A DNA stretch of 64,000 bases from Desulfitobacterium metallireducens DSM 15288 (GTDB lineage Bacteria > Bacillota > Desulfitobacteriia > Desulfitobacteriales > Desulfitobacteriaceae). This document shows, piece after piece, positions 1 through 64,000 of this stretch. Each line of letters begins with the position of its first letter. Position 1 is the stretch's first letter. The stretch spans positions 2,852,001 through 2,916,000 of the forward strand of contig NZ_CP007032.1 of the NCBI RefSeq assembly GCF_000231405.2, written 5' to 3'. Made by a program: the position numbers and the translations under genes. The notes beneath the pieces were generated by a model. The model worked only from the letters and a program-made list of their open reading frames with translations, searched no databases and had not been told where the DNA came from.

Positions 1-787
1 TAATATTGATCAGGGGAATTCCATCGATTTCATCAATTTCGGGCTTAGCTGGAATAAATTGCGCGTAGTCTGGTACAATTTGAGTTCGAACTCCGCTTTT
101 TTCGCACACATGAATGATTTGTCTGAATTTATCATAATTCTTGGTGGAGATAGTAATGAAAATATCATCAATTTTTAGGGTTCTAATTAGGGTTTCAAGC
201 TCCCTTATCTCTCCAAGAATTGAAACCTCTTCAAGCTTTTTACCAATGGTTGTATCATCGTCGATGACTCCTGTAATTTCATAACCCAAATAACTATTTT
301 CTTTTAGTTTTCTTATCAATCTTCTTGCGAGTCTCCCAGTTCCAATCACTAAAACATGTTTTTTGTTATAGCCCTGTCTGCGAATATGATTTAAAAATAT
401 TCTTAGTACAATTCTTTCAATGGTTGTTAAGATACTTGTTATAATCTCAAATAAGATAATGACTTGCCGAGAGTAATCTATTGCTTTAATAAGATAAAGA
501 AGGCTAAACAATATCAACATGCTTAGAAAATTTGCCTGAATAACCTTCACAATCTCAAAGGATAGGCTTTTGCGACGTCTCGGCTCGTAAAGTCCAAGTA
601 GATAGTACAAGAAAAACTGCAGGGGGACTAACAAAATAAGCGTAGGTAAGTAGCTAGTAAGAGATAAATGACTATCCTGATAATCTAGGAATCTTAACCA
701 ATATGCTACTAGTAACGATATAGCAACCATCGCTTGATCAAGGATTATCTGAAAATTATTTAGTATTTTTTGGTTCTCCCTAATCAT
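1..787 (-). CDS. Polyprenyl-phosphate sugar phosphotransferase, N-terminal part (cut by window edge)
   Basis: The visible 262 residues are the N-terminal part of a polyprenyl glycosylphosphotransferase (WbaP/EpsL-like), which loads the first sugar phosphate onto undecaprenyl phosphate at the membrane. The first ~120 residues contain four or so hydrophobic segments, followed by a Rossmann-like CoA_binding_3 domain with the nucleotide-binding motif VLVIGTGRLARR near residue 145 and GVIDDD near residue 175. The catalytic sugar-transferase domain would lie beyond position 1 and is not seen. The ATG at 787 has GGAG eight bases upstream. It follows the polymerase gene by 100 bp on the same strand, so the two probably form one operon. 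Family assignment is good; the sugar is unknown. Confidence 0.82.
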   Translation of the reverse strand, partial: MIRENQKILNNFQIILDQAMVAISLLVAYWLRFLDYQDSHLSLTSYLPTLILLVPLQFFLYYLLGLYEPRRRKSLSFEIVKVIQANFLSMLILFSLLYLIKAIDYSRQVIILFEIITSILTTIERIVLRIFLNHIRRQGYNKKHVLVIGTGRLARRLIRKLKENSYLGYEITGVIDDDTTIGKKLEEVSILGEIRELETLIRTLKIDDIFITISTKNYDKFRQIIHVCEKSGVRTQIVPDYAQFIPAKPEIDEIDGIPLINI

Positions 788-887
788 TTATAAATCTCCA
801 TACAATTAGTTTTTCAAGTTTATTTCGACAGAAACCTAACAAATCCTTTTTATTATATATGGCATCAAATTTATGACAATGTTGTAT

Positions 888-2705
888 TTATTGTTTCTTA
901 TCACATTGTTTAATAACATTACGATTGATTGAAATACCTAAGCCAAGTAAAATCCAGAAGACAGGAGAAACCGAAACTACACTATCATTAAAGAAACCTG
1001 TAACTAAATATCCATATATTCCGAAGAATATACCAAACCCCAAAATTGTGATAAACACATTTGATCTGCGCCTAAAATAGGCCTTAACGCTTGTAGTCGT
1101 ATACATTGCAATAAGAACAAGAAACGAAATAAGCGATAAAACTCCTGTGTTAATTGCCATTTGTAAGTATAAGTTATGAGGTTTATCTACAATTTGCCAC
1201 ATATCATTACTATACGCATACATTTTTCCTTTAAAATCATACTGAGGAAAATAGATTGCAAAAGTATCCGGACCATGACCAATGAACAACGTATCCTTCA
1301 ATAACGGAATTGATCTAGACCATATGTATCCTCTTGAGGAACCAATAAGTTCCATTCCATTGAAACCCCAGCTCTGAATCGGCTTAAGTTCAACAATTTG
1401 CCCTTTATTATCCAGAATCTTTATTTCAGCTCCAATTAGCCCAAAATTCAACTTAATGGGGCCCTTGATTACTTGTACAATTCTTGTTTCCTTTTGTTTT
1501 GTTGTTATAATGGTGTAATCTTTATATCTACTATCCTGTAGTTGGATTTTACCGTTGTTATCAATATTCAAGTTTAATGGCTTTTCATCAGAATCAAAGA
1601 ATTTAAGGCCCTCCTTGTCGTAGACTAGTGTTAAAGTCTCACTGTCCGTTTCAACAATAGCCTTGTTTTCACTAACTCTTAAATTCTTTAGAGGTACATT
1701 ATAATTATCATCACCCTTAGAATTACTAGAAAAGACTAATTTGACATCTTGGTACAATGTTCCGATTCGTTTTTCTATTACGCGTCCAGATACAAAATTC
1801 AAACCGATAAGGCAAATAAATAGTATTATAACAAATCCAACCACTAATTTCCGATGTGCAAAAATATCACGATATGAAAAAGATAACATTAACACGATAG
1901 CTACGGCTAATCCTACTAGTCCGGCCCTAGATCCCGAAGCGAACAGAGTTACTACCATCAACATGCTAACAAGAGCAGAAGTCCATTTATATACCTTGTT
2001 TTTTGTTAAAAATGCAATGGCAAGTGTAATTGGAATTATCAGTGCGCCAAAACTTCCATAATAATCGTAATGGTACAAAGTTGAATAAACTGCATGGTCA
2101 CCAAGTGAAAATTTTAATTTTCCTAGATTATCAATATATTGACTTGGTAAAATTAAATGGCCGCCTATAGTTGAACGCCAAAAGTCTAACCCAAAATACT
2201 GAAATAGTCCAATTATGCCAACTACTGTTGAAGTAAATGTCAGAGCGTAAAAAAACTGTTTAGCTTGGCGTTCTTTAATATCTGTTAAAATCAAAACTGT
2301 ACAAATTATTAGATATCCTAGAAGGACATACATTCCTTCATAGCGATCTGGAAAACCTTGCAGGGCAATCTCTTTATGTTCAGAAAGCATACTTGATAAA
2401 GTAATAAGCAAACCGTAAGCTGCCAGTGGAATAAGTATGTAATACTTTGGTATGCCTTCAGCTTTTAAAAAAACTCTATCTACAAAGTATAGTATAAGTG
2501 CTGAACAAGAAAGAAGAATCAGAAAAATACTTTTATAATATGAAAAGAAATCTAAATTTTCAGAATCTCCAGTCCAATAATTGAATAAATCTCCCGTAAG
2601 TGGCACTACTTTTAGATGCACAATTAGTGGCACAATCATTAGAACCAAAATAACAGGCCAAAGGTATTGTGGCATTTTTTCAAATTTTGTTGCAAGTTGC
2701 TTCAA
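888..2705 (-). CDS. O-antigen ligase/polymerase-family membrane protein (Wzy/WaaL-like) with a large soluble insertion
   Basis: A polytopic membrane protein of about 605 residues with the PF04932 pattern: many hydrophobic helices, a short GSRAGL motif between helices (residues ~265-270) and a large outside loop. Such proteins polymerise or ligate lipid-linked glycans. Odd feature: residues ~320-470 form a polar, beta-rich insertion much longer than the usual periplasmic loop, ending near GHGPDTFAIYFP. Start choice: an ATG at 2726 has no ribosome site, but GGGAGGAG lies just upstream of the TTG at 2705, which is my preferred start. The downstream neighbour is the sugar phosphotransferase. Function beyond family level is inference. 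Confidence 0.8.
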   Translation of the reverse strand: MKQLATKFEKMPQYLWPVILVLMIVPLIVHLKVVPLTGDLFNYWTGDSENLDFFSYYKSIFLILLSCSALILYFVDRVFLKAEGIPKYYILIPLAAYGLLITLSSMLSEHKEIALQGFPDRYEGMYVLLGYLIICTVLILTDIKERQAKQFFYALTFTSTVVGIIGLFQYFGLDFWRSTIGGHLILPSQYIDNLGKLKFSLGDHAVYSTLYHYDYYGSFGALIIPITLAIAFLTKNKVYKWTSALVSMLMVVTLFASGSRAGLVGLAVAIVLMLSFSYRDIFAHRKLVVGFVIILFICLIGLNFVSGRVIEKRIGTLYQDVKLVFSSNSKGDDNYNVPLKNLRVSENKAIVETDSETLTLVYDKEGLKFFDSDEKPLNLNIDNNGKIQLQDSRYKDYTIITTKQKETRIVQVIKGPIKLNFGLIGAEIKILDNKGQIVELKPIQSWGFNGMELIGSSRGYIWSRSIPLLKDTLFIGHGPDTFAIYFPQYDFKGKMYAYSNDMWQIVDKPHNLYLQMAINTGVLSLISFLVLIAMYTTTSVKAYFRRRSNVFITILGFGIFFGIYGYLVTGFFNDSVVSVSPVFWILLGLGISINRNVIKQCDKKQ

Positions 2706-2885
2706 CTCTACTCCTCCCAAACTCATTTAAACAGTAAAATATATCTTTTGTTATTATAGCACTACAAACTAATCTGTTCATGTGCAATTTAGTAATTTCT
2801 TAGTTCTAACTAGCATTTTATGAATACCCATGTATATAATATTCGGCTTGAGAATCTAGAGAATTTAGTGATTTTAAATATTAAA

Positions 2886-2916
2886 TTAAAAAAAGAGGGC
2901 GGTTTAAACCGCCCTC
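2886..2916 (-). terminator. Rho-independent terminator of the S-layer gene
   Basis: A perfect inverted repeat, GAGGGCGGTTT / AAACCGCCCTC (2895-2916), is followed on the minus strand by a run of T. It lies 15 bp after the stop codon of the S-layer gene and fits a very strong terminator for a highly expressed mRNA. Confidence 0.95.
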
Positions 2917-2930
2917 CCTATTATTAGCAA

Positions 2931-5780
2931 TTACAGAGTTTTTTCTGTAACACTAATAACAGTACCTTCTGTTAAGGTGTTGTGGAGTGTAGAAGCATCT
3001 TTAGTGCCCATCGTAGTATCAGTTTGATCAGCTGCTTTCACAACTTCAACAGATACAGCTTGAGACATGTTAATCGTGCTTGCTAGAGTGAGAACTACAT
3101 TTTTGTCGGTTCCGTTAACTGAGATAGAAGCAACATCAATCTTAACACCATTTACAGTAACCTTGAAATCATCTTTGTCAGAAGCACTGATAATTTCATT
3201 AAAGGTTAATTTGATGGTTTGAGTTGTAGTATCCGAGAGTGTAGAAATTACAAATTTACCAGATGATAATACTGGTTTAATGTTATCTGTAAGAGATACT
3301 AACATAGTTTTTTGAGTACCATCACTGTTTTTGATTACATTACCACTGTCAGTGGTAATTGCAGTACTGAAAGCAAGAAGCTTGTTAGTATTATTGTCAA
3401 TCGTGCCTGCAGGGAACTTAATCACAACAGATTGCTTGGAAGCATCAGTGAAATATGCAGTTGCGCTAGTAGGAAGTGGCATTCCATCTAATTGATAATT
3501 ATTGATGTCAGCTGCAATAGCAGACATCGTAGTATTGTAGTTAATTTGAAGGAGATCAGCACTTCCACTCGTGGAGGCTGAAGTAGTTATAGTACCTGTG
3601 TAAGCTGTACCAGCACTGTTTGAAACGACAACAGTTGTATTCAACGCAAGGTTACCATTTCCAACAGTATCTTTGACTGTACTGCTAGCTAGGCTAACAT
3701 TGTACGTTCCATCAGATAATGAATTTGAAAGAACAATGTTCAATGCCTTGGTACCCGTAGTTGTAGAACTAGTTGTATTTTGAAGCACACCATCTTTAAC
3801 AACAGTGATTTTTGATGCATCATAGCTGAAAGCACCCAAATCTTCGTTGAAGCGTACTACTAGGGTATTAGTACCAGAAATAGTATTTACCGCAGAAGAT
3901 ACAATCGCAGGACCAGTAGTATCTTTTGTCAGCGTAATTGTTGCATCATATTCCGCGCCATAGAGATTTGAACCATCATGATAATTTTTCACAGCTACAT
4001 TTAAAGTAGTTGATGTGGCATTTGTGTCATAAAGCGAAACATCAGATGTTCCATCTACGTATACGGTATAAAGTGACTTATCTGAGGAATCTTGGCTAAA
4101 GCTCGTAGTAGTAATCGTAGCATTACCTTTTTTAACTACAAAGTTGCTCGTTGTAAGTGTGGCGGTATCAATTGCTTCGCTAAATTGAACTTTAAAAGAA
4201 TTACCACCATCAGCAACAACACTAACAACTGAAGGAGCGGTCGTATCATCCGTTACTGTATAAGTTACAGTTTGAATAGGGCTAACATTGCCAAGCCCAG
4301 CCCAGTCCTTTGCGTTGTATACGATTACATTATGGGTTCCAGTTTTTAGAGCATCAGCGGAAACGGTGACATCAGCAGTTGTAGCTCCAGCAGTAGTGCT
4401 AGGGGTAACAGTGGTAGCTTCTTGAACTCCATCGACTTTTACAGTCATTGAGCCTTGAACGGCTTCGTCAAATGTCAAGCGAAGTTTTCCGCTTTTCACT
4501 GCTGCAGATTGAAGTACAGGCGCAGTTGTGTCATTAAACAAGTGCCACGAATCCGTATACTTTGTCATTGGAGCAAAATTGCTATCAAGGACACCGTCAA
4601 CACTAACCTTGTATGATTGACCATTGTAGAAGTTACCTGTCAGCGGAATAGTAACACTAGTCAAGTCATCAGAAGTTTCCCATGTGCTAGTATCTGAATT
4701 AAGTGTAATTGACGAGCCTGTTGTGACTTTGAAGGTAAAGTTATTGTATGTTTTTAAGGAGTCCTTATTAGCAGCCTTATTAAAGGTCACCTTAAGGTCT
4801 TTACCATCAATCGCAGTTACAGATTGAACAGCTAAAGTAGCAGGTGCTACATAAGCAACACTATTTTTAACTGCATCAGAAACTACACTAGTTCCGCCAA
4901 GAGCAACAGTTGTGCTGTCTGGAGCCATTTTGCCACCCAAAGCAGCTGCGGCTTTAACAGTCGTTCCGTCAGTCAAAGCAATTGGAGATTGGGTTTGGCC
5001 AGCAAGTACAGAAGCAACGAGAGCATCTACAAGAGTCTCACCGTTTGCTACATAGACTGTGCCATACTCATAAGCGAGTTGTGCAAGAACTTTTTGATTG
5101 GTTTCATAGCGGTCAGCACCGTAAATACGGGTTGCAAGAGCTACGTCTTTAACAAGAGTAGGTCCGCCAAGAACATAAGTTGTTCCAACAGCAGCTTGAC
5201 CATCAGGAATGCTACCATCTGGGTTAGCAACTACGATAGCGTAGTTGTTTGCAGCTGCGAAAGAAGCAGCAGACATTGCATCAGCAGTAGCATTGTAACC
5301 CACTACGAAGGTTCCTTTAGGAGCCGTCAACTTAGCGTTGATCAATTTTGTAGTTTCGGTACGATCAGCACCTTGGATTTTTTCAACTGTGAAACCAGCA
5401 GCTGTTAACTCGTCAACAACAGCTGTGCTAGCAGCAGCACCAACAACATAGACTGTCTTAACGCCGAGCTTAGAAAGTTCAGCTTTAACATCGTCGTTCA
5501 TGTTAGCTTTGTCTGTTAACATAATTGGAGCTTTTTCTTGTGCAGCCAAAGGAGCTGCAGCAAGAGCGTCAACAAGATTGTCCTCGTTCCCAGCTGCGAT
5601 TACAGCGGAGGTAGCAGTAGTGAATGCTTTTTCAGCAACTGCGATTGAAGTAAGATATCTGTCTGCACCCGCAATTCGAGTTGCATCTGTAGTTGTTGCT
5701 CCAAATACACTTAGTGGAGCCATGGAGAGTACCATACCAGCGATAGCTAGGGAGGCTATGGCTTTTTTCGTCTTTCTCAT
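2931..5780 (-). CDS. S-layer protein with three CWB2 wall-binding modules and Ig-like repeats
   Basis: A secreted protein of 949 residues. It starts with a signal peptide (MRKTKKAIASLAIAGMVLS, cleavage near VFGA), followed by three CWB2 (PF04122) modules at about residues 30-310, recognisable by RIAGADRY, QGADRTETT and RIYGADRYETN. CWB2 modules bind an anionic wall polymer. The remaining ~640 residues are Thr/Ser/Asp-rich Ig-like domains (repeated phrases such as DTTAPSVVSV and DTTGPAIVSS). The ORF can be extended upstream to 5870, but GAGAGGAGA precedes the ATG at 5780 and the signal peptide begins there. It is a single-gene unit with a strong terminator and a long structured leader, as expected for the main surface protein. 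Beyond the CWB2 modules the assignment as the major S-layer protein is inference. Confidence 0.9.
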   Translation of the reverse strand: MRKTKKAIASLAIAGMVLSMAPLSVFGATTTDATRIAGADRYLTSIAVAEKAFTTATSAVIAAGNEDNLVDALAAAPLAAQEKAPIMLTDKANMNDDVKAELSKLGVKTVYVVGAAASTAVVDELTAAGFTVEKIQGADRTETTKLINAKLTAPKGTFVVGYNATADAMSAASFAAANNYAIVVANPDGSIPDGQAAVGTTYVLGGPTLVKDVALATRIYGADRYETNQKVLAQLAYEYGTVYVANGETLVDALVASVLAGQTQSPIALTDGTTVKAAAALGGKMAPDSTTVALGGTSVVSDAVKNSVAYVAPATLAVQSVTAIDGKDLKVTFNKAANKDSLKTYNNFTFKVTTGSSITLNSDTSTWETSDDLTSVTIPLTGNFYNGQSYKVSVDGVLDSNFAPMTKYTDSWHLFNDTTAPVLQSAAVKSGKLRLTFDEAVQGSMTVKVDGVQEATTVTPSTTAGATTADVTVSADALKTGTHNVIVYNAKDWAGLGNVSPIQTVTYTVTDDTTAPSVVSVVADGGNSFKVQFSEAIDTATLTTSNFVVKKGNATITTTSFSQDSSDKSLYTVYVDGTSDVSLYDTNATSTTLNVAVKNYHDGSNLYGAEYDATITLTKDTTGPAIVSSAVNTISGTNTLVVRFNEDLGAFSYDASKITVVKDGVLQNTTSSTTTGTKALNIVLSNSLSDGTYNVSLASSTVKDTVGNGNLALNTTVVVSNSAGTAYTGTITTSASTSGSADLLQINYNTTMSAIAADINNYQLDGMPLPTSATAYFTDASKQSVVIKFPAGTIDNNTNKLLAFSTAITTDSGNVIKNSDGTQKTMLVSLTDNIKPVLSSGKFVISTLSDTTTQTIKLTFNEIISASDKDDFKVTVNGVKIDVASISVNGTDKNVVLTLASTINMSQAVSVEVVKAADQTDTTMGTKDASTLHNTLTEGTVISVTEKTL

Positions 5781-5944
5781 GTAGTAAATTTCTCCTCTCT
5801 TATTATGGTGAATACCATTCTGTCTTGGGAGTTTCAGGCTACTTGTGCACTTTTTAATTTTAAAGGCCAATTTTATGTACCTGACTCCTCACCTAGTTGC
5901 ACGATGCTTGGTTGGCCTTCACCCCCTTATTGTAAGCCGCAAAT

Positions 5945-6041
5945 CTTTAGACATTGCGCAATATCTAAAGGCATCCCACCCCTTTTACGGAGGCGTCCCC
6001 CCTAAGAGACATATTTGCCTCACGGGTGGCCTACCCTTTAG
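5945..6041 (-). promoter_or_regulatory. Structured leader of the S-layer mRNA with two mutually exclusive folds
   Basis: In the minus-strand transcript, CUAAAGG (6041-6035) can pair with CCUUUAG (5971-5965), enclosing CCACCC/GGGUGG and GAGGC/GCCUC stems. The same CUUUAG arm can instead pair with CUAAAG at 5950-5945, forming an almost perfect hairpin around AUUGCGCAAU. The two folds exclude each other, as in a riboswitch or an mRNA-stability element. The leader ends about 150 nt before the ribosome site and there is no U-run, so it would not be a classic attenuator. I do not recognise a known riboswitch class; it lacks the c-di-GMP-I conserved core. Confidence 0.5.
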
Positions 6042-6057
6042 AACGCATATAATGAGA

Positions 6058-6072
6058 AACCTATAATAGGTT
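6058..6072. promoter_or_regulatory. Perfect 15-bp palindrome upstream of the S-layer leader
   Basis: AACCTAT-A-ATAGGTT is a perfect palindrome just upstream of the structured leader, in the region where the S-layer promoter must lie. It could be an operator, or an overlap with an AT-rich -10 region. No regulator is evident nearby. Confidence 0.35.
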
Positions 6073-6222
6073 CTACATTCGTTATAAATATTCTGTGCGG
6101 GAATCAATATTCCTGCAAGTTCCGAAAAAATTTTTCAGATTTTTTAAGAACTCTTATTTCTAACGATGCTAAATGTAATTTTACCGAAAAACCACCAAGA
6201 TTACTAGACCCTTAAGAAATTC

Positions 6223-7821
6223 TTAATAACCTTGATAAGCGAGTATTCCGCTATAGATTCCTTCGGCCGCTTTCTTTTGGAAATCAGCAGAACTGAGAAG
6301 CTTCTCCTCAGTCGGATTTGAGATGAATCCAAGTTCAACCAAAACCGCGGGCATGCTCGTATTTTTAATAACATAGAAGTTGGCACTCTTAACATTCCGA
6401 TTATATAACCCGAGCTTTTTAACCACCTCTTGCTGAATATCCGCTCCTAAGGCGCTTGATTGACTGGCGACTGGGCTGTCTACCGAATAATAGGTCGTGG
6501 TTCCTCCAGCGTCTGGATTGCTGAACGAATCATTATGAATACTGACGTATAAATCGGCCTTATTCTGATTGGCCATATTGACGCGAGCCTTCAAATCATT
6601 GATTTCGGTATAATCGCCCCCCGCTGGAGATACATCCGATGAGCGCGTCAGGATCACATTAGCCCCAGAGGATCGGAGCAAATCCGCTAAGTCAAGTCCA
6701 ACCGGCAAGGTGTTATTCTTCTCATAGGTTCCGCTTGGTCCGATAGCCCCTGTATCAGGTCCCCCATGGCCAGGATCGACGATAATCGTCTTCCCTGCTA
6801 AGAGGGTGGGCGGTAGAATCGTCCCCGCAACCATCTCTTGAACTTGGGTTGAAAGAACGCCAGTGCCTCCTACGAGGATGACCCAGAGCCGATCTCCCCC
6901 CGTTGCATTAATCATCGCTGAATAGGTTACGCCCGATAAGCTATCCTTCTGGGCCATAAACAGCGGTGTATTTTGTTTCGCAGCGAGCGCTCCCGCCACT
7001 AAGGCATCGGGAAAATCTTCTCCTGTAACCAAATACGCTTTAGGTATTCCACTTGTGGGGGTCTTGGATAAATTTTCTTGAGAAAACCAATAAACACGAG
7101 ATGCCGTCTCATAGCGATCTTTTCCATAAAGACGCTGCACTCCGGTTAACCCCTGAGTAATATTCGACGAGACGGCGCCCTCTCCACCCACCACAAGGGT
7201 TTCCGTAGCGGCCAACTTCTTCAGTTCGGTTTGAGTCGATTGCGGTAATTGTGACGCTTGAGTCAAAAGAATCGGAGTTTCAGTTGCTCCCGCATACGGA
7301 CCAATGGCTAAAGCATCGGGGAAGGTGTCCCCATTCGCCAAGATCGCTTGTCCATTTCCGCCTAACCGCTCAGCCACTAAAGCTGCGGTCTCATAGCGGT
7401 CCTGACCCCCAATCCGTTCCCACTGAATCCCGGCTTGATCAAGTGCATTTGTGATCGGGGCTCCCATGACTCCTTCACCCCCGAGCAGGATCACGTGATT
7501 TGCCCCTAAACGCTGGATTTCCTGGAGTACATTGGAATCCATTTGTTCCGGATAGGTCAAAAGGATGGGCGCATCTAAACGCTTGGATAGAGGAACCGAA
7601 ACCAGGGAATCGGGGAAGTTATCTGCCCGGGCTAGAAGGACTGTCGAGGCCCCTGTCCAACCATTTTGGGAGATTTTGATGGCGGTTTCAATGCGGTCTG
7701 ATCCATAAATGCGTGTTGTATCTGCTGTTAAAGGAGATGCACTCACTGGATTTTGCACACCAAGCCAAAACACCAATCCGAGAAACAGTAATGCGCTCCC
7801 TTTAACGAGTCGTTGCCACAA
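6223..7821 (-). CDS. N-acetylmuramoyl-L-alanine amidase (Amidase_3) with three CWB2 modules
   Basis: A secreted peptidoglycan hydrolase that cuts the bond between MurNAc and L-Ala. The order is signal peptide, three N-terminal CWB2 modules (RIYGSDRIETA, RIGGQDRYETA, RLYGKDRYETA) and a C-terminal Amidase_3 domain. The zinc-site residues are visible in IIVDPGHGG, the Glu of TYEKN, SIHNDS and VELGFISN. The reading frame opens at 7857, but GAAGGGAT sits upstream of the TTG at 7821 and the hydrophobic signal sequence begins right after it, so TTG is the likely start. It lies downstream of the CWB2 subtilisin on the same strand, 94 bp from its stop, and may share its transcript. Confidence 0.93.
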   Translation of the reverse strand: MWQRLVKGSALLFLGLVFWLGVQNPVSASPLTADTTRIYGSDRIETAIKISQNGWTGASTVLLARADNFPDSLVSVPLSKRLDAPILLTYPEQMDSNVLQEIQRLGANHVILLGGEGVMGAPITNALDQAGIQWERIGGQDRYETAALVAERLGGNGQAILANGDTFPDALAIGPYAGATETPILLTQASQLPQSTQTELKKLAATETLVVGGEGAVSSNITQGLTGVQRLYGKDRYETASRVYWFSQENLSKTPTSGIPKAYLVTGEDFPDALVAGALAAKQNTPLFMAQKDSLSGVTYSAMINATGGDRLWVILVGGTGVLSTQVQEMVAGTILPPTLLAGKTIIVDPGHGGPDTGAIGPSGTYEKNNTLPVGLDLADLLRSSGANVILTRSSDVSPAGGDYTEINDLKARVNMANQNKADLYVSIHNDSFSNPDAGGTTTYYSVDSPVASQSSALGADIQQEVVKKLGLYNRNVKSANFYVIKNTSMPAVLVELGFISNPTEEKLLSSADFQKKAAEGIYSGILAYQGY

Positions 7822-7915
7822 AAATATCCCTTCTTTTCTTATTGGATTTTTACACAAGTTCTAAATTTCGACACTACTCTTTATAATCCTGCCCTCATTG
7901 CAGAGAACTTTTGAA

Positions 7916-10486
7916 TCACTGTAACATCCTTTGAATTTGGTCAAGAAGTGAATCTGAAACGACACCCTTCCCTCCGAAGGCGAAGACTTTTTTCCCGCTC
8001 CACCCTTGTAATACGTTCTGTTCGCCCCCATTCAGTCCTGTTGGAGAGACCAAAACGAGATTCGTACTATTTAATGCGGCAAATACCCCTCCGGTCAAAG
8101 CATCCGGGAAATTCTCACCGGTCGCTAGGAAGGTCATCCCCCCTTGAGGTGGAAACGCTTTTAGCACTTGTGCGGCAGTAGCATAGCGATCTTGACCTGC
8201 AAGACGAAACGAATTAGGGAGCAACTCGAACGTGTGTGTTGAAATCACCCCTTTTCCCCCTACCACGACTGTCCCCGTCACGGCAAGCTGTCTTAAGAGT
8301 TGATCTGTTTCTTGAGGTAAATCATTGACCGCTGTTAAAAGAATCGGGACTCCGTATTGGGCTGCGATCGAAGACATTGAAATGGCATCGGGAAAATTAT
8401 CCCCATTCACCACGACGGCCTCTCCTGTCATCCCCAGTTCATTGGCAATTTGCTGGGCTGTAGCATAACGATTCGCTCCGCCCAACCGCCGGACACTGTA
8501 CTGGCTCTGAAGTTCTGTTTCGATTTCAGCAGAAACGGCTCCGGTCCCCCCCAAAAGAAGGATCTGTTGAGGGTTCAGTCGTTGAATTTCCGTCAAGACA
8601 CTTTCCGGTAAGGTTGTTGAATTCGTCAGTAAAATCGGGGCATGTTTTTTATACGCTAGGGGTGCACCGGCTAAAGCATCAGGAAAATCTTCCGCTCGCG
8701 CCAGGAGAACTGTATCTGCGCCGTCTGGAAATCCAACTTGAGAAATCTGAAGCGCCGTTTCAATCCGGTCTGCCCCGGCCAATCGAGTTACTTGGGGAAG
8801 TAAAGCCGATCCGAGCTGATAGATCCCCGGCTCTGTGATTCCAACCGTCACTGTACCCGAATTCATGCCTCCTCCCACTTTAAGCCAGCGCGTTCCTGAC
8901 CAGTGGTATATATAGAGGAAACGATTTGAATCCGGTGCAAAGCTTTCCGGATCGGTTGAGAGGGAAAGTTGGAGGTACTTTTGGACGGGAGGACTTGCTT
9001 CCCACGCCAGTTCCAGAGGCTCCCCGACGGGATTGACTCCGGCAGGCAGACTTACTGCCCCTGTGGTTGTATTCATACTCAATTGAATCGTTTGCTTCTG
9101 ATCTGTTCCGAAGGCTCGTGAAGGAATCTCGACTTGAGCGGAAGTCTGAGTCGGATCTCCCTGGACAATCCCCCCAGCCCAAGAAACTTGAGCCGGTGCA
9201 GATAGGATTGCCTTCTCCGCTGCGAACTTGACCGCCCAATACGCATCGACTCGGCCATACCCAAATGAGGAATCTCGACCAACCGGTCCTAAATCTAGCG
9301 CTGAATCTTCAAGGTCCTGACGGACCTGACTCGCGGAAAAGTCGGGATGTTGACTCCACACCAATGCGGCCACCCCAGCAACAAAGGGAGAGGCCATCGA
9401 GGTCCCATCTGAGGTAGCATAACCTGAGCCATCTTGCCAATAGTCACTCAAAATATCTGTCCCGGGTGCCGCCAAACTCGCATTGGGACCGGTTAAGGAG
9501 AACGAGGCTAATTGATCCGCCTTATCCGTTGCGGTAACCGCTAAAACCTGGGGATCGGCGGCTGGAAAAGTGATGGTTTTAAAGTTTGATTGTTCATCCT
9601 TATTCCCCCCTGCGGCGATAATTAAGCAGCCCTGATCGTTAGCATACTGGATTGCTTCATATAAGATTTCCGCCTGGGTATCTGTACCGATACTTAAGTT
9701 AATAATCTTAGCCCCGTGATTTGCTGCCCAAACAATGCCGTCAGCAATGACATCATCGCTTCCTTCACCGTGACGATCCATCGCTTTTATCGGCATAATT
9801 TTCGATTGATAGGCTACACCGATGATTCCGCTTCCATCCCGCTCCGCGCCGACAATTCCTGCAACATGCGTACCATGTCCGTTATTATCCTGAGTCGCCG
9901 TCAGTCCCGTCTGCCCGGTGATCGCATTGTAACCGGGAACGAGGTTGCCCTGAAGATCCGGGTGCCCGACATCGACACCGGTATCGATGATGGCCACGAT
10001 TATTCCATCCCCTGTTGCTCCTAAATCCCAGGCTTTCGGCACCTGTGCTTGAGTCAGCCCCCATTGTTGAGAATAATAGGGATCCGTTACCGCTGTAGAC
10101 GCTACCGAAGATGATATTTTCATCTGCTGACTGGGGCTGACACTTAATACATCCGGTATCGCTTTAAGCTTAGTCATGACTTCCTCTATTCGACTGGGCT
10201 CAAGCGCAAGCGTTATATACTGTAGGGGACCTTTGCGAGCAAGTTCGGCTTGAACCGATTGGGCAATGGCCTCAGGTGATGTCCCCGGGCTCAGCTTGAC
10301 AATAAGGCGTCCTTCCGGGCCTTGGATTTGTCCCTCGGCGTCTAATAAGCTTGGATTCACCAGAGTCTTCTCTGAATCTGAAGTTTGTAAAGATACCTGT
10401 GCTGCTGTAGAGCCGGGGACACTTCCGAAAAGAAGGATTAAGGACAATCCCAACCCTAGCCCTTTATTTAACATCTTAAACATCAT
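7916..10486 (-). CDS. Subtilisin-like serine protease (S8) with three CWB2 modules
   Basis: A secreted, wall-anchored protease of 856 residues: signal peptide, a propeptide-like region up to about residue 130, an S8 catalytic domain (Asp in VAIIDTGVDV, His in NGHGTHVAG, Ser in GTSMASPF), a beta-rich linker and three C-terminal CWB2 modules (RLAGADRIETA, RLGGANRYATA, RLAGQDRYATA). The ATG at 10486 has GAGGAG six bases upstream. It is divergent from the CWB2 GH18 gene. By analogy with Cwp84 of Clostridioides difficile (a cysteine protease), a wall-bound protease beside an S-layer gene may process surface proteins; that role is inference. Confidence 0.93.
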   Translation of the reverse strand: MMFKMLNKGLGLGLSLILLFGSVPGSTAAQVSLQTSDSEKTLVNPSLLDAEGQIQGPEGRLIVKLSPGTSPEAIAQSVQAELARKGPLQYITLALEPSRIEEVMTKLKAIPDVLSVSPSQQMKISSSVASTAVTDPYYSQQWGLTQAQVPKAWDLGATGDGIIVAIIDTGVDVGHPDLQGNLVPGYNAITGQTGLTATQDNNGHGTHVAGIVGAERDGSGIIGVAYQSKIMPIKAMDRHGEGSDDVIADGIVWAANHGAKIINLSIGTDTQAEILYEAIQYANDQGCLIIAAGGNKDEQSNFKTITFPAADPQVLAVTATDKADQLASFSLTGPNASLAAPGTDILSDYWQDGSGYATSDGTSMASPFVAGVAALVWSQHPDFSASQVRQDLEDSALDLGPVGRDSSFGYGRVDAYWAVKFAAEKAILSAPAQVSWAGGIVQGDPTQTSAQVEIPSRAFGTDQKQTIQLSMNTTTGAVSLPAGVNPVGEPLELAWEASPPVQKYLQLSLSTDPESFAPDSNRFLYIYHWSGTRWLKVGGGMNSGTVTVGITEPGIYQLGSALLPQVTRLAGADRIETALQISQVGFPDGADTVLLARAEDFPDALAGAPLAYKKHAPILLTNSTTLPESVLTEIQRLNPQQILLLGGTGAVSAEIETELQSQYSVRRLGGANRYATAQQIANELGMTGEAVVVNGDNFPDAISMSSIAAQYGVPILLTAVNDLPQETDQLLRQLAVTGTVVVGGKGVISTHTFELLPNSFRLAGQDRYATAAQVLKAFPPQGGMTFLATGENFPDALTGGVFAALNSTNLVLVSPTGLNGGEQNVLQGWSGKKVFAFGGKGVVSDSLLDQIQRMLQ

Positions 10487-10640
10487 TGCTTGCTCCTCAC
10501 TCTACCTACTCAACGGTCCACACCGAAATCCTCTCTAGACTTCGCTACCGACAGGGTTTTTTCCTTTTCGACACAGGAAATCCTCCAGATTTCGCGAATA
10601 GTTACCAATGAACATTTTCGAAGGAGCTGATGATGCTACC
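10487..10640. promoter_or_regulatory. Divergent promoter region with an imperfect direct repeat and a pentapeptide leader ORF
   Basis: This gap must hold promoters for the S8 protease (minus) and the GH18 gene (plus). Two similar blocks starting GAAATCCTC and ending near TTACC/CTACC lie about 50 bp apart and could be regulator sites. On the plus strand, AAGGAG at 10621 is followed by ATGATGCTACCGTGTTGA, a five-codon ORF whose TGA overlaps a TTG in the frame of the main gene. This hints at translational coupling. Confidence 0.4.
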
Positions 10641-12749
10641 GTGTTGAAATTTAAAACAGGTTTCCGTAAAAAAGTCGTCTTAACCTTAGTTACCTCGCTG
10701 ACAACCTTAACTCTTTTTTTCTCAAACTGGATTGTTCCCCCTTCTGTCCTAGCCGGATCCACTCCTTCTCAAACCTCACGCCTCGCAGGGAGCACACGCT
10801 TTGAAACGACGCTTGAAATTTCCAAAACAGGTTGGACTCAAGCTTCAACCGTGATCTTAGCCCGCGGCGATGATTACCCGGATGCCTTAGCCGGAGCCGT
10901 GCTCGCCAATAGTCCGCAAGCCAAAGGACCTCTTCTCTTAACAGATTCTGCGTCGCTGTCTGAGGGCGTTCTTGCGGAAATCCAACGTCTTGGCGCGAAT
11001 AAGGTCTACCTCCTCGGAGGAACAGGTGCCGTTTCCCCGGCGGTTGAAGCCACGCTAAAAGCTCAAAACCTTACGGTCGAGCGTTTAAGCGGCGAAGATC
11101 GCTATCAAACGGCAGCTGCTATCGCTTTGAAAGCTGTTCCTCAAGCCACTCAGGCTTACCTTGCCTCGGGTAATTCCTTTGCCGATGCGTTAAGTATTTC
11201 TTCCTACGCCGCGAACAAAAACATACCGCTTCTGTTAAGTGAACAGAAAACGGTTCCCGAAGTGACATTGAATGCCTTAAAAACTCTCGGTGTGACGAAC
11301 GTGGCTCTCATTGGAGGAGAGGGAGTCCTTGAGCCTTCTGTGGAAGACACTTTAAAAGCTCAAGGAATCAGCGTAACCCGCATGTCCGGTGTTGATCGCT
11401 ATGCAACAAACCTTGATGTACTCAATAAGTTGACTTATGATCGTTCGAGTATCTATGTGGCTACCGGGGAAGACTTCCCCGATGCGCTAGCGGGCGCTGT
11501 TTTAGCCGCTAAGCAGAACAATCCCATTCTCCTGGTCCCGAAAAATGCGGAAGACCTCAGTTCTAATTCGGTGAGCTATCTCAGTGCTCAACGGACCAGC
11601 GGAGCTTCCTTTACGCTGCTTGGAGGATTAGGTGTGATTTCTTCTGGCCTGGAAAGCCTTGTCCGTACAGGCTCACAACAGTCCCGAATCTCTCTGCAAT
11701 ATCTGCAAGCCTATGGCAGTGGTTCTAATCCTGCAAAAGCGCTCTATGACAATTATGTAGAAGAGATCAACAGCATCCCCGGAAATGCAACCGATTCCGT
11801 CGATTGGCTCGCTCCGAACTGGTATCGCATCAATACCATTCCCGACGGGCAATCCGCTGCAGACGGTTCCTTTAGTGGGCCTTGGGCAACAGCGAATGAA
11901 TTCTATGCTCCGCTCACAGTCAAAGCAGCCCATGATCGAGGACTGAAAGTTCTCCCCAGTGTTACAGCCGATTATAATAGTAAGGGCCAAGCCGCTTTGG
12001 ATTCCATCCTTGCAAGCTCGGCTACCCGACAAAATCTCATTCAAAATATTAACCAAATGCTCCAAACGACAAATGGCGACGGCGTAGTCATTGACTTCGA
12101 ATACATCAGTGATGCTTCCGGGCCAAACCTTACTCAGTTCATGAAAGAGCTCTACGCTTCTCTTCATTCGCAAAATAAACTCGTCGTCGAAGCTGTAAAC
12201 GCTCGTACTTCACCTACCGACTGGAACCAAGAATACAATTACCATGATCTTGCGCAATATGTGGATTATCTCAATATCATGACGTATGACTACAGCACAA
12301 CTTCACCCGGTCCGATTGCCCCGCTTAGTTGGGTTAAATCGGTCTTAAACTTCACCCAGAGCCAAGGTGTGGACATGAACAAAGTCTTGCTTGGCATCCC
12401 TTACTATGGACGAAATTGGTATCCGCTTGCTACCTCAACTCCTGAAAAGCCCCTCTATGACCAAGATGCAGTGAGTCTCACGGGGGCCCGCAACCTGAGT
12501 GCTAAGTATAACGCGTCGCTGCAGCGCGAAACGTCGCCAACTGATCCGGTCGGAATCCCCACTTTCACGTATACGGATGAAAACCAAGTCGCCCACACCG
12601 TGTATTATGATGACATCCAGAGTTTGAGCGCTAAGCTTGACCTGCTTGATGAGTATCACCTCGGTGGAGCTGCTGCCTGGTCACTCTTTTGGGTAGACAC
12701 CGATAGCGCAAAAGAGATTTACCCGCTGTTACAGCAACATTTAAGGTAA
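10641..12749 (+). CDS. GH18-family (YaaH/chitinase-like) glycosidase with three CWB2 modules
   Basis: A secreted enzyme of about 700 residues: signal peptide (hydrophobic stretch VVLTLVTSLTTLTLFF), three CWB2 modules (RLAGSTRFETT, RLSGEDRYQTA, RMSGVDRYATN) and a C-terminal glycoside hydrolase 18 domain with the catalytic motif GDGVVIDFEYI, where the final Glu is the acid. The domain resembles spore-germination and wall GH18 enzymes. The start is uncertain: ATG at 10608 lacks a ribosome site and would put acidic residues ahead of the signal peptide; GTG at 10641 or TTG at 10644 follow AAGGAG, though with long spacing. It is convergent with the dltD-like gene and ends in a clear terminator. Confidence 0.9.
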   Translation: MLKFKTGFRKKVVLTLVTSLTTLTLFFSNWIVPPSVLAGSTPSQTSRLAGSTRFETTLEISKTGWTQASTVILARGDDYPDALAGAVLANSPQAKGPLLLTDSASLSEGVLAEIQRLGANKVYLLGGTGAVSPAVEATLKAQNLTVERLSGEDRYQTAAAIALKAVPQATQAYLASGNSFADALSISSYAANKNIPLLLSEQKTVPEVTLNALKTLGVTNVALIGGEGVLEPSVEDTLKAQGISVTRMSGVDRYATNLDVLNKLTYDRSSIYVATGEDFPDALAGAVLAAKQNNPILLVPKNAEDLSSNSVSYLSAQRTSGASFTLLGGLGVISSGLESLVRTGSQQSRISLQYLQAYGSGSNPAKALYDNYVEEINSIPGNATDSVDWLAPNWYRINTIPDGQSAADGSFSGPWATANEFYAPLTVKAAHDRGLKVLPSVTADYNSKGQAALDSILASSATRQNLIQNINQMLQTTNGDGVVIDFEYISDASGPNLTQFMKELYASLHSQNKLVVEAVNARTSPTDWNQEYNYHDLAQYVDYLNIMTYDYSTTSPGPIAPLSWVKSVLNFTQSQGVDMNKVLLGIPYYGRNWYPLATSTPEKPLYDQDAVSLTGARNLSAKYNASLQRETSPTDPVGIPTFTYTDENQVAHTVYYDDIQSLSAKLDLLDEYHLGGAAAWSLFWVDTDSAKEIYPLLQQHLR

Positions 12750-12767
12750 AGAAGACATACGAAACGA

Positions 12768-12807
12768 AACCGCCACCGACTTATCACCCGATAAGTCGGC
12801 GGCGGTT
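12768..12807. terminator. Terminator between convergent GH18 and dltD-like genes
   Basis: A long hairpin, AACCGCC-A-CCGACTTATC / GATAAGTCGG-C-GGCGGTT, with a CTTTATGTT tail on the plus side. It lies 18 bp after the GH18 stop and can serve both strands. Confidence 0.88.
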
Positions 12808-12825
12808 CTTTATGTTAAGTTTGTT

Positions 12826-14019
12826 TCACTCATGGACATACTGATTGATCACCTTGTCCACCTCGGCCCACCCTTTTGTACCGATGTGCCACATATCCTG
12901 CATAAAGTAAGGTTCATATTCCTGAGAGGAAAAATCGGCAATCTCAAACCCTTTAGCTTGAATCATCGACCGCATCCGCTGATAATAGTCCTGCCGTTCT
13001 TGAGGGGAAAAACCAGCATAATCTGCCCACAGACCGTTCGCTGGGATCAGAACAAAAAGCGGTTTCACTCCTTTTTGCTGGAGCACTCTCAACATTAAAT
13101 CAAAATCGTCATACTCCTTTGAAGGATATAGCTTAAGAATGGACCAAGCCTTTTTAGTTTCCGGTTTTGTCGTCTTCTCATAAAGCGAATCCAAGATATT
13201 CAATTTATTTGAGATCAGGGCTTTTCCGCGTTGCTCCGATTTCTTGATCACGGTATTCCAAGGCTGGTTCGCTATTTCCGGGGAAACGGGAATACTGGGG
13301 TGCTCTTTCACAACATTAAGGAGATAACGGATCTTCAAAGCATCTTGCACCTCGAGAGCTGCACATTCAATTTCAGCTTGTGGCCAATAGGCAATGCGCT
13401 TTATTTGAGAGAACATTCCGGGGGCTTTGTAGGCTTGAAGATATTGTTCTAAGAAAGGATCATCTTGAAGCACCTGAGGGATGTCCAGAATCCGCTGCGC
13501 AATTTCTCGTTTCAGCTCAGCGGGAAGACTTGGGCTCAACATCGTCTGATAGATATGGAGTGGCGAGGAGTTCATGGCCAATCGATCATTCTCTAAGCCA
13601 TGACGCTCAGCAAACCAGTCCGGCGAAAAGGTAAAAACCATCTTTCGTCCCTGCAAATGATCTTGACCCGCGAGGTTAAGAATGTTGACAAGAGACTGGA
13701 CTGAGCCACGCCCAATGATGAAGGGCTTGAACCCTTCATCACGCTGATTAAAAAGAGTTGAGGGATTAAATTCAAATCCAGTCCCTAACTCAGATGAACC
13801 ATAGAAAGGCAAAACCTCAGGGGTTGCCAAAGCCTTGGCTTGGAGAACATTACCCAGCATGACTTCATCATAAGCCCGCCTCCCCACCGCTTCAATCGTC
13901 CCAGGATGATTAAGCCAGAGCTGATTACAAACATATTCCGTTAGGGGTTTCATCCCAACTAGGGTTAACCCAAAAAGCAGGAATCCGAGCAAAATCGGCC
14001 CAAAGCGCCGGATAAACAT
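12826..14019 (-). CDS. DltD-like protein, third paralogue
   Basis: About 398 residues with one N-terminal membrane anchor followed by a DltD domain facing outside. DltD works at the last step of D-alanylation of teichoic acids, using an SGNH-hydrolase-like fold. The motif LPFYGSSELG (nucleophile Ser) and the C-terminal DMWHIGTKGW (Asp/His) are present. GAGGAG precedes two adjacent ATGs (14022 and 14019); the second has better spacing. The frame also opens at a GTG at 14034, overlapping the upstream dltD-like stop, so the two are probably co-transcribed. It is one of three DltD paralogues here; whether it acts on the same polymer is unknown. Confidence 0.87.
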   Translation of the reverse strand: MFIRRFGPILLGFLLFGLTLVGMKPLTEYVCNQLWLNHPGTIEAVGRRAYDEVMLGNVLQAKALATPEVLPFYGSSELGTGFEFNPSTLFNQRDEGFKPFIIGRGSVQSLVNILNLAGQDHLQGRKMVFTFSPDWFAERHGLENDRLAMNSSPLHIYQTMLSPSLPAELKREIAQRILDIPQVLQDDPFLEQYLQAYKAPGMFSQIKRIAYWPQAEIECAALEVQDALKIRYLLNVVKEHPSIPVSPEIANQPWNTVIKKSEQRGKALISNKLNILDSLYEKTTKPETKKAWSILKLYPSKEYDDFDLMLRVLQQKGVKPLFVLIPANGLWADYAGFSPQERQDYYQRMRSMIQAKGFEIADFSSQEYEPYFMQDMWHIGTKGWAEVDKVINQYVHE

Positions 14020-14030
14020 CATACATCTCC

Positions 14031-15290
14031 TCACTTACTCTGATAAAACTGATATAGTGTCTGATCAACATCGAGCCAGCCCCTCCACGCCAGGTGCCAG
14101 GGATCCCGAAGATAGTAGTCATCCTTTTCATGGGCAGAGTAATCAGCTAGGGTAAATCCTTGCGCCTGAATCATCTGAGCTATTTTTTGATAACAAACTT
14201 GACGTACCGTCGTTGGAATTCCAGTATAATCCGACCAGCGGCCATTCATCGGAAGGATCACGAACAGGGGTTGCGCTCCCTCTTGCTTTAAAACGTCCAG
14301 CAAAAGTTGTAAATCCCCATACTCCGGAGATGAAACGTATTCTGCATCTTTACTGGAGTCCTTTTGAGCTTGAAGATTAGGAAGAATATTTTTGGTAAAA
14401 AATCCATTATCCATTTCAAACGGATTATTGTTTGTTGAATTTTTCGCTTGCTCAGTTGCTTGCGCCCGTAATTCATCCCACTGAGGTTCCGTCTGTACAG
14501 CTGTCGAAGTGGTAGCATAATGCGCTACGGTCTCGGTGGGTAGCTGGTTGATGTACCAATTTGTTTTTGACGCATCTTGCAATGCCAGAGCGGCATATTC
14601 AGTTTGGGCAGGGAGAGCATAGAGAATTCTCAAAAGCTGAGAACTCAAACCCGATTGCCCTTGAAGGAGGAGCATTTTCTTGAGGTAAGGGAAATCTTGA
14701 TAAGCCTTCGTAAATTGGAGGAATCGCTGTGCGACTTCGGTCTTTAATTTCCCAGAAAGCGCAGGATTCTTTAGAATCTCATACCCATGCAAGGCTGAAA
14801 AATTCCCCGCAAAGGTATCCTCAGAAATCCCGCCCGGTCCATACCATTGAGGCGTCAGAAAAATCGCCAGCTTCTTGCCGCGCACTTCTTCACCCAAGGC
14901 TGCTACATTTAAGAGCTGAATAAGGGTCTGAGCTCCCCCCTTACCCACGAGAAACGGTGTAACCCCCGTCTCTGGGGTTAAAACATTGGCCGGATGATAA
15001 TCAATAATCATCGACATTTCGGAGGACCCATAAAGGGGTAAGATGCGCGGATTCTCAAACGCCTGTTTTTGTACGATCGAGCCTTGGAAGATTTGAGATT
15101 TAGGGGTAATTCCCATGGTCGCAACGGTTCCTGATTTCAAAACAAAGGTATCTACCCAGAATTCGCTGAGAAAAGGCAAGGCATAGATTGTCCCTATGAA
15201 TAGGCCTATAGCCATTAACAAGGCAAAAAACGGGGTTTTCAAGAACTTTAGCCTTGGCCCTAAAGGCACATATAAAAGCTTTACGCTCAT
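14031..15290 (-). CDS. DltD-like protein, second paralogue
   Basis: About 419 residues: an N-terminal transmembrane helix, then a DltD domain with LPLYGSSEMS near residue 90 and DPWHLAWRGW near the C-terminus, the expected Ser and Asp/His residues of the SGNH-like site. The frame opens at 15320, but CGAGGAAA lies six bases before the ATG at 15290. It follows the dltB terminator by about 100 bp, so it is likely transcribed by its own promoter or by readthrough, and leads into the third dltD-like gene. Divergence from the other two copies suggests specialisation rather than a recent duplication. Confidence 0.87.
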   Translation of the reverse strand: MSVKLLYVPLGPRLKFLKTPFFALLMAIGLFIGTIYALPFLSEFWVDTFVLKSGTVATMGITPKSQIFQGSIVQKQAFENPRILPLYGSSEMSMIIDYHPANVLTPETGVTPFLVGKGGAQTLIQLLNVAALGEEVRGKKLAIFLTPQWYGPGGISEDTFAGNFSALHGYEILKNPALSGKLKTEVAQRFLQFTKAYQDFPYLKKMLLLQGQSGLSSQLLRILYALPAQTEYAALALQDASKTNWYINQLPTETVAHYATTSTAVQTEPQWDELRAQATEQAKNSTNNNPFEMDNGFFTKNILPNLQAQKDSSKDAEYVSSPEYGDLQLLLDVLKQEGAQPLFVILPMNGRWSDYTGIPTTVRQVCYQKIAQMIQAQGFTLADYSAHEKDDYYLRDPWHLAWRGWLDVDQTLYQFYQSK

Positions 15291-15391
15291 CGTAGTTTCC
15301 TCGCTTGACATTATCTTCATAAATTCTAAGATCTTAAAAATGATCTCAACACAAGTTTGTTCGACAAAATTCTCGAATTTCCTTCGTGAGA

Positions 15392-15446
15392 CAAAGAAAA
15401 ACCCAAGGTTTTATCCTAAGCCAAAGCTTAAGTATCCCTTGGGTTC
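15392..15446 (-). terminator. Terminator after dltB
   Basis: On the minus strand AACCCAAGG pairs with CCTTGGGTT around an inner CTTAAGC/GCTTAGG stem, followed by TTTTTCTTT. It separates the dltCDXAB unit from the two extra dltD-like genes. Confidence 0.85.
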
Positions 15447-15456
15447 CATTAGAGAT

Positions 15457-16638
15457 CTAAAAGAGTCTCCCCGAAAAGATCAGGAAGCCGAAGAAAACAA
15501 AATGCGCGGTAACCACAATAGCTAAGCTATCCCAAGCCCAACCTTTTCCCCAAACGTTCCGGGTTTTGTTTTTCCGTTCCAGCCAATCATAGCCAATCAT
15601 CAAGAGCGCATGATAAAGGCCATACACAATGTAATGGAGCTCCGTTCCATGCCAAATTCCCATGATCCCAAAAAGCAAGAGATTTCCAACATAGGCGGTA
15701 GTGTATTTATTCTTGAAGCGCTTTTTCTTCGCTGAATCTAAGACAAAACGCATATAGATATAATCCCGGAACCAAGAAGATAACGAAATATGCCAGCGAT
15801 TCCAGAAGTCTTTAATATTCTTCGATATAAACGGCTTGTTAAAGTTTTCAGGAGTCTGGATGCCGAGGATATAACTCACCCCAACGGCAAACGCACTATA
15901 CCCAGCAAAATCGAAGAAGAGATAAAAGCTATAGACATACATGTATTGAAGCGTCGCAGTCCACGTAAAATCCGTGCTCAAACGGATGAGTCCATACTTA
16001 TTGATCAAATAAGCAATAACAAATTTATAGAGAAACCCACGAAAGATATGATCGATTCCCTCCGCGAGATTCTCCCCATACTCCTTACGGGTGAGTTTTT
16101 TCTCCAAGTCTCCAAGAAAACGCCGGTAACGATCAATCGGACCAGAAGCCAACGTCGGGAAAAAGAGGACATAGGAAAGAAAATCGATGAACTTCACGTC
16201 CTTGATTAGCCCATCCCGAATCTCAATCACGGTCCCCACCGTACGGAAGGTCACATAGGAAATTCCCAAAAAGCCAAGCGGGGATTGCCAGATTCCGAGA
16301 GCATTGACGTAAGGATTAAGTTTAACGAGCGCTAGCGGCAAAATCGCCGCAAGGAGTGCAAAATGATAAACCCGTTTCAGAGTTTCCTGTTGTTTTCCCC
16401 GCTCACTTTGTTTAAGTCGTAAAAAGAAATAAACGATCAGATAGGCCCAGAGAAAAAAAACGGTCACTTGAAATAAAGCGGCGATCGGTCGATAGATTAC
16501 GCCGACCATAAACAGGGTTGAAAAAATCAGCCAAAGGGAACGGATTCGTCCCGATACCCCCAAGAATCCAAGCAAAACCGCGGGAGCAAGAGGAACAAGC
16601 ATCCAGATAAAAAACGTAAAATTCTCATAGGGTGTCAT
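15457..16638 (-). CDS. dltB: D-alanyl transfer protein DltB (MBOAT)
   Basis: A 393-residue polytopic MBOAT-family protein. DltB takes D-alanine from DltC and passes it across the membrane for teichoic acid esterification. Visible MBOAT features are NFNKPFISKNIKDFWNRWHI in the middle and the conserved His in GIMGIWHGTELHY. The ATG overlaps the dltA stop (ATGA) and follows GGGAGGAGGGG, so the two are translationally coupled. Context with dltA, dltX, dltC and dltD makes the Dlt role much more likely than alginate or peptidoglycan O-acetylation. Confidence 0.93.
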   Translation of the reverse strand: MTPYENFTFFIWMLVPLAPAVLLGFLGVSGRIRSLWLIFSTLFMVGVIYRPIAALFQVTVFFLWAYLIVYFFLRLKQSERGKQQETLKRVYHFALLAAILPLALVKLNPYVNALGIWQSPLGFLGISYVTFRTVGTVIEIRDGLIKDVKFIDFLSYVLFFPTLASGPIDRYRRFLGDLEKKLTRKEYGENLAEGIDHIFRGFLYKFVIAYLINKYGLIRLSTDFTWTATLQYMYVYSFYLFFDFAGYSAFAVGVSYILGIQTPENFNKPFISKNIKDFWNRWHISLSSWFRDYIYMRFVLDSAKKKRFKNKYTTAYVGNLLLFGIMGIWHGTELHYIVYGLYHALLMIGYDWLERKNKTRNVWGKGWAWDSLAIVVTAHFVFFGFLIFSGRLF

Positions 16639-18320
16639 CGTGCCCCTCCTCCCAGCGCCCGACGGTCAACCTTACCGTTTGGCGTCATAGGCATCGTCTC
16701 TAGAAACGTAAAGCGCCGTGGAAGCATATAATCAGGCAAGGTCTTATGTAGCTCTTCTCTGAGATGCTGAGACATCTGAAACGATTCTTTAACGGGTTCT
16801 GAGGTGGTGATAAAAGCATGAAGATAATCCACTTTACCCCGGCGCTCTATGGGCAGAACAACCGCATTCTCCACTCCGGGAACTTTACGTAAATTCTCTT
16901 CGATATCTCCCAGCTCGATCCGGTAGCCATGAAGTTTGACTTGGAAATCAAGGCGTCCGAAGAAGAAAAGCATCCCCTCTTCCAAGATCCCGGCATCTCC
17001 GGTTCGGTAAGCCTGCCATTCCTTGCCCTGATCATCACACCACGTGAAAAAGGACTTCTGTGTCTGCTCAGGCCGATTTAAATAGCCGACACTGACATTC
17101 GGGCCTGCGATCACGATTTCTCCCCGCGTGCCCTCAGGCAGGGACTGAGGAGGGCAAGAAAGCCTGCGGAGACTTTCAACGATGTCTTGCTGCTGTCCCT
17201 CTTGAGCCTTCGTTATCTGTTCCTCCTGGGTGAACGCTTCATTTAAAGCCTCTGTATCGCAGATTAGGATTTGGGCATCCCGTTTGACCCTTCCAACTGG
17301 GAGTGGATTATACCGCTCTAGGACTTCTGGCGTAATCGTGATTGTCGTTACCGCCACGGTCGCTTCTGTGGGGCCGTACAGATTCTCAACGAGAGCTTGT
17401 GGGAAACGTTCCCGCAGCTTTGAAGCCGTGTCATTGGATAGCACTTCGCCACAGAACAGAAAGCGTTTTATATTCGGTAACAACTCTTGGTTAAAACTTT
17501 TATCCATTAGACAAATATCTGCAAAGGACGGGGTCGAAACCCAAAAGCTCACGTTCGAACGCGCAAAGGACTCAAAGAGTTCTCGTGCATTGGCTATTTG
17601 TTGTTTGTCAATGCTCCAGAGTGTTCCGCCGTTACTCAAGGACATATACAGATCCATGACCGATAAATCAAACGAAAAAGGGGCTTGATTAAGAAAGACT
17701 TCCTTCATCTTTTCCGGGCCATAGGTTGGATTCACCCAGTTGAGGTAGCTTTCCAAAGCCTTAAGCGTAATTTGAACCCCTTTTGGCTTCCCCGTACTCC
17801 CGGACGTGAAAATGATGTAGTAAACCTCGTCTTCGCTGACACGCCAATCAGGATCTGGGGTTTGACCGAGATAGGGCGCAAGAAAATTAGACGAACATCC
17901 AGTTTCAGTATGATCTTTTGTGTTTAGCTGGGCCTTAAAATTTTCCTGTATTGTTACCCCTGCAGGCTTTAACTCTTCCGGAACACGTTGAGGAGATAAG
18001 AGCAGCGATGTCCCCGAAGCCTCAAGAATTTGCCGCACTCTTTCCAAAGGTACCGAGGTATCCACAGGCACATAAGCATGTCCCGCTTTAGCACACGCCA
18101 AAAAGGCCACAAGCATTTCATTCTCTTTATGGCCATAAACGACGATCGGAGCTTTATTGACCGAATCCACTTTATCCCCTTCAAGCGCTTCATGTAGCCA
18201 GAGGGCTAAGGCATCCGAATTCGTTTTCAAATCTGAGTAAGTAAGAGATTGTTCCCGATATTGGTGAGCCACCCGTTCTGGACAAGTCAAGGCCCATTGA
18301 TCAATTACTTCTATTAGCAT
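16635..18320 (-). CDS. dltA: D-alanine--carrier protein ligase DltA
   Basis: An AMP-forming adenylation enzyme that activates D-alanine and loads it on DltC in the cytoplasm. Core motifs are IIFTSGSTGKPKG (P-loop-like), NLYGPTEATV, YRTGD and the C-terminal NGKVDRRALG with the catalytic Lys. At 561 residues it is longer than the usual ~505; the extra length is largely a polar, Gln/Glu-rich insertion at about residues 350-395, before the PEGTRGEIVIAG motif. The ATG has AGAGGT upstream. It is overlapped by dltB downstream and separated from dltX upstream by a 178-bp structured repeat. Confidence 0.94.
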   Translation of the reverse strand: MLIEVIDQWALTCPERVAHQYREQSLTYSDLKTNSDALALWLHEALEGDKVDSVNKAPIVVYGHKENEMLVAFLACAKAGHAYVPVDTSVPLERVRQILEASGTSLLLSPQRVPEELKPAGVTIQENFKAQLNTKDHTETGCSSNFLAPYLGQTPDPDWRVSEDEVYYIIFTSGSTGKPKGVQITLKALESYLNWVNPTYGPEKMKEVFLNQAPFSFDLSVMDLYMSLSNGGTLWSIDKQQIANARELFESFARSNVSFWVSTPSFADICLMDKSFNQELLPNIKRFLFCGEVLSNDTASKLRERFPQALVENLYGPTEATVAVTTITITPEVLERYNPLPVGRVKRDAQILICDTEALNEAFTQEEQITKAQEGQQQDIVESLRRLSCPPQSLPEGTRGEIVIAGPNVSVGYLNRPEQTQKSFFTWCDDQGKEWQAYRTGDAGILEEGMLFFFGRLDFQVKLHGYRIELGDIEENLRKVPGVENAVVLPIERRGKVDYLHAFITTSEPVKESFQMSQHLREELHKTLPDYMLPRRFTFLETMPMTPNGKVDRRALGGGAR

Positions 18321-18363
18321 ATATTTAACCTCTTTTATTAGAGTAAGTTAAGTTTGGGTCATG

Positions 18364-18541
18364 TAGCCCCTCGCACATCCGTTCACTTAGCGCTCCGGGG
18401 CTGGCACACTTGCTTCCATAGCAGCTTCGCCAAACCTCAGGGTAATACCTGAAGTGAACCAAGTGGCTACGCTACGCTATGAAAGCGTCGTGCGCCACAG
18501 CGCCCCTCCGTGCAAATCGTTCACTACTGTGCGAGGGGCTA
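18364..18541 (-). repeat. Structured intergenic element, copy 1 (short form, no GGA hairpins)
   Basis: A 178-bp element with perfect 14-bp terminal inverted repeats, TAGCCCCTCGCACA and TGTGCGAGGGGCTA. Its minus strand shares phrases such as GGTATTACC, GGTTTGGCGAAGCTG and GTGAACGGATGTGCGAG with the copy at 56680 and resembles the 3' part of the 33-44 kb copies. It lacks the two GGA-loop hairpins that the 56680 copy carries at the same place. It lies inside the dlt operon, just before the dltA ribosome site, in the operon's sense direction, so it should be transcribed. Confidence 0.75.
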
Positions 18542-18562
18542 CGCTTACAGGTCTTTAGTAGC

Positions 18563-18706
18563 TTAAAAAGCGTTATAAATATAGGGGGCTGGGGTGTGTT
18601 CTTTTTGAACAAAGTAGAGGAAGAAAAGGGCCATAAAAATGGCATAGTAGTAAAATACGCGTCCCCACCAAACGAGCGTAGGGTTCCATCCTTTAGGACC
18701 TTTCAT
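18563..18706 (-). CDS. dltX: DltX, small teichoic acid D-alanylation protein
   Basis: A 47-residue membrane peptide with one transmembrane helix (about residues 16-33) and the C-terminal end PYIYNAF, which matches the conserved FIYNEF-type tail of DltX. In other Firmicutes DltX is needed for D-alanylation and its C-terminal tail is the conserved part that interacts with the Dlt machinery. It overlaps the end of dltD by 14 bp. A longer frame opens upstream, but that part is antisense-free overlap with dltD and the DltX-like sequence begins at the ATG at 18706. Position between dltD and dltA is unusual, since dltX normally heads the operon. Confidence 0.88.
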   Translation of the reverse strand: MKGPKGWNPTLVWWGRVFYYYAIFMALFFLYFVQKEHTPAPYIYNAF

Positions 18707-19907
18707 GATAGAACTGATCCATTGCTTGATCAACTGCGACCCATCCTTTCCAGCCAAGATGCATGATATCCTGAAGAAAATAGCGGTCATATTCGTGTTG
18801 GGAAAAATCCGCAACTTCAAATCCATTGTGTTGACTCATTTCCCTTATCCGGGTGTAATAGGCCGTTCTTTCTTGAGTTAAAAAACCTATATAATCATAC
18901 CAAAATCCATTGACAGGAACAATAACGAACAGCGCCTTTGCCTCTTGTTCTTTTAAAACCTTCATCAAAAGCTGGAGATCTTGATATTCGGGTGAGGGAT
19001 TGAGCTTCGCTCCCTTTTCCGAGCCGAAGCTTTGAGCCAACTCAGGCTCAATATACTTTTTATAATACGAATCGACGATCCCCCATGAATTACTTTTCGT
19101 GGATTCAAGCCCTCTTTTTTGGGCATTTTCCCTGAGTTGTACCCAATCTAAAGTTTGAGGAGGGAGACTCACCGCATTTCTAGCAATAGCCTCTCGGTTC
19201 ACTAAAGGAACAAAGGTTGCCACCTTGTATAGATCCTGGACTTCCAAACGCCACTTATCAATCCGTCCAACCCCAATCATCAGAAAGGATCGTATAGCAT
19301 TCGGGGTTTCTTGCTGACTGTAGAGAACTAGGTTATTTTTGAGGATAGGGTATTTTTTGAGAACCTCAGGAAACTCCAACAAACGGTGACTCAATTCCTG
19401 TTTGATTTGTTCCGAAAGATTCGGATCGTAGAGAATCTGATAGGCTTGAAGCGGAGAAAAGTTCTGATCCAAGTAGGACGTCGCTATTCCCCCTGTCACA
19501 AACCACTGAGGCGAAAGAATAACCACCACTTTTTTATCGTGTAATGTTTCACCTTGAGCTGCCAAACTCAAGACATGAACAAGGCTCTGACTCCCCCCTC
19601 TCCCCAGGAGAAAAGGAACGAACCCCGTCGGTTTAGCGTCGAAGAGCTTGGAGGGGTGAAACTCTGACTCGGCTGAAAACTCTGATGAGCCATACACGGG
19701 TAGAATATCGGGCGCGATCAGAGCTTTCTCTTGAAATAGAAGTCCTTGAAAAGCAACAGGCGTTTGCGAGGAAGCAATTGCTTGTAAAACACCTGACTTA
19801 AACGCAAAACGATCCAGAAGTATACGACCGATAGGAACGATCGACCCCAGTGTTAATGTGAATAAAACAAGTGATAAGCCAATTGCCACCCAACGCCTCT
19901 TTATCAT
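18693..19907 (-). CDS. dltD: DltD, first copy in the dlt operon
   Basis: A 404-residue DltD: N-terminal membrane helix, then an extracytoplasmic SGNH-like domain with LPVYGSSEFS near residue 75 and DIMHLGWKGW near the end. Its ATG overlaps the dltC stop (ATGA) and its end overlaps dltX, so it is the copy most tightly bound to the dlt operon and most likely the true dltD. Two more DltD-like proteins are encoded after dltB. Confidence 0.92.
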   Translation of the reverse strand: MIKRRWVAIGLSLVLFTLTLGSIVPIGRILLDRFAFKSGVLQAIASSQTPVAFQGLLFQEKALIAPDILPVYGSSEFSAESEFHPSKLFDAKPTGFVPFLLGRGGSQSLVHVLSLAAQGETLHDKKVVVILSPQWFVTGGIATSYLDQNFSPLQAYQILYDPNLSEQIKQELSHRLLEFPEVLKKYPILKNNLVLYSQQETPNAIRSFLMIGVGRIDKWRLEVQDLYKVATFVPLVNREAIARNAVSLPPQTLDWVQLRENAQKRGLESTKSNSWGIVDSYYKKYIEPELAQSFGSEKGAKLNPSPEYQDLQLLMKVLKEQEAKALFVIVPVNGFWYDYIGFLTQERTAYYTRIREMSQHNGFEVADFSQHEYDRYFLQDIMHLGWKGWVAVDQAMDQFYHERS

Positions 19908-20143
19908 TGGCCTGAGCGCTTCTCAAGATATGTAATAATCATATTCGGAGTGGCCCACTCTTCCCGTGTGACCTCAGTCGGGGCTATCTCAATATTTAAT
20001 TCTTCCTGAATCGCCACAAAAAGCTGAATGATCCCAAAGGAATCCAATAATCCTGTGCTAAAAAGCTGGATATCTGAATTCTTCTGAATCTCATCCGTTC
20101 CACAGATTTCAGTTAACGTTTCCAAAATTTTTTCCCGAATCAT
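19904..20143 (-). CDS. dltC: D-alanyl carrier protein DltC
   Basis: A 79-residue acyl-carrier-type protein with the phosphopantetheine attachment site LLDSFGIIQL (Ser35). It receives D-alanine from DltA and hands it to DltB. GGAGG lies seven bases before the ATG. It is the first gene of the operon, whereas dltA or dltX usually comes first. About 340 bp of AT-rich DNA upstream should hold the promoter; I see no convincing -35/-10 pair there. Confidence 0.95.
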   Translation of the reverse strand: MIREKILETLTEICGTDEIQKNSDIQLFSTGLLDSFGIIQLFVAIQEELNIEIAPTEVTREEWATPNMIITYLEKRSGQ

Positions 20144-20417
20144 GATTATTCCTCCAAAATTAAATCTATATTAATCAAAACACTAAATAAAGTTCTCTAT
20201 TTCCTACGCGATTCCTCTTTATTTATCCTCTTTATAGCTATATTGTGTCATTTTTTAGGTCTTCTCAATCAACCTTTTTGTGAGGGTCCAAATTAGATAA
20301 ACGTTTCAATCCGGATCACCTCTACAATATTAGTATCAAATATGTTCTTATAATTTCATTTTCTATACCTATAGTAGTATAACGACACTATATTCTCAAT
20401 ATATACCATATAAAATA

Positions 20418-20460
20418 GAGGGTCAGGACATCGTTTCAGAAATGATGTACCCGGCCCCCT
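20418..20460 (-). terminator. Candidate terminator after the sugar transferase gene
   Basis: GGGGGCCGGGTACATC can pair with GATGTCCTGACCCTC around a short loop on the minus strand, followed by TATTTTATA rather than a clean T-run. It lies just past the stop of the sugar transferase and upstream of dltC. Confidence 0.6.
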
Positions 20461-20482
20461 ACAATAAGAACAATAAGAATGA

Positions 20483-21157
20483 TTAATAAGCTCCTTTGCC
20501 CGTTAAAACAACGAAAAAGGTCTTGACCAGAATCTTAAGATCAAACCAAAAGCTCCAACGCTGAACATACTCAAGATCGTATGCCATCGTTTCCCCGACT
20601 GTTAATTCACTGCGCCCATTCACCTGAGCTAAACCCGTCACCCCAGGCATCACTTCTAAGCGCTGATGTTGCTCTGCTGTATAAAGCTTTACGAGCTCAG
20701 GCACTTCCGGTCGAGGGCCAACAAGGCTCATATTTCCCTTTAAAATATTCAGCAGCTGAGGCAATTCATCCAAACTGAGCTTCCGTAAGAAACGACCACT
20801 CGGTGTAATCCGTGGATCATCCTTGTCCTGAAAAACGAAGTTCTCCAAATCCTTGACCTCCGCTAACTTCACCTTCATCATCTCGTCCGCATTCGTCACC
20901 ATCGTTCGAAATTTATAGATCGTATACGTTTCTCCGTGTAAGCCCACCCGGACTTGTTTGAATACTACCGGTCCAGGTGAATCGATCCGAATCCAAAGCG
21001 CGATTAAAAGCCAGAACGGAGAAATCAAAATCAGCAGGACAAGAGATATCAACAGATCCAGCCCTCGCTTTGCCGCTAGCTGCCACCGTGGATAAGACTT
21101 CCAGACCTCTTTATGCTCCTCATGAACATTCTTACGTGCTGCCGAATTCTGGCTCAT
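20483..21157 (-). CDS. Polyprenyl-phosphate sugar transferase (initiating enzyme of surface polysaccharide)
   Basis: A 224-residue protein of the bacterial sugar transferase family (PF02397), which transfers a sugar phosphate to undecaprenyl phosphate. One hydrophobic hairpin at residues ~32-55 is followed by the family motifs KFRTM, SLDELPQLLNILKG and SLVGPRPE. It is short, lacking the N-terminal four-helix region, as in WcaJ-like catalytic cores and PglC-like enzymes. It is the last gene of the polysaccharide cluster; a structured element separates it from the glycosyltransferase upstream. A second, larger enzyme of this type starts at 787. Confidence 0.92.
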   Translation of the reverse strand: MSQNSAARKNVHEEHKEVWKSYPRWQLAAKRGLDLLISLVLLILISPFWLLIALWIRIDSPGPVVFKQVRVGLHGETYTIYKFRTMVTNADEMMKVKLAEVKDLENFVFQDKDDPRITPSGRFLRKLSLDELPQLLNILKGNMSLVGPRPEVPELVKLYTAEQHQRLEVMPGVTGLAQVNGRSELTVGETMAYDLEYVQRWSFWFDLKILVKTFFVVLTGKGAY

Positions 21158-21418
21158 TCTTTCACATCCTCAAATCATTGTGTACGCAATATTATGTCTT
21201 TATGTTTATTCCGCGGTAATTATGTAGGTTATGTTGTGTATGCTGTTACTTCGAAGGGGTCTGGGGCTGACGCGGTTCGTTAGCAGTCGCTCCGAAGATT
21301 CTTGCATGTAAGCCTTCGGGTCCTTCTTTTGATAAGTCATCATGCGTTCCGATGGAACGCGATGACCGCTTAAGTTACCTCGTCGTTGCTCTTCTGCGTC
21401 TCCGAAGCCTCCGAAGCA

Positions 21419-21625
21419 GGATGAGCTGGCAAGGCGCGAGCGACTTTTAGCGAGTTGCTACCAAACTCTGCGAAGGGATCCCTGGAGAAGGGGCTGAACA
21501 CAGGACGTGTTCAGCGGGCAACCGAGACATGGATGTCGATTTGCCCGGAACCCCTTCGGAAGGAAGCCCTGAGCAGCTAGTTTGGTTAGCGAGCGCCTCG
21601 GAGGGAGCGCATTGACAGCTCATCC
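21419..21625 (+). repeat. Structured GGA-hairpin element, copy 2
   Basis: A 207-nt non-coding element closed by GGATGAGCTG-G-CAA / TTG-A-CAGCTCATCC. Inside are a long-range stem CCAAACT..CTGC / GCAG..AGTTTGG, a stem GAAGGGG/CCCCTTC, and two hairpins with GGA in the loop: GCTGAACACAGGACGTGTTCAGC-type at 21493-21515 and one at 21516-21546 with the inner GACATGGATGTC. The arms differ in sequence from the 33-44 kb copies but keep the same pairing. The left part of the same gap (about 21240-21418) also holds a strong hairpin (21336-21366) without GGA. Confidence 0.75.
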
Positions 21626-21676
21626 GCGGCCCGAGCAGACCCACAATCAGACCTGAGCCGACCCGCAACCACGCGC

Positions 21677-22768
21677 TTATCTCTTCCTGACCCCCGATTT
21701 CTTCCGGAGCACCCCACGATAAAGCTCTTCCATTTGCGAGACATTCTCCTCCCAAGCATAGTTGCGCAACACGAACTCGCGACCCGCCTGCCCCATACGC
21801 ACTCGATCCTCGGGATGATCGATCATGAACTTCATGGCCTCTACGAGCTTCTCCACATTTTCAGGCTCCACCATGATCCCTGTCTCGCTATCAATGACCA
21901 CTTCCGGCAATCCCCCGACCCGGCTCGCAATGATCGGCCGTGCACAGGCTGAACCTTCAACAGCCGTAACTCCAAAGCTCTCCTGACGGGAAGGGACCAC
22001 AACCACATCCAGATCCTGATAAAAGCGCGCAATCTCAGCGTTCGGCATTGCGCCTAACCATTCCACTTGCTCTGTGATCTCCAACCTCGCGGCTAACAAT
22101 TGAAGCCTTGAATACTCTGGTCCGTCTCCAGCTATCTTCAGCAACGCTTTTCCTGGATCATTCTTGTCCAGTTGAGCGAACGCTTTGAGCAACAGATCGA
22201 GACCATATACCGGTTGAAGATATTTGGCCACACCAAAAATGACTTTTTTTGAAAGTTCGATGTGAGTCCCCTCCGGGGGCGCGAATTGGTTAATATCCAC
22301 TCCGAAAGGAATCACGTCAATCTTCTGACCCAGCTCTAAATGGCCCTGCATTTCTTGGGCCATTACATGACTCGTTGAGCAAAGGTAATCCGCCTTGCCT
22401 AAGATCCAATCCAGTAAACCCCGATGGAAAGGTGACTTCTTAGGGAATGAGAAGATATCACTCCCCCAGGCAGAAATAATAAAGGGGTGAACGGAGCAGA
22501 GCGCTCCCAAAAAGCCGAAGCTTGTCGCATAATGAGCATGCAGAATGTCAGGATTCAGTTCTCGGACTTTTTCTTTAACCCATAAGACACGGAGGATGAA
22601 ATCCATTTTTGTTCCAAAAACTTTAGGAACAAGATGAACCTTAACCCCTGGTATCTGAGCCGGGAGGAAACTAATAAGCTCAACTGACCAACCCCGCTGC
22701 GAAAGCGCGAGTGCCCATTTTTCCGTATGCGGACTTGCCGCGTTCGCGAGCAAGCAGATCTTTGGCAT
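21677..22768 (-). CDS. Glycosyltransferase family 4
   Basis: A 363-residue GT-B fold glycosyltransferase. Typical features are the N-terminal Gly/Asn segment ICLLANAASPHTEKW, the central HAHYATSFG and VSAWGSDIF-like phrases, and the C-terminal EX7E motif in PSRQESFGVTAVEGSA, which contacts the nucleotide-sugar donor. The frame opens at 22789, but AAAGGAGG precedes the ATG at 22768. It is paralogous to the glycosyltransferase at 26478. Donor and acceptor are unknown. Confidence 0.9.
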   Translation of the reverse strand: MPKICLLANAASPHTEKWALALSQRGWSVELISFLPAQIPGVKVHLVPKVFGTKMDFILRVLWVKEKVRELNPDILHAHYATSFGFLGALCSVHPFIISAWGSDIFSFPKKSPFHRGLLDWILGKADYLCSTSHVMAQEMQGHLELGQKIDVIPFGVDINQFAPPEGTHIELSKKVIFGVAKYLQPVYGLDLLLKAFAQLDKNDPGKALLKIAGDGPEYSRLQLLAARLEITEQVEWLGAMPNAEIARFYQDLDVVVVPSRQESFGVTAVEGSACARPIIASRVGGLPEVVIDSETGIMVEPENVEKLVEAMKFMIDHPEDRVRMGQAGREFVLRNYAWEENVSQMEELYRGVLRKKSGVRKR

Positions 22769-22806
22769 GTTCAGTTCCCTCCTTTCCATTTCTATCTACT
22801 GAGTTT

Positions 22807-24021
22807 TTAAAGTCCTAAATCCCGAAGCCAATGACTCACGATCGATTTCCAAGAATAGTTTTTAATAACAAACTCCCGACCATGCTCACCCTGTGTCTGA
22901 CAACGTCCTGGATCTTGCTGTAACATAAGAATCGTCTCGGCGAGAAGCTGGGGTTCTTCCGGTGGAATAACCACCCCGCCTCCACTTTCTTCTACAATTT
23001 TAGCGCCTTCCCCTTCACCCACATAGATCAAGGGTTTCGCACTAGCTAATCCCGGGAAGAGCTTCGAAGGGCGTACCCCCTCCGAGAGTTTATAGCGTCG
23101 TAGTGTCGAAAGGCTAATATGAGCCAGGCTATAATAGCGCTGCATTTGGGTAATCGGCTGAAAATCGACCCAGCGCACATTGGTAAGCTTCATTTCCTGA
23201 GCCATTTCCATCAGTCGCGGTTTTTCTGAGCCATCCCCAACCAAAAGGAAGGCGATCTCTGGATGGTCTTTTTCTAAACGCTCGGCTGCTTGCAAGGCAA
23301 CTTCGAGACCATGGGCGTATCCCATCGTACCCGCATAAAGGATCACATATTTTCCACGCAGGTTCAGTTTCTCAAGCAGTTGCTCATCCTGTTTTATCGG
23401 GGCAAAGAGATCAGGATCGACACCATTGGGTAAAAAGACGATTTTCTCACCCGGAATTCCTCGATCTTTTAAGGATGAAATAATGCCTTCAGTCTGCGTC
23501 GAAATTCGCCACGAGGACTTATACATCCAACGTTCCAACCCCTCAGCCAAGGTGATCAATGTTTTGTTGGTGACTAGCCCTAAGGAAACCGCTGATTCCG
23601 GCCAAAGGTCAGATACATTTAAGATGAGCTTCGCTCCTTTAACCCACTTGGCAAAGATCATCGTAAAACCGATAAACAGGGGTGGCGATTCCACAAAGAT
23701 ATAGTCCGCTTTGCCGGCTTTTAAAACACCATAAAACGCTGAAAACACAAAGGAAAAATAATTAAGCAATCGTTTCCAAAACTTTCCCCGTTGAACCGGA
23801 TAAATCCAAGTCCGATGTACAGGGATGCCTTCTATTGAATCCTTCATATAGAACTTTCCTTGATACTCGGGAGGGATAATCCCATTCGGGTAATTCGGGA
23901 AAGCGGTCACAACTTCTATGTCATGCCCTTGATTACGGATCGCCTTCGCCACCTCAAAGAGGCGAACTTGTGCCGCTCCGGTCTCGGGCGGAAAATACTG
24001 AGTAAGCATCAAAATTCGCAC
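22807..24021 (-). CDS. Glycosyltransferase family 4 (WbuB/WcaI-like)
   Basis: A 404-residue glycosyltransferase starting MLTQYFPPETGAAQVR, as in WbuB-type enzymes that add amino sugars in O-antigen and capsule pathways. It has NVSDLWPESAVSLG in the middle and SEGVRPSKLFPGLASAKP near the C-terminus. The start is GTG at 24021 with AAGGAG eight bases upstream. It is followed closely by the next glycosyltransferase gene in the operon. Confidence 0.9.
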   Translation of the reverse strand: MRILMLTQYFPPETGAAQVRLFEVAKAIRNQGHDIEVVTAFPNYPNGIIPPEYQGKFYMKDSIEGIPVHRTWIYPVQRGKFWKRLLNYFSFVFSAFYGVLKAGKADYIFVESPPLFIGFTMIFAKWVKGAKLILNVSDLWPESAVSLGLVTNKTLITLAEGLERWMYKSSWRISTQTEGIISSLKDRGIPGEKIVFLPNGVDPDLFAPIKQDEQLLEKLNLRGKYVILYAGTMGYAHGLEVALQAAERLEKDHPEIAFLLVGDGSEKPRLMEMAQEMKLTNVRWVDFQPITQMQRYYSLAHISLSTLRRYKLSEGVRPSKLFPGLASAKPLIYVGEGEGAKIVEESGGGVVIPPEEPQLLAETILMLQQDPGRCQTQGEHGREFVIKNYSWKSIVSHWLRDLGL

Positions 24022-24055
24022 AACATGTTCTCCTTTTTTCGCAATCCTTCGTGGG

Positions 24056-25450
24056 TTAACCCTGAAACAATTTGGCGAGTTGCCCGGCTAGATTCACACG
24101 GCTGAATTCAACACAACGCTTTGCTCCTTGGGAGCTCAGCGCAATCTTCGCAACGTCCTCTGCATCCTCAAGCCATTGTACATAATACGTCCTGATCGCC
24201 CCAGCTAAGCCCTCTGCATCGCCTAATGAGACCACTGTTCCTAGCTGGCGTTCACGAATAAGCTGAGCAGCAACCCCTTCCGGCAGAAGCCCAAGAATGG
24301 GTTTACCTGTGCCGATATAGTCAAAAAGTTTGCCGGAATAGGCATTATCAACACTCTGATCAAAGGTCATAAACTGCAGGTGCGCTCCCGCAAGAAACTC
24401 CAATACGTTTTGATGGCTCATGTATGGCAAAAACCGGTAGGTCTCCCCTAACTTTTGCTTCAAAAGCGCATCATAGTGTGGAGGAACATACCCGATAAAG
24501 AGAATTTGGACATTTTCCCGCGCTGAAGGAACCTGTTCTAAAAAATGGTGCACACCCTCAACAAAACTTTCAATATCATAGGCGTCGGCAATGATCCCCG
24601 TATGGATCAGCGTGAATTGTTGCTGTTCAACTGGGGTAACCTTCGCAAAATCCTCGGGGTCAAACCCATTCGTAATCGTCACCATTTTGTGCGCATATTG
24701 GGGATAACGCTGTTGGTACATTTCGGTAATGGAAGAGGTCACATTGATGATATAATCGGCTTCCTCCACAACCTTGCGTTCCATCCACGCATCCAGCTTC
24801 TTACGAAAAGGAATATCCTTCTGCATGGCCTTGTTGCCTACCCAGGGATCCCGGAAATCGGCGATCCAAGGCTTAGGATAGAATTTATGAACTCCACGCG
24901 CAATCCAATGCACCGTATAGGGATAAGAAGACGAAAAGAGGAAATCCACTTTTTCCTGACGCGCAACCCGTAAGGATTTCAAAAAACCGAACGGAAGCCA
25001 ACGCACTTTGGAATCTGGGATAAAAAGATAGTTATCGATGAACTCAAAAATCCGAGTTTTTAGGGATTTTTGATCCGATTCGGACTTCTGCTCCTGAACC
25101 TGACCCGTTGCTTCGGGCTTTTTCTCCCCGAGCTCCGAAGATACCTGACTCTTACCCGATTCTATTTCACCTTCAGATGGACTTTCATGGGTACTTCTCA
25201 AGCTCGCTAATTTATCGAGTACCTCTCGCAGCCACAACGTCTCTAAACTACTTGAGCGATAAACGTTAACTCCCTTGGGAACCTCTTGAAGCAAGCTCTC
25301 ATCGTAAGCAAAATTATACCCGCTTTTGACGGTACTCACGACCGGTAAGATCCCAAACTGAGGCAAATATTTAACAAATTTTAAGGTTCGCTGTACTCCG
25401 CTTCCCCCTAAGGGCGGAAAGAAGTAGGCGATCATGAGGGCTTTTTTCAT
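24056..25450 (-). CDS. Glycosyltransferase (GT4-like) with a charged insertion
   Basis: A 464-residue glycosyltransferase. The N-terminal MIAYFFPPLGGSGVQRTLKF and the C-terminal AYSGKLFDYIGTGKPILG are typical of GT4 enzymes of exopolysaccharide loci. A polar, Ser/Glu/Lys-rich stretch at residues ~88-130 is probably a disordered linker not found in most relatives. The frame opens at a GTG (25465), but GCGGAGGAACAGG precedes the ATG at 25450. It is 22 bp from the C5-epimerase-like gene upstream. Confidence 0.87.
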   Translation of the reverse strand: MKKALMIAYFFPPLGGSGVQRTLKFVKYLPQFGILPVVSTVKSGYNFAYDESLLQEVPKGVNVYRSSSLETLWLREVLDKLASLRSTHESPSEGEIESGKSQVSSELGEKKPEATGQVQEQKSESDQKSLKTRIFEFIDNYLFIPDSKVRWLPFGFLKSLRVARQEKVDFLFSSSYPYTVHWIARGVHKFYPKPWIADFRDPWVGNKAMQKDIPFRKKLDAWMERKVVEEADYIINVTSSITEMYQQRYPQYAHKMVTITNGFDPEDFAKVTPVEQQQFTLIHTGIIADAYDIESFVEGVHHFLEQVPSARENVQILFIGYVPPHYDALLKQKLGETYRFLPYMSHQNVLEFLAGAHLQFMTFDQSVDNAYSGKLFDYIGTGKPILGLLPEGVAAQLIRERQLGTVVSLGDAEGLAGAIRTYYVQWLEDAEDVAKIALSSQGAKRCVEFSRVNLAGQLAKLFQG

Positions 25451-25472
25451 CCTGTTCCTCCGCACTTCTTAG

Positions 25473-26462
25473 TTACCCTTTTTTCACACTGGGCACATAA
25501 CTGCTTTCATTCCGGATCGAAAGCTTATGACGGACCTTATAAGCGGTGGCCAGCCAGTATCGGATAAAGCTTTGTCTACCTTTTTCCCAGAGCTTGGCTT
25601 GCTGAGTAAACAGGTCGTCTCCTGTCAGCAAAGCCATGGCCTTTAACTGCTGAATATGAAGCTTATGATAAAAAATACTCGCAATATCAGCCACCTTAAA
25701 TGGATATAGATCATAGCGTGACCAATTCAGATAAGATACTTGATACTCAGGCAGTACCTTTTTTAAGGTTGCGAGGCCTACCAGATAACGTTCTTTGGCC
25801 TCATCTTGCTGACTCAGCAGGTAAAACTCCTCTAATCCCCATAAGGCAAAGATAAAACCATTGAGTACAAAGGAAGGTGTTTGCGAAGGATATTCTTCAT
25901 AGTAATCAAGACCCCGATAAAGGGCGAGAAATCCACCCTCAGCAACCGGAACAGAAAACGCCTTCAGTGCTCTTTTTCCTGTCTCCAAATAACTATCCTC
26001 ATGGGTTTCCTGATACGCTCTGGCTAATACGGAAAGCGCTTGCCCCTGGGACAGAGCCGAAAGCCAAGGCTTTTTCAGATGATACATCTCTTTATCATGG
26101 TCATTCAGCCAACCCCATTGACCGGGTTTGTATTCCACAAGGTTTTTTTGCAGCCAATTGGCAGCACGAAGAAAGCGCTCCCGAAAATGAGGTTGCTGTG
26201 TATCGATCCACTGGTCATAATTTCCCAAGGCGTACTGGGCTATTGTCACCGGAAGATAGCTAAGATGTCCATCGACATCGACCAGTGGAATCTCTTCAGC
26301 ATCAAATTCACCCGCATATTCGGCCTTAGCACTCATATCCACAGGGTATTTCCGAACCTGTTCTGCGGTAAGTTCAATATTTACATTCATATCGGGGTGC
26401 CAATAATCGGTTTTGCCGAAAACCATCCCCCCATACGCCTTAATCATCTGGATAATATTCAT
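25473..26462 (-). CDS. D-glucuronyl C5-epimerase-like protein
   Basis: A 329-residue protein matching the C-terminal domain of D-glucuronyl C5-epimerases (PF06662), which convert D-glucuronate to L-iduronate within a polymer. The recognisable core is WLSALSQGQALSVLARAY followed by a Gly/Ala alpha-toroid pattern (GKRALKAFSVPV.EGGF). There is no signal peptide, so a cytoplasmic or lipid-linked acceptor is more likely than a secreted polymer. GTGAGGAT precedes the ATG. It lies in the middle of the glycosyltransferase genes, suggesting a uronic acid in the repeat unit. Family assignment fair; substrate unknown. Confidence 0.75.
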   Translation of the reverse strand: MNIIQMIKAYGGMVFGKTDYWHPDMNVNIELTAEQVRKYPVDMSAKAEYAGEFDAEEIPLVDVDGHLSYLPVTIAQYALGNYDQWIDTQQPHFRERFLRAANWLQKNLVEYKPGQWGWLNDHDKEMYHLKKPWLSALSQGQALSVLARAYQETHEDSYLETGKRALKAFSVPVAEGGFLALYRGLDYYEEYPSQTPSFVLNGFIFALWGLEEFYLLSQQDEAKERYLVGLATLKKVLPEYQVSYLNWSRYDLYPFKVADIASIFYHKLHIQQLKAMALLTGDDLFTQQAKLWEKGRQSFIRYWLATAYKVRHKLSIRNESSYVPSVKKG

Positions 26463-26477
26463 GAAATCCTCACTTCT

Positions 26478-27533
26478 TCATCGTGTTAAGTCGCGATAGA
26501 GTTCTTCCATCTCGCGCATGTTATCTTCCCAAATGGCTTTGTCCTTCACGCGCTGTTTATTGATCGTTTGAGCCTTTTCGCGCAGTTCTTTTTCCTCTAG
26601 GGCTCGGACCAAGGATTGCGCCAATGCAGGTGCGTCCTTAGCGGGAACGAGAAGTCCGTTCACTTCGGGATCAATCCATTCGCGATTAGCTGGTAAATCT
26701 GAAACCACCGGGAACGATCCACAAGCCATCGTCTCCAGCAAGGAAACCGCCGTCGCATCGGAGGAGGGAACGCTCACCGAGATAGAAGACTCATTTAAAT
26801 AGGTTTGCACCGCAGCATGAGGGAGTTGCCCCACAAAGTCAATACTTTTTTCAAGTCCCAAGGAAGAGGTTAACGTTTTAAGAGCTGAGGTTTCCGGCCC
26901 TTCTCCTGCCACGACCAGTTTCGCTTGAGGAATCTTCTGAATCACTTGAGCCATCGCCTCAATAATGATATCAATATTATAAATTTCTTGGTGCCCTCGC
27001 AGACTTAAGATCTGGAACTCCTTCTTTTCTCCTTCAGGAATCTCCTCAAACCAAGCTTTGGACACGCCCATCGTTACCGTTTTAAGAACCTGCTCCTGCC
27101 CCTTTAACAATTCACGCATCCGTTCTGACATATAAGCGGAATCAGAGGTCAACGCATCTGCATGTCTTAAAACCTGCTCCACGATCATCCGCAGAAAAAC
27201 AGACTCTTTCGGAGCAACCAAGACATCGGAGCCCCACGCCGAAACCACCAGTGGCTTAAAGCCGCTCAAGAGGGCCAGCAAGCCAAAGCTCGTGGCATAG
27301 TGTGCATGGAGCAAATCGGGCTGAATCTCGCGCAGAAGTCCGCGAATCTTAGCCAGTGCTTCAATATAGGCTAAACGTCCACTCCGTCCGTGAGCTAAAA
27401 GATGGACTTTGGTGCCCTTGATTTCACAGGGTCGAAACGAAATAACCTCGACTTCATAACCTGCTTGGACAAAATAATTGATCCAGCGTTGCAAGTGAAT
27501 ACTTCCCGCGTCTCCAAGAAAGCACAAGCGCAT
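26478..27533 (-). CDS. Glycosyltransferase family 4
   Basis: A 351-residue GT-B glycosyltransferase similar to the one at 21677, sharing LLHAHYATSFG and VVSAWGSDV. In the usual EX7E motif the first Glu is replaced by Asp (PSSDATAVSLLETMACG), a variation found in some family members. GGAGG lies nine bases before the ATG. It starts 1 bp after the polymerase gene's stop, so the two are coupled. Confidence 0.9.
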   Translation of the reverse strand: MRLCFLGDAGSIHLQRWINYFVQAGYEVEVISFRPCEIKGTKVHLLAHGRSGRLAYIEALAKIRGLLREIQPDLLHAHYATSFGLLALLSGFKPLVVSAWGSDVLVAPKESVFLRMIVEQVLRHADALTSDSAYMSERMRELLKGQEQVLKTVTMGVSKAWFEEIPEGEKKEFQILSLRGHQEIYNIDIIIEAMAQVIQKIPQAKLVVAGEGPETSALKTLTSSLGLEKSIDFVGQLPHAAVQTYLNESSISVSVPSSDATAVSLLETMACGSFPVVSDLPANREWIDPEVNGLLVPAKDAPALAQSLVRALEEKELREKAQTINKQRVKDKAIWEDNMREMEELYRDLTR

Positions 27534-27534
27534 T

Positions 27535-28827
27535 TTAGCTCACCTCCTCAAAATCCTGAATTGCTGCTCCATAACCGACTAGAACCCAAAAATAGGGATC
27601 TTCGAAGAATCGTCCCTCACCTTGAGCGCTCAAAAAGATAGCTGTCACGGCGAGTACCATGAAGAAAACTCGATGAGAGGATTCGGAACTTATCCCATGG
27701 TGCTGCGCAAATTTTTGAAGTTTAATAGCCCGTGGGATTCTTTCGTATAGAAAAACGAAGAAAATACCCAAAATCCCTAACCCTATAATTCCCATTTCAG
27801 CTGCTGTTGTAATCAAGGCAGTATGAGAAAGGCTCACATTATTCTGGATGAGTTCTGCATACTGGGTCAGCATGACATGCTGAAAACCGCCCAGGCCTAC
27901 ACCGCGAACAGGATGGCCTCTAAACATCTCGATGCCTGCAGTGATCAAGTACTGCCGCTGCGTTATAGCGGCTCCAAAATTCTGCTTAAGTTCAAGCGCT
28001 CGTGCCCAAAGATCCGGGTTTAAGAAAACCGCAACGATGGCGAGCCCAATCCCCAAAAATACCGTGATGATCAGCGGACGTTTCGGGATGAGAAAGGCTA
28101 AGGCAATGACGACGATCATCATCGCGAACCAGGCTGTGCGTGAACCAGTCCCTAACAGCGCCAAAAGTTGCAAGATAAGAGCAAATCCTCCGACCAGCTT
28201 GGCACTCCAGAAACTCGTCACCATTAAAATGATCGTAGCTAAGCAACCGATCATCAGAAAACGGGCATAAATATTCGCATCTACAAACGTAGCATTGATT
28301 CGACCGATGGGCTGGTAAATTTCGCTTAACCAAATGAAGCGATGAGAGATCATTTCCACGACTCCGATTCCAGCCAGTGCAGTGGAAACAGTAGCAAAAG
28401 CAGCGGGAACCCAAAAGACTCCCTCTTTTCTTTTCACCAAGTCATAAACAGCTGCGCCCAGAACCCAAAGTAATCCCAAACGGGCAACGCTGACAAGGGT
28501 ATGCATTTTGTCAACTGACCAGAGAGCAGACACTGCCCCCCAGATGAGATAGGCCATTAAGGAAAGAAAAAGTGGGGATTTGATGAGATTAAGAAACGAG
28601 TTGCGCGCATGAACGAAAAAGTAAGCGACGACAACCAAGGTGAAGATGCGCCCGAAATAAATCACGCCCACAAATTCACCGAGCTTATCCAAGAACGATA
28701 AATGGGGAAACCACTCTCTCGAGATCTCTAAGGGTAAAGCCAGGATTAATAAGGGCAACAAGTAGCGAGGGTTTTTCCAACCCCATAGAATGGCTAATAG
28801 CGTAACCCCTAAGATGATCCAATCCAC
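27535..28827 (-). CDS. O-antigen ligase/polymerase-family membrane protein
   Basis: A 430-residue polytopic protein with about a dozen hydrophobic helices and the PF04932 signature around LALLGTGSRTAWFAMM, plus the outside-loop phrase GHPVRGVGLGGFQ. It probably polymerises lipid-linked repeat units or ligates the finished glycan. It is the second of three proteins of this family in the window (others at 888 and 31331). Confidence 0.88.
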   Translation of the reverse strand: MDWIILGVTLLAILWGWKNPRYLLPLLILALPLEISREWFPHLSFLDKLGEFVGVIYFGRIFTLVVVAYFFVHARNSFLNLIKSPLFLSLMAYLIWGAVSALWSVDKMHTLVSVARLGLLWVLGAAVYDLVKRKEGVFWVPAAFATVSTALAGIGVVEMISHRFIWLSEIYQPIGRINATFVDANIYARFLMIGCLATIILMVTSFWSAKLVGGFALILQLLALLGTGSRTAWFAMMIVVIALAFLIPKRPLIITVFLGIGLAIVAVFLNPDLWARALELKQNFGAAITQRQYLITAGIEMFRGHPVRGVGLGGFQHVMLTQYAELIQNNVSLSHTALITTAAEMGIIGLGILGIFFVFLYERIPRAIKLQKFAQHHGISSESSHRVFFMVLAVTAIFLSAQGEGRFFEDPYFWVLVGYGAAIQDFEEVS

Positions 28828-28855
28828 AGCTTTCCCTCCCTTCTTTTCTCTACTC

Positions 28856-30151
28856 TTAGCGATGCAGTTTATTCTTCACGAATCGTATAATCTGACTGAT
28901 ATCGCTCTTCTTGATAATCAGGATGTCCACCCACCGCGCCTCAGTATAACGCGTATAGAAGATAATGGTCATTACTGTGAAAGAAATATAGGATATACTC
29001 GTGGCGATTGAGGCCCCATTAATCCCAATTCTGGGGATCAAGAAAATATCCAAAACCACGGTTACCACTCCGGATACAAGTGACGAGTAGATATTTTTCT
29101 CAACCAGGCCAACCCCGGCGAGATAGTTCGCTAAAATATTCGAAACGGAAAAAATACTAATCCCTGGGAGCAACCAGATTAAAGCATTGGCTGCTGTTGC
29201 AAACTCCGAACCAAACCAAATGATAACCAAGGGTTTCGAGAGGAGTGCCAGCACAAATGAGAAGCTGATAATTAGTGTCAGGCTAACCCGGGTAATCTGA
29301 TTTGTAAACCGCGTCATTTCCTTTTTATCTGTTGAAGCGGAAGCTATGGGAAACATAATCGTAGCGATGCTTCCGGATACCCCCCAAAGAGTCTCCCCTA
29401 AAGCAACCGCGATACCATAAATTCCGACCTGTTCGATTGGCAGGTAGTAGTTCACGATGAAGACGTCCAACCGGTAATTGAGTTTTTGCACAATATTCCC
29501 GAATTGAGCCTTCATCCCGTAGCCAAACATAGCCTTCATTAAGGAACGATCGAGATGCGGGGCCTGTTTACGCTTAATAATCAGGAGGTAAGCTTGGACT
29601 ATACAAATAATAAGGGTTCCGACTAAACCAGAAACAATGGCCGCGGTTGGATTCACCGCAATCAGTAGAAATAGAATTAAAAGGCCTAAGCTAAGAATAC
29701 GGTCTAGAATATTGATTCGATTATATTCAACAATATCCTGCAATCCAAGCAGGACATTAATCATTGCCGCTTTGAAGTTAACCAGCGGAACTGTAATCAG
29801 GACCGCGATCATTTGGAGGTTTGTTACGCCTTCTAAAAATTTAAAATGATAATGCTGCTGTAAAATATAAAAGGGAACTAAAAAAATAACACTGAGCAAT
29901 GCCACAAGAATATTATTGCCAATAACCGCGTTGAGCTTATCCTTTTTCTTCCCTAGAAAATATACATTAGAGGCCGCAAAGCCCATACCTAAAATAAGCG
30001 TCGCAAAACTCAAAAAGTTATTTGCGACATCAACGACCCCTTTGCCCTCAGGACCAAGAACCCGGGAAAGAATCGTTGTATTGATAATTGAAAGAAAGAA
30101 CAAAAGCATGTTACTAAGAAACGTGATCGTCACAGACTTTGTAAAACCCAT
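28856..30151 (-). CDS. Polysaccharide flippase (Wzx-like)
   Basis: A 431-residue membrane protein with about twelve to fourteen hydrophobic helices, of the MOP/MATE flippase superfamily. The N-terminal SNMLLFFLSIINTTILSRVLGPEGKG matches the Wzx start, where an Arg-x-Leu-Gly-Pro motif follows the first helix. It would move lipid-linked repeat units across the membrane. Its place between a polymerase and a glycosyltransferase gene fits a Wzx/Wzy pathway. Confidence 0.9.
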   Translation of the reverse strand: MGFTKSVTITFLSNMLLFFLSIINTTILSRVLGPEGKGVVDVANNFLSFATLILGMGFAASNVYFLGKKKDKLNAVIGNNILVALLSVIFLVPFYILQQHYHFKFLEGVTNLQMIAVLITVPLVNFKAAMINVLLGLQDIVEYNRINILDRILSLGLLILFLLIAVNPTAAIVSGLVGTLIICIVQAYLLIIKRKQAPHLDRSLMKAMFGYGMKAQFGNIVQKLNYRLDVFIVNYYLPIEQVGIYGIAVALGETLWGVSGSIATIMFPIASASTDKKEMTRFTNQITRVSLTLIISFSFVLALLSKPLVIIWFGSEFATAANALIWLLPGISIFSVSNILANYLAGVGLVEKNIYSSLVSGVVTVVLDIFLIPRIGINGASIATSISYISFTVMTIIFYTRYTEARWVDILIIKKSDISQIIRFVKNKLHR

Positions 30152-30195
30152 TCGCTTGAATTCTCCCTTTCTCTTCTCTTTAACGTATTTCTTCT

Positions 30196-31338
30196 TTAAC
30201 GTATCTCTTCATAAATCTCGATCAGCATTCTCGCTACAGCCTCTGGACTATAGTGATTCAGGGCGTAGTTACGAATTTTCACTTCATCAAAATCCTGAAG
30301 GGAAGCTAGCATATCTTGCATGCCTTTGGCCAACGCTTCTGTGCTTTCCGGTGGAACTAAAAGGCCCGTTTTTTCCTTAATAATATCCTGAGGTCCACCA
30401 CAGGCTGTCGCTAATACCGGTTTGCCACTCGCCATCGCCTCAATAAGCACACAACCAAAAGTCTCTTTCACCGAGGAAAGCACCAGTAGATCCGCTTTCT
30501 GGTAAAATCCAGGCATCTCGCCGGGATTGACCCGTCCATGAAACGTAACAGAGTCTGTTATCCCTAATTTTTGGGCTAACGCTTCATAGTCTTTGCGCTT
30601 GGCCCCATCTCCGACTAAATCTAAATGCAGGGGTTGATCTTTACGCTGATTCCTTAGGACTTGGGCAAAAGCAGGTAAAAGATACTGGAGACCCTTCACC
30701 TCAGTCGCTTCCATATTTCCTGCAAAGAGAAGATGCACCCCCTCTTTGGAAGCATTCCTATCCAGCTGGAAACGTTCCGTATCAACAACATTGGGAACTA
30801 CTTTTGTTTTTACGTTCCAGCCCCAAGAGGTAAACTGTTTTTGCAAAGCAGTACTCACAGGGAGAACCCTTTGTGCGTGCTCAAACGTCCTCTTTAAAAG
30901 GATACGATGCTGCCATTTAGCGACGTAATCCTGTAAATAAGACATATGCTCCGTAATCAGATAAGGAATCGAGTGGTTGCGCGTAAATAGATAGGCGATA
31001 ATCCCCGCTGGGTATCCAACATGAACATGCAGAAGATCCGGTTGAACGTCGTTTGTGATCCTTTCTAACATTCGGATCGATCTGAAATAGCTTGCAAATC
31101 TTCCCACGAAACGGTTACCCTCGCCTACCGTATTTGCGCGATAGACCTGCAGCCCCTCTTCCCGAGCTTCTTTCATTTCTCCCGACTTTAGCTCTTCGTC
31201 AAAAGGATAAAAGACCGCCACCGGAAGGCCCGCTTTATGTAAAGCTAAGGCCTGTTCCCGGATAAACGTCCCTTTCATGGGATTGCTATGATTGGGGTAC
31301 CATCCCGCTAAAATCAAAACTTTCACAGTGTCACCCAT
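30196..31338 (-). CDS. Glycosyltransferase family 4
   Basis: A 380-residue GT4 enzyme: N-terminal LILAGWYPNHSNPMKGTFIREQA, central HVHVGYPAG and LITEHMS, and the EX7E motif in SSVKETFGCVLIEAMASGKP. It overlaps the stop of the upstream polymerase gene by 8 bp. An alternative GTG start at codon 5 follows GGTGA and may be the real one. Typical of capsule and exopolysaccharide clusters. Confidence 0.9.
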   Translation of the reverse strand: MGDTVKVLILAGWYPNHSNPMKGTFIREQALALHKAGLPVAVFYPFDEELKSGEMKEAREEGLQVYRANTVGEGNRFVGRFASYFRSIRMLERITNDVQPDLLHVHVGYPAGIIAYLFTRNHSIPYLITEHMSYLQDYVAKWQHRILLKRTFEHAQRVLPVSTALQKQFTSWGWNVKTKVVPNVVDTERFQLDRNASKEGVHLLFAGNMEATEVKGLQYLLPAFAQVLRNQRKDQPLHLDLVGDGAKRKDYEALAQKLGITDSVTFHGRVNPGEMPGFYQKADLLVLSSVKETFGCVLIEAMASGKPVLATACGGPQDIIKEKTGLLVPPESTEALAKGMQDMLASLQDFDEVKIRNYALNHYSPEAVARMLIEIYEEIR

Positions 31339-32824
31339 TCTTTACGTTTTCGAGAAACGTTTTGCGACGAATAATGATCGTGGCCGCAAGACCAAATAAG
31401 AGCCACATCTGTGGAAAACTAATCACCGAACTCGGGGCAAAGGCGGTTAAAATAAACCCGCCCAAGGCTGCAATCAAGCTTAAGGTTGTATACGAAGTTA
31501 TTCCAGAGGGGGCAGATTTCAGGCTTTCTCGATAAACCTTCAAAAGATCCCACAGAAGGTTTAGGTAAATAAAGATAAAGTAGAGGAAAATCCCGATTCC
31601 AAAATCCCCGAGGACTTCGAACCAAAGACTGTGCGGATTGACAATCCCATGCGTGTTACCCAGTTTCTTGAGGTAACCGCCGGTATTATTGACCCCAAAT
31701 CCTTGAGGATGCCCCTCCAGAACTACGCCTTTGGTAATATCGATCATCGTCGTCATGCGCTCACTGGTTGAGCCTTCTCCCCCAAATTCAGCAATCGGCT
31801 GAATTTTTTTGTTCTTATTTAAACTCAGCATATTGATGATCGGCGTATCATTAAACTTTCCATAATAAACATCAAGTTCTGGCGTGATCGATAAGCCATA
31901 AAAGAGAATGATTGTTAACAGTCCCACAGCTAAGGCTTTCCGGAATTTCCGCCATTCCCTTGTCAAAAGGAAGAGTACCATAAACCCACCCAAGGTTACG
32001 AGCATGGCAATATAGGCTGTCCGTGAGGTACAAAAGATCAGATTCATGAGTGCTCCTAATTGCAGGAGCCAAAACAAGGCTGTCGTCTTTTTATTGCGGT
32101 TATACACAATAAAAGAAACGATAAAGCACATCGCCATAATCAGATAAACCCCATAGTTATTGGGATTATAAAAGAAAACTTCAGGAATCGTTTTAAGATA
32201 ATCAATTCCTTTATCATACCAGCCCGTATCCGAGAAAATGTTGCGAACAGGCATGATCCGATTTCCTGTCATTTCAATCGTCCCTATAACCAGGACGGAT
32301 CCGAGGGTATAAGCCAAAACCTTGAGCGTTTCTCTCAGCTTTTCTTGATTCGGATTGAAAATAAAAACAACAAGCATGAAGCAGATCATAATCCCATAAT
32401 TGATCATTTGCTTGACGGCTGCTCCCTTAGCTTCTGACCAAACAAGAGAAATAACCATATAAACGATAAAAATGGAGAGAAAAAGAAGATATCGATTCTG
32501 GGTAAGCTGCTTGGGACTGAGATTCGGTCTCTTTTTTAAGAAAGAAACCATCAGCCAAACGACTAAGACAAATAAGGCAATATGCAGATAATAAATGTTA
32601 AAGCGACCCAGCAAGGGGAGATTGAAGGTAAAGTCCATCACGGAAAACAACAAAACAAAGTGATAGAGCAGTTCCTGTCCGCCTTCCCAGCGAATATGGT
32701 TGATAATGATCAGCCCTATCCCTAAAGCATACGCATCAACAACGACTAAGCTCGGATCAACGAGCAGATTCCCCAGGATAAAAAGGACATAGATCATATT
32801 AATTAATATTCTTTTATTTTTCAC
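31331..32824 (-). CDS. O-antigen ligase/polymerase-family membrane protein
   Basis: A 497-residue polytopic membrane protein with the PF04932 pattern (CTSRTAYIAMLVTLGGF and an outside loop with GHPQGFGVNNTGGY). It is the third protein of this family in the window. Its start lies about 160 bp from a head-to-head pair of structured repeats upstream. With the flippase it fits a Wzx/Wzy pathway; which of the polymerases is the true Wzy cannot be told from sequence. Confidence 0.86.
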   Translation of the reverse strand: MKNKRILINMIYVLFILGNLLVDPSLVVVDAYALGIGLIIINHIRWEGGQELLYHFVLLFSVMDFTFNLPLLGRFNIYYLHIALFVLVVWLMVSFLKKRPNLSPKQLTQNRYLLFLSIFIVYMVISLVWSEAKGAAVKQMINYGIMICFMLVVFIFNPNQEKLRETLKVLAYTLGSVLVIGTIEMTGNRIMPVRNIFSDTGWYDKGIDYLKTIPEVFFYNPNNYGVYLIMAMCFIVSFIVYNRNKKTTALFWLLQLGALMNLIFCTSRTAYIAMLVTLGGFMVLFLLTREWRKFRKALAVGLLTIILFYGLSITPELDVYYGKFNDTPIINMLSLNKNKKIQPIAEFGGEGSTSERMTTMIDITKGVVLEGHPQGFGVNNTGGYLKKLGNTHGIVNPHSLWFEVLGDFGIGIFLYFIFIYLNLLWDLLKVYRESLKSAPSGITSYTTLSLIAALGGFILTAFAPSSVISFPQMWLLFGLAATIIIRRKTFLENVKNG

Positions 32825-32983
32825 TTAACAAATCACGCTCCACCTATAATCGCTTGAGCTGAGCAATTCAGTCTTATTATAGCCTGTCCATTTTGTTTTA
32901 CAAAATTATTGGTCGACGAGGTTAGCTTTTGATGAATCATAAGGTCGAGGTCGAGGTCGAGATTGAGAATGCGTCTGGGGTGT

Positions 32984-33197
32984 GGATTTTGTTTACTCCG
33001 TTCACTCCAGGCGCTTCGCAGACCGAAGCTAAGGCACTGTCTCCACCTCTGGGTCACGGGACGCCGCCAAAATCGTCTCCTGACTCTGTTGGCGGTTGCT
33101 CACGTCCTGTTCGCAACCCTTTGCTTTCAAGCAGGAGCCACTGCCTAAGCTTCGGTAACTGCTTGCTTTAGTCGTTCTCTCCCGTAAATCAAAATCC
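32984..33197 (-). repeat. Structured GGA-hairpin element, copy 3 (left member of pair B1)
   Basis: On the minus strand this 214-nt element is closed by GGATTTTG-A-TTTAC / GTAAA-CAAAATCC. Inside, ACCGAAGCT..AGGC pairs with GCCT..AGCTTCGGT, and two hairpins carry GGA: one closed by GGTTGC/GCAACC with CAGGACG (33094-33118), one closed by CCGCCA/TGGCGG with an inner GTCAGGAGAC (33064-33095). It is head-to-head with copy 4. A short run of three GGTCGA units (about 32942-32961) lies just outside. Confidence 0.8.
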
Positions 33198-33315
33198 ACG
33201 TCCAGGTCTTTCTCGCTTCTTTTTGCATGCATCTGCAGCGCCCGGTGCAGAATGCACCCGCTGCCTCTTGAACAATGCAAGTTGCACATGCAAGAGACCC
33301 ATGAAGTAGCCAGGT

Positions 33316-33540
33316 GAGTTGCGAGTACAGATGCGGAGGCCTTAAGCGAGCAGCTAGCAAACTCGGCGAAAACTGGCTTGCATTAGCGGGGCGGGGCACA
33401 TGGACGTGCCACGCCGACAACAGAGCCAAGGATGGCGATTTTGTCGGGCACCCCGCCCGCTTTCATTAAGCAGTTTGAGCCGTTAGTTTGCTTTGCGAGC
33501 GCCTGGCCGGAGCAGCTGTAATCGCAACTTGCCCCATATA
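33316..33540 (+). repeat. Structured GGA-hairpin element, copy 4 (right member of pair B1)
   Basis: Closed by GAGTTGCGA-G-TACAG / CTGTA-A-TCGCAACTT (one G-T wobble). Inside are GCAAACT..CGGC / GCCG..AGTTTGC, a GCGGGG/CCCCGC stem, hairpin GGCACATGGACGTGCC (33395-33410), and hairpin CCGACAA...TTGTCGG with inner GCCAAGGATGGC (33414-33447). The architecture matches copy 3 on the other strand although most arm sequences differ. The spacer between copies 3 and 4 holds another hairpin, GGTGCA-GAA-TGCACC. Confidence 0.82.
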
Positions 33541-33567
33541 CATGCCCTAAACTCTCCATGCAAGATC

Positions 33568-34485
33568 TTACGGGAGCAGTTCCTCCTCTGGCACCTGCCG
33601 AACATCGCGAGCAGGGAATCCAATCATAACTCGCTTTTCCGTCGTATCCTTCGTGACTAACGCCCCAGCGGCGACGAAGGTCTCAGGAGCTATCTCAACT
33701 CCCGGAAGGAGAATCGATGCTCCACCGATCCTGGCGCCACGGCCAATATGGGCTCCCTTAATAAGCTTGAAGCGTTTTTCCGTACGACCCATGAAGTTAT
33801 CATTCGTGGTCGAAACCATTGGGGCAATAAAAACGTGATCATCGATTTCCATATAAGCGGTGATATACGAACCGGTTTGAATCTTTGTAAACTCGCCGAT
33901 CCGGGTATCATTTTCAACTGCCGCGCCACTCCCGATCACAACATTCTGACCAATCGTGCATCTTTCGCGAACAAGTGCTCCATCCCCGATGAAAACCTTA
34001 TCTCCATAACTTGTCCCAGCATAAAGCACAACCGAGCATCCCGCAGTATAGCCCTTCCCGATTCGAAGAGGGGGTAAATCCGCATGGGCCTTAACCGTAC
34101 TTGTTGCTGCAGCTTTAGGAAGACGTCCAATCGAAGAGTTACTCCCGATAAAACCGTCTTCTCCTAAATCAACTTGCGGATAAATCGTCGTGTGATCACC
34201 GACTTTCGTCCGGGCGCCCACTTTGGCCCAAGTCCCAACGCTCACATGATTTCCGATCTGGCATTCTTCACCTAAGACAGCGCCATGATCCACAGTGACA
34301 TAGTGACCGAGTACTGTTCCTGCACCAATTGATACTCCGTCCGCGAGAATACACCCTGCGCCCAAAACGACGTGTTCACCCAAAGTCACGCCTTGTCCAA
34401 TCACGCAGAAAGGTCCAAAAATCGTACTCTCAGGAATTGTCGCTTCAGGCGAGATGAAAAGTCTATTCATATTTTTAGTTGTCAT
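33568..34485 (-). CDS. Left-handed beta-helix acyltransferase (hexapeptide-repeat, WbpD/WlbB-like)
   Basis: A 305-residue protein made almost wholly of hexapeptide repeats (for example GEHVVLGAGCILADGVSIG), which fold as a left-handed beta-helix trimer using acetyl-CoA. The C-terminal half (IDDHVFIAPMVSTTNDNFMG and GFPARDVRQVP) resembles sugar-nucleotide N-acetyltransferases such as WbpD/WlbB, but it is much longer than their ~190 residues. The frame opens at 34599, yet ACGAGGT precedes the ATG at 34485. It is bracketed by two nearly identical repeat pairs. Pairing with the Gfo/Idh/MocA gene upstream suggests a modified amino-uronic acid; this is inference. Confidence 0.82.
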   Translation of the reverse strand: MTTKNMNRLFISPEATIPESTIFGPFCVIGQGVTLGEHVVLGAGCILADGVSIGAGTVLGHYVTVDHGAVLGEECQIGNHVSVGTWAKVGARTKVGDHTTIYPQVDLGEDGFIGSNSSIGRLPKAAATSTVKAHADLPPLRIGKGYTAGCSVVLYAGTSYGDKVFIGDGALVRERCTIGQNVVIGSGAAVENDTRIGEFTKIQTGSYITAYMEIDDHVFIAPMVSTTNDNFMGRTEKRFKLIKGAHIGRGARIGGASILLPGVEIAPETFVAAGALVTKDTTEKRVMIGFPARDVRQVPEEELLP

Positions 34486-34577
34486 CAATATTACCTCGTT
34501 TCTCGCGCGTTGATTTCTTTGTTTATAAGTTTTTATATGTATTCCTATCGGGTTTTTGGAGAATGCGTCTAGGGTGT

Positions 34578-34792
34578 GGATTTTGTTTACTCCGTTCACT
34601 CCAGGCGCTTCTCAGACCGAAGCTAAGGCACTGTTTCCACCTCTGGGTCATCGGGTTCCCGCCAAAATCGTCTCCTGACTCTGTTGGCGGTTGCTCACGT
34701 CCTGTTCGCAACCCTTTGCTTTCAAGCAGGAGCCACTGCCTAAGCTTCGGTAACTGCTTGCTTTAGTCGTTCTCTCCCGTAAATCAAAATCC
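34578..34792 (-). repeat. Structured GGA-hairpin element, copy 5 (left member of pair B2)
   Basis: Nearly identical to copy 3, differing at a handful of positions, with the same closing stem GGATTTTG/CAAAATCC and two GGA-loop hairpins (CCGCC...GGCGG at 34659-34690 and the following GGTTGC/GCAACC hairpin). It is about 90 bp upstream of the acyltransferase gene. Confidence 0.8.
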
Positions 34793-34909
34793 ACGTCCAT
34801 GCTTTCTCGCTTCTTATGCATGCGGCTGTAGCCGGTGGTACATAAAGTACCACGCTACCTCATGGGTCTTATTAGTAATACATGCAAGAGACCCATGAAG
34901 CAGCCCGGT

Positions 34910-35124
34910 GAGTTGCGAGTACAGATGTGGAGGCCTTAAGCGAGCAGCTAGCAAACTCGGCGAAAACTGGCTTGCATTAGCGGGGCGGACACACGGATGT
35001 GTCCGGGCGCCAACAGAGCCAGGGAAGGCGATTCTGGCGCCGATCCCCGCCTGCTTTCATCCACCAGTTTGAGCCGTTAGTTTGCTTTGCGAGCGCCTGG
35101 CCGGAGCAGCTGTAATCGCAACTC
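34910..35124 (+). repeat. Structured GGA-hairpin element, copy 6 (right member of pair B2)
   Basis: Closed by GAGTTGCGA-G-TACAG / CTGTA-A-TCGCAACTC. Hairpin GGACACACGGATGTGTCC (34987-35004) replaces GGCACATGGACGTGCC of copy 4 with both arms changed, and the second hairpin is closed by GGCGCCA/TGGCGCC (35006-35041) instead of CCGACAA/TTGTCGG. These paired changes are direct evidence that the stems matter. The spacer between copies 5 and 6 has GTGGTAC/GTACCAC and CATGGGTC/GACCCATG stems. Confidence 0.82.
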
Positions 35125-35151
35125 GCTCCAGACACATGCTCGACCTTACAT

Positions 35152-36198
35152 TTAATCTTCGACAAGCGGGAAGACAACAGGTTCCTTCGTCGCTTGACAT
35201 TTATAAATCGCGAGAATGATCTCCAAAGCCTTGCGGCCTTCTTCGCCCGGGATTGCCGGCAATCGATCTTCCTTAATGGCATGAATCATATCCGTGATGA
35301 TCTCGCGATGTCCAAATCCATAGACTGTTGGCGGATCATTTTCTTGACTGTCTAAGATTTGCGTTTTCTCCTCTTCGCTTTCAGGAAACTCCCAGGTTTC
35401 AACCCGGTTAACAGCGATGCCGCCAATAATGACTGAACCTGTCGTTCCGAAGACATTAAGCGTTTCTTCAATATTTTTCGGATAGATCGTCGAGGCGGCT
35501 TCAATCAAACCAATGGCGCCATTCTTAAATTTTATGACGGCTCCTCCGACATCTTCCATCTCGATAGGACGCATCGCAGTTGCGGTATAGCCGAAGACGG
35601 ATTCTACAGGGCCAAAGGTCCATTGAAGCAAGTCAATATTATGGATCGATTGGTTCATGAGCACGCCGCCATCCTGGAGCTTCGTTCCACGCCAAGAAGC
35701 TTGAGCATAGTAGTTTTCATCACGATTCCAACGTACGGTCGCTTGACCATGGGTCAGTTTTCCGAAGCGGCCCTCATCCAAGGCTTTGCGCATCAATTTC
35801 ACCGACTTGTTAAAGCGGTTTTGGTGAATAACGGCGAGTTTCACGCCACCATCCTTACAGGTCTTGATGAGTTCATCCGCACTTTTTAGGGTCATCGCCA
35901 TCGGCTTTTCCACCATGACATGTTTACCTGCTTTAGCAGCTGCAATTCCAATCGGAGCATGTAAGTCTGAAGGGGTCGCGATGGTTACCACTTCAAGATC
36001 CTCATTTGCCAACATTTCGTCATAGGAGGTATAGGGTTTAGCTCCGTACTTATCAGCAAAGGCTTGCGCCTTCTCCGGAACAATATCGCAAACTGCCACG
36101 AGTTCCGCTTCCGGAATCGCCATGATCGATTCCCCATGTTTTTGAGCAATTCGTCCACAACCAATGATAGCAAAACGCATTTTTTTATCCATACTCAC
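35152..36198 (-). CDS. Gfo/Idh/MocA-family sugar dehydrogenase (WbpB/WlbA-like)
   Basis: A 348-residue NAD(P)-dependent oxidoreductase: Rossmann motif FAIIGCGRIAQKHGE at the N-terminus, the EKP motif (HVMVEKPMA) near residue 97, and a C-terminal sandwich domain. The phrase GHREIITDMIHAIKEDRLPAIPG is typical of UDP-N-acetyl-glucosaminuronate 3-dehydrogenases (WbpB/WlbA), which start synthesis of diamino-uronic acids. The likely partner acyltransferase is next, but no aminotransferase is in the window. Start GTG at 36198 follows AAAGGAT; an ATG two codons later is also possible. Confidence 0.85.
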   Translation of the reverse strand: MSMDKKMRFAIIGCGRIAQKHGESIMAIPEAELVAVCDIVPEKAQAFADKYGAKPYTSYDEMLANEDLEVVTIATPSDLHAPIGIAAAKAGKHVMVEKPMAMTLKSADELIKTCKDGGVKLAVIHQNRFNKSVKLMRKALDEGRFGKLTHGQATVRWNRDENYYAQASWRGTKLQDGGVLMNQSIHNIDLLQWTFGPVESVFGYTATAMRPIEMEDVGGAVIKFKNGAIGLIEAASTIYPKNIEETLNVFGTTGSVIIGGIAVNRVETWEFPESEEEKTQILDSQENDPPTVYGFGHREIITDMIHAIKEDRLPAIPGEEGRKALEIILAIYKCQATKEPVVFPLVED

Positions 36199-36240
36199 TC
36201 TTCATCCTTTCAAAATAGTCATTGTCTGAATTAATGATTG

Positions 36241-36272
36241 TTGAAAGGGGAATCTCCCGATTCCCCTTTCAA
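36241..36272. other. Perfect intercistronic hairpin after the capD-like gene
   Basis: TTGAAAGGGGAATC and GATTCCCCTTTCAA form a perfect 14-bp stem with a 4-nt loop, between the capD-like stop and the dehydrogenase gene. No T-run follows on the minus strand, so it is more likely an mRNA-stabilising or partial-termination hairpin than a full terminator. Confidence 0.7.
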
Positions 36273-36278
36273 ACTTAT

Positions 36279-38129
36279 TTATTGGTTCGCCACTGCTTTG
36301 GCAGTTTGCTTTCGAAATGTAGGAATGACGGTTTGAAGAAGCTCGACGACCTCATCCTTAGACAGATAGGTACCCTGCTCACGAATGGTATGGATGATTT
36401 CTTCGAGTTTCGCGGTCTCAACAGGACTTGGCTTGGCCACGAAAATGCGTTTATGCTTCGTGGCTGAGGTCCCTTCCTCTGCCGTGAGTAACTCTTCATA
36501 TAGCTTCTCACCCGGACGCATTCCTGTAAATTTAATCGGGATATCAACATCAGGTTCAAACCCGGACAAACGAATGAGGTCACGGGCTAAATCAACAATT
36601 TTAACAGGCTTACCCATATCGAGAATGAAAATTTCTCCACCTTGAGCCATCGCGCCAGCCTGAATGACCAGTTGCGAAGCCTCCGGTATGGTCATAAAGA
36701 ACCGGACCATTTCAGGGTGGGTGACGGTGACGGGTCCACCTTTCTTAATTTGCTTTTTAAAGGTAGGAATCACACTGCCTCGGCTTCCTAAAACATTGCC
36801 AAAACGAACGGCCACGAATTTTGTTTTAGAGCGTTTATCCATGGTCTGAATAATCATCTCAGTCACCCGTTTAGTCGCACCCATCACACTGGTAGGATTC
36901 ACCGCTTTATCTGTGGAAATGAGCACAAAAATTTTAACGCCGACTTTATCAGCAGCCTCGGCTAAGTTAAACGAGCCGACAATGTTATTTTTCAAAGCCT
37001 CTTCCGGGTTTTTCTCCATCAGCGGCACATGCTTATGAGCTGCGGCATGGAAAATAACGCCAGGTCGATAACGTTCAAAAACAAGCTGGATCTTCTCACG
37101 ATCTTTAATATCCACGATCTCAGTCGCGATCTCAATGCCAGGATGTTCAGTGCGAAGTTCTTGTTCAATATCAAAAATACTATTTTCACCATGACCCAAA
37201 ATCACGATTTTACCGGGGTTAAAGCGCGTGATCTGACGGCAAATCTCCGAACCGATTGAGCCCCCGCCTCCGGTGACGAAAACGGTTTCTCCCGCTAAGT
37301 AGCCAGCTACCTGCTCAAGGTCAACGTTAACTTGTTCGCGACCGAGTAAGTCCTCGACTTGAACTTCACGAATTTCTTTAGTATCCACCTTACCACTCAG
37401 GAGATCGTAAACGCCCGGCAAAATTTTTAAATCCACGCCAGTTTTTTCCGTAATCTGTACGATCTCGCGAATGACTTCTCCTGAAGCAGAAGGCATCGCA
37501 ATCACAACTTCATCAATATTATGATTTTTAACCACACGGGCAATATCCTTATGCGTCCCTAAGACGGGAATGCCCATGAGCTGAAGGTGCTGTTTTTTCA
37601 GGTCATCATCAATAAATCCGACGGGTCGCCCTTCATGATAATTTCGATTCTTAAGTTCACGAACTGCCACGACACCGGCATCTCCGGCGCCCACAACCAG
37701 CACCTGTCTCTGAGAACCCGGAACGTGCGGTGTAAAAACATTCTCTTGTATAATCCTCCAAGCAAAGCGCGAGGCCCCTATGAGAAAGAGGGTGGTAAAC
37801 CAAAGAAGCGCTGCCACGGAATGGGGAAAACGCATGGGTGCCAAGAAATAAACGACCGTGACTGTGGCTGCAGTACCCACGGTTGCCGCAAAAACAATCA
37901 ACAAAAGTTCACCGGTACTAGCGTACTGCCAAAGCCTTTTGTAAAGTCCAAAAACATAGAAAACCGCCAAATAAATTAGGGTGGCGGCCCATGCTGAATG
38001 GTAATAGGTCAACGTATATTCCGAAGGGATACTCCCTTCAAAACGAATATAAAAGCTTAAAAAAGCAGCAAGATTTACGAGTACGACATCAATCGCCATT
38101 AACATTAAAGTTCGCTTACGCCATAACAT
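36279..38129 (-). CDS. CapD/WbpM-type nucleotide-sugar 4,6-dehydratase, membrane-anchored
   Basis: A 616-residue protein with four N-terminal membrane helices, a first Rossmann-like CoA_binding_3 region (VLVVGAGDAGVVAVREL) and a C-terminal SDR domain of the CapD/WbpM type with FVTGGGGSIGSEICRQI and the STDKAVNPTSVMGATKR block. Such enzymes 4,6-dehydrate UDP-GlcNAc to start synthesis of deoxyamino sugars. It heads the polysaccharide cluster on the minus strand. The promoter region upstream holds a direct repeat (38179-38216). Confidence 0.92.
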   Translation of the reverse strand: MLWRKRTLMLMAIDVVLVNLAAFLSFYIRFEGSIPSEYTLTYYHSAWAATLIYLAVFYVFGLYKRLWQYASTGELLLIVFAATVGTAATVTVVYFLAPMRFPHSVAALLWFTTLFLIGASRFAWRIIQENVFTPHVPGSQRQVLVVGAGDAGVVAVRELKNRNYHEGRPVGFIDDDLKKQHLQLMGIPVLGTHKDIARVVKNHNIDEVVIAMPSASGEVIREIVQITEKTGVDLKILPGVYDLLSGKVDTKEIREVQVEDLLGREQVNVDLEQVAGYLAGETVFVTGGGGSIGSEICRQITRFNPGKIVILGHGENSIFDIEQELRTEHPGIEIATEIVDIKDREKIQLVFERYRPGVIFHAAAHKHVPLMEKNPEEALKNNIVGSFNLAEAADKVGVKIFVLISTDKAVNPTSVMGATKRVTEMIIQTMDKRSKTKFVAVRFGNVLGSRGSVIPTFKKQIKKGGPVTVTHPEMVRFFMTIPEASQLVIQAGAMAQGGEIFILDMGKPVKIVDLARDLIRLSGFEPDVDIPIKFTGMRPGEKLYEELLTAEEGTSATKHKRIFVAKPSPVETAKLEEIIHTIREQGTYLSKDEVVELLQTVIPTFRKQTAKAVANQ

Positions 38130-38178
38130 GAATTTTAAGTCCCTTCTTTAAAATTCCTTTAAAGCTCTTCAATAAATC

Positions 38179-38216
38179 ACCGTTTTACAGTTTACTATAG
38201 TTTTTACCGTTTTACA
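38179..38216. promoter_or_regulatory. Direct repeats flanking a -10-like element upstream of the capD-like gene
   Basis: ACCGTTTTACA occurs twice, at 38179-38189 and 38206-38216, 27 bp apart centre to centre, i.e. about two and a half helical turns. On the minus strand they flank TATAGT, which has no good -35. This fits a regulator-dependent promoter for the polysaccharide cluster. Confidence 0.5.
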
Positions 38217-38247
38217 ACAGGACATGTACTCCCCTTCACAGCTCAAT

Positions 38248-40086
38248 TCACTGTGCGACTAAGGATTTCAGTTCTTGTTCGATTTTTTGAGGTATAGCGC
38301 CTGAACCGCCCATTAAATAGAGCGATAAGGACGAATTTCCATTCGAGGCGACGGGAACCGTCAGCGTTTGAATTTGTCCTTTGAGCCAATTCTGAAGACC
38401 AGGATATTCTTCTAGTGAAGTCTTGGGTACAAGTACAATCGTCGAAGATTGATGCGTCGCTAAGGCTGCACCCGCAAGCGCATCGGGAAAATCTTCGCCT
38501 GTGGCAAAACTGAGGTTTTGAATATCTCCTTGAAATTCTTGGGCAACAGCAGCCATCGTATCATAACGTGACGCTCCCGCGAGTCGGCGAATTTGGGTGG
38601 ACGATAAGTTTAAACTGTCTTTAATCTGTTGCTCCACCTGCAAGGAAATACTGCCTTTTCCTCCAATAAGATAGACCTTCGCAGGGTTAAGACGTTTCAA
38701 GGTCTCTAAAGTCTCTGTCGGGATTTCCTCTGCTGAAGTCAACAGAATAGGCATCTTCTTCGCTCCGGCTATAGAAGCAATACCTAAAGCATCGGGAAAG
38801 TTCTCACCTGTTGCGATGGCTACGGCTGGAATACTCTGTAAAGATGTTCCTTGCGAAATCGTTTGTATCGATATATTTCCCTCTGCCGTGATTGCAGGAA
38901 GGGATGTGGCTGCTGTGGCCAAAGCTAAACTGGAAGCCGTGCTGTAACGACTATCTCCACTAATACGAACGATATTTTCTTTGCCCCAGCCCTTTTCCTC
39001 AAGGATTGTCGTAATTTTTGTCCCCAGCGCGCCTTCTCCGCCCAGCAGATAAATGGTCTGAGGTTGCAGCGTGTTCAAGGTAACAAGAACCCTGGGATCA
39101 AGCTCTTGTGAAGATGTTAATAAAATAGGCGCATCCAAGCGTGCGGCGAGTGGAACCCCTGCTAAAGCATCCGGGAAGTTATCTGCTCGTGCTAAAATAA
39201 CCGACTTTGAACCTTGGGGCCACCCTTTTTGAGCTTGTTGCAGCGCTGTATCAATCCGGTCGCTCCCTTGTAAACGCATCCATTCGGGAACGACTTTGGT
39301 CACTGCACCCGCATTTAAATCTCCTAAGTGATAAGGCAGTGGGGTCGTCCATGGCACCGTTTTTTGAGGAACTCCTTGCGCGGGCAAAGAACTCGCCGGA
39401 ACTCGCGTAACCTCCACTGCTGGAATATAACGGGCTAACCAAGCAGGGGGATTCGCAATCTTCTTCAGCACATCCTCCTGATAGACTATGACGGGCGTAG
39501 TCGGGGAAGTCACTGTAGGGGTTACACTGCCCTGAGATACTCCTATGCTCGTTGTGCTCGTATTAGTCGCTTCATTCGGGTTATTCTTTCCAGACCAAAT
39601 ATTATAGGCCCAGATCGCAAAGTACCAATTCTCTAATTTATTACGATCTCCATCCCCTATTTTAGGGACAAACGACCACTTTTCATTCAGAAGTTCCGCT
39701 CCCCGGCGAATATTAAACTCAATATCGGTCTTTAATTTTACAATGTTCTCAGGGCTTTCATATTTAGGTGAAATTTGCATGATGCCAATTGCTCCTGATG
39801 TGCTGAGAAGGGGTTGACCCAGACTATCGAATTGACGCCATGAACTTTCTTGAAAGGCAATCGCTTTTAGAATCGTGCTAGGGATCTCTTCTTCGCGGGC
39901 CACTTTTTCCAAAAGGGTATTGATCTCCTCTAAAGATGGATTGACTTGGGGTGTAAAATTTGTTGGAGTCGTCGTAGGGGTAGTTAAAGAATTCGTTGCT
40001 GCTAAAAGGAGGCTCGGTTCTCCTAAGGTTTGTACGAGTAGAATAGTACTTATTAGGACACTCATCCATTTTTTTCTGTTTTTCAC
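38248..40086 (-). CDS. Lytic transglycosylase (SLT) with three CWB2 modules
   Basis: A secreted wall enzyme of about 612 residues: signal peptide (MSVLISTILLVQTLG), a soluble lytic transglycosylase domain at about residues 45-165 with the catalytic Glu in IAFQESSW and the GAIGIMQI motif, a Pro/Thr linker, then three CWB2 modules (RLQGSDRIDTA, RISGDSRYSTA, RLAGASRYDTM). The ATG at 40113 sits too close to its GGAGGA; AAGGAGG seven bases before the GTG at 40086 gives the better start and a cleaner signal peptide. It is the fifth CWB2 protein of the window, at the far side of the polysaccharide cluster. Confidence 0.92.
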   Translation of the reverse strand: MKNRKKWMSVLISTILLVQTLGEPSLLLAATNSLTTPTTTPTNFTPQVNPSLEEINTLLEKVAREEEIPSTILKAIAFQESSWRQFDSLGQPLLSTSGAIGIMQISPKYESPENIVKLKTDIEFNIRRGAELLNEKWSFVPKIGDGDRNKLENWYFAIWAYNIWSGKNNPNEATNTSTTSIGVSQGSVTPTVTSPTTPVIVYQEDVLKKIANPPAWLARYIPAVEVTRVPASSLPAQGVPQKTVPWTTPLPYHLGDLNAGAVTKVVPEWMRLQGSDRIDTALQQAQKGWPQGSKSVILARADNFPDALAGVPLAARLDAPILLTSSQELDPRVLVTLNTLQPQTIYLLGGEGALGTKITTILEEKGWGKENIVRISGDSRYSTASSLALATAATSLPAITAEGNISIQTISQGTSLQSIPAVAIATGENFPDALGIASIAGAKKMPILLTSAEEIPTETLETLKRLNPAKVYLIGGKGSISLQVEQQIKDSLNLSSTQIRRLAGASRYDTMAAVAQEFQGDIQNLSFATGEDFPDALAGAALATHQSSTIVLVPKTSLEEYPGLQNWLKGQIQTLTVPVASNGNSSLSLYLMGGSGAIPQKIEQELKSLVAQ

Positions 40087-40149
40087 CCAAAACCCTCCTT
40101 GGTTGGAGTCCATTCCTCCTATTTCAACATCTTTATTCCAGTTTCCTGC

Positions 40150-40206
40150 TCAAAAATAAAGAAATAGGCCCTTTCGCCTACTTCACATGGCAAAAAGACC
40201 TATTTG
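40150..40206 (-). terminator. Terminator of the unknown exported protein gene
   Basis: AAATAGG pairs with CCTATTT around an inner CTTTTTGCC/GGCGAAAGG stem, followed on the minus strand by CTTTATTTTT. It lies between the gene at 40257 and the lytic transglycosylase gene. Confidence 0.8.
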
Positions 40207-40256
40207 TCTTAACCTTATAATAGAGAAGAGTATTCTCTAAAATTTATTATCCCTAT

Positions 40257-40919
40257 TTAAGTCAGTGGAGTTTCTCCCGAAATCATCCAGTGATCATTGG
40301 ACAGAATCAAGTTGACGCGAACATGAACGAGATGTTCAGTCTTTTCTCCTTGGGGCATTTGTTCCCCCAAGTTATAATCCTGTGCCACATAACGATAAGT
40401 GGCTTCAATCGTCCCTGCGGTAGAAGTAGCGGATTCTACCTTAATTTCATCAAAGCGAATATCACTCACTTCTAAACCTATCCCTTGAATGATGAAACTC
40501 TCAGCTTTGCGAGCATGCTTTTCATAAAGCTCCCCAACGTAAGCCTTGGCTAGCTGATTACGAAATTTGACCATATCTGTAGATTGCCATGCTCCGAAAA
40601 AATAGCCGATATTTTGCTTATAATCATTGATAATTTTCTGATTCAGCCCTTCTACCGTACTCTCGTTTTTGATTTCCTCAGTGAGTACCCCTTCAGAAGG
40701 CGTGAGAGGATCCACATTCAAATCGGGGTTGGAATTTCCCAGGACTGAATCGGTTGACTGAACCCCATCGCTGAGCACCTGCGTTTCCTTACCCGCTCCA
40801 AACTTGGTTAAAAGTGAGTTTCCCGTTGCAGGTGTCGTCGCCACAGCATAGCCGACAATTCCGATAGCCATCCCAAGTCCCAAAGCGACCGAGCCTACGA
40901 TCCAATTGATCTTGCGCAT
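40257..40919 (-). CDS. Unknown membrane-anchored exported protein
   Basis: A 220-residue protein I do not recognise. One N-terminal hydrophobic helix (WIVGSVALGLGMAIGIVGYAV) is followed by a Ser/Thr/Asp-rich linker and a C-terminal domain of about 120 residues with an alternating beta pattern, reminiscent of small NTF2-like or DUF4829-like domains (tail NLILSNDHWMISG). AAGGAG is 12 bases before the ATG. It ends in its own terminator. Its neighbourhood, beside wall enzymes, suggests an envelope role, but no more can be said. Confidence 0.65.
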   Translation of the reverse strand: MRKINWIVGSVALGLGMAIGIVGYAVATTPATGNSLLTKFGAGKETQVLSDGVQSTDSVLGNSNPDLNVDPLTPSEGVLTEEIKNESTVEGLNQKIINDYKQNIGYFFGAWQSTDMVKFRNQLAKAYVGELYEKHARKAESFIIQGIGLEVSDIRFDEIKVESATSTAGTIEATYRYVAQDYNLGEQMPQGEKTEHLVHVRVNLILSNDHWMISGETPLT

Positions 40920-41031
40920 AAACCTAAAAATCTCCTTTACCTGTTAATTATCAAGGATAAGTTCCCTTAACCCTAATCTTGCCCGGTAAAAGAGATTTTA
41001 GACACAAGCACGGCAGAATCTTAAATTTTTG

Positions 41032-41694
41032 CTATTGGCTCAGCTTACGGAACTGCACATAGGAATACAGGATAGGCACGCCGACCAGTAAGACCATTGC
41101 TGCTGCAAAGAGAGGGCCCACCCATTGCGCGGGTAAAAAGCCTAAGATGCCCAAAAGAATACCTCCGACCATCCAGATCGGTCCGGCAAAGCGGTGCGTG
41201 CGATACCAAACTTCTTCACTAGCTAAAGTCCAAGATGTCCGAATGCCAAAGAAATAGTTGAATTTGATTTTTCCGAAATAATTTCCCAGGACGATAAACA
41301 AAAGACCGATTCCCGAGAAGTACCAACGAGGGAGGGTTTCTAGATAACCGAGCCCTACACCTAGTGCTCCTACATGGGTCAAACTCATAAAGAAGATCAC
41401 AGCCAATGCGGTAATCCAATAAACTCTTGACATAGCCGGGTAATTTGCTTTTTTCGGATCAATCTTGGGGATGACCCAAAACAGAAGATAAATTCCCAAG
41501 AGAATAAACGGTAACATAAAGGCTCCCCCAAAGCGCGAGGAATAGCCATCGACCTGACCCGCTATATTCCAATGCGAAGGCACCTTCTCCCCTAAGTGCG
41601 GATATGCCCAGAACGCAATTGCAAAATCAATAATAACAAGCCCACCCGATAGAATTCTGGCCCAGCCCCCTTGACGGTTTCCAACACTTGGCAT
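41032..41694 (-). CDS. sdpI: SdpI-family membrane protein (immunity-like)
   Basis: A 220-residue membrane protein with about six helices and the DUF1648/SdpI pattern: an early HWNIAGQVDGYSSRFG segment and, in the C-terminal half, FNYFFGIRTSWTLASEEVWYRTH. In Bacillus subtilis SdpI protects against the SdpC toxin and sequesters SdpR at the membrane. It starts 2 bp after the sdpR stop. No sdpABC toxin genes are in the window, so this is an orphan immunity/regulatory pair. Confidence 0.87.
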   Translation of the reverse strand: MPSVGNRQGGWARILSGGLVIIDFAIAFWAYPHLGEKVPSHWNIAGQVDGYSSRFGGAFMLPFILLGIYLLFWVIPKIDPKKANYPAMSRVYWITALAVIFFMSLTHVGALGVGLGYLETLPRWYFSGIGLLFIVLGNYFGKIKFNYFFGIRTSWTLASEEVWYRTHRFAGPIWMVGGILLGILGFLPAQWVGPLFAAAMVLLVGVPILYSYVQFRKLSQ

Positions 41695-41696
41695 GT

Positions 41697-41990
41697 CTAT
41701 TCCTCCTTTTTTAAATCACTAAGGTCTTTGCCCAACAGTTCCAAGAACCAGCCCATCACATCTTCAAATACAGAGGTATTCAAAGAATAAATGATGTTTT
41801 GCCCTTGTCGCCGATCGCTGATTAAGTCCGCTTGTTTTAAAAGACTAAGATGGTGAGATATGCTGGGTTTTGTCATATCAAAATGGTCTGCGATCTCCCC
41901 TGCACTCATTTCTCCATCACGCAAGTCACGGAGAATTTGCCGTCTCGTCTTATCCGAAAGGGCTTTAAACGTTTCATTATAAGGGGACAT
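41697..41990 (-). CDS. sdpR: ArsR-family repressor SdpR-like
   Basis: A 97-residue winged-helix repressor. The helix-turn-helix core is MSAGEIADHFDMTKPSISHHLSLLKQADLI, seen here in two parts with the metal-binding cysteines of ArsR absent, as in SdpR. GAGGTGA lies six bases before the ATG. A consensus promoter and a short inverted repeat lie just upstream, fitting autorepression of the sdpRI operon. Confidence 0.9.
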   Translation of the reverse strand: MSPYNETFKALSDKTRRQILRDLRDGEMSAGEIADHFDMTKPSISHHLSLLKQADLISDRRQGQNIIYSLNTSVFEDVMGWFLELLGKDLSDLKKEE

Positions 41991-42019
41991 TCATCTTCAC
42001 CTCTTTTAATATTAGATAT

Positions 42020-42076
42020 TTAGACAAACTTCTAATTGCTTAATCCCATTATATGTTTGTTTGTGTTAAGTGTCAA
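42020..42076 (-). promoter_or_regulatory. Consensus sigma-A promoter and probable SdpR operator
   Basis: On the minus strand, TTGACA (42076-42071), a 17-bp spacer and TATAAT (42053-42048) form a perfect sigma-A promoter for sdpRI. Just downstream, TTAGA-CAAACT-TCTAA (42020-42035) is an inverted repeat overlapping the expected transcript start, a natural operator position for SdpR. Confidence 0.85.
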
Positions 42077-42107
42077 TTCTTTCAGAATTAATATTCACTT
42101 TCATGGC

Positions 42108-42148
42108 AAAAAAAGAGTAAGGCCTGTCCCTTCGGGCAGGCCTCACTC
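42108..42148 (-). terminator. Terminator upstream of sdpRI
   Basis: GAGTGAGGCCTGCCC-GAAG-GGACAGGCCTTACTC, followed on the minus strand by seven T. It would stop transcripts arriving from the gene at 42592. Confidence 0.9.
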
Positions 42149-42591
42149 ATGGTGCTCAATCGCGATGAGCTTTTTAATTCTTCCTTATTCAGTTTTTTAA
42201 ATGATTGCGCGCAATTTACATTTTTAAGGAAAGACCGTGGTTTTAACTTCTGAATATTATCCGTCCATCTTCTTCCCCACCTCTTAGCATTTTTTAATCC
42301 TTTCTTAGAGGTTATCTTCCCTACAGATCAATTTCTGTTTTTTCTCCCTAATGGAGAGCCCCTGACAAGGGGTTTTACAATGAACCTGTTTTCCGGTACA
42401 GGTCATAACCGTTTTATTCAGTTCAATTCCAGGGATTCATATCTTATCTATATTATATATGTTATGGCTGTCTTCCTCACTCCGGTTTCAAATCCTTACG
42501 TTTTTGAACACTAAAGCACAATTTTTTCATAATGATTACTACCTCTTATGCTGGATACCCTTCTTGCGAACGCTAAATACGCTTAGATTCG
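42149..42591. other. 443-bp gap with two possible minus-strand peptide ORFs
   Basis: No recognised gene. On the minus strand a 17-codon ORF (42530-42477, starting MKKLCFSV) has GAGGT ten bases upstream, and a 33-codon Cys-containing ORF (42406-42305, starting MTCTGKQVHCKTPC) has no visible ribosome site. Short hairpins ACCTGT/ACAGGT and CCCCTTG/CAGGGG lie inside the second. These may be decayed coding remnants or part of a long 3' UTR of the gene at 42592. Confidence 0.3.
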
Positions 42592-43332
42592 TTACCGTTT
42601 AGTGGCGAAGGGAGTTGCCCCATATATTTTTGCGCTCGTATCATTTCGAAGGATATGAGCGTCAAGATCATGAATCTCTTGATGGAATTGTTCAATACGC
42701 ACCTTGTCTTTCGCATTGAAAGCATCAATTCCACGATTGAACATGACATCGAGATAATTGCTTAAGGAAGAAGCTTTATTTGCTTCGGCTTCTTTCTTCA
42801 TTTGATTATCCCAGACCGATTTATGAAAAACAATGTACTTCTTGATATCCTGCTCATTCATCTGCGGGCCCGCATTAGGTCCATACAGATAGCCATCCAC
42901 ATATTGATGGACGTTCCAAGATGCACTGAAAGCTAGATTCAACGCGTCTTGACTGAGGGCACCGTCCCCAAAGTAATCTTGTACAGATGGGGCAAGCGCG
43001 AGGTCTTTTGTATCAGGCTCTTTATACTTTTTGGATCCCGAAACATCTCCCTGAGGAGTGACATTGATACCCGGTGGATTCGTTACCGTACTCGCTGGGC
43101 TAGCTCCTGTCGCCTTCGGTTGGCCTGAGGTATTGCCTCCCGCGCCAATTGAGGTCGCGCTAGCATCGTCCACAGGAGGTGTCTGCATAACGACTGGATT
43201 TTGGTCGCCTGAAATTGACCTATCCATAAAGACTTTCCAGGCACTCGGTCCATAAATCCCGCCGACAACAACAGCACCGGCTAATACGAGGGTCCCTGCC
43301 AAAGTGAGTACTTTTCTCTTGTCGAACTCCAT
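42592..43332 (-). CDS. Unknown membrane-anchored exported protein
   Basis: A 246-residue protein I do not recognise. One N-terminal helix (VLTLAGTLVLAGAVVVGGIYG) is followed by a Pro/Gly/Ala/Thr linker at residues ~45-100 and a soluble alpha-helical C-terminal domain of about 140 residues (YFGDGALSQDALNLAFSASW and FHQEIHDLDAHIL). AAGGGAGGG precedes the ATG. Its layout is like that of the unknown exported protein at 40257, though the C-terminal domains differ. An envelope role is likely. Confidence 0.65.
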   Translation of the reverse strand: MEFDKRKVLTLAGTLVLAGAVVVGGIYGPSAWKVFMDRSISGDQNPVVMQTPPVDDASATSIGAGGNTSGQPKATGASPASTVTNPPGINVTPQGDVSGSKKYKEPDTKDLALAPSVQDYFGDGALSQDALNLAFSASWNVHQYVDGYLYGPNAGPQMNEQDIKKYIVFHKSVWDNQMKKEAEANKASSLSNYLDVMFNRGIDAFNAKDKVRIEQFHQEIHDLDAHILRNDTSAKIYGATPFATKR

Positions 43333-43578
43333 GATCTCCCTCCCTTTTAGTTTTGGTTCTATACTTCTTACCTATATTACCAATTTTTGGGAGTAAATCA
43401 TGTCGCATTTGCTGAATTGTTTGGTCCTTTTTCTGCCCTAAGCTTGTCCAAACTGCCACAGGGCGCCTCAAGGCACCTCATCTTCGCGAAAATAAAACAG
43501 CATCCTATTTCCTTTTCTTGCACAAGTTTACTTCTTTTAGCTTTTCTCTTAAAAGGTTGAGGTATTCTCTGGGGATGT

Positions 43579-43850
43579 GGATTTTGTTTACTCCGTTCAC
43601 TCCAGGCGCTTCGCAGACCGAGGCTAAGGCACTGTCTCCATCTCTGGGTCATCGGGTGGTCGCGTGTTTTCGCCATCCTTGGCACCCGCGACACTTGACA
43701 CGTCCTGTGTCATCGCCGCCGAAATCGCCATCCATGGCTCAGTCGGCGGTTCGCACATCCTATGCGCAACCCTTTCCTTTCACGTTGTCTCCACTGCCTA
43801 AGCTTCGATAACTGCTTGCTTAAGTCGTTCTCTCCCGTAAATCAAAATCC
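43579..43850 (-). repeat. Structured GGA-hairpin element, copy 7 (left member of pair B3, four hairpins)
   Basis: Minus-strand element with the same closing stem as copies 3 and 5, but 272 nt because the two-hairpin unit is doubled. The four hairpins in transcript order are CGCATAGGATGTGCG (43766-43752), CCGCCGA...TCGGCGG with inner GCCATGGATGGC (43749-43716), GACACAGGACGTGTC (43711-43697) and GTCGCG...CGCGAC with inner GCCAAGGATGGC (43692-43659). All four loops carry GGA. Confidence 0.82.
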
Positions 43851-43968
43851 ACGTCCAGGTCTTTCTCGCAACTTTAATGCATGCATATGCAACCGGTGGT
43901 ACATCTGTACCACGTTGCCTCATGGGTCATTCAGTCTAACATGCAAGAGACCCATGAAGCAGCCAAGT

Positions 43969-44180
43969 GAGTTGCGAGTACAGATGCGGAGGCCTTAAGC
44001 GAGCAGCTAGCCAACTCGGCGAAAACTGACATGCATCAGCGGGGCGGGCACATGAATGTGTCCGGGCGCCAACAGTGGCAGGAGCCGATTCTGGCGCCAA
44101 CCCCGCCTGCTTCCATCCACCAGTTTGAGCCGTTAGTTTGCTCTGCGAGCGCCCGGCCGAAGCAGCTGTAATCGCAACTC
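43969..44180 (+). repeat. Structured GGA-hairpin element, copy 8 (right member of pair B3)
   Basis: Closed by GAGTTGCGA-G-TACAG / CTGTA-A-TCGCAACTC, with hairpin GGCACATGAATGTGTCC (44047-44063), where the loop reads GAA instead of GGA, and hairpin GGCGCCA...TGGCGCC with inner GGCAGGAGCC (44065-44098). The spacer towards copy 7 has the GTGGTAC/GTACCAC and CATGGGTC/GACCCATG stems seen in pair B2. Confidence 0.82.
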
Positions 44181-44208
44181 GCCCCAAACACTTTCACGCG
44201 AAATCCCG

Positions 44209-44242
44209 CAAAAAATAGACAGGAGAAACATTCCCCTGTCTA
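44209..44242 (-). terminator. Terminator of galU
   Basis: TAGACAGG and CCTGTCTA form a hairpin followed on the minus strand by TTTTTTG, 40 bp after the galU stop. Confidence 0.92.
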
Positions 44243-44281
44243 CATAGGCTGACTCAGCTCATTCAAACTGCTCAGATTAAC

Positions 44282-45157
44282 TTAATTTTCAGCGACTAAA
44301 TTCTTAAGATAGCTCATTAAATCCTCAGAAAGATCCTCACGCCGGAGAGCATATTCGATCGTGGCTTGGACAAATCCAAGCTTATCTCCGACATCATAGC
44401 GACGTCCTTCAAAGTTATAAGCAAGAATTTCCTGAGTCTTTAATAGTTCTCTAAGTCCGTCCGTCAGTTGGATTTCTCCACCTTTACCCGGCTCGACTCG
44501 CTCGAGAATATCAAAGATTTCAGGATTTAAGATATAGCGCCCCATAATCGCTAACCGAGAAGCGGGTGATTCCTCAGGTTGAGGCTTTTCAACAAGGTCA
44601 GAGGCACTGTAGAGTCGGTCAGAAATTTCTGTTCCATCCACAATCCCATACTTTGAGGTCTCCTCGAGGGGGACTTGCTGAACCCCAACGATGCTTGCCC
44701 CATAACGTTCATAATGGTTCATCATTTGACGAAGGCAAGGAACTTCCGAATGGATGACATCATCCCCGAGGAGAACAGCAAATGGCTCATCACCGATAAA
44801 TTTTCGAGCACAATAGATAGCATGTCCTAACCCTAAAGCTTCTTTTTGGCGGACATAATAGATATCCACGAGGCGTGCGATATCTTGAACCATATCGAGA
44901 AGTTCTAATTTTCCCCCATTTTTCAAGAAAGATTCCAATTCCATTGAGCGATCAAAATGGTCTTCAATCGCCCGCTTATTCCGACCCGTTACAATGACAA
45001 TATCTTCGATTCCGGAATTAACGGCCTCTTCCACGATGAACTGAATTGTAGGTTTATCAACAATCGGCAACATTTCTTTAGGTTGGGCTTTTGTCGCCGG
45101 TAAAAAACGCGTTCCTAATCCAGCAGCCGGAATAACTGCTTTTCGAATTTTCCTCAT
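44282..45157 (-). CDS. galU: UTP--glucose-1-phosphate uridylyltransferase
   Basis: A 291-residue nucleotidyltransferase that makes UDP-glucose. Diagnostic motifs are [26 protein letters not shown]-type start (the GxGTR signature and Lys of PKEML), [20 protein letters not shown], and [10 protein letters not shown] near the end. GAGGAG lies eight bases before the ATG. As a single gene with its own terminator next to the polysaccharide cluster, it probably supplies UDP-glucose or UDP-glucuronate precursors for it. Confidence 0.96.
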
Positions 45158-45291
45158 CGAAATATCTCCTCACTCATCTCAGGTTTATTTATTTAGGGAA
45201 TGGATATTCTAAAACCAATATCTTTTTACAAATTCGTAAGCTTAATTATACCATATTATCCCTAGAAAAATTTTATCTCTGGAGAATTTCT

Positions 45292-45720
45292 ATGGCCGAT
45301 AACTTTCTTTCTTTATCACGTCATCGTTGGGCACGCTTTCTCATCTATGGCTTCCTCGGCTTAACGCTCGAGGTCATTTATACCGGACTTTCCTCCTTAC
45401 TCAAGGGGGATCTAAGCATGCACGGTTTTACCTTTTTAGTCATGTTTCCGATTTATGGTTTGGCTATTTTTCTCGAGCCTGTTCACAACAAAATCAAGCC
45501 CCAGCCGTGGTGGCTCCGGGGCTTAATCTATTTGTTTATCATTTGGGGGATTGAATATTTGAGCGGCTGGTTCCTAAACTTCATTCTAGGCTACTGCCCT
45601 TGGTCATACCACGATCCTCTGAATATCAAGGGCTGGATCACACTAAGAATGGCTCCTGAATGGTTTCTGGCAGGCCTCGGTTTTGAGATCATCCATACCG
45701 GTCTAGAGCATACTTCTTAA
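45292..45720 (+). CDS. CmpB-like (putative ABC-transporter type IV) small membrane protein
   Basis: A 142-residue membrane protein with four or so helices, resembling the PF06541 family: FLIYGFLGLTLEVIYTGL near the N-terminus, FPIYGLAIFL in the middle, and EYLSGWFLNFILGYCPWSYHD. Its function is not established in any organism I know. It is divergent from galU and convergent with the chemoreceptor gene, whose stop is only 8 bp away. Confidence 0.8.
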   Translation: MADNFLSLSRHRWARFLIYGFLGLTLEVIYTGLSSLLKGDLSMHGFTFLVMFPIYGLAIFLEPVHNKIKPQPWWLRGLIYLFIIWGIEYLSGWFLNFILGYCPWSYHDPLNIKGWITLRMAPEWFLAGLGFEIIHTGLEHTS

Positions 45721-45727
45721 ACCTAAA

Positions 45728-47449
45728 TCATAGTTTAAAATGTTGCATAAGTTCTTTAAGTTTTTGTGACAGTTGGTCCAAGGCCTTAGCTGAAGCGAAC
45801 AATTCTTCGACAGAGGCATTCTGCTCTTCCGCTGCAGCTGCAGTTGCCTGGGTCGTTGCTGAAGTAGAATTGGCTCTATCGACGATCTCTCCGATTGCCG
45901 TTTGCATCTGTTCTCCTTCTTTCTGGATTTGCCGCACAGAATTCGCAATTTCTTGAGCCAGCCCTGCACTGTTCTCTACTGAGGATAAAATGACCCCAAA
46001 GTGTGTAACAATTTCACGAAGCTGGGTACTCCCTTGATTTACGCTTTCAACACTGGCGGACATTTCCTGGTGGGCTGCTGCAGAGGCTTGCTGCATTTCC
46101 TGAACCGGTTGTGTAATATTCAAAAGACTGGATTGCACTTCCTCGGCAAGCTTACGGACTTCTTCCGCAACAACGGCGAAGCCCCGACCCTGTTCCCCAG
46201 CTCTTGCCGCTTCGATTGCAGCATTAAGAGCCAAAAGATTGGTTTGCTGCGCAATAGCATCGATGAGTTGAACGGTTTTTGAGATCTCTTCTGATTTTTC
46301 ATCGACATTGCGAATGACTTGACTCAAATTCTGGACTTGATGTTCGATATCATTCATCTGCTCAACTACCCGTTGCAGGGATTGACTGCCCTCCTTGGCT
46401 AGTCCTGCAGATCGTTGAGAGGCTTCATTGACCTTTTCGGCTTGAGCTTCTGCATGACTCATTTCCTCAAGCACGCGAGTCATGCGTATTTGATTTTCAC
46501 CCATTTCTCTAACCTGGTCCTCTGTATGGTTAGCAATCTCACTCGCCGCAGACGCGACTTGCTCCGAGGCCTGAGCCGATTGTTCCGCCCCCCTATGCAT
46601 ATCCATTGAAGTCCGGGCAAGATCCTCAGCTGTATTGGTCACACTCTGAATCGTCTGTCTCAAAAAGATCGTCATGTCCCGAAAAGCATCCTGAATTTCA
46701 ACGCCTTCACGGTTCCAAGCGCGCCAAGGCGACTTTTTCTTGCGTTCAATAACTCCATCTGCAATCTCATTGGCATTGCTAACGAGGCTTTGCATCATCC
46801 GGGTCAGCGCCCGGCTAAGGAATAGTCCAATTAAGATGCTTAAAAGAACATCTACAACGGAAATAATGAGCGAAAGACGAGACGATTTTTGGAAGATTAC
46901 CTCCGTATCTTTCGTATTATGGGTATTGAGAAGTTCCATCTTATCTTGAACCATTTTAGCCAGAGTATCATTGGCTTTCTGATTGATCACCGCACCATTG
47001 CCCATAATATTATCCATGGCTACTTCTTTTTGCCCTGATTTCGCAGTATTGATCGTAAAATCCGCGGAACCGAGATACAAAGACCAGTAGCTTTTAAAGT
47101 CCTGCCAATTTTGTTCTTCCTCTGGAGAACGGGAGGTTGCTGCATAATTCTTCATCAGTTGATCGATCGCGGCCTTGTCTGCTTGGAGTTGCCCTTGAAA
47201 TTTTTTCTGTTCTTCAGGCGTACGGGAAGAAATCAGCAGTAAAACGTTTGACCGGTAGCTTAAGGAGCGATATTGAAGATCCGAAAGAATATTCATAGGG
47301 ATAACATCATTCTGATAAGACTCTGAAGTTTTAGCATGCATTTGATTCATTCCAGATATTCCAACTGCACCGACAGCTCCAGCCGCGAGTGCAATAAAAA
47401 TCATCAGGACTGTCACTTGAATTCCCATCCGAAAACGTTCTCGTTTCAT
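45728..47449 (-). CDS. Methyl-accepting chemotaxis protein with 4HB ligand domain
   Basis: A 573-residue chemoreceptor: N-terminal helix, an outside four-helix-bundle (4HB_MCP) sensor up to about residue 185, a second membrane helix, a HAMP-like stretch and a cytoplasmic signalling domain with the highly conserved hairpin tip ([27 protein letters not shown]). It would control CheA and flagellar motility. No ligand can be assigned. It is a single gene. Confidence 0.94.
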
Positions 47450-47520
47450 GATCCACCTCTTTTACAATAATAACTCCTTATGATTCTACATTGATTTGTC
47501 TTTTCCTTTTTAGAATTTAC

Positions 47521-47567
47521 AGAAAAATAAAATAACTGTCCTAGATCGACATCTAAGACAGTTATTT
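47521..47567 (-). terminator. Terminator of clpP
   Basis: AAATAACTGTC and GACAGTTATTT frame a long stem with inner TTAGAT/ATCTAG, followed on the minus strand by TATTTTTC. Confidence 0.9.
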
Positions 47568-47581
47568 CTAGTAATTGAACC

Positions 47582-48196
47582 TTATTTCTTTTCTACAGGA
47601 GTTGCAATCTTTTCGAGAACTTCATCGACAAGACCATATTCTTTGGCTTCATCCGCTGTCATATAATGGTCCCGTTCGGTATCTGCTTCGATTTTCTCAA
47701 CGGTTTGTCCGGTCCGTTCAGCCAAAATTCGATTCATTCTTGCCCTTACTTGAAGTAAGTGCTTAGCATGAATTTCGACTTCGGTGGCTTGACCTGAAAT
47801 TCCGCCGCCGCCAATCAGGGGTTGGTGAATGAGGATTTCGGCGTTCGGAAGTGCTGTTCTTTTCCCTTTCGCACCTGACGTCAAGAGGAATGCTCCCATA
47901 CTGGCCGCAAGTCCGACGCAAATCGTATGGACGTCCGGGCGAATATATTGCATCGTATCATAGATGGCCATTCCTGCGCTAATCGATCCGCCAGGACTAT
48001 TAATATAAAGGAAGATATCTTTCTCCGGATCCTCGGCTTCGAGAAATAAAAGCTGAGCAACAATGAGGTTAGCTACATCATCATCAATCGGCCCTCCGAG
48101 GAAAATAATCCTGTCTTTCAGCAGTCTGGAATAAATATCATAAGACCGCTCTCCACGATTCGTTTGCTCAATAACCATTGGTACTAGATAACCCAT
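47582..48196 (-). CDS. clpP: ATP-dependent Clp protease proteolytic subunit
   Basis: A 204-residue serine protease that forms the 14-subunit ClpP barrel and works with ClpX or ClpC. The catalytic Ser is in [11 protein letters not shown], His in [11 protein letters not shown] and Asp in the YGLVDEV region. No clpX or tig is adjacent, unlike in many bacteria. A CtsR-type box overlaps the promoter, indicating heat and protein-stress control. Confidence 0.96.
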
Positions 48197-48272
48197 TCTG
48201 AATCCCCCTTAATTCCTTTTATCATTTCGTTATATGTTTTTCTATTTCCTAATAGCCTTTCCCGATAATTCT

Positions 48273-48302
48273 ATTTTAGTACAAAGGTCAGTAAAGGTCA
48301 AA
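48273..48302 (-). promoter_or_regulatory. clpP promoter overlapped by a CtsR box
   Basis: On the minus strand TTGACC (48301-48296), a 17-bp spacer and TAAAAT (48278-48273) form a sigma-A promoter. On the plus strand the same DNA reads GGTCAGT-AAA-GGTCAAA (48286-48302), a tandem heptad with a 3-bp spacer, close to the CtsR operator. CtsR binding would block this promoter. Confidence 0.85.
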
Positions 48303-48457
48303 TAGATTTCATTAATCCACTCTAATTTTTAATTATTCGCGATAAAAACCAAAATTAGACGATAATTATCCTTTTTCTTCTATTTCAAGTAAAAAGAGGA
48401 TTTTGAGTCTTTTTGTAGAATTAGAATTTACAGTCTGCAAAGCGAGGGGAAATTACG

Positions 48458-49540
48458 ATGCAATTTGTACTAAAACCCGTTTATCATCGATTTGAAGTAG
48501 GAGAATTTGCCTCTCAAGATTATTTTGATTCCCGAGGCGCTCTTCTTTTAGGTAAAGCGCAGCAAGTCACTCCCTCACTTGCTTCATTTTTAAATTGCCA
48601 AACGGTTAATACTTTGCATTGTGAGTGCGAATTTTCCAACACTATTCCGAGTGATCTACACGCTTCCACTCTTCTGCGCTTTCCTCGTACTGTACCCTGG
48701 CTGCAGCGGGTATATTTTGAAACAAATCTGCTTAAGCCCGAGTTGCTTTTCGAGGCGGTCCATTATGTTGATCAACTCGTGGCCCACTTATCCCTTCATC
48801 CTTTCATCTCTTCTGACTTGGAATTTTTGCAAACCTCAGATAAGGTGACTTATAAACATTCCGTTAATGTCGCTCTTATTTCTTATATTATCGGAAAATC
48901 CATGAACTTTAAAGGAGAAAAACTGCGTCGACTCGTCCTCGGTGCTTTAATGCATGATATCGGCAAATTGGAAATTCCTAATGAAATCCTGAACAAACCA
49001 GGAGCTCTCACTGAGGAGGAATACGAAATCATGCAAACCCACCCTGCTAAGGGCGTAGCCAGGTCCTCGGATCTCCTCTTACCTGACAGCGTTCTCTCAG
49101 CCATCCTGCAACACCATGAGCGATGGAATGGGAGTGGCTATCCGCAAGGCTTAGTGGGGCAGGAGATTTTACTTTCTGCACAAATTATGGCTGTCGCGGA
49201 TGTCTTCGATGCTCTCATCACGGATCGTCCTTATCATGCTGCTATTCCACCCTACCATGCGCTCGAAATTCTTTTAAAAAGCTCGGGTACTGAATTCTCA
49301 CCTGAGGTCCTCCAGGCTCTCCTCTGCATGATTCAGCTCTATCCTGCGGGTTCTGTGGTGACTTTAAATAGTGGAGAAGTCGGAATTGTCCTCCGCTTTT
49401 CTTACCGCAATCTCACTCAACCTAAGATTCAAGTTCTTTCGGATGCCTTCGGAAATCCTCTCGAAACAGAACGGATTATTGACCTCTCCGAGGATTCTTC
49501 CCATTATATCCAATCCTTTCAACATCGCAGAGTTGGATAA
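48458..49540 (+). CDS. HD-GYP domain protein (probable c-di-GMP phosphodiesterase)
   Basis: A 360-residue protein. The first ~110 residues are of unknown type; then comes an HD-GYP domain with LMHDIGKLEIPNEILNKPG, THPAKG and HHERWNGSGYPQGL, the last giving the GYP motif. The metal-binding HD pair and the GYP are all intact, so it is probably active in hydrolysing c-di-GMP. There is no receiver domain and no membrane helix. AGCGAGGGGAA precedes the ATG. It is divergent from clpP. Confidence 0.92.
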   Translation: MQFVLKPVYHRFEVGEFASQDYFDSRGALLLGKAQQVTPSLASFLNCQTVNTLHCECEFSNTIPSDLHASTLLRFPRTVPWLQRVYFETNLLKPELLFEAVHYVDQLVAHLSLHPFISSDLEFLQTSDKVTYKHSVNVALISYIIGKSMNFKGEKLRRLVLGALMHDIGKLEIPNEILNKPGALTEEEYEIMQTHPAKGVARSSDLLLPDSVLSAILQHHERWNGSGYPQGLVGQEILLSAQIMAVADVFDALITDRPYHAAIPPYHALEILLKSSGTEFSPEVLQALLCMIQLYPAGSVVTLNSGEVGIVLRFSYRNLTQPKIQVLSDAFGNPLETERIIDLSEDSSHYIQSFQHRRVG

Positions 49541-49558
49541 TAATGCAACCTAAGTTGC

Positions 49559-49600
49559 AAAAAAGGTGTAAGTCGTATTATTCGACTTACACCCTTTTTA
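49559..49600. terminator. Bidirectional terminator between HD-GYP and glcF genes
   Basis: AAAAAGGTGTAAGTCG pairs with CGACTTACACCCTTTTT. A-run and T-run on the two sides let it work on both strands, for the HD-GYP gene and for the convergent glcF-like gene. Confidence 0.93.
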
Positions 49601-49605
49601 TGCGA

Positions 49606-50898
49606 TTACTTTTTACCGGCTTTATAGGATTCTGCAAGAATCTGGATTGTATGCACGACATCTTCCTGAAGGCCTGCGTTTTCAACACCGCTAGTCAATT
49701 GAAGTCGGCATGCTGGGCAACCGGTGACAACTGTATCGGTATGCGTTTGTGCAATATCTGCAATCTTTTGATCTGAAATCTTAGCGGAAAGATCGGGGTG
49801 AACAAGCATGAAGGAGCCTGCCATACCACAACAGCGATCCGGTTTTTTCATCTCAATCAGCTCAACACCGGGAATGGCTTTGAGAATCTCACGCGGTTCT
49901 TTGTTGATTCCTTGACCCCGGTTTAAGTGACAAGGATCATGGTAGGTTACTTTACGTTCAACACGACCTAACCCTTCGCGTTTAAACGGAACCTGATGAA
50001 TCAAAAATTCTGAGATATCATACGTCTTAGCTGCCCATTTATCAGCTAGAGGTTTCATCTCTGGATCATCTTCAAAAAGTTCTGGGTAAACATGTTTCCA
50101 GGACTCGCCACAAGAGGAGCAGTTGGAGATAATCGCATCAACGCCCGCTTTTTCAAAGGCTAAAATATTGCGCCGTGCCATTACTTTGGCAGATTCAACA
50201 TCTCCGTTAACCGAAGCAGGAGTACCACAGCATCCTTGATCCTTCGGAACGACAACTTCACAGCCATTTTCCAAGAGGACATCGACGACGGATCGACCCA
50301 TATCCGTGTAGAAATAGTTCGTTACACAACCGATATAATAGCCTACACGCATTTGAACGCGCATTTTAGGATCGGGAACCGTGATCACTTCGGGTAATTG
50401 GTCTTTAAGCGGTTTCTTTGCTAAGTTGGGTAAAACTTTGTCACCCAAACCAATATTAATCCGCAGTCGAGCCCCTTTATCACTTCCATGAATCCGTTTC
50501 ATCGCGATCCCTTGGAACCGACTCCCGAATTTCATTCCAAAGTCGAAAAGGCGATTCATCTTAAGGGCATTAAAAGCAATCTTTTTGACTGGATGAAGCC
50601 CTTGTTTGCGAACCCCTTCGGCGCGGGCGGCAAGAATAATCTTATCAAAACGCACGCCACAGGAGCAGTTTGCGGTACAAGCCATACAGGTCGTACAGAG
50701 GGAAAGGCGCTCATTTAAGCCCGCGGTTAAATCCATCTCGCCCGTAAAGAGCGTTTCGATCAACGTAATTTTTCCGCGAGCAGATGCGACTTCCTTGCGC
50801 GTTTCTTTATAAATCGGGCAGACTTCTTGGCAGTTCCCGCATTTCATACATTTATAAAGTTCCTCATAAATGGAGTCGAGTGAACTGTAAATGCTCAC
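49606..50898 (-). CDS. Glycolate/lactate-oxidase-type iron-sulfur subunit (GlcF-like)
   Basis: A 430-residue protein with two 4Fe-4S motifs near the N-terminus (CMKCGNCQEVCP and CTTCMACTANCS) and two C-terminal CCG domains (the second containing DPCHLNRG and DRCCGMAGSF). Such proteins pass electrons from the FAD subunit to a quinone or another acceptor. The GTG start follows GAGGAGG, which lies within the last codons of the FAD subunit gene, so the two are coupled. Substrate could be glycolate or D/L-lactate. Confidence 0.92.
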   Translation of the reverse strand: MSIYSSLDSIYEELYKCMKCGNCQEVCPIYKETRKEVASARGKITLIETLFTGEMDLTAGLNERLSLCTTCMACTANCSCGVRFDKIILAARAEGVRKQGLHPVKKIAFNALKMNRLFDFGMKFGSRFQGIAMKRIHGSDKGARLRINIGLGDKVLPNLAKKPLKDQLPEVITVPDPKMRVQMRVGYYIGCVTNYFYTDMGRSVVDVLLENGCEVVVPKDQGCCGTPASVNGDVESAKVMARRNILAFEKAGVDAIISNCSSCGESWKHVYPELFEDDPEMKPLADKWAAKTYDISEFLIHQVPFKREGLGRVERKVTYHDPCHLNRGQGINKEPREILKAIPGVELIEMKKPDRCCGMAGSFMLVHPDLSAKISDQKIADIAQTHTDTVVTGCPACRLQLTSGVENAGLQEDVVHTIQILAESYKAGKK

Positions 50899-50899
50899 A

Positions 50900-52288
50900 T
50901 TAGTCCCTCCTCACCATTTTACCAGGGTTTAAGATAAAGTTTGGATCTAAGGCTTTTTTGATATCTCTCAGAAGATTGACGCCTTCTTCCCCAAATTCAA
51001 GCGGAAGGAATTTCGCTTTGGCCATCCCGATTCCATGCTCTCCGGAAAGGGTTCCTCCCAAGGAGATTGCAACATCAAAAATCTCGGCGACCGCTTTTTC
51101 GACGCGCTCCATTTCTTCAGTATCACGCGCGTCCGTAAGAATCGTCGGGTGAAGATTACCATCCCCTGCATGACCAAACGTTCCAATCGTCAAATTATAT
51201 TTCGTAGCTATTTGACGAATCGCCTTAATCATATCTGGAATCTTACTCCGAGGAACTGTCGCATCTTCGAGAACGGTGGTGGGTTTGAGCTGAGCAAGCG
51301 CTGGAAGTGCATTGCGTCGGGCAAACCAGATCTGGTCGCGTTCTTTATCATCCTTGGCGAGTTTTACCTCAGTTGCGCCTTCTTCAGCAAGGATCTTCTC
51401 CACAAGCGTTGCTTCACGTTCAACAGCTTCTTTATAGCCATCGACTTCACAAAGAAGAATGGCTTGTGCATCAATGGGTAAACCCGCATGTGCGAAGTTC
51501 TCAACCGTCCGAATCGTCATGTTATCCATGATTTCCAAGGTGGCAGGAATAACCTTGTTGCGAATAATCGCGGAAATAGCACTTCCCGCTTTATCAATAT
51601 CATCAAATACACCAAGAATGCTCTTTTTCGCTTCAGGTGTAGGGGAAAGTTTCACGAGGATCTCGGTTAGAATTCCGAGCGTCCCTTCCGCTCCAGTAAA
51701 GAGTGCGGTTAAATCATAGCCAGAGACATTTTTAACCGTCTTGCCGCCCCATTTAATGACATCCCCATTGCCTCGAACGAGTTTCATACCCATGACGTAC
51801 TGTTTGGTTACACCATATTTTAAACCCCGTAATCCTCCTGAGGACTCCGAAACAGAACCTCCCATGGTTGCTGTGGTTACTGTTCCCGGATCGGGAGGAT
51901 AGAATAGCCCGTGCTCCATAGCAGCATTGTTCAGATCTTGAATAATTACTCCGGGTTGTACCCATGCTGTTAAGTTTTCAGCATCCACCTCAAGAATCTG
52001 GTTCATATTAAGCATGGACATGACAATCCCACTCTCTACCGGAATTGTTCCCCCGCTTAAGTTTGTTCCTGACCCCCGTGGATAGATTGGTGTTTGATAT
52101 TTATTCGCGATTTTCACAACTTCAGCGACTTGTTCGGTATTGGCTGGAGTAATGACAACGTCTGGAAGCACCCGTTTCATGGCTGCTGTTGCATCATATG
52201 CATAAGTCATCAAGTCTTCCTTTTCCATAAGGACGTTGTCTTGACCTAGGACTTGAATCAGTTCCTGTAAAGCTTCTGGTTTTAACAT
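50900..52288 (-). CDS. FAD-linked 2-hydroxy-acid dehydrogenase (GlcD-like)
   Basis: A 462-residue FAD-binding protein of the GlcD/D-lactate dehydrogenase type: FAD_binding_4 domain with PRGSGTNLSGGTIP, and a C-terminal FAD-oxidase domain with FGHAGDGNLHPTI and GGTLSGEHGIG. It oxidises a 2-hydroxy acid such as glycolate or D-lactate. AAGGAGG lies nine bases before the ATG. It forms an operon with the iron-sulfur subunit and sits downstream of a FadR/GntR regulator. Confidence 0.93.
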   Translation of the reverse strand: MLKPEALQELIQVLGQDNVLMEKEDLMTYAYDATAAMKRVLPDVVITPANTEQVAEVVKIANKYQTPIYPRGSGTNLSGGTIPVESGIVMSMLNMNQILEVDAENLTAWVQPGVIIQDLNNAAMEHGLFYPPDPGTVTTATMGGSVSESSGGLRGLKYGVTKQYVMGMKLVRGNGDVIKWGGKTVKNVSGYDLTALFTGAEGTLGILTEILVKLSPTPEAKKSILGVFDDIDKAGSAISAIIRNKVIPATLEIMDNMTIRTVENFAHAGLPIDAQAILLCEVDGYKEAVEREATLVEKILAEEGATEVKLAKDDKERDQIWFARRNALPALAQLKPTTVLEDATVPRSKIPDMIKAIRQIATKYNLTIGTFGHAGDGNLHPTILTDARDTEEMERVEKAVAEIFDVAISLGGTLSGEHGIGMAKAKFLPLEFGEEGVNLLRDIKKALDPNFILNPGKMVRRD

Positions 52289-52331
52289 ACTCTATGCCCT
52301 CCTTTATCCTAATTGGAGTCTTTGTTTTTAG

Positions 52332-52393
52332 TGGTCTGACCATCCTATGATATGTTCTATTTTTAATATACTCTATTCTTCTTAAATATTCAA
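52332..52393 (-). promoter_or_regulatory. Promoter and GntR/FadR-type operator of the glcD-like operon
   Basis: On the minus strand TTGAAT (52393-52388), 17 bp and TATATT (52370-52365) form a promoter. Downstream, TGGTC-T-GACCA (52332-52342) is a perfect palindrome of the TGGTnnnACCA type bound by FadR-subfamily GntR regulators; it lies 44 bp before the start codon. Confidence 0.8.
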
Positions 52394-52411
52394 TTAATTT
52401 AGTAGATTGAG

Positions 52412-52449
52412 AAAAAAAGAACTTTCCATCATTGGCAAAGTTCTTTTTT
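52412..52449. terminator. Terminator of the GntR regulator gene
   Basis: AAAAAAAGAACTTT and AAAGTTCTTTTTT form a hairpin with an inner CCA/TGG stem, ending in T-runs on both strands. Confidence 0.9.
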
Positions 52450-52483
52450 GGGTAATAGTCAAACCTATTTTTAGTTTTAGGAT

Positions 52484-53209
52484 CTATTCTGCTTGAGGGT
52501 TTTCTATATATTTTGCAAGCTCAAGTTCAACTTTTTGAAGATGTTCATACGTTAAGCGGCGTGCCTTTTCGGAATCCTGGGACTGAATCGCATTAAAAAT
52601 GTCGCAATGCTCTTCAAACAGTCGTTGGGTTGTTCCCGCTGTTGCTGCTAACCACAGTGCCCGTGTGACTTGAAGGGTTTGACCCATCGTTTCTTGAACC
52701 GTATTCATCAATCGGTTAAGAAGCGGATTTTTACTTGCTCGTGCCAGGGCAATGTGAAAATCCAGATCAAGTTGTTCACTATGTTTTGCTTCAGGTAAAT
52801 CCTTTTGCATTTGCTCGACTAAAATTTTAAGATGAACCCAATCTTCTTCGTCACGGCGTTCTGCTGCAAGGCCTGCGGCTTCAACTTCTAGGGCCTTTCG
52901 TACTTCAAGGATATTTTGCAGTTGATTTTTCTCTAACAAAAAAATAAAGCTTAAAGGTTCAATTATCGAATTAGGTGAGGCTGATTTTACATAAATTCCT
53001 TCACCTTGCCTTATTTCAAGAATTCCTGTCAAGCTTAAAGCGGCTAAAGCTTCTCGAACTGAGGTCCGAGACACTTGAAAGCGCTCTGTAAGTTCGCCTT
53101 CAGTTAAAAATCGATCTCCAGGGAGTAACTGGCCATCGATGATTAGATTCTTGATCTGTTCTAAGATAATTTCCGTTGTTCGTTTACTTTTAATCGGTTT
53201 AATGTCCAT
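52484..53209 (-). CDS. GntR-family regulator, FadR/FCD subfamily
   Basis: A 241-residue repressor or activator: N-terminal winged helix (LTERFQVSRTSVREALAAL) and a C-terminal FCD ligand domain with metal-site residues in DLDFHIALARA and an ending EEHCDIFNAI. GlcC- and LldR-type regulators of this group sense glycolate or lactate, which fits the oxidase operon next to it. The frame begins at a TTG (53230), but AGG-TAAACTCC precedes the ATG at 53209. Confidence 0.92.
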   Translation of the reverse strand: MDIKPIKSKRTTEIILEQIKNLIIDGQLLPGDRFLTEGELTERFQVSRTSVREALAALSLTGILEIRQGEGIYVKSASPNSIIEPLSFIFLLEKNQLQNILEVRKALEVEAAGLAAERRDEEDWVHLKILVEQMQKDLPEAKHSEQLDLDFHIALARASKNPLLNRLMNTVQETMGQTLQVTRALWLAATAGTTQRLFEEHCDIFNAIQSQDSEKARRLTYEHLQKVELELAKYIENPQAE

Positions 53210-53313
53210 GGAGTTTACCTTACCTCTCAATGCCTTAGTATCTTCTTACTGTTATAACTGGATGAAATTTGAAGAACATATAAATTATATCATAGGAACT
53301 CTTTGATGCGCAT

Positions 53314-53362
53314 GAAAAAATGCCCTATAGAATAGACTTTTTAAGCGGCCTACTCTATAGGG
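53314..53362 (-). terminator. Terminator of the TetR regulator gene
   Basis: CCCTATAGAG and TTCTATAGGG pair on the minus strand and are followed by CATTTTTTC, 20 bp past the TetR stop. Confidence 0.85.
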
Positions 53363-53383
53363 TACCCTTATCTTATCTCTATC

Positions 53384-53962
53384 TTACTCAATCAATCCCG
53401 TAAGAATCACTTTTGCGATACCCTCATGATCAATTTCGTCAGGATTATATCCATCGACAAATAACTTCTTCATCGCATAGCTTTGGACTCCCCCTAAGAT
53501 ACACGAGGCTGCAATCTCAATATCGATATCGGCTTTAAGTTCTAACGTTTGAATCCCAACTTGGATCATGTCTTCGACCGCTTTAAAAGTCGTTGACATT
53601 TCCTTGAGCATTCGCGACCGCATATCCTCAGAAAGGGTCTGCCCTGTCATGATAGAACCAAAAATATCGAGATGTTCCTTCAAAAACTTCGCATAGAATT
53701 GGGAGATCAGCCTGATTTTTTCCATCATCGTGTCTCCCTGCTCGATCACAGAAACCAAATCGTCTCGGAAACGTTGCCCACTATAACGAATCATCTCTTG
53801 GAATAAGGTATTTTTACTGTCAAAATAATCATAAACCGTCCCTTTGCCAATCCCTGCTTCCTTGGCGATTCCTTCAATGGTAGCGCCTTCAATTCCGGCT
53901 TCAGAAAACACCTTAATAGCGGCATTGAGTATTTCGACCCGTTTTTCTTCCTTTGCTGTCAA
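53384..53962 (-). CDS. TetR/AcrR-family transcriptional repressor
   Basis: A 192-residue regulator with an N-terminal TetR helix-turn-helix (AIKVFSEAGIEGATIEGIAKEAG then GKGTVYDYFDSK). The C-terminal ligand domain is unspecific. The frame opens at an ATG at 53983, but GGGAGGA six bases before the TTG at 53962 makes that the better start. It follows the TolC-like gene by 41 bp and probably controls it and itself through the operator at 55282. Confidence 0.9.
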   Translation of the reverse strand: MTAKEEKRVEILNAAIKVFSEAGIEGATIEGIAKEAGIGKGTVYDYFDSKNTLFQEMIRYSGQRFRDDLVSVIEQGDTMMEKIRLISQFYAKFLKEHLDIFGSIMTGQTLSEDMRSRMLKEMSTTFKAVEDMIQVGIQTLELKADIDIEIAASCILGGVQSYAMKKLFVDGYNPDEIDHEGIAKVILTGLIE

Positions 53963-54003
53963 CGATAATCCTCCCTCTGTCATTCATAGCTGTTGGGTCT
54001 TAA

Positions 54004-55230
54004 TTAGAAGCCTGCACCATTAGATGCTCCGGCAGCTCCCGTACTTTGTGAAGTAGCGGAAGCTGTCGACGAAATCGTTAATCCTTGTTTCATCCAATCA
54101 TAATCGGTATAGGATTTAAGAAGATCCTGTTCAGCTGTATCCACTGCATTAACCTGTGTAGTGTACTTTGAGCGTTCTCCTTCAAATTCCAGATTTGACA
54201 GAAGCCCTAAAGAATTCTTCAATACGGCCTGATCATATTTTGTTTTTGTATTCGTGAGTTTATCCCGTTCTAGGTCGAGAGCTTTCTTCTTATCCTGAAC
54301 ATCTTGATAAGCGTTATGGAAAGCTAGCGTGAAGCTACGTTCCGCGTCCTTCCGCTTATCACTATCCTCTTCAAGTCTAACGCTATAGCTTTGAACAAGT
54401 GCATCCGCTAAATCTACCTCATAGTCCATCGCATTAATTTTGCTTTGGGATAAAGTTGAGGGCTCTTTCAGTTGAAGCGTGGTATCAAAATCCTGACCAA
54501 GGAAAACGTTCAGTTGCCCTTTGATCCCATCAAGACCTTTATTAAGTTGATCGAGAGCCATATTCAAATCTTTGATCTGGGACTCAACCTCAATGACTTG
54601 GAGATGAGTTCCCAAACCCAGGGATTCCATTAATTGAAATGAGGAAAGTTGCTTTTGGAGAAGGGATAAGTTCACGCTCAGGTTATCCTTCTTATTGTTC
54701 AGATCCGAATAGGATAGATAAAGTTGCTGTGCACCCCTGATGGTTTGGTCTTTTCCTTGTTCGACTTGGAGCCAAGATTTCCATAAGTCACCTTGATTAT
54801 TCTCGAGGCTATCAATTTGAGCTTGAAGAGATGTTATCTGATTAACATAATTAAATAAGTTTATATAATTCACTTCGGCATAAACATAATCTAATCGTTC
54901 TTGCTCAGACCCAAATACATTTTTCGGTCCTGGATCTTTCGCCAAAACCTCTCCCATCGTCATTCCTACAACATAATCTAGCGGTTTATTAGGAGAGTTT
55001 AGTAACCCATTTAAAGTTTTCTTCAGTCCATCTATGCCATCACTTAAATCAGATGAAGCATTCGCTACAGAATCCCCCATATTCAAAATCAAAGGACTAT
55101 GGGCATTCATTTCTTCATCTAGCTTATCAAAACTGAGCGAATGGATTGTATCCGTATCCTCTGTAGCCAACGCGGGTATTGGGAACATAAGCATACTCCC
55201 GACTAACAAAGCCGATAGCGTTTTCTTCAT
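54004..55230 (-). CDS. TolC-like coiled-coil secreted protein
   Basis: A 408-residue protein with a signal peptide (MKKTLSALLVGSMLMFPIPALA) and long alpha-helical coiled-coil stretches (residues ~130-250 and 280-385) of the outer-membrane efflux protein (TolC/OEP) pattern. The C-terminus is Ser/Ala/Gly-rich. In a cell with a single membrane a TolC-like channel has no outer membrane to span, so its role is unclear; it may act in the wall or with an export pump elsewhere in the genome. Paired with a TetR repressor. Confidence 0.72.
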   Translation of the reverse strand: MKKTLSALLVGSMLMFPIPALATEDTDTIHSLSFDKLDEEMNAHSPLILNMGDSVANASSDLSDGIDGLKKTLNGLLNSPNKPLDYVVGMTMGEVLAKDPGPKNVFGSEQERLDYVYAEVNYINLFNYVNQITSLQAQIDSLENNQGDLWKSWLQVEQGKDQTIRGAQQLYLSYSDLNNKKDNLSVNLSLLQKQLSSFQLMESLGLGTHLQVIEVESQIKDLNMALDQLNKGLDGIKGQLNVFLGQDFDTTLQLKEPSTLSQSKINAMDYEVDLADALVQSYSVRLEEDSDKRKDAERSFTLAFHNAYQDVQDKKKALDLERDKLTNTKTKYDQAVLKNSLGLLSNLEFEGERSKYTTQVNAVDTAEQDLLKSYTDYDWMKQGLTISSTASATSQSTGAAGASNGAGF

Positions 55231-55281
55231 AATTTTATCCCCCTATTTTAGCCCTAGTCGATTTTATGTATTTTCTGAACT

Positions 55282-55339
55282 GACTGTTCGGTCGATAGCT
55301 TCTAGTTTATATATACACCGTTGAATTCACTCTAGTCAA
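55282..55339 (-). promoter_or_regulatory. Promoter and TetR-type operator of the TolC-like/TetR operon
   Basis: On the minus strand TTGACT (55339-55334), an 18-bp spacer and TATATA (55315-55310) form a promoter. GACCGAACAGTC (55293-55282), a near-palindrome of the GACYGWWCRGTC type common to AcrR-like operators, lies about 17 bp downstream of the -10. Confidence 0.75.
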
Positions 55340-55353
55340 TGATAATTTTTCCA

Positions 55354-56646
55354 CTATTTTAAAACCATCAACAGCGGCTGATAGGCGAAATTCAAAATCA
55401 TAAATAGAACAAATCCTAGAATCCCCCCGACGATTGAACCGTTGATACGAATCCACTGAAGGTCATTGCCTGCCTTATCCTCGATAAACTGGTTCAGTTC
55501 GTCATCGGATAAATCCTCTAATGTCTCTTCTACGATCTCACCAATCAAATTGTGTTCCTTCTGGGCAATTTTCAGGAGCGTGTCGCGGAAATAGGTATCA
55601 AGGGTCTCTTGCAGGTTTTTATCCTCTTGAACTGTCTTCCAAAAGTGGGTGGTTAAAGGCTTAACAGAGGAAACCAAGCTCTCTCCCCTCAGAGATTTCC
55701 CTTCTTGCCAGGTGGTTAAAACCTTTTCAATCCCTGTCTCCAAGTAGGACTCGAGCGATAATTCAGCAAGAATTTGCTGAAACCATTCCTCGATTTGCGC
55801 TTCAGTTACTCCGTCATTTTCCCAATTTTGAAGTCTCTGCTCGAGCTGAAATTTCAAGCGCATTCGCAACTCATTCTCAGGGGATTTTAAGCGTCGAATG
55901 CTTAGAATGAGATGAGTTTGCAAGGCGTCAGCAGCGTCTTCGAGATTCACTCCGTCTGAAGCCTGAAAGATTCCAAAAAAGGTTTTTTGCAAAAATCCCC
56001 CGCTCGCCAATTGCTGTTCTTTCATATTTTCAAGATAGATTAAAATCCGAGCATATACTCGCGTCCCTGAAACATAAACGAGTAAATCCTCAATCCCATC
56101 ATCCAGCCATCGATCAAATTCTTGGCGGTGAAGCATCGTTTGGGAATACGCTAAAATTTTCTGAGCTATATCTAACTCGCTTACTTTATCGCGGATCAGC
56201 GCACTAAAATCTACGGCAACTTTAGTCCCATTGACCTGCATCTTTAGTCCAGATAAGAAACGAGCCAGCTTTTCTGCCAGAAAATCTGATCCTCCCTGTT
56301 TTTCAAGCACATTTAAGATTTTACCTGTCAACTGCAAGCCCTCAATCTTCTGCCGGATCATGGCTGCGCTGAGCAATTCTTGCTCAACCATCGCCCGGAT
56401 TGCTCCAATCATTTTCGTCCGATTTCGGGGAATCAAGGCGGTATGATAAGGCCATCCTAAGGGTTTCCGAAAGAGTGCCGTGATAGCAAACCAATCCGCG
56501 ATTCCACCCACTAAGGATGCTTCAAGCACAAACTGGCAAAGACGTATCATAAAATTATCCGGCCAAACCCGTTTGGCCCCAGAAACAAAAACAAACAAGA
56601 TGAAAACTATACTCAAGACCGCATTCGCACGGCGACGGTAGTTCAT
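55354..56646 (-). CDS. DUF445-family membrane protein, copy 1
   Basis: A 430-residue DUF445 protein: an N-terminal helix, VGGIADWFAITALFRKPLG near residue 50, a long helical middle and a C-terminal helix preceded by NDLQWIRINGSIVGGILGF. The family has no known activity; some members affect sporulation or envelope morphology. It is paralogous to the gene upstream at 56989, and the two are separated by a structured repeat. Confidence 0.87.
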   Translation of the reverse strand: MNYRRRANAVLSIVFILFVFVSGAKRVWPDNFMIRLCQFVLEASLVGGIADWFAITALFRKPLGWPYHTALIPRNRTKMIGAIRAMVEQELLSAAMIRQKIEGLQLTGKILNVLEKQGGSDFLAEKLARFLSGLKMQVNGTKVAVDFSALIRDKVSELDIAQKILAYSQTMLHRQEFDRWLDDGIEDLLVYVSGTRVYARILIYLENMKEQQLASGGFLQKTFFGIFQASDGVNLEDAADALQTHLILSIRRLKSPENELRMRLKFQLEQRLQNWENDGVTEAQIEEWFQQILAELSLESYLETGIEKVLTTWQEGKSLRGESLVSSVKPLTTHFWKTVQEDKNLQETLDTYFRDTLLKIAQKEHNLIGEIVEETLEDLSDDELNQFIEDKAGNDLQWIRINGSIVGGILGFVLFMILNFAYQPLLMVLK

Positions 56647-56671
56647 AAATTATCGATCCTTTCTATTAAAT

Positions 56672-56967
56672 GTAGATTCTCGCACATCCGTTCACTTAGC
56701 GCTCCATGGCTTGCTTACTCGCTTCTGTACCAGCTTCGCCAAACCTCCAGGTAATACCTGAAGTGCGTCGCTTCTGTGCGTCCATGCACCCGCGACATCA
56801 GTCCATCCTTGGACAAGTCCAAGTGGCTACGCTATGATACAAAAGCCTCGTTCGCTGTACCGCCCCTCCGCGAAATCATTCTCTCCTGTGCGATATAGGA
56901 GACTGGCTTAAAGTTGAGGTACGAAACTCAAGCTTTAGTCGACTTATCCTCGGAGGGGAGAATCTAC
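56672..56967 (-). repeat. Structured GGA-hairpin element, copy 9, between the DUF445 genes
   Basis: Core about 56680-56893 on the minus strand, the long relative of copy 1, with the same 3' block (GTGAACGGATGTGCGA). It carries two GGA-loop hairpins that copy 1 lacks: GTCCAAGGATGGAC (56814-56801) and GTGCATGGACGCAC (56789-56776). An outer inverted repeat GTAGATTCTC / GAGAATCTAC (56672-56681 and 56958-56967) encloses it. It lies between the two DUF445 genes in their sense direction. Confidence 0.75.
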
Positions 56968-56988
56968 GTTTAAAAAGCTATAGACTTC

Positions 56989-58158
56989 TCAGATAAGAAA
57001 ATTCACCAGATAGAAAAGTACTCCCGCGAGTCCACCAACAACTGAGCCGTTGATGCGGATCATTTGCAGGTCAGCTCCGGCCTTTTCTTCAATCAAGTTA
57101 ACTAACATTTCATCTGAGTACTTCTCAAGTCCGTCCCTGACAAACCGTCCAATTCGATCATGTAATCCGGCGACGACTTGGGAAAGGAGCGTTTGCACCT
57201 TTTGATTGAACCCAACTCGTTTTTCGGCATTCTCTTCTAATTCTAAGTGATATTTCGCAATATAGTGAAGCAGAAACGAAGTCAGCATCTGAGCATTTTC
57301 AGGCTGATTCGCCCTAGTTTGGATGAAGGAGCGAACCTTGGGGAGAAGCTGCTCGACTAAATCATCAAAGCGGGGGCCTGCAACAAATTCCTCTAGCCAT
57401 TCTTGAGCAGTCCGGACAGCTTGTCCTCCTGTTAATTCATTAGATACCTGCATTTGAATCTTCGTCGCAAGCGTTGAACTGTCGGGCAAAAACATCTGCA
57501 CAATTTTTCGTGAGGAATTTTCGCTGACATAAGCTTCTAATGAATCATCTATCCATTTCTCTAAGGTATGATGCATTTCAGGACTTTGGCCCCAGAGGCT
57601 AAGCTCATGAGCCAACACTTCGAGCACTTTGTTCACGGTTCCCTTATCACAAGAAAGCTTAAACGCTTCACGCAAGATCTCACTGATCACATTATTTAAA
57701 GCGAAAGTCTCTTCTCCAAGCTGATTCATGCTTTCTAAGAGGCTATTTACTAACGATTTTACGCTCGGCTCAAGCTTCTCAAGTCCTTGCGCATCGGTTA
57801 GTTTTCCAAAGAGGTCTGCGAAATCCAACCCTGCTATTTTTTGGGTTAACGCTTCTTGCGAGAGTAACTCGTCTTGAACCATGTGCGTCAGTTCCTGAAA
57901 TATCCGTTCCCGATTACGCGGAATAATTTCCGTTCGAAAGACCCGTCCTGGACGTATCCCTAAGGGCTTGCGGAAAAGTGCCGTGACCGCAAACCAGTCT
58001 GCCAGTCCTCCGACTAAACCTGCACTACAGCCACTGGTTACAAGTCCGCCCCAAAACTGCGTTTGAAAAGGGAACGCTGCTACAAGCCCCAAAGCCGTTA
58101 CCCCTAATGCCCAGTTTGCTTTACGATATGTATTTAAAGGATTTATCTGTTTAATCAT
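56989..58158 (-). CDS. DUF445-family membrane protein, copy 2
   Basis: A 389-residue DUF445 protein with GGLADWFAVTALFRKPLG near residue 50 and the C-terminal GADLQMIRINGSVVGGLAG followed by a membrane helix. The frame starts at a GTG (58191), but GAGGT lies eight bases before the ATG at 58158. It and the next gene down are diverged tandem paralogues with matching topology, so both may act at the same membrane site. Confidence 0.88.
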   Translation of the reverse strand: MIKQINPLNTYRKANWALGVTALGLVAAFPFQTQFWGGLVTSGCSAGLVGGLADWFAVTALFRKPLGIRPGRVFRTEIIPRNRERIFQELTHMVQDELLSQEALTQKIAGLDFADLFGKLTDAQGLEKLEPSVKSLVNSLLESMNQLGEETFALNNVISEILREAFKLSCDKGTVNKVLEVLAHELSLWGQSPEMHHTLEKWIDDSLEAYVSENSSRKIVQMFLPDSSTLATKIQMQVSNELTGGQAVRTAQEWLEEFVAGPRFDDLVEQLLPKVRSFIQTRANQPENAQMLTSFLLHYIAKYHLELEENAEKRVGFNQKVQTLLSQVVAGLHDRIGRFVRDGLEKYSDEMLVNLIEEKAGADLQMIRINGSVVGGLAGVLFYLVNFLI

Positions 58159-58264
58159 ATTCCTGACCTCATCTAAAACGAAGTAAGACACCTACCCACA
58201 AAATCAGTAGCTGTCTTACGATAATATACCATATTTTAGAGCAAAAAACACTTAAGACTCTAAT

Positions 58265-59293
58265 CTACTCGCTTGCAGTGAATTTGCTTTTGATCAAAGG
58301 ATAAATATTGGGGTCCTCGTCCCCAAGATGCCAGAACACGATACCATAGATATTATACCGGTTGACTAAATCCAGCAGCGTCCCCGTCGAGAGGGCATCA
58401 CTAAACCATACTTCATGGTCAATATTATCCTCCGTATACGTATAATGCGGCCCGTTAAGCGGATCGTGGGTGATATCTACCCCTTGTTGCTGGGCAATTT
58501 CGCTAGCCCGTTTATAGGTCACTCCCTGTCCCTTGCCTGCTGACCAGTTATAGCCATACGTCGGAAGTCCAAGGACAACTTTTTGAAGAGGGATTCTCGA
58601 CACGGCATAAGCAAGAACTTCCTCCACCCATACGGCGGGAGCAATCGACCCTGGATCGCTACCACTCCAGGAGTAATCATAAGCCATCACCCGAACGAAA
58701 TCAGCGGCTTGACCTATCGCCTGATAATCATGGGCTGCCGCTCCGTACCAACTTCCCTCATCTGTCGTTTTCGCATGTACGGTTACGACAAGCCTCTTCT
58801 GAATCGCTCGGAACGCTTGGGAGGCTTCCCTAATGAATGAGGAAAAAACATCACGATCTTCTCGGGGTAAATTTTCATAGTTGAGATCGATCCCGTCATA
58901 ATTTTTGCTTTGAACGAGATGGACTAAATTCTGAATATGTTGAGTTCTCAGCTCTGGAGAATTAATCAGGTTGAAAATCAGCTCCTGGTTAAATTCGTTG
59001 GAGATTAAAGGAATAAGACGAATTCCTTTGTTTCGTACAAACGCGATGATTTCCGGGTCTTCCGCGAAGGGGAATTTTCCAACTGCACCATTGCTTTCTA
59101 AGCGGTACCAATAGGGGGAAAGCTGGTCAAAAACTTCAGCGTTGGCCTTAACTGATGCAAATCCACTGGCCTGGTACCAGTACGGCAACCATCCTGCGAC
59201 TGAGCGAGATATCGGTGCAGGCGCCTGTGATCGTAAAGTTTGAACCTCGAGCACGTCACTTCCGCGGGAACCGATGCGCAAATTTCTTGCCAC
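58265..59293 (-). CDS. GH18-family (YaaH-like) protein without export signal
   Basis: A 342-residue glycoside hydrolase 18 protein with YDGIDLNYENL as catalytic motif (final Glu) and MAYDYSWSG, as in spore peptidoglycan enzymes YaaH/YdhD. The N-terminus starts with LRIGSRGSDVLEVQ, which looks like the first strand of a peptidoglycan-binding domain cut short. There is no signal peptide, which suits spore-coat or cortex enzymes made in the mother cell. GTG start with GAGGTGA upstream. It is distinct from the CWB2 GH18 enzyme at 10641. Confidence 0.88.
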   Translation of the reverse strand: MARNLRIGSRGSDVLEVQTLRSQAPAPISRSVAGWLPYWYQASGFASVKANAEVFDQLSPYWYRLESNGAVGKFPFAEDPEIIAFVRNKGIRLIPLISNEFNQELIFNLINSPELRTQHIQNLVHLVQSKNYDGIDLNYENLPREDRDVFSSFIREASQAFRAIQKRLVVTVHAKTTDEGSWYGAAAHDYQAIGQAADFVRVMAYDYSWSGSDPGSIAPAVWVEEVLAYAVSRIPLQKVVLGLPTYGYNWSAGKGQGVTYKRASEIAQQQGVDITHDPLNGPHYTYTEDNIDHEVWFSDALSTGTLLDLVNRYNIYGIVFWHLGDEDPNIYPLIKSKFTASE

Positions 59294-59307
59294 CGCCCCA
59301 TCACCTC

Positions 59308-60243
59308 TTATCCGTTTTCCTCTAGTATATTAACGGATTTAGAAAGTTGTTCATTAACTTGCTTCCAACCATAGACTTGATGAAGTTGGGTAAAAAGAGC
59401 GACCGGGTTTGCTTTTCCCTGTCTTAGACGAAGTGCGCCTTCGTACACTGAGATATGAGGGTCATACTTCTGCACTTGGTGTAAGATTTGAGCTCGTGAT
59501 TCTTGACATCGCTCATTGGTATTGACTTGAGGTTCGCCATGAGCCGGAAAATACTGAAGTGCATTAAGCTTCTCTAGTGTATCTAAACTTTTGAGTTGAC
59601 TCGGTAATCCACTCGTAACCTTACCCTCTTCAAGCCAAATCCCAGGATAGGCTACTTGATCCGGTAACAATATATCTCCTGAAAAGAGCATTTTCTGTTG
59701 TTCTTCAAAAAAAGCGAGATGTCCCATCGTGTGACCCGGTGTCGGAATCGCTTTTAAAGCATAATTTCCTGCATGTAACGTTTGAAAGGGGGCAATCTGC
59801 TCAACCTGATCTGGCCAGGAGGTCATGTGACGTAGTTTTTCATAGGTCTTAACCATACCTTCAATAACTAGCCCGTCAGGTATCTCCCATTCATCCCTTG
59901 CCCATTCGCGAAAAATCCCAAAACTCTCACCTGTAGCAAAGGTCTTCCATTCCCCGTAATCCTTCGCCCCAATTAATATTCGAGCACCTTTTTTGGCAAA
60001 CTGGTGTGCTGCTCCTGCATGGTCTACATGCCAATGCGTAGCTATCACTTGTTCAAGACGCTTAATGCCTAATCGTTGAAGTGCTGTTTGAATCATCTCA
60101 AAAACACCAGGCGTATTTGTCCCCGTGTCCATTAATGTAGGTGTTTCCCCCCGAAAAATATAGACATTGATAAAGGGCTCGCTTAACTTCAAGGGTACTT
60201 TAAGTTGATAAATATTCGGGGCAATCTCTCTCATCTCTGGCAT
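59308..60243 (-). CDS. Metallo-beta-lactamase-fold hydrolase
   Basis: A 311-residue MBL-fold protein with the metal motif THWHVDHAG near residue 78, GHTMGHLAFF and a later PAHGEPQ. The substrate is unknown; the fold covers glyoxalase II, lactonases and others. The frame opens at a TTG, but GGGGGAAG precedes the ATG at 60243. It ends 14 bp before the GH18 gene start and may be co-transcribed with it. Confidence 0.9.
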   Translation of the reverse strand: MPEMREIAPNIYQLKVPLKLSEPFINVYIFRGETPTLMDTGTNTPGVFEMIQTALQRLGIKRLEQVIATHWHVDHAGAAHQFAKKGARILIGAKDYGEWKTFATGESFGIFREWARDEWEIPDGLVIEGMVKTYEKLRHMTSWPDQVEQIAPFQTLHAGNYALKAIPTPGHTMGHLAFFEEQQKMLFSGDILLPDQVAYPGIWLEEGKVTSGLPSQLKSLDTLEKLNALQYFPAHGEPQVNTNERCQESRAQILHQVQKYDPHISVYEGALRLRQGKANPVALFTQLHQVYGWKQVNEQLSKSVNILEENG

Positions 60244-60378
60244 ATCATCTTCCCCCAATGTATTTAAAATCGAACGAATATTCAGTTTATTATTTTGAAT
60301 AACATTGTATATTATAATCCGAAATAAGACAAGAATATACCTGTAGATTATATAACAGACATAAAGGAGGCTCTTTCT

Positions 60379-60516
60379 ATGATTACAAATTTAACCCCTG
60401 AGAAAGTCGCTTATCCCTATCAGGTTATTTGCGAACGTTGCCAAAAAACCGTCTTCTTTTCCGGTGAAAAGGGCGAGGTCTTCACTGTAATCTGTGACCC
60501 GTGTTCGGGTTTATAA
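60379..60516 (+). CDS. Small two-CxxC zinc-ribbon protein
   Basis: A 45-residue protein with two CxxC pairs (CERC and CDPC, 22 residues apart), a typical zinc ribbon. AAAGGAGG lies eight bases before the ATG, so it is almost surely translated. It lies between convergent minus-strand genes on the plus strand and ends before a bidirectional terminator. Function unknown; such proteins may bind nucleic acid or act as metal sites. Confidence 0.78.
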   Translation: MITNLTPEKVAYPYQVICERCQKTVFFSGEKGEVFTVICDPCSGL

Positions 60517-60566
60517 AAATAGAATTTAGTTTAAACTAAATTGAATTAAATATAAAAGAGAATTGA

Positions 60567-60607
60567 AGTCAAAAGACGACCATCAATGGACATGGCCGTC
60601 TTTTTGA
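60567..60607. terminator. Bidirectional terminator
   Basis: AAAAGACGACCAT pairs with ATGGCCGTCTTTTT. It lies between the zinc-ribbon gene and the CoA-transferase gene and can end both transcripts. Confidence 0.9.
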
Positions 60608-60626
60608 CATTCCATACTTATCCCCT

Positions 60627-61970
60627 TTAACGTTTGTTACTTCTACGCCAAACCTTAAGCTTTTGCGCCTCTTGAATCAGCTCTTCACGAAAATCAGGAT
60701 GCGCAATACTAATGAGTTTTTCGGCGCGTTGCCAAGTCGTTTGCCCTTTGAGATTCACTATTCCGTATTCAGTGACCACATATTGAACCATCGGCCGAGT
60801 ATCTGTAACAACCGCTCCTACCGTCAAAAGAGGATTGATCCGTGAATATTTCGTCCCCTCATGATCCGTATACGTCGATTCCATACAGATGAAGCTCCGT
60901 CCTCCCTTGGAATTATAGGCTGCATCCACGAAATCGAGTTGGCCCCCCGCTCCGCTGATCATCTTGGGACCCACGGTTTCAGAGCACACCTGACCGGAGA
61001 GATCAATTTCCAGTGCATTATTGATTGAAACGAGGTTATCATTCATGCTGGCAATGGAGCGATCATTGGTATATTCGACCGGATAGCCTGCGACTTGAGG
61101 GTTATTATCGATAAAGTCATAAAGTTTCTGGGTTCCACCCGCGAAGGTATAAACCATCCGCCCGCGATCAATTTGTTTCTTCCGTCCGGTAATCCTTCCC
61201 GTTTCAAACATCTCAACATAACTATCGACAAGCATTTCCGTGTGAACACCCAAATCCTTTAAATCCGATTTGGCAATCTGGGAGCCTAAAGCATTCGGCA
61301 TTGTTCCAATTCCGAGTTGAATACAATCTCCATTCCTTAATTCCTGGAGCACATATTGGGCAATTTGCTGATCAACTTCTGCGGGTTCAAGGGAAGGAAT
61401 CTGGGGCATACCCGTATGTCCCGCTTCCACGATGTAATCGATTTCCGAAACATGCAGCGTATGACCATAGCCACCATGCGCAATCGGCATATCTTCATTC
61501 ACTTCGACAATAATGACTTTCGCCTTATCAGCAGAAGCCCGATAATGAGAAATCGTAGGGCCTAAGTTAAAGTTTCCATGTCTATCCATCGGGCTCACTT
61601 GAACCATAAGCACATCTACCCGGGATATATTTTCTAAGATATAACGCGGAACTTCAGAATAACGAAGTGGGATATAAAAAGCCCTTCCCATTTCATAATA
61701 TTTCCGATCAATCACGCTAAAATGGACACAATCCCAGGTGAAATGCTCCCCCCTTGGATCAGCTTTAATAATGGCATGAGGACGCATAGAAACTCCCGCT
61801 AAGAGCTGAATATCTTGAAGTTCTGGTGTTCGACGAGCTAAAGCCGCATCAAGTACGGGCAGAGTGTTGGCCGCATAGGAGTAAATAATCCAGTCTCCAC
61901 TTTTGACAACACTCACCGCTTGATCCGCAGATACGACCTTTTTTCGGTATTCCTCAGTCCAAGTCGACAT
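60627..61970 (-). CDS. Acetyl-CoA hydrolase/CoA-transferase family (butyryl- or 4-hydroxybutyrate CoA-transferase-like)
   Basis: A 447-residue CoA-transferase of the Cat2/AbfT type. The catalytic Glu is in GVHTEMLVDSYVEM and the CoA-site motif is SGAGGQLDFVD. Such enzymes move CoA between acetate and butyrate, 4-hydroxybutyrate or a related acid. GAGGGGGAAG precedes the ATG. It follows the acyl-CoA dehydrogenase gene in a set that begins with a thiolase, so it is probably part of short-chain acyl-CoA metabolism. Confidence 0.9.
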   Translation of the reverse strand: MSTWTEEYRKKVVSADQAVSVVKSGDWIIYSYAANTLPVLDAALARRTPELQDIQLLAGVSMRPHAIIKADPRGEHFTWDCVHFSVIDRKYYEMGRAFYIPLRYSEVPRYILENISRVDVLMVQVSPMDRHGNFNLGPTISHYRASADKAKVIIVEVNEDMPIAHGGYGHTLHVSEIDYIVEAGHTGMPQIPSLEPAEVDQQIAQYVLQELRNGDCIQLGIGTMPNALGSQIAKSDLKDLGVHTEMLVDSYVEMFETGRITGRKKQIDRGRMVYTFAGGTQKLYDFIDNNPQVAGYPVEYTNDRSIASMNDNLVSINNALEIDLSGQVCSETVGPKMISGAGGQLDFVDAAYNSKGGRSFICMESTYTDHEGTKYSRINPLLTVGAVVTDTRPMVQYVVTEYGIVNLKGQTTWQRAEKLISIAHPDFREELIQEAQKLKVWRRSNKR

Positions 61971-62084
61971 CTCTTCTTCCCCCTCACTTCTTCAAGCTAA
62001 AACAATCCTCTATAAACAATCCTCTACCCTTTAATCGCATCTTTCTATCTCTGTTATATTCCCTTTAAATGTTCTGCTTCTCTT

Positions 62085-63854
62085 TTAACGGATTGGATAT
62101 TTTTCTTTCGCAATCACTGCATTGGCGATGTCTTGACGAAGTTCAATCATATCGACATTTGGACGGCGAACCAGTTTGCGCAAACCTGCCAACACCGTGC
62201 TCAGTGAATCTCCTTTTTCGACAGCACAGAGAACCTCTTTCCCCTGTTGCTCGAGTACATTCATCGCCTCAAATGCTCCTAAGGTTGCCGCTTTTTCAAC
62301 AAAACGTTTATGCTCCTCTGAAACGTTTAATTCTTGAACCTTCAGCGCTCTGAGAATTCCACTTTCCATGGTATAGATTTGGAGAACCATTTCCGCCAGG
62401 CCGAGAAGGACATATTGGTTATCCTTAAGTTCATTCCCTAGGTTTTGAGTGGCCAACCCTGCAGCCAAAAGGAAGACTTTTTTCGCTTTTTGCGTCATTT
62501 GAAGCAGTCCCGCAAGACCTTCTCCTTCTGAGCTCAACCCCCCTGATAGGAGATCTTTACTGACGGCTTTAGCTGCTGCTAAGAGAGGCAATTCACCAGT
62601 AAGGGCACGTTTCAAAAGGGTTCCTGGAACAAGCAAACGGTTGATTTCATTCGTCCCTTCAAAGAGCCGATTGATGCGGGAATCTCGGTACATTCTTTCG
62701 ATTGGATACTCTTGAATGAAACCATAGCCGCCATGAATTTGGACACCTTCATCAACGGAAAGATCCAGCACTTCTGAGGCAAGGACTTTATTTAAAGAAC
62801 ATTCAATCGCATATTCTTCTAAGGCCTTACCTGCCTCTTTACGGCAATCCCCGGTTAAATCCAGCCCGTAGAAACCTTCTTCCATCAGCCCTGCGGTTCG
62901 GTAGACGACACTTTCGGCAAGATAGGACTGAGTCGCGACCTCAGCGAGCTTTGTTTGGATCGCGCCAAAACGACTTAAGGGCGTTCCAAATTGTTTGCGC
63001 TCACCTGCATATTTCACCGAGACTTCTAAGGCGAGTTGGGCACTGCCGATCGCTGCAGCAGCAAGCTTAAAGCGGCCCACATTGAGAATATTAAAGGCGA
63101 CAACATGCCCACGTCCGACTTCCCCGACCACATTTTCCACCGGAACTTTCACGTCTTCCAAAATCACCTGTCGCGTCGAAGAACCTTTAATCCCCATCTT
63201 TTTCTCTTCTGGTCCAAAGGAGACCCCAGGGTATTCCCGTTCCACGATGAAGTTCGTCAATTTGCCGTCCACTTTAGCATAGATGAGAAAAATATCAGCA
63301 AAACCCGCATTAGTGATAAATTGTTTGGTTCCATTCAAGATATAATGCGTTCCTTCAGGATTCAGAACGGCAGTTGATTTTGCCCCCAAAGCATCTGAGC
63401 CTGAACCCGGTTCAGTTAAGCAATATGCTGCAATTTTCTCTCCACTCGCTAGGCTAGGCAGGTATTTTGCCTTCTGTTCAGGAGTTCCGAAATAGACAAT
63501 CGGCAACGTTCCAATTCCAGTATGTGCCGCAAAGGAGACAGCAAAGGAGGCGCCCCGAGGGACTTCTTCCCCGACCACGACCGTCGAGAATTTATCCATA
63601 CCTGATCCCCCGAATTCTTCAGGGACTTCTAAACCGAGGAGACCTAATTCTCCCGCTTGATGCAGGAATTCCTTCATCAGTCCATCTTCCTGCTCTTCGA
63701 TTTTTTCAATCTTCGGAGCGATTTCTTTCTCCACAAAGTTATGTGCCATCGTCTTTAGCTGGAGATGATCTTCATTTAATTCCTCTGGGACAAATACTTG
63801 ATCAGGCGTCACTTCAGCTAGCAAAAATCCGCCACCTTTTAAAGCTAATTCCAT
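62085..63854 (-). CDS. Acyl-CoA dehydrogenase with C-terminal extension
   Basis: A 589-residue acyl-CoA dehydrogenase, longer than the usual ~380-residue form. N-terminal, middle and C-terminal ACAD domains are all present (AYCLTEPGSGSDA; the catalytic-region QIHGGYGFIQEYPIERMYRDSRI), followed by about 150 residues of alpha-helical extension as in FadE-type enzymes of Firmicutes. GGGGGAG lies before the ATG. It oxidises an acyl-CoA and would pass electrons to an electron-transfer flavoprotein encoded elsewhere. Confidence 0.93.
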   Translation of the reverse strand: MELALKGGGFLLAEVTPDQVFVPEELNEDHLQLKTMAHNFVEKEIAPKIEKIEEQEDGLMKEFLHQAGELGLLGLEVPEEFGGSGMDKFSTVVVGEEVPRGASFAVSFAAHTGIGTLPIVYFGTPEQKAKYLPSLASGEKIAAYCLTEPGSGSDALGAKSTAVLNPEGTHYILNGTKQFITNAGFADIFLIYAKVDGKLTNFIVEREYPGVSFGPEEKKMGIKGSSTRQVILEDVKVPVENVVGEVGRGHVVAFNILNVGRFKLAAAAIGSAQLALEVSVKYAGERKQFGTPLSRFGAIQTKLAEVATQSYLAESVVYRTAGLMEEGFYGLDLTGDCRKEAGKALEEYAIECSLNKVLASEVLDLSVDEGVQIHGGYGFIQEYPIERMYRDSRINRLFEGTNEINRLLVPGTLLKRALTGELPLLAAAKAVSKDLLSGGLSSEGEGLAGLLQMTQKAKKVFLLAAGLATQNLGNELKDNQYVLLGLAEMVLQIYTMESGILRALKVQELNVSEEHKRFVEKAATLGAFEAMNVLEQQGKEVLCAVEKGDSLSTVLAGLRKLVRRPNVDMIELRQDIANAVIAKEKYPIR

Positions 63855-63880
63855 CGTTTTCTCCCCCTTAATTTTTAATT

Positions 63881-64000
63881 TTATAGAAGCTCATACACTC
63901 CCGCGGCCCCCATGCCGCCCCCGATGCACATGGTAACCATTCCATATTTGAGACCTCGGCGTTTTAACTCATGAAGAAGTGTCGCAGTCAACTTCGCACC
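63881..64000 (-). CDS. Acetyl-CoA acetyltransferase (thiolase), C-terminal end (cut by window edge)
   Basis: The last 39 residues of a thiolase: [19 protein letters not shown] followed by [14 protein letters not shown]. The Cys and the GGGMG loop match the thiolase active-site end. It lies 26 bp upstream of the acyl-CoA dehydrogenase gene on the same strand, so it belongs to that operon. Confidence 0.9.

Follow-up and report, generated by a model that had tools for sequence, protein, structure and literature searches.

The GGA-loop hairpins at 43659-43767 of the window, by which we mean the whole 64,000-nucleotide stretch of DNA analyzed here, very probably sit at the tip of a composite repeat of the TwoAYGGAY type (RF01731) that is dispersed, intergenic and non-coding. 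The original prediction had described them as resembling CsrA binding sites and had proposed that many such hairpins on one RNA could titrate a CsrA-like protein in the manner of CsrB/RsmY-type sponges.

Architecture of the composite repeat

The stretch at 43659-43767 sits in a 0.95-kb intergenic region with both flanking genes on the - strand. Comparison of this region with the genome by blastn delimited the repeat copy W1 (Table 1), its limits being the ends of the aligned pieces. The genome contains five long copies of this repeat, of ~570-650 nt; three of them (W1, W2 and W3) lie in the window, all on the - strand, and shorter relatives occur elsewhere in the genome. In every long copy, two units are placed in inverted orientation as unit(rc)-spacer-unit, and each unit is an imperfect long hairpin of ~200 nt, whose tip carries two A(N)GGAN-loop hairpins ~24 nt apart. 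The sequences GAGUUGCGA...UCGCAACUC close the A half, whose GGA tip lies on the + strand, with the corresponding UCC loops on the - strand; GUGGAUUUUGAUUUAC...GUAAACAAAAUCCAC close the C half, whose GGA tip lies on the - strand. Long copies therefore have GGA loops on both strands.

Four GGA hairpins, with positions derived by hand, are indeed found on the - strand within 43659-43767, where they make up two two-hairpin modules. Other examples quoted in the original prediction belong to other copies in the window, namely ACACGGATGTG in 34983-35041 (+) and GACATGGATGTC in 21492-21548 (+). Its total of about seventeen hairpins is roughly right, as we count 15-16 in the window, but it mixes both strands, since the A-half and C-half tips lie on opposite ones. 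W1 has four GGA hairpins on the - strand and the other long copies have two per strand; the second W1 module is without a counterpart in the other long copies, the shared sequence being interrupted at this point in the blastn comparison. In the W1 A half, the first tip loop has decayed from GGA to GAA and now reads ATGAAT.

Table 1. Positions of the features discussed in the text; those without a contig prefix refer to the window.
Feature	Position	Strand	Remark
Flanking ORFs	42592-43332 and 44282-45157	-	Bound the 0.95-kb intergenic region
Intrinsic terminator of upstream gene	44215..44243	-	Gene galU-like, named by eye; lies between that gene and the W1 repeat
W1, whole composite repeat	43547..44196	-	A half, middle hairpins, C half; blastn pieces delimit the common part
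W1 A half	43969..44180	+	Long imperfect hairpin, two-hairpin tip on + strand; UCC loops on - strand
W1 middle hairpins	43886..43962	-	Separate A and C halves
W1 C half	43572..43857	-	Long stem GUGGAUUUUGAUUUAC/GUAAACAAAAUCCAC around GGA tip
W1 two-hairpin GGA module 1	43715..43771	-	Common to other copies; R1 match 72.1 bits
Hairpin CGCATAGGATGTGCG	43752-43767	-	GGA loop
Hairpin GCCATGGATGGC	43727-43738	-	GGA loop; within outer stem 43715-43749
W1 second GGA module	43659..43712	-	Extra tandem copy; relatives in L018
Hairpin TGACACAGGACGTGTCA	43696-43712	-	GGA loop
Hairpin GCCAAGGATGGC	43672-43683	-	GGA loop; within outer stem 43659-43694
W2, second long copy	34568..35135	-	GGA modules 34983-35041 (+), 34658-34713 (-)
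W3, third long copy	32974..33536	-	GGA modules 33390-33448 (+), 33063-33118 (-)
Further GGA module in intergenic element	21492..21548	+	R1 match 65.1 bits
Extra csrA-like genes	G017:C6:115102-115915		
Extra csrA-like genes	G023:C21:11804-12283		
Extra csrA-like genes	G045:C77:99070-99537		
Extra csrA-like genes	G055:C29:69894-70519		
Extra csrA-like genes	G056:C319:298-929		
Extra csrA-like genes	G061:C1:2729184-2729871		

Within the genome, the modules are mostly crowded into C1:2327276-3044781, a segment that covers about the final quarter of the contig. At L018:330-500, several GGA modules occur in one element, one of which is inserted, reversed, into hairpin 2 of another; this looks as though a module could perhaps move or be copied by itself.

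Covariation, loop conservation and distribution

A strict scan for hairpins with an A(N)GGA(N) loop and at least five contiguous Watson-Crick pairs, using Markov-1 shuffles as the null, finds one hairpin in the 43659-43767 stretch, where 0.002 are expected. Across the whole window, the same scan places GGA first among the 64 loop triplets (8 occurrences vs a mean of 2.2). Ten modules from this genome served to build the covariance model R1, in which eight pairs are changed on both sides, whereas shuffles give 3.2 and slid controls 0-2. R1 matches this genome 28 times, with E < 0.001 in 25 cases. In the order, matches were obtained in 35 of 74 genomes, which all belong to one family and represent five of its genera, with 1-68 matches per genome; a class-wide scan returned the same 35 genomes and added none. 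Among the hosts of an exact match to one hairpin are Desulfosporosinus metallidurans and further members of that genus.

The 101 R1 matches have two adjacent hairpins on a common stem with A(N)GGAN loops, in which N is not restricted to Y, and a GGA-to-GGA distance of 23-25 nt within the module. Loop statistics were derived from 75 distinct modules, of which 74 enter the counts for hairpin 1 and 73 those for hairpin 2. The loop of hairpin 1 is nearly invariant (A 73/74, G 67/74, G 73/74, A 74/74), with CGA replacing GGA in seven of the 74, and so is the top of its stem, where the two sides of the closing C-G pair are kept in 69/74 and 74/74 and those of the next A-U pair in 70/74 and 69/74. 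In hairpin 2, the loop A is present in 73/73 and the following N is free (G30 A27 T11 C5). The outer stem pairs, by contrast, vary with compensation. The loops are thus far better conserved than the stems, which is the comparison across copies that had been proposed as a check of the original prediction. Covariation, loop conservation and the shuffle scan together rule out chance or artefact as the origin of the GGA hairpins.

At several Desulfosporosinus-type loci (L089, L081, L097, L100, L092 and L093), a second dispersed hairpin, GACGGCACATTTCATGTGCACCGTC and its variants, adjoins the GGA element, and at some of these GGGGACGGTTCTTG-type repeats also directly adjoin it.

Relation to TwoAYGGAY

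The gathering cut-off of RF01731 is 43 bits, and it is exceeded on the GGA strand of Desulfosporosinus-type copies (L097, 45.5 bits; L089, 44.8 bits; L100, 43.8 bits) and in 22 of 46 genomes of the family. In the window, no Rfam family reaches its cut-off; the A halves of W3 (33351-33498, +) and W2 (34945-35092, +) match RF01731 at full length, model positions 1-168, with 30.5 and 29.6 bits, respectively, both below the cut-off. The best match in this genome, C1:544308-544459, is likewise full length and below the cut-off (37.3 bits). Hairpin 2 has tandem G.A pairs in most of the 75 distinct modules (GA/GA in 57/75, GC/GC in 10/75), and tandem G.A pairs are reported for TwoAYGGAY in what its 2014 description says of the family (PMC4333381).

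TwoAYGGAY was first listed by Weinberg et al. in 2010, where its entry gives it as a probable RNA that is not cis-regulatory (PMC2864571), and in 2014 the text on the family proposed it as a CsrA-binding RNA of Clostridia (PMC4333381). The idea of CsrA binding is therefore not new, and the original prediction is a rediscovery of the published TwoAYGGAY-CsrA hypothesis in a divergent, repeated form. A search for literature on these repeats in Desulfitobacterium or Desulfosporosinus found nothing to the point.

Agreement with CsrA recognition

The original prediction named csrA and fliW in the same genome as something to look for. Both are present; the csrA gene encodes the RNA-binding residues L4 and R44 and overlaps fliW. 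Known CsrA/RsmE sites comprise the CsrB repeat CAGGA(U/A/C)G, the SELEX consensus RUACARGGAUGU and the ANGGAN hexaloop (PMC7652899), and the module loops fit all three. The spacing within the module falls inside the range of 10-63 nt over which two CsrA sites are bridged (PMC7652899) and fits one dimer. The stems, on the other hand, are long, with 7-9 pairs, compared to mostly ≤4 pairs in SELEX CsrA hairpins (PMC7652899).

Among family genomes at least 90% complete, modules occur in 26 of the 29 with csrA and in one of the six lacking it (p = 0.001, ignoring kinship), an association that is suggestive only, because the genomes are related. Many genomes of the order outside the family also have csrA, and the modules have no match in them; within the family, three csrA-bearing genomes are without the element. 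In several genomes, two or more extra csrA-like genes stand side by side, apart from the main csrA (Table 1). GGA modules are fewer where at least two csrA genes are present (median 5 vs 13, p = 0.02, ignoring kinship).

Strand and gene context

Genes were called with a simple codon-usage score from our own script rather than taken from the annotation. The modules are intergenic; of 71 placements for which the genes on both sides were called, none is between divergent genes. At single-module co-directional loci, the GGA strand is antisense to both neighbors in 26 of 35 cases and sense in nine; it is antisense to both in all eight co-directional, informative RF01731 loci, some of which are possibly orthologous, and in genome G012 it is unbiased (9:8 relative to the downstream gene). 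These counts rule out the impression given by the window that GGA is always gene-sense. Folding energy favors the GGA strand in 42 of 59 cases, a weak asymmetry that is much less pronounced than in the RNase P control (28/28). A comparison of G.T and A.C mismatches between strands in Watson-Crick-only folds is not informative, because it gave equal counts in that control.

The functional strand could in principle be the other one, with large NUCCNU-loop hairpins placed directly behind stop codons in the 3' region of the mRNA. This strand is gene-sense in the Desulfosporosinus-type copies, lies in the RF01731 loci at a distance of 26-69 nt from where the preceding gene ends, and is the more stable one in most Desulfosporosinus-type cluster members. 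We nevertheless consider it improbable that GGA marks the wrong strand, as the exchange of tandem G.A for G-C makes sense on the GGA strand, which is also more stable in the remaining clusters and gene-sense in the C halves of this genome.

A dedicated sponge sRNA of the CsrB/RsmY type would have its own promoter and place many GGA hairpins on one transcript, thereby titrating CsrA. The published TwoAYGGAY proposal, within the text on that family (PMC4333381), points in this direction, as do the four consecutive GGA hairpins of W1 and the fact that RsmW is the best match in the stretch from the Rfam clan of TwoAYGGAY, albeit a weak one (19.6 bits, E 0.82). A consensus scan of 43300-44330, however, returned no sigma-70-like promoter (0 vs 0.7 in shuffles) and no terminator after the W1 element, and the upstream gene has an intrinsic terminator before the repeat. 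Long copies other than W1 carry only two GGA hairpins on each strand, and the element occurs in tens of dispersed copies rather than at one or two loci, both of which also argue against a single sponge. Taken together, GGA loops on both strands, the antisense loci, the terminator and the lack of a sigma-70-like promoter in the scanned region speak against a CsrB-like sRNA, which we regard as improbable; the routes that are left for GGA loops to enter RNA are read-through and antisense transcription. What is supported of the sponge proposed originally is the loop consensus, the loop conservation, the presence of csrA and fliW and the near-restriction of the elements to csrA-bearing genomes; the notion of many hairpins on one RNA is not supported.

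Spread and constraint

Many copies in G012 are near-identical, and at least five loci are common to G012 and a congener, G004 or G016. Within genus g5, one G012 copy is absent at the same site in G004, where the site appears empty, and in G016, which has other sequence there. A clean empty site at a second G012 locus was ruled out, G004 retaining a remnant of the C half. Four orthologous pairs were measurable; over these, identity is 90% in the C half, with 8 gap columns, and 73% in the spacer, with 293 gap columns. The changes at paired positions include 15 compensatory doubles, four that yield G.U through a single substitution and 14 that disrupt pairing. That the unit is conserved and compensates while the adjacent spacer decays suggests function, although gene conversion between copies could mimic part of this signal. 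In our reading, the repeat probably first dispersed and has since been retained on account of its structure. In two species (L104 in G012, L182 in G004), the same composite repeat lies immediately ahead of a gene that by eye is purD-like; the two copies differ by exchange of a stem block, GTCGGG/CCCGAC for GAAAGG/CCTTTC, and have identical tips.

The main rival to a role in CsrA binding is a BIME/MITE-like structural repeat, spread by some mobility system and kept as long hairpins that would protect mRNA 3' ends, act in processing or attenuation, or be recognized as single-stranded DNA. The GGA/UCC loops would then be seen by a mobility enzyme, or the UCC and GGA tips would make loop-loop contacts, rather than bind CsrA. 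Such a repeat would account for the strictly intergenic placement away from divergent gene pairs, the presence or absence at one site between species, the near strand-symmetric folding with few G.T pairs and the occurrence of both unit orientations in G012, and the inverted pair does place UCC and GGA tips in one transcript. It explains less well why loop signature and double-hairpin spacing match the CsrA consensus on one strand and why the tandem G.A pairs favor the GGA strand. Moreover, the Y1/RAYT transposase (PF01797) has no match in G000, G016, G053 or G017, hosts of 9-30 modules, which rules out RAYT/REP mobility as the carrier there, and a coding version of the element was not seen. 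A search of plasmids for the element and one of viral contigs, the latter for exact patterns only, gave no match. We see this rival as a serious contender, but on balance doubtful.

Scattered CsrA decoys as a possible mechanism

That the GGA loops serve as CsrA decoys wherever the GGA strand is transcribed is our preferred, if tentative, reading, to which we give slightly less than an even chance. In the proposed mechanism, the GGA strand would be transcribed by read-through from a neighboring operon or by antisense transcription, one CsrA dimer would clamp both loops of a module, and the many scattered copies would jointly titrate CsrA at a low level, beside the protein antagonist FliW. Whether the repeat family has in this way seeded the genome with tens of two-site decoys is a bolder proposition that we think rather unlikely; if true, decoy repeats would add a second, RNA-based layer of CsrA control beside FliW in a FliW-bearing Gram-positive lineage, scaling with copy number.

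The function of TwoAYGGAY has been a standing question since 2010, with CsrA binding as the proposal of 2014. The present data place it at the tip of a dispersed, high-copy repeat that is confined to one family here, associates with csrA-bearing genomes and often runs antisense to genes, which alters what needs testing. A 2020 review left open whether FliW and CsrA-binding sRNAs ever act within the same species (PMC7652899), a question that is touched by the element-bearing genomes, which hold both candidates, FliW and a putative CsrA-binding RNA.

Comparison with known systems

BIMEs are not known to lie between divergent genes, and the module is likewise never found there. Like BIME/REP and other stem-loop repeats (PMC2267715), the element is intergenic, palindromic and multicopy; unlike them, its unit measures ~200 nt and has a conserved GGA tip of two hairpins, and several of its hosts are without RAYT. 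With CsrB/CsrC and RsmX/Y/Z/W it shares GGA in hairpin loops, CAGGAYG/ANGGAN sites and their occurrence in pairs, but those are discrete sRNAs of Gammaproteobacteria, whereas the present element is dispersed, lies on both strands and is known from DNA sequence. The closest relative is TwoAYGGAY, which has the same long outer stem, the same two A(N)GGAN-loop hairpins and the same tandem G.A pairs in the second. The window copies differ from it in scoring ~30 bits or less and in their tens of copies, inverted pairs and tip duplication, and the dispersed-repeat nature seen here has no equivalent in what the consulted portions of the literature say of the family.
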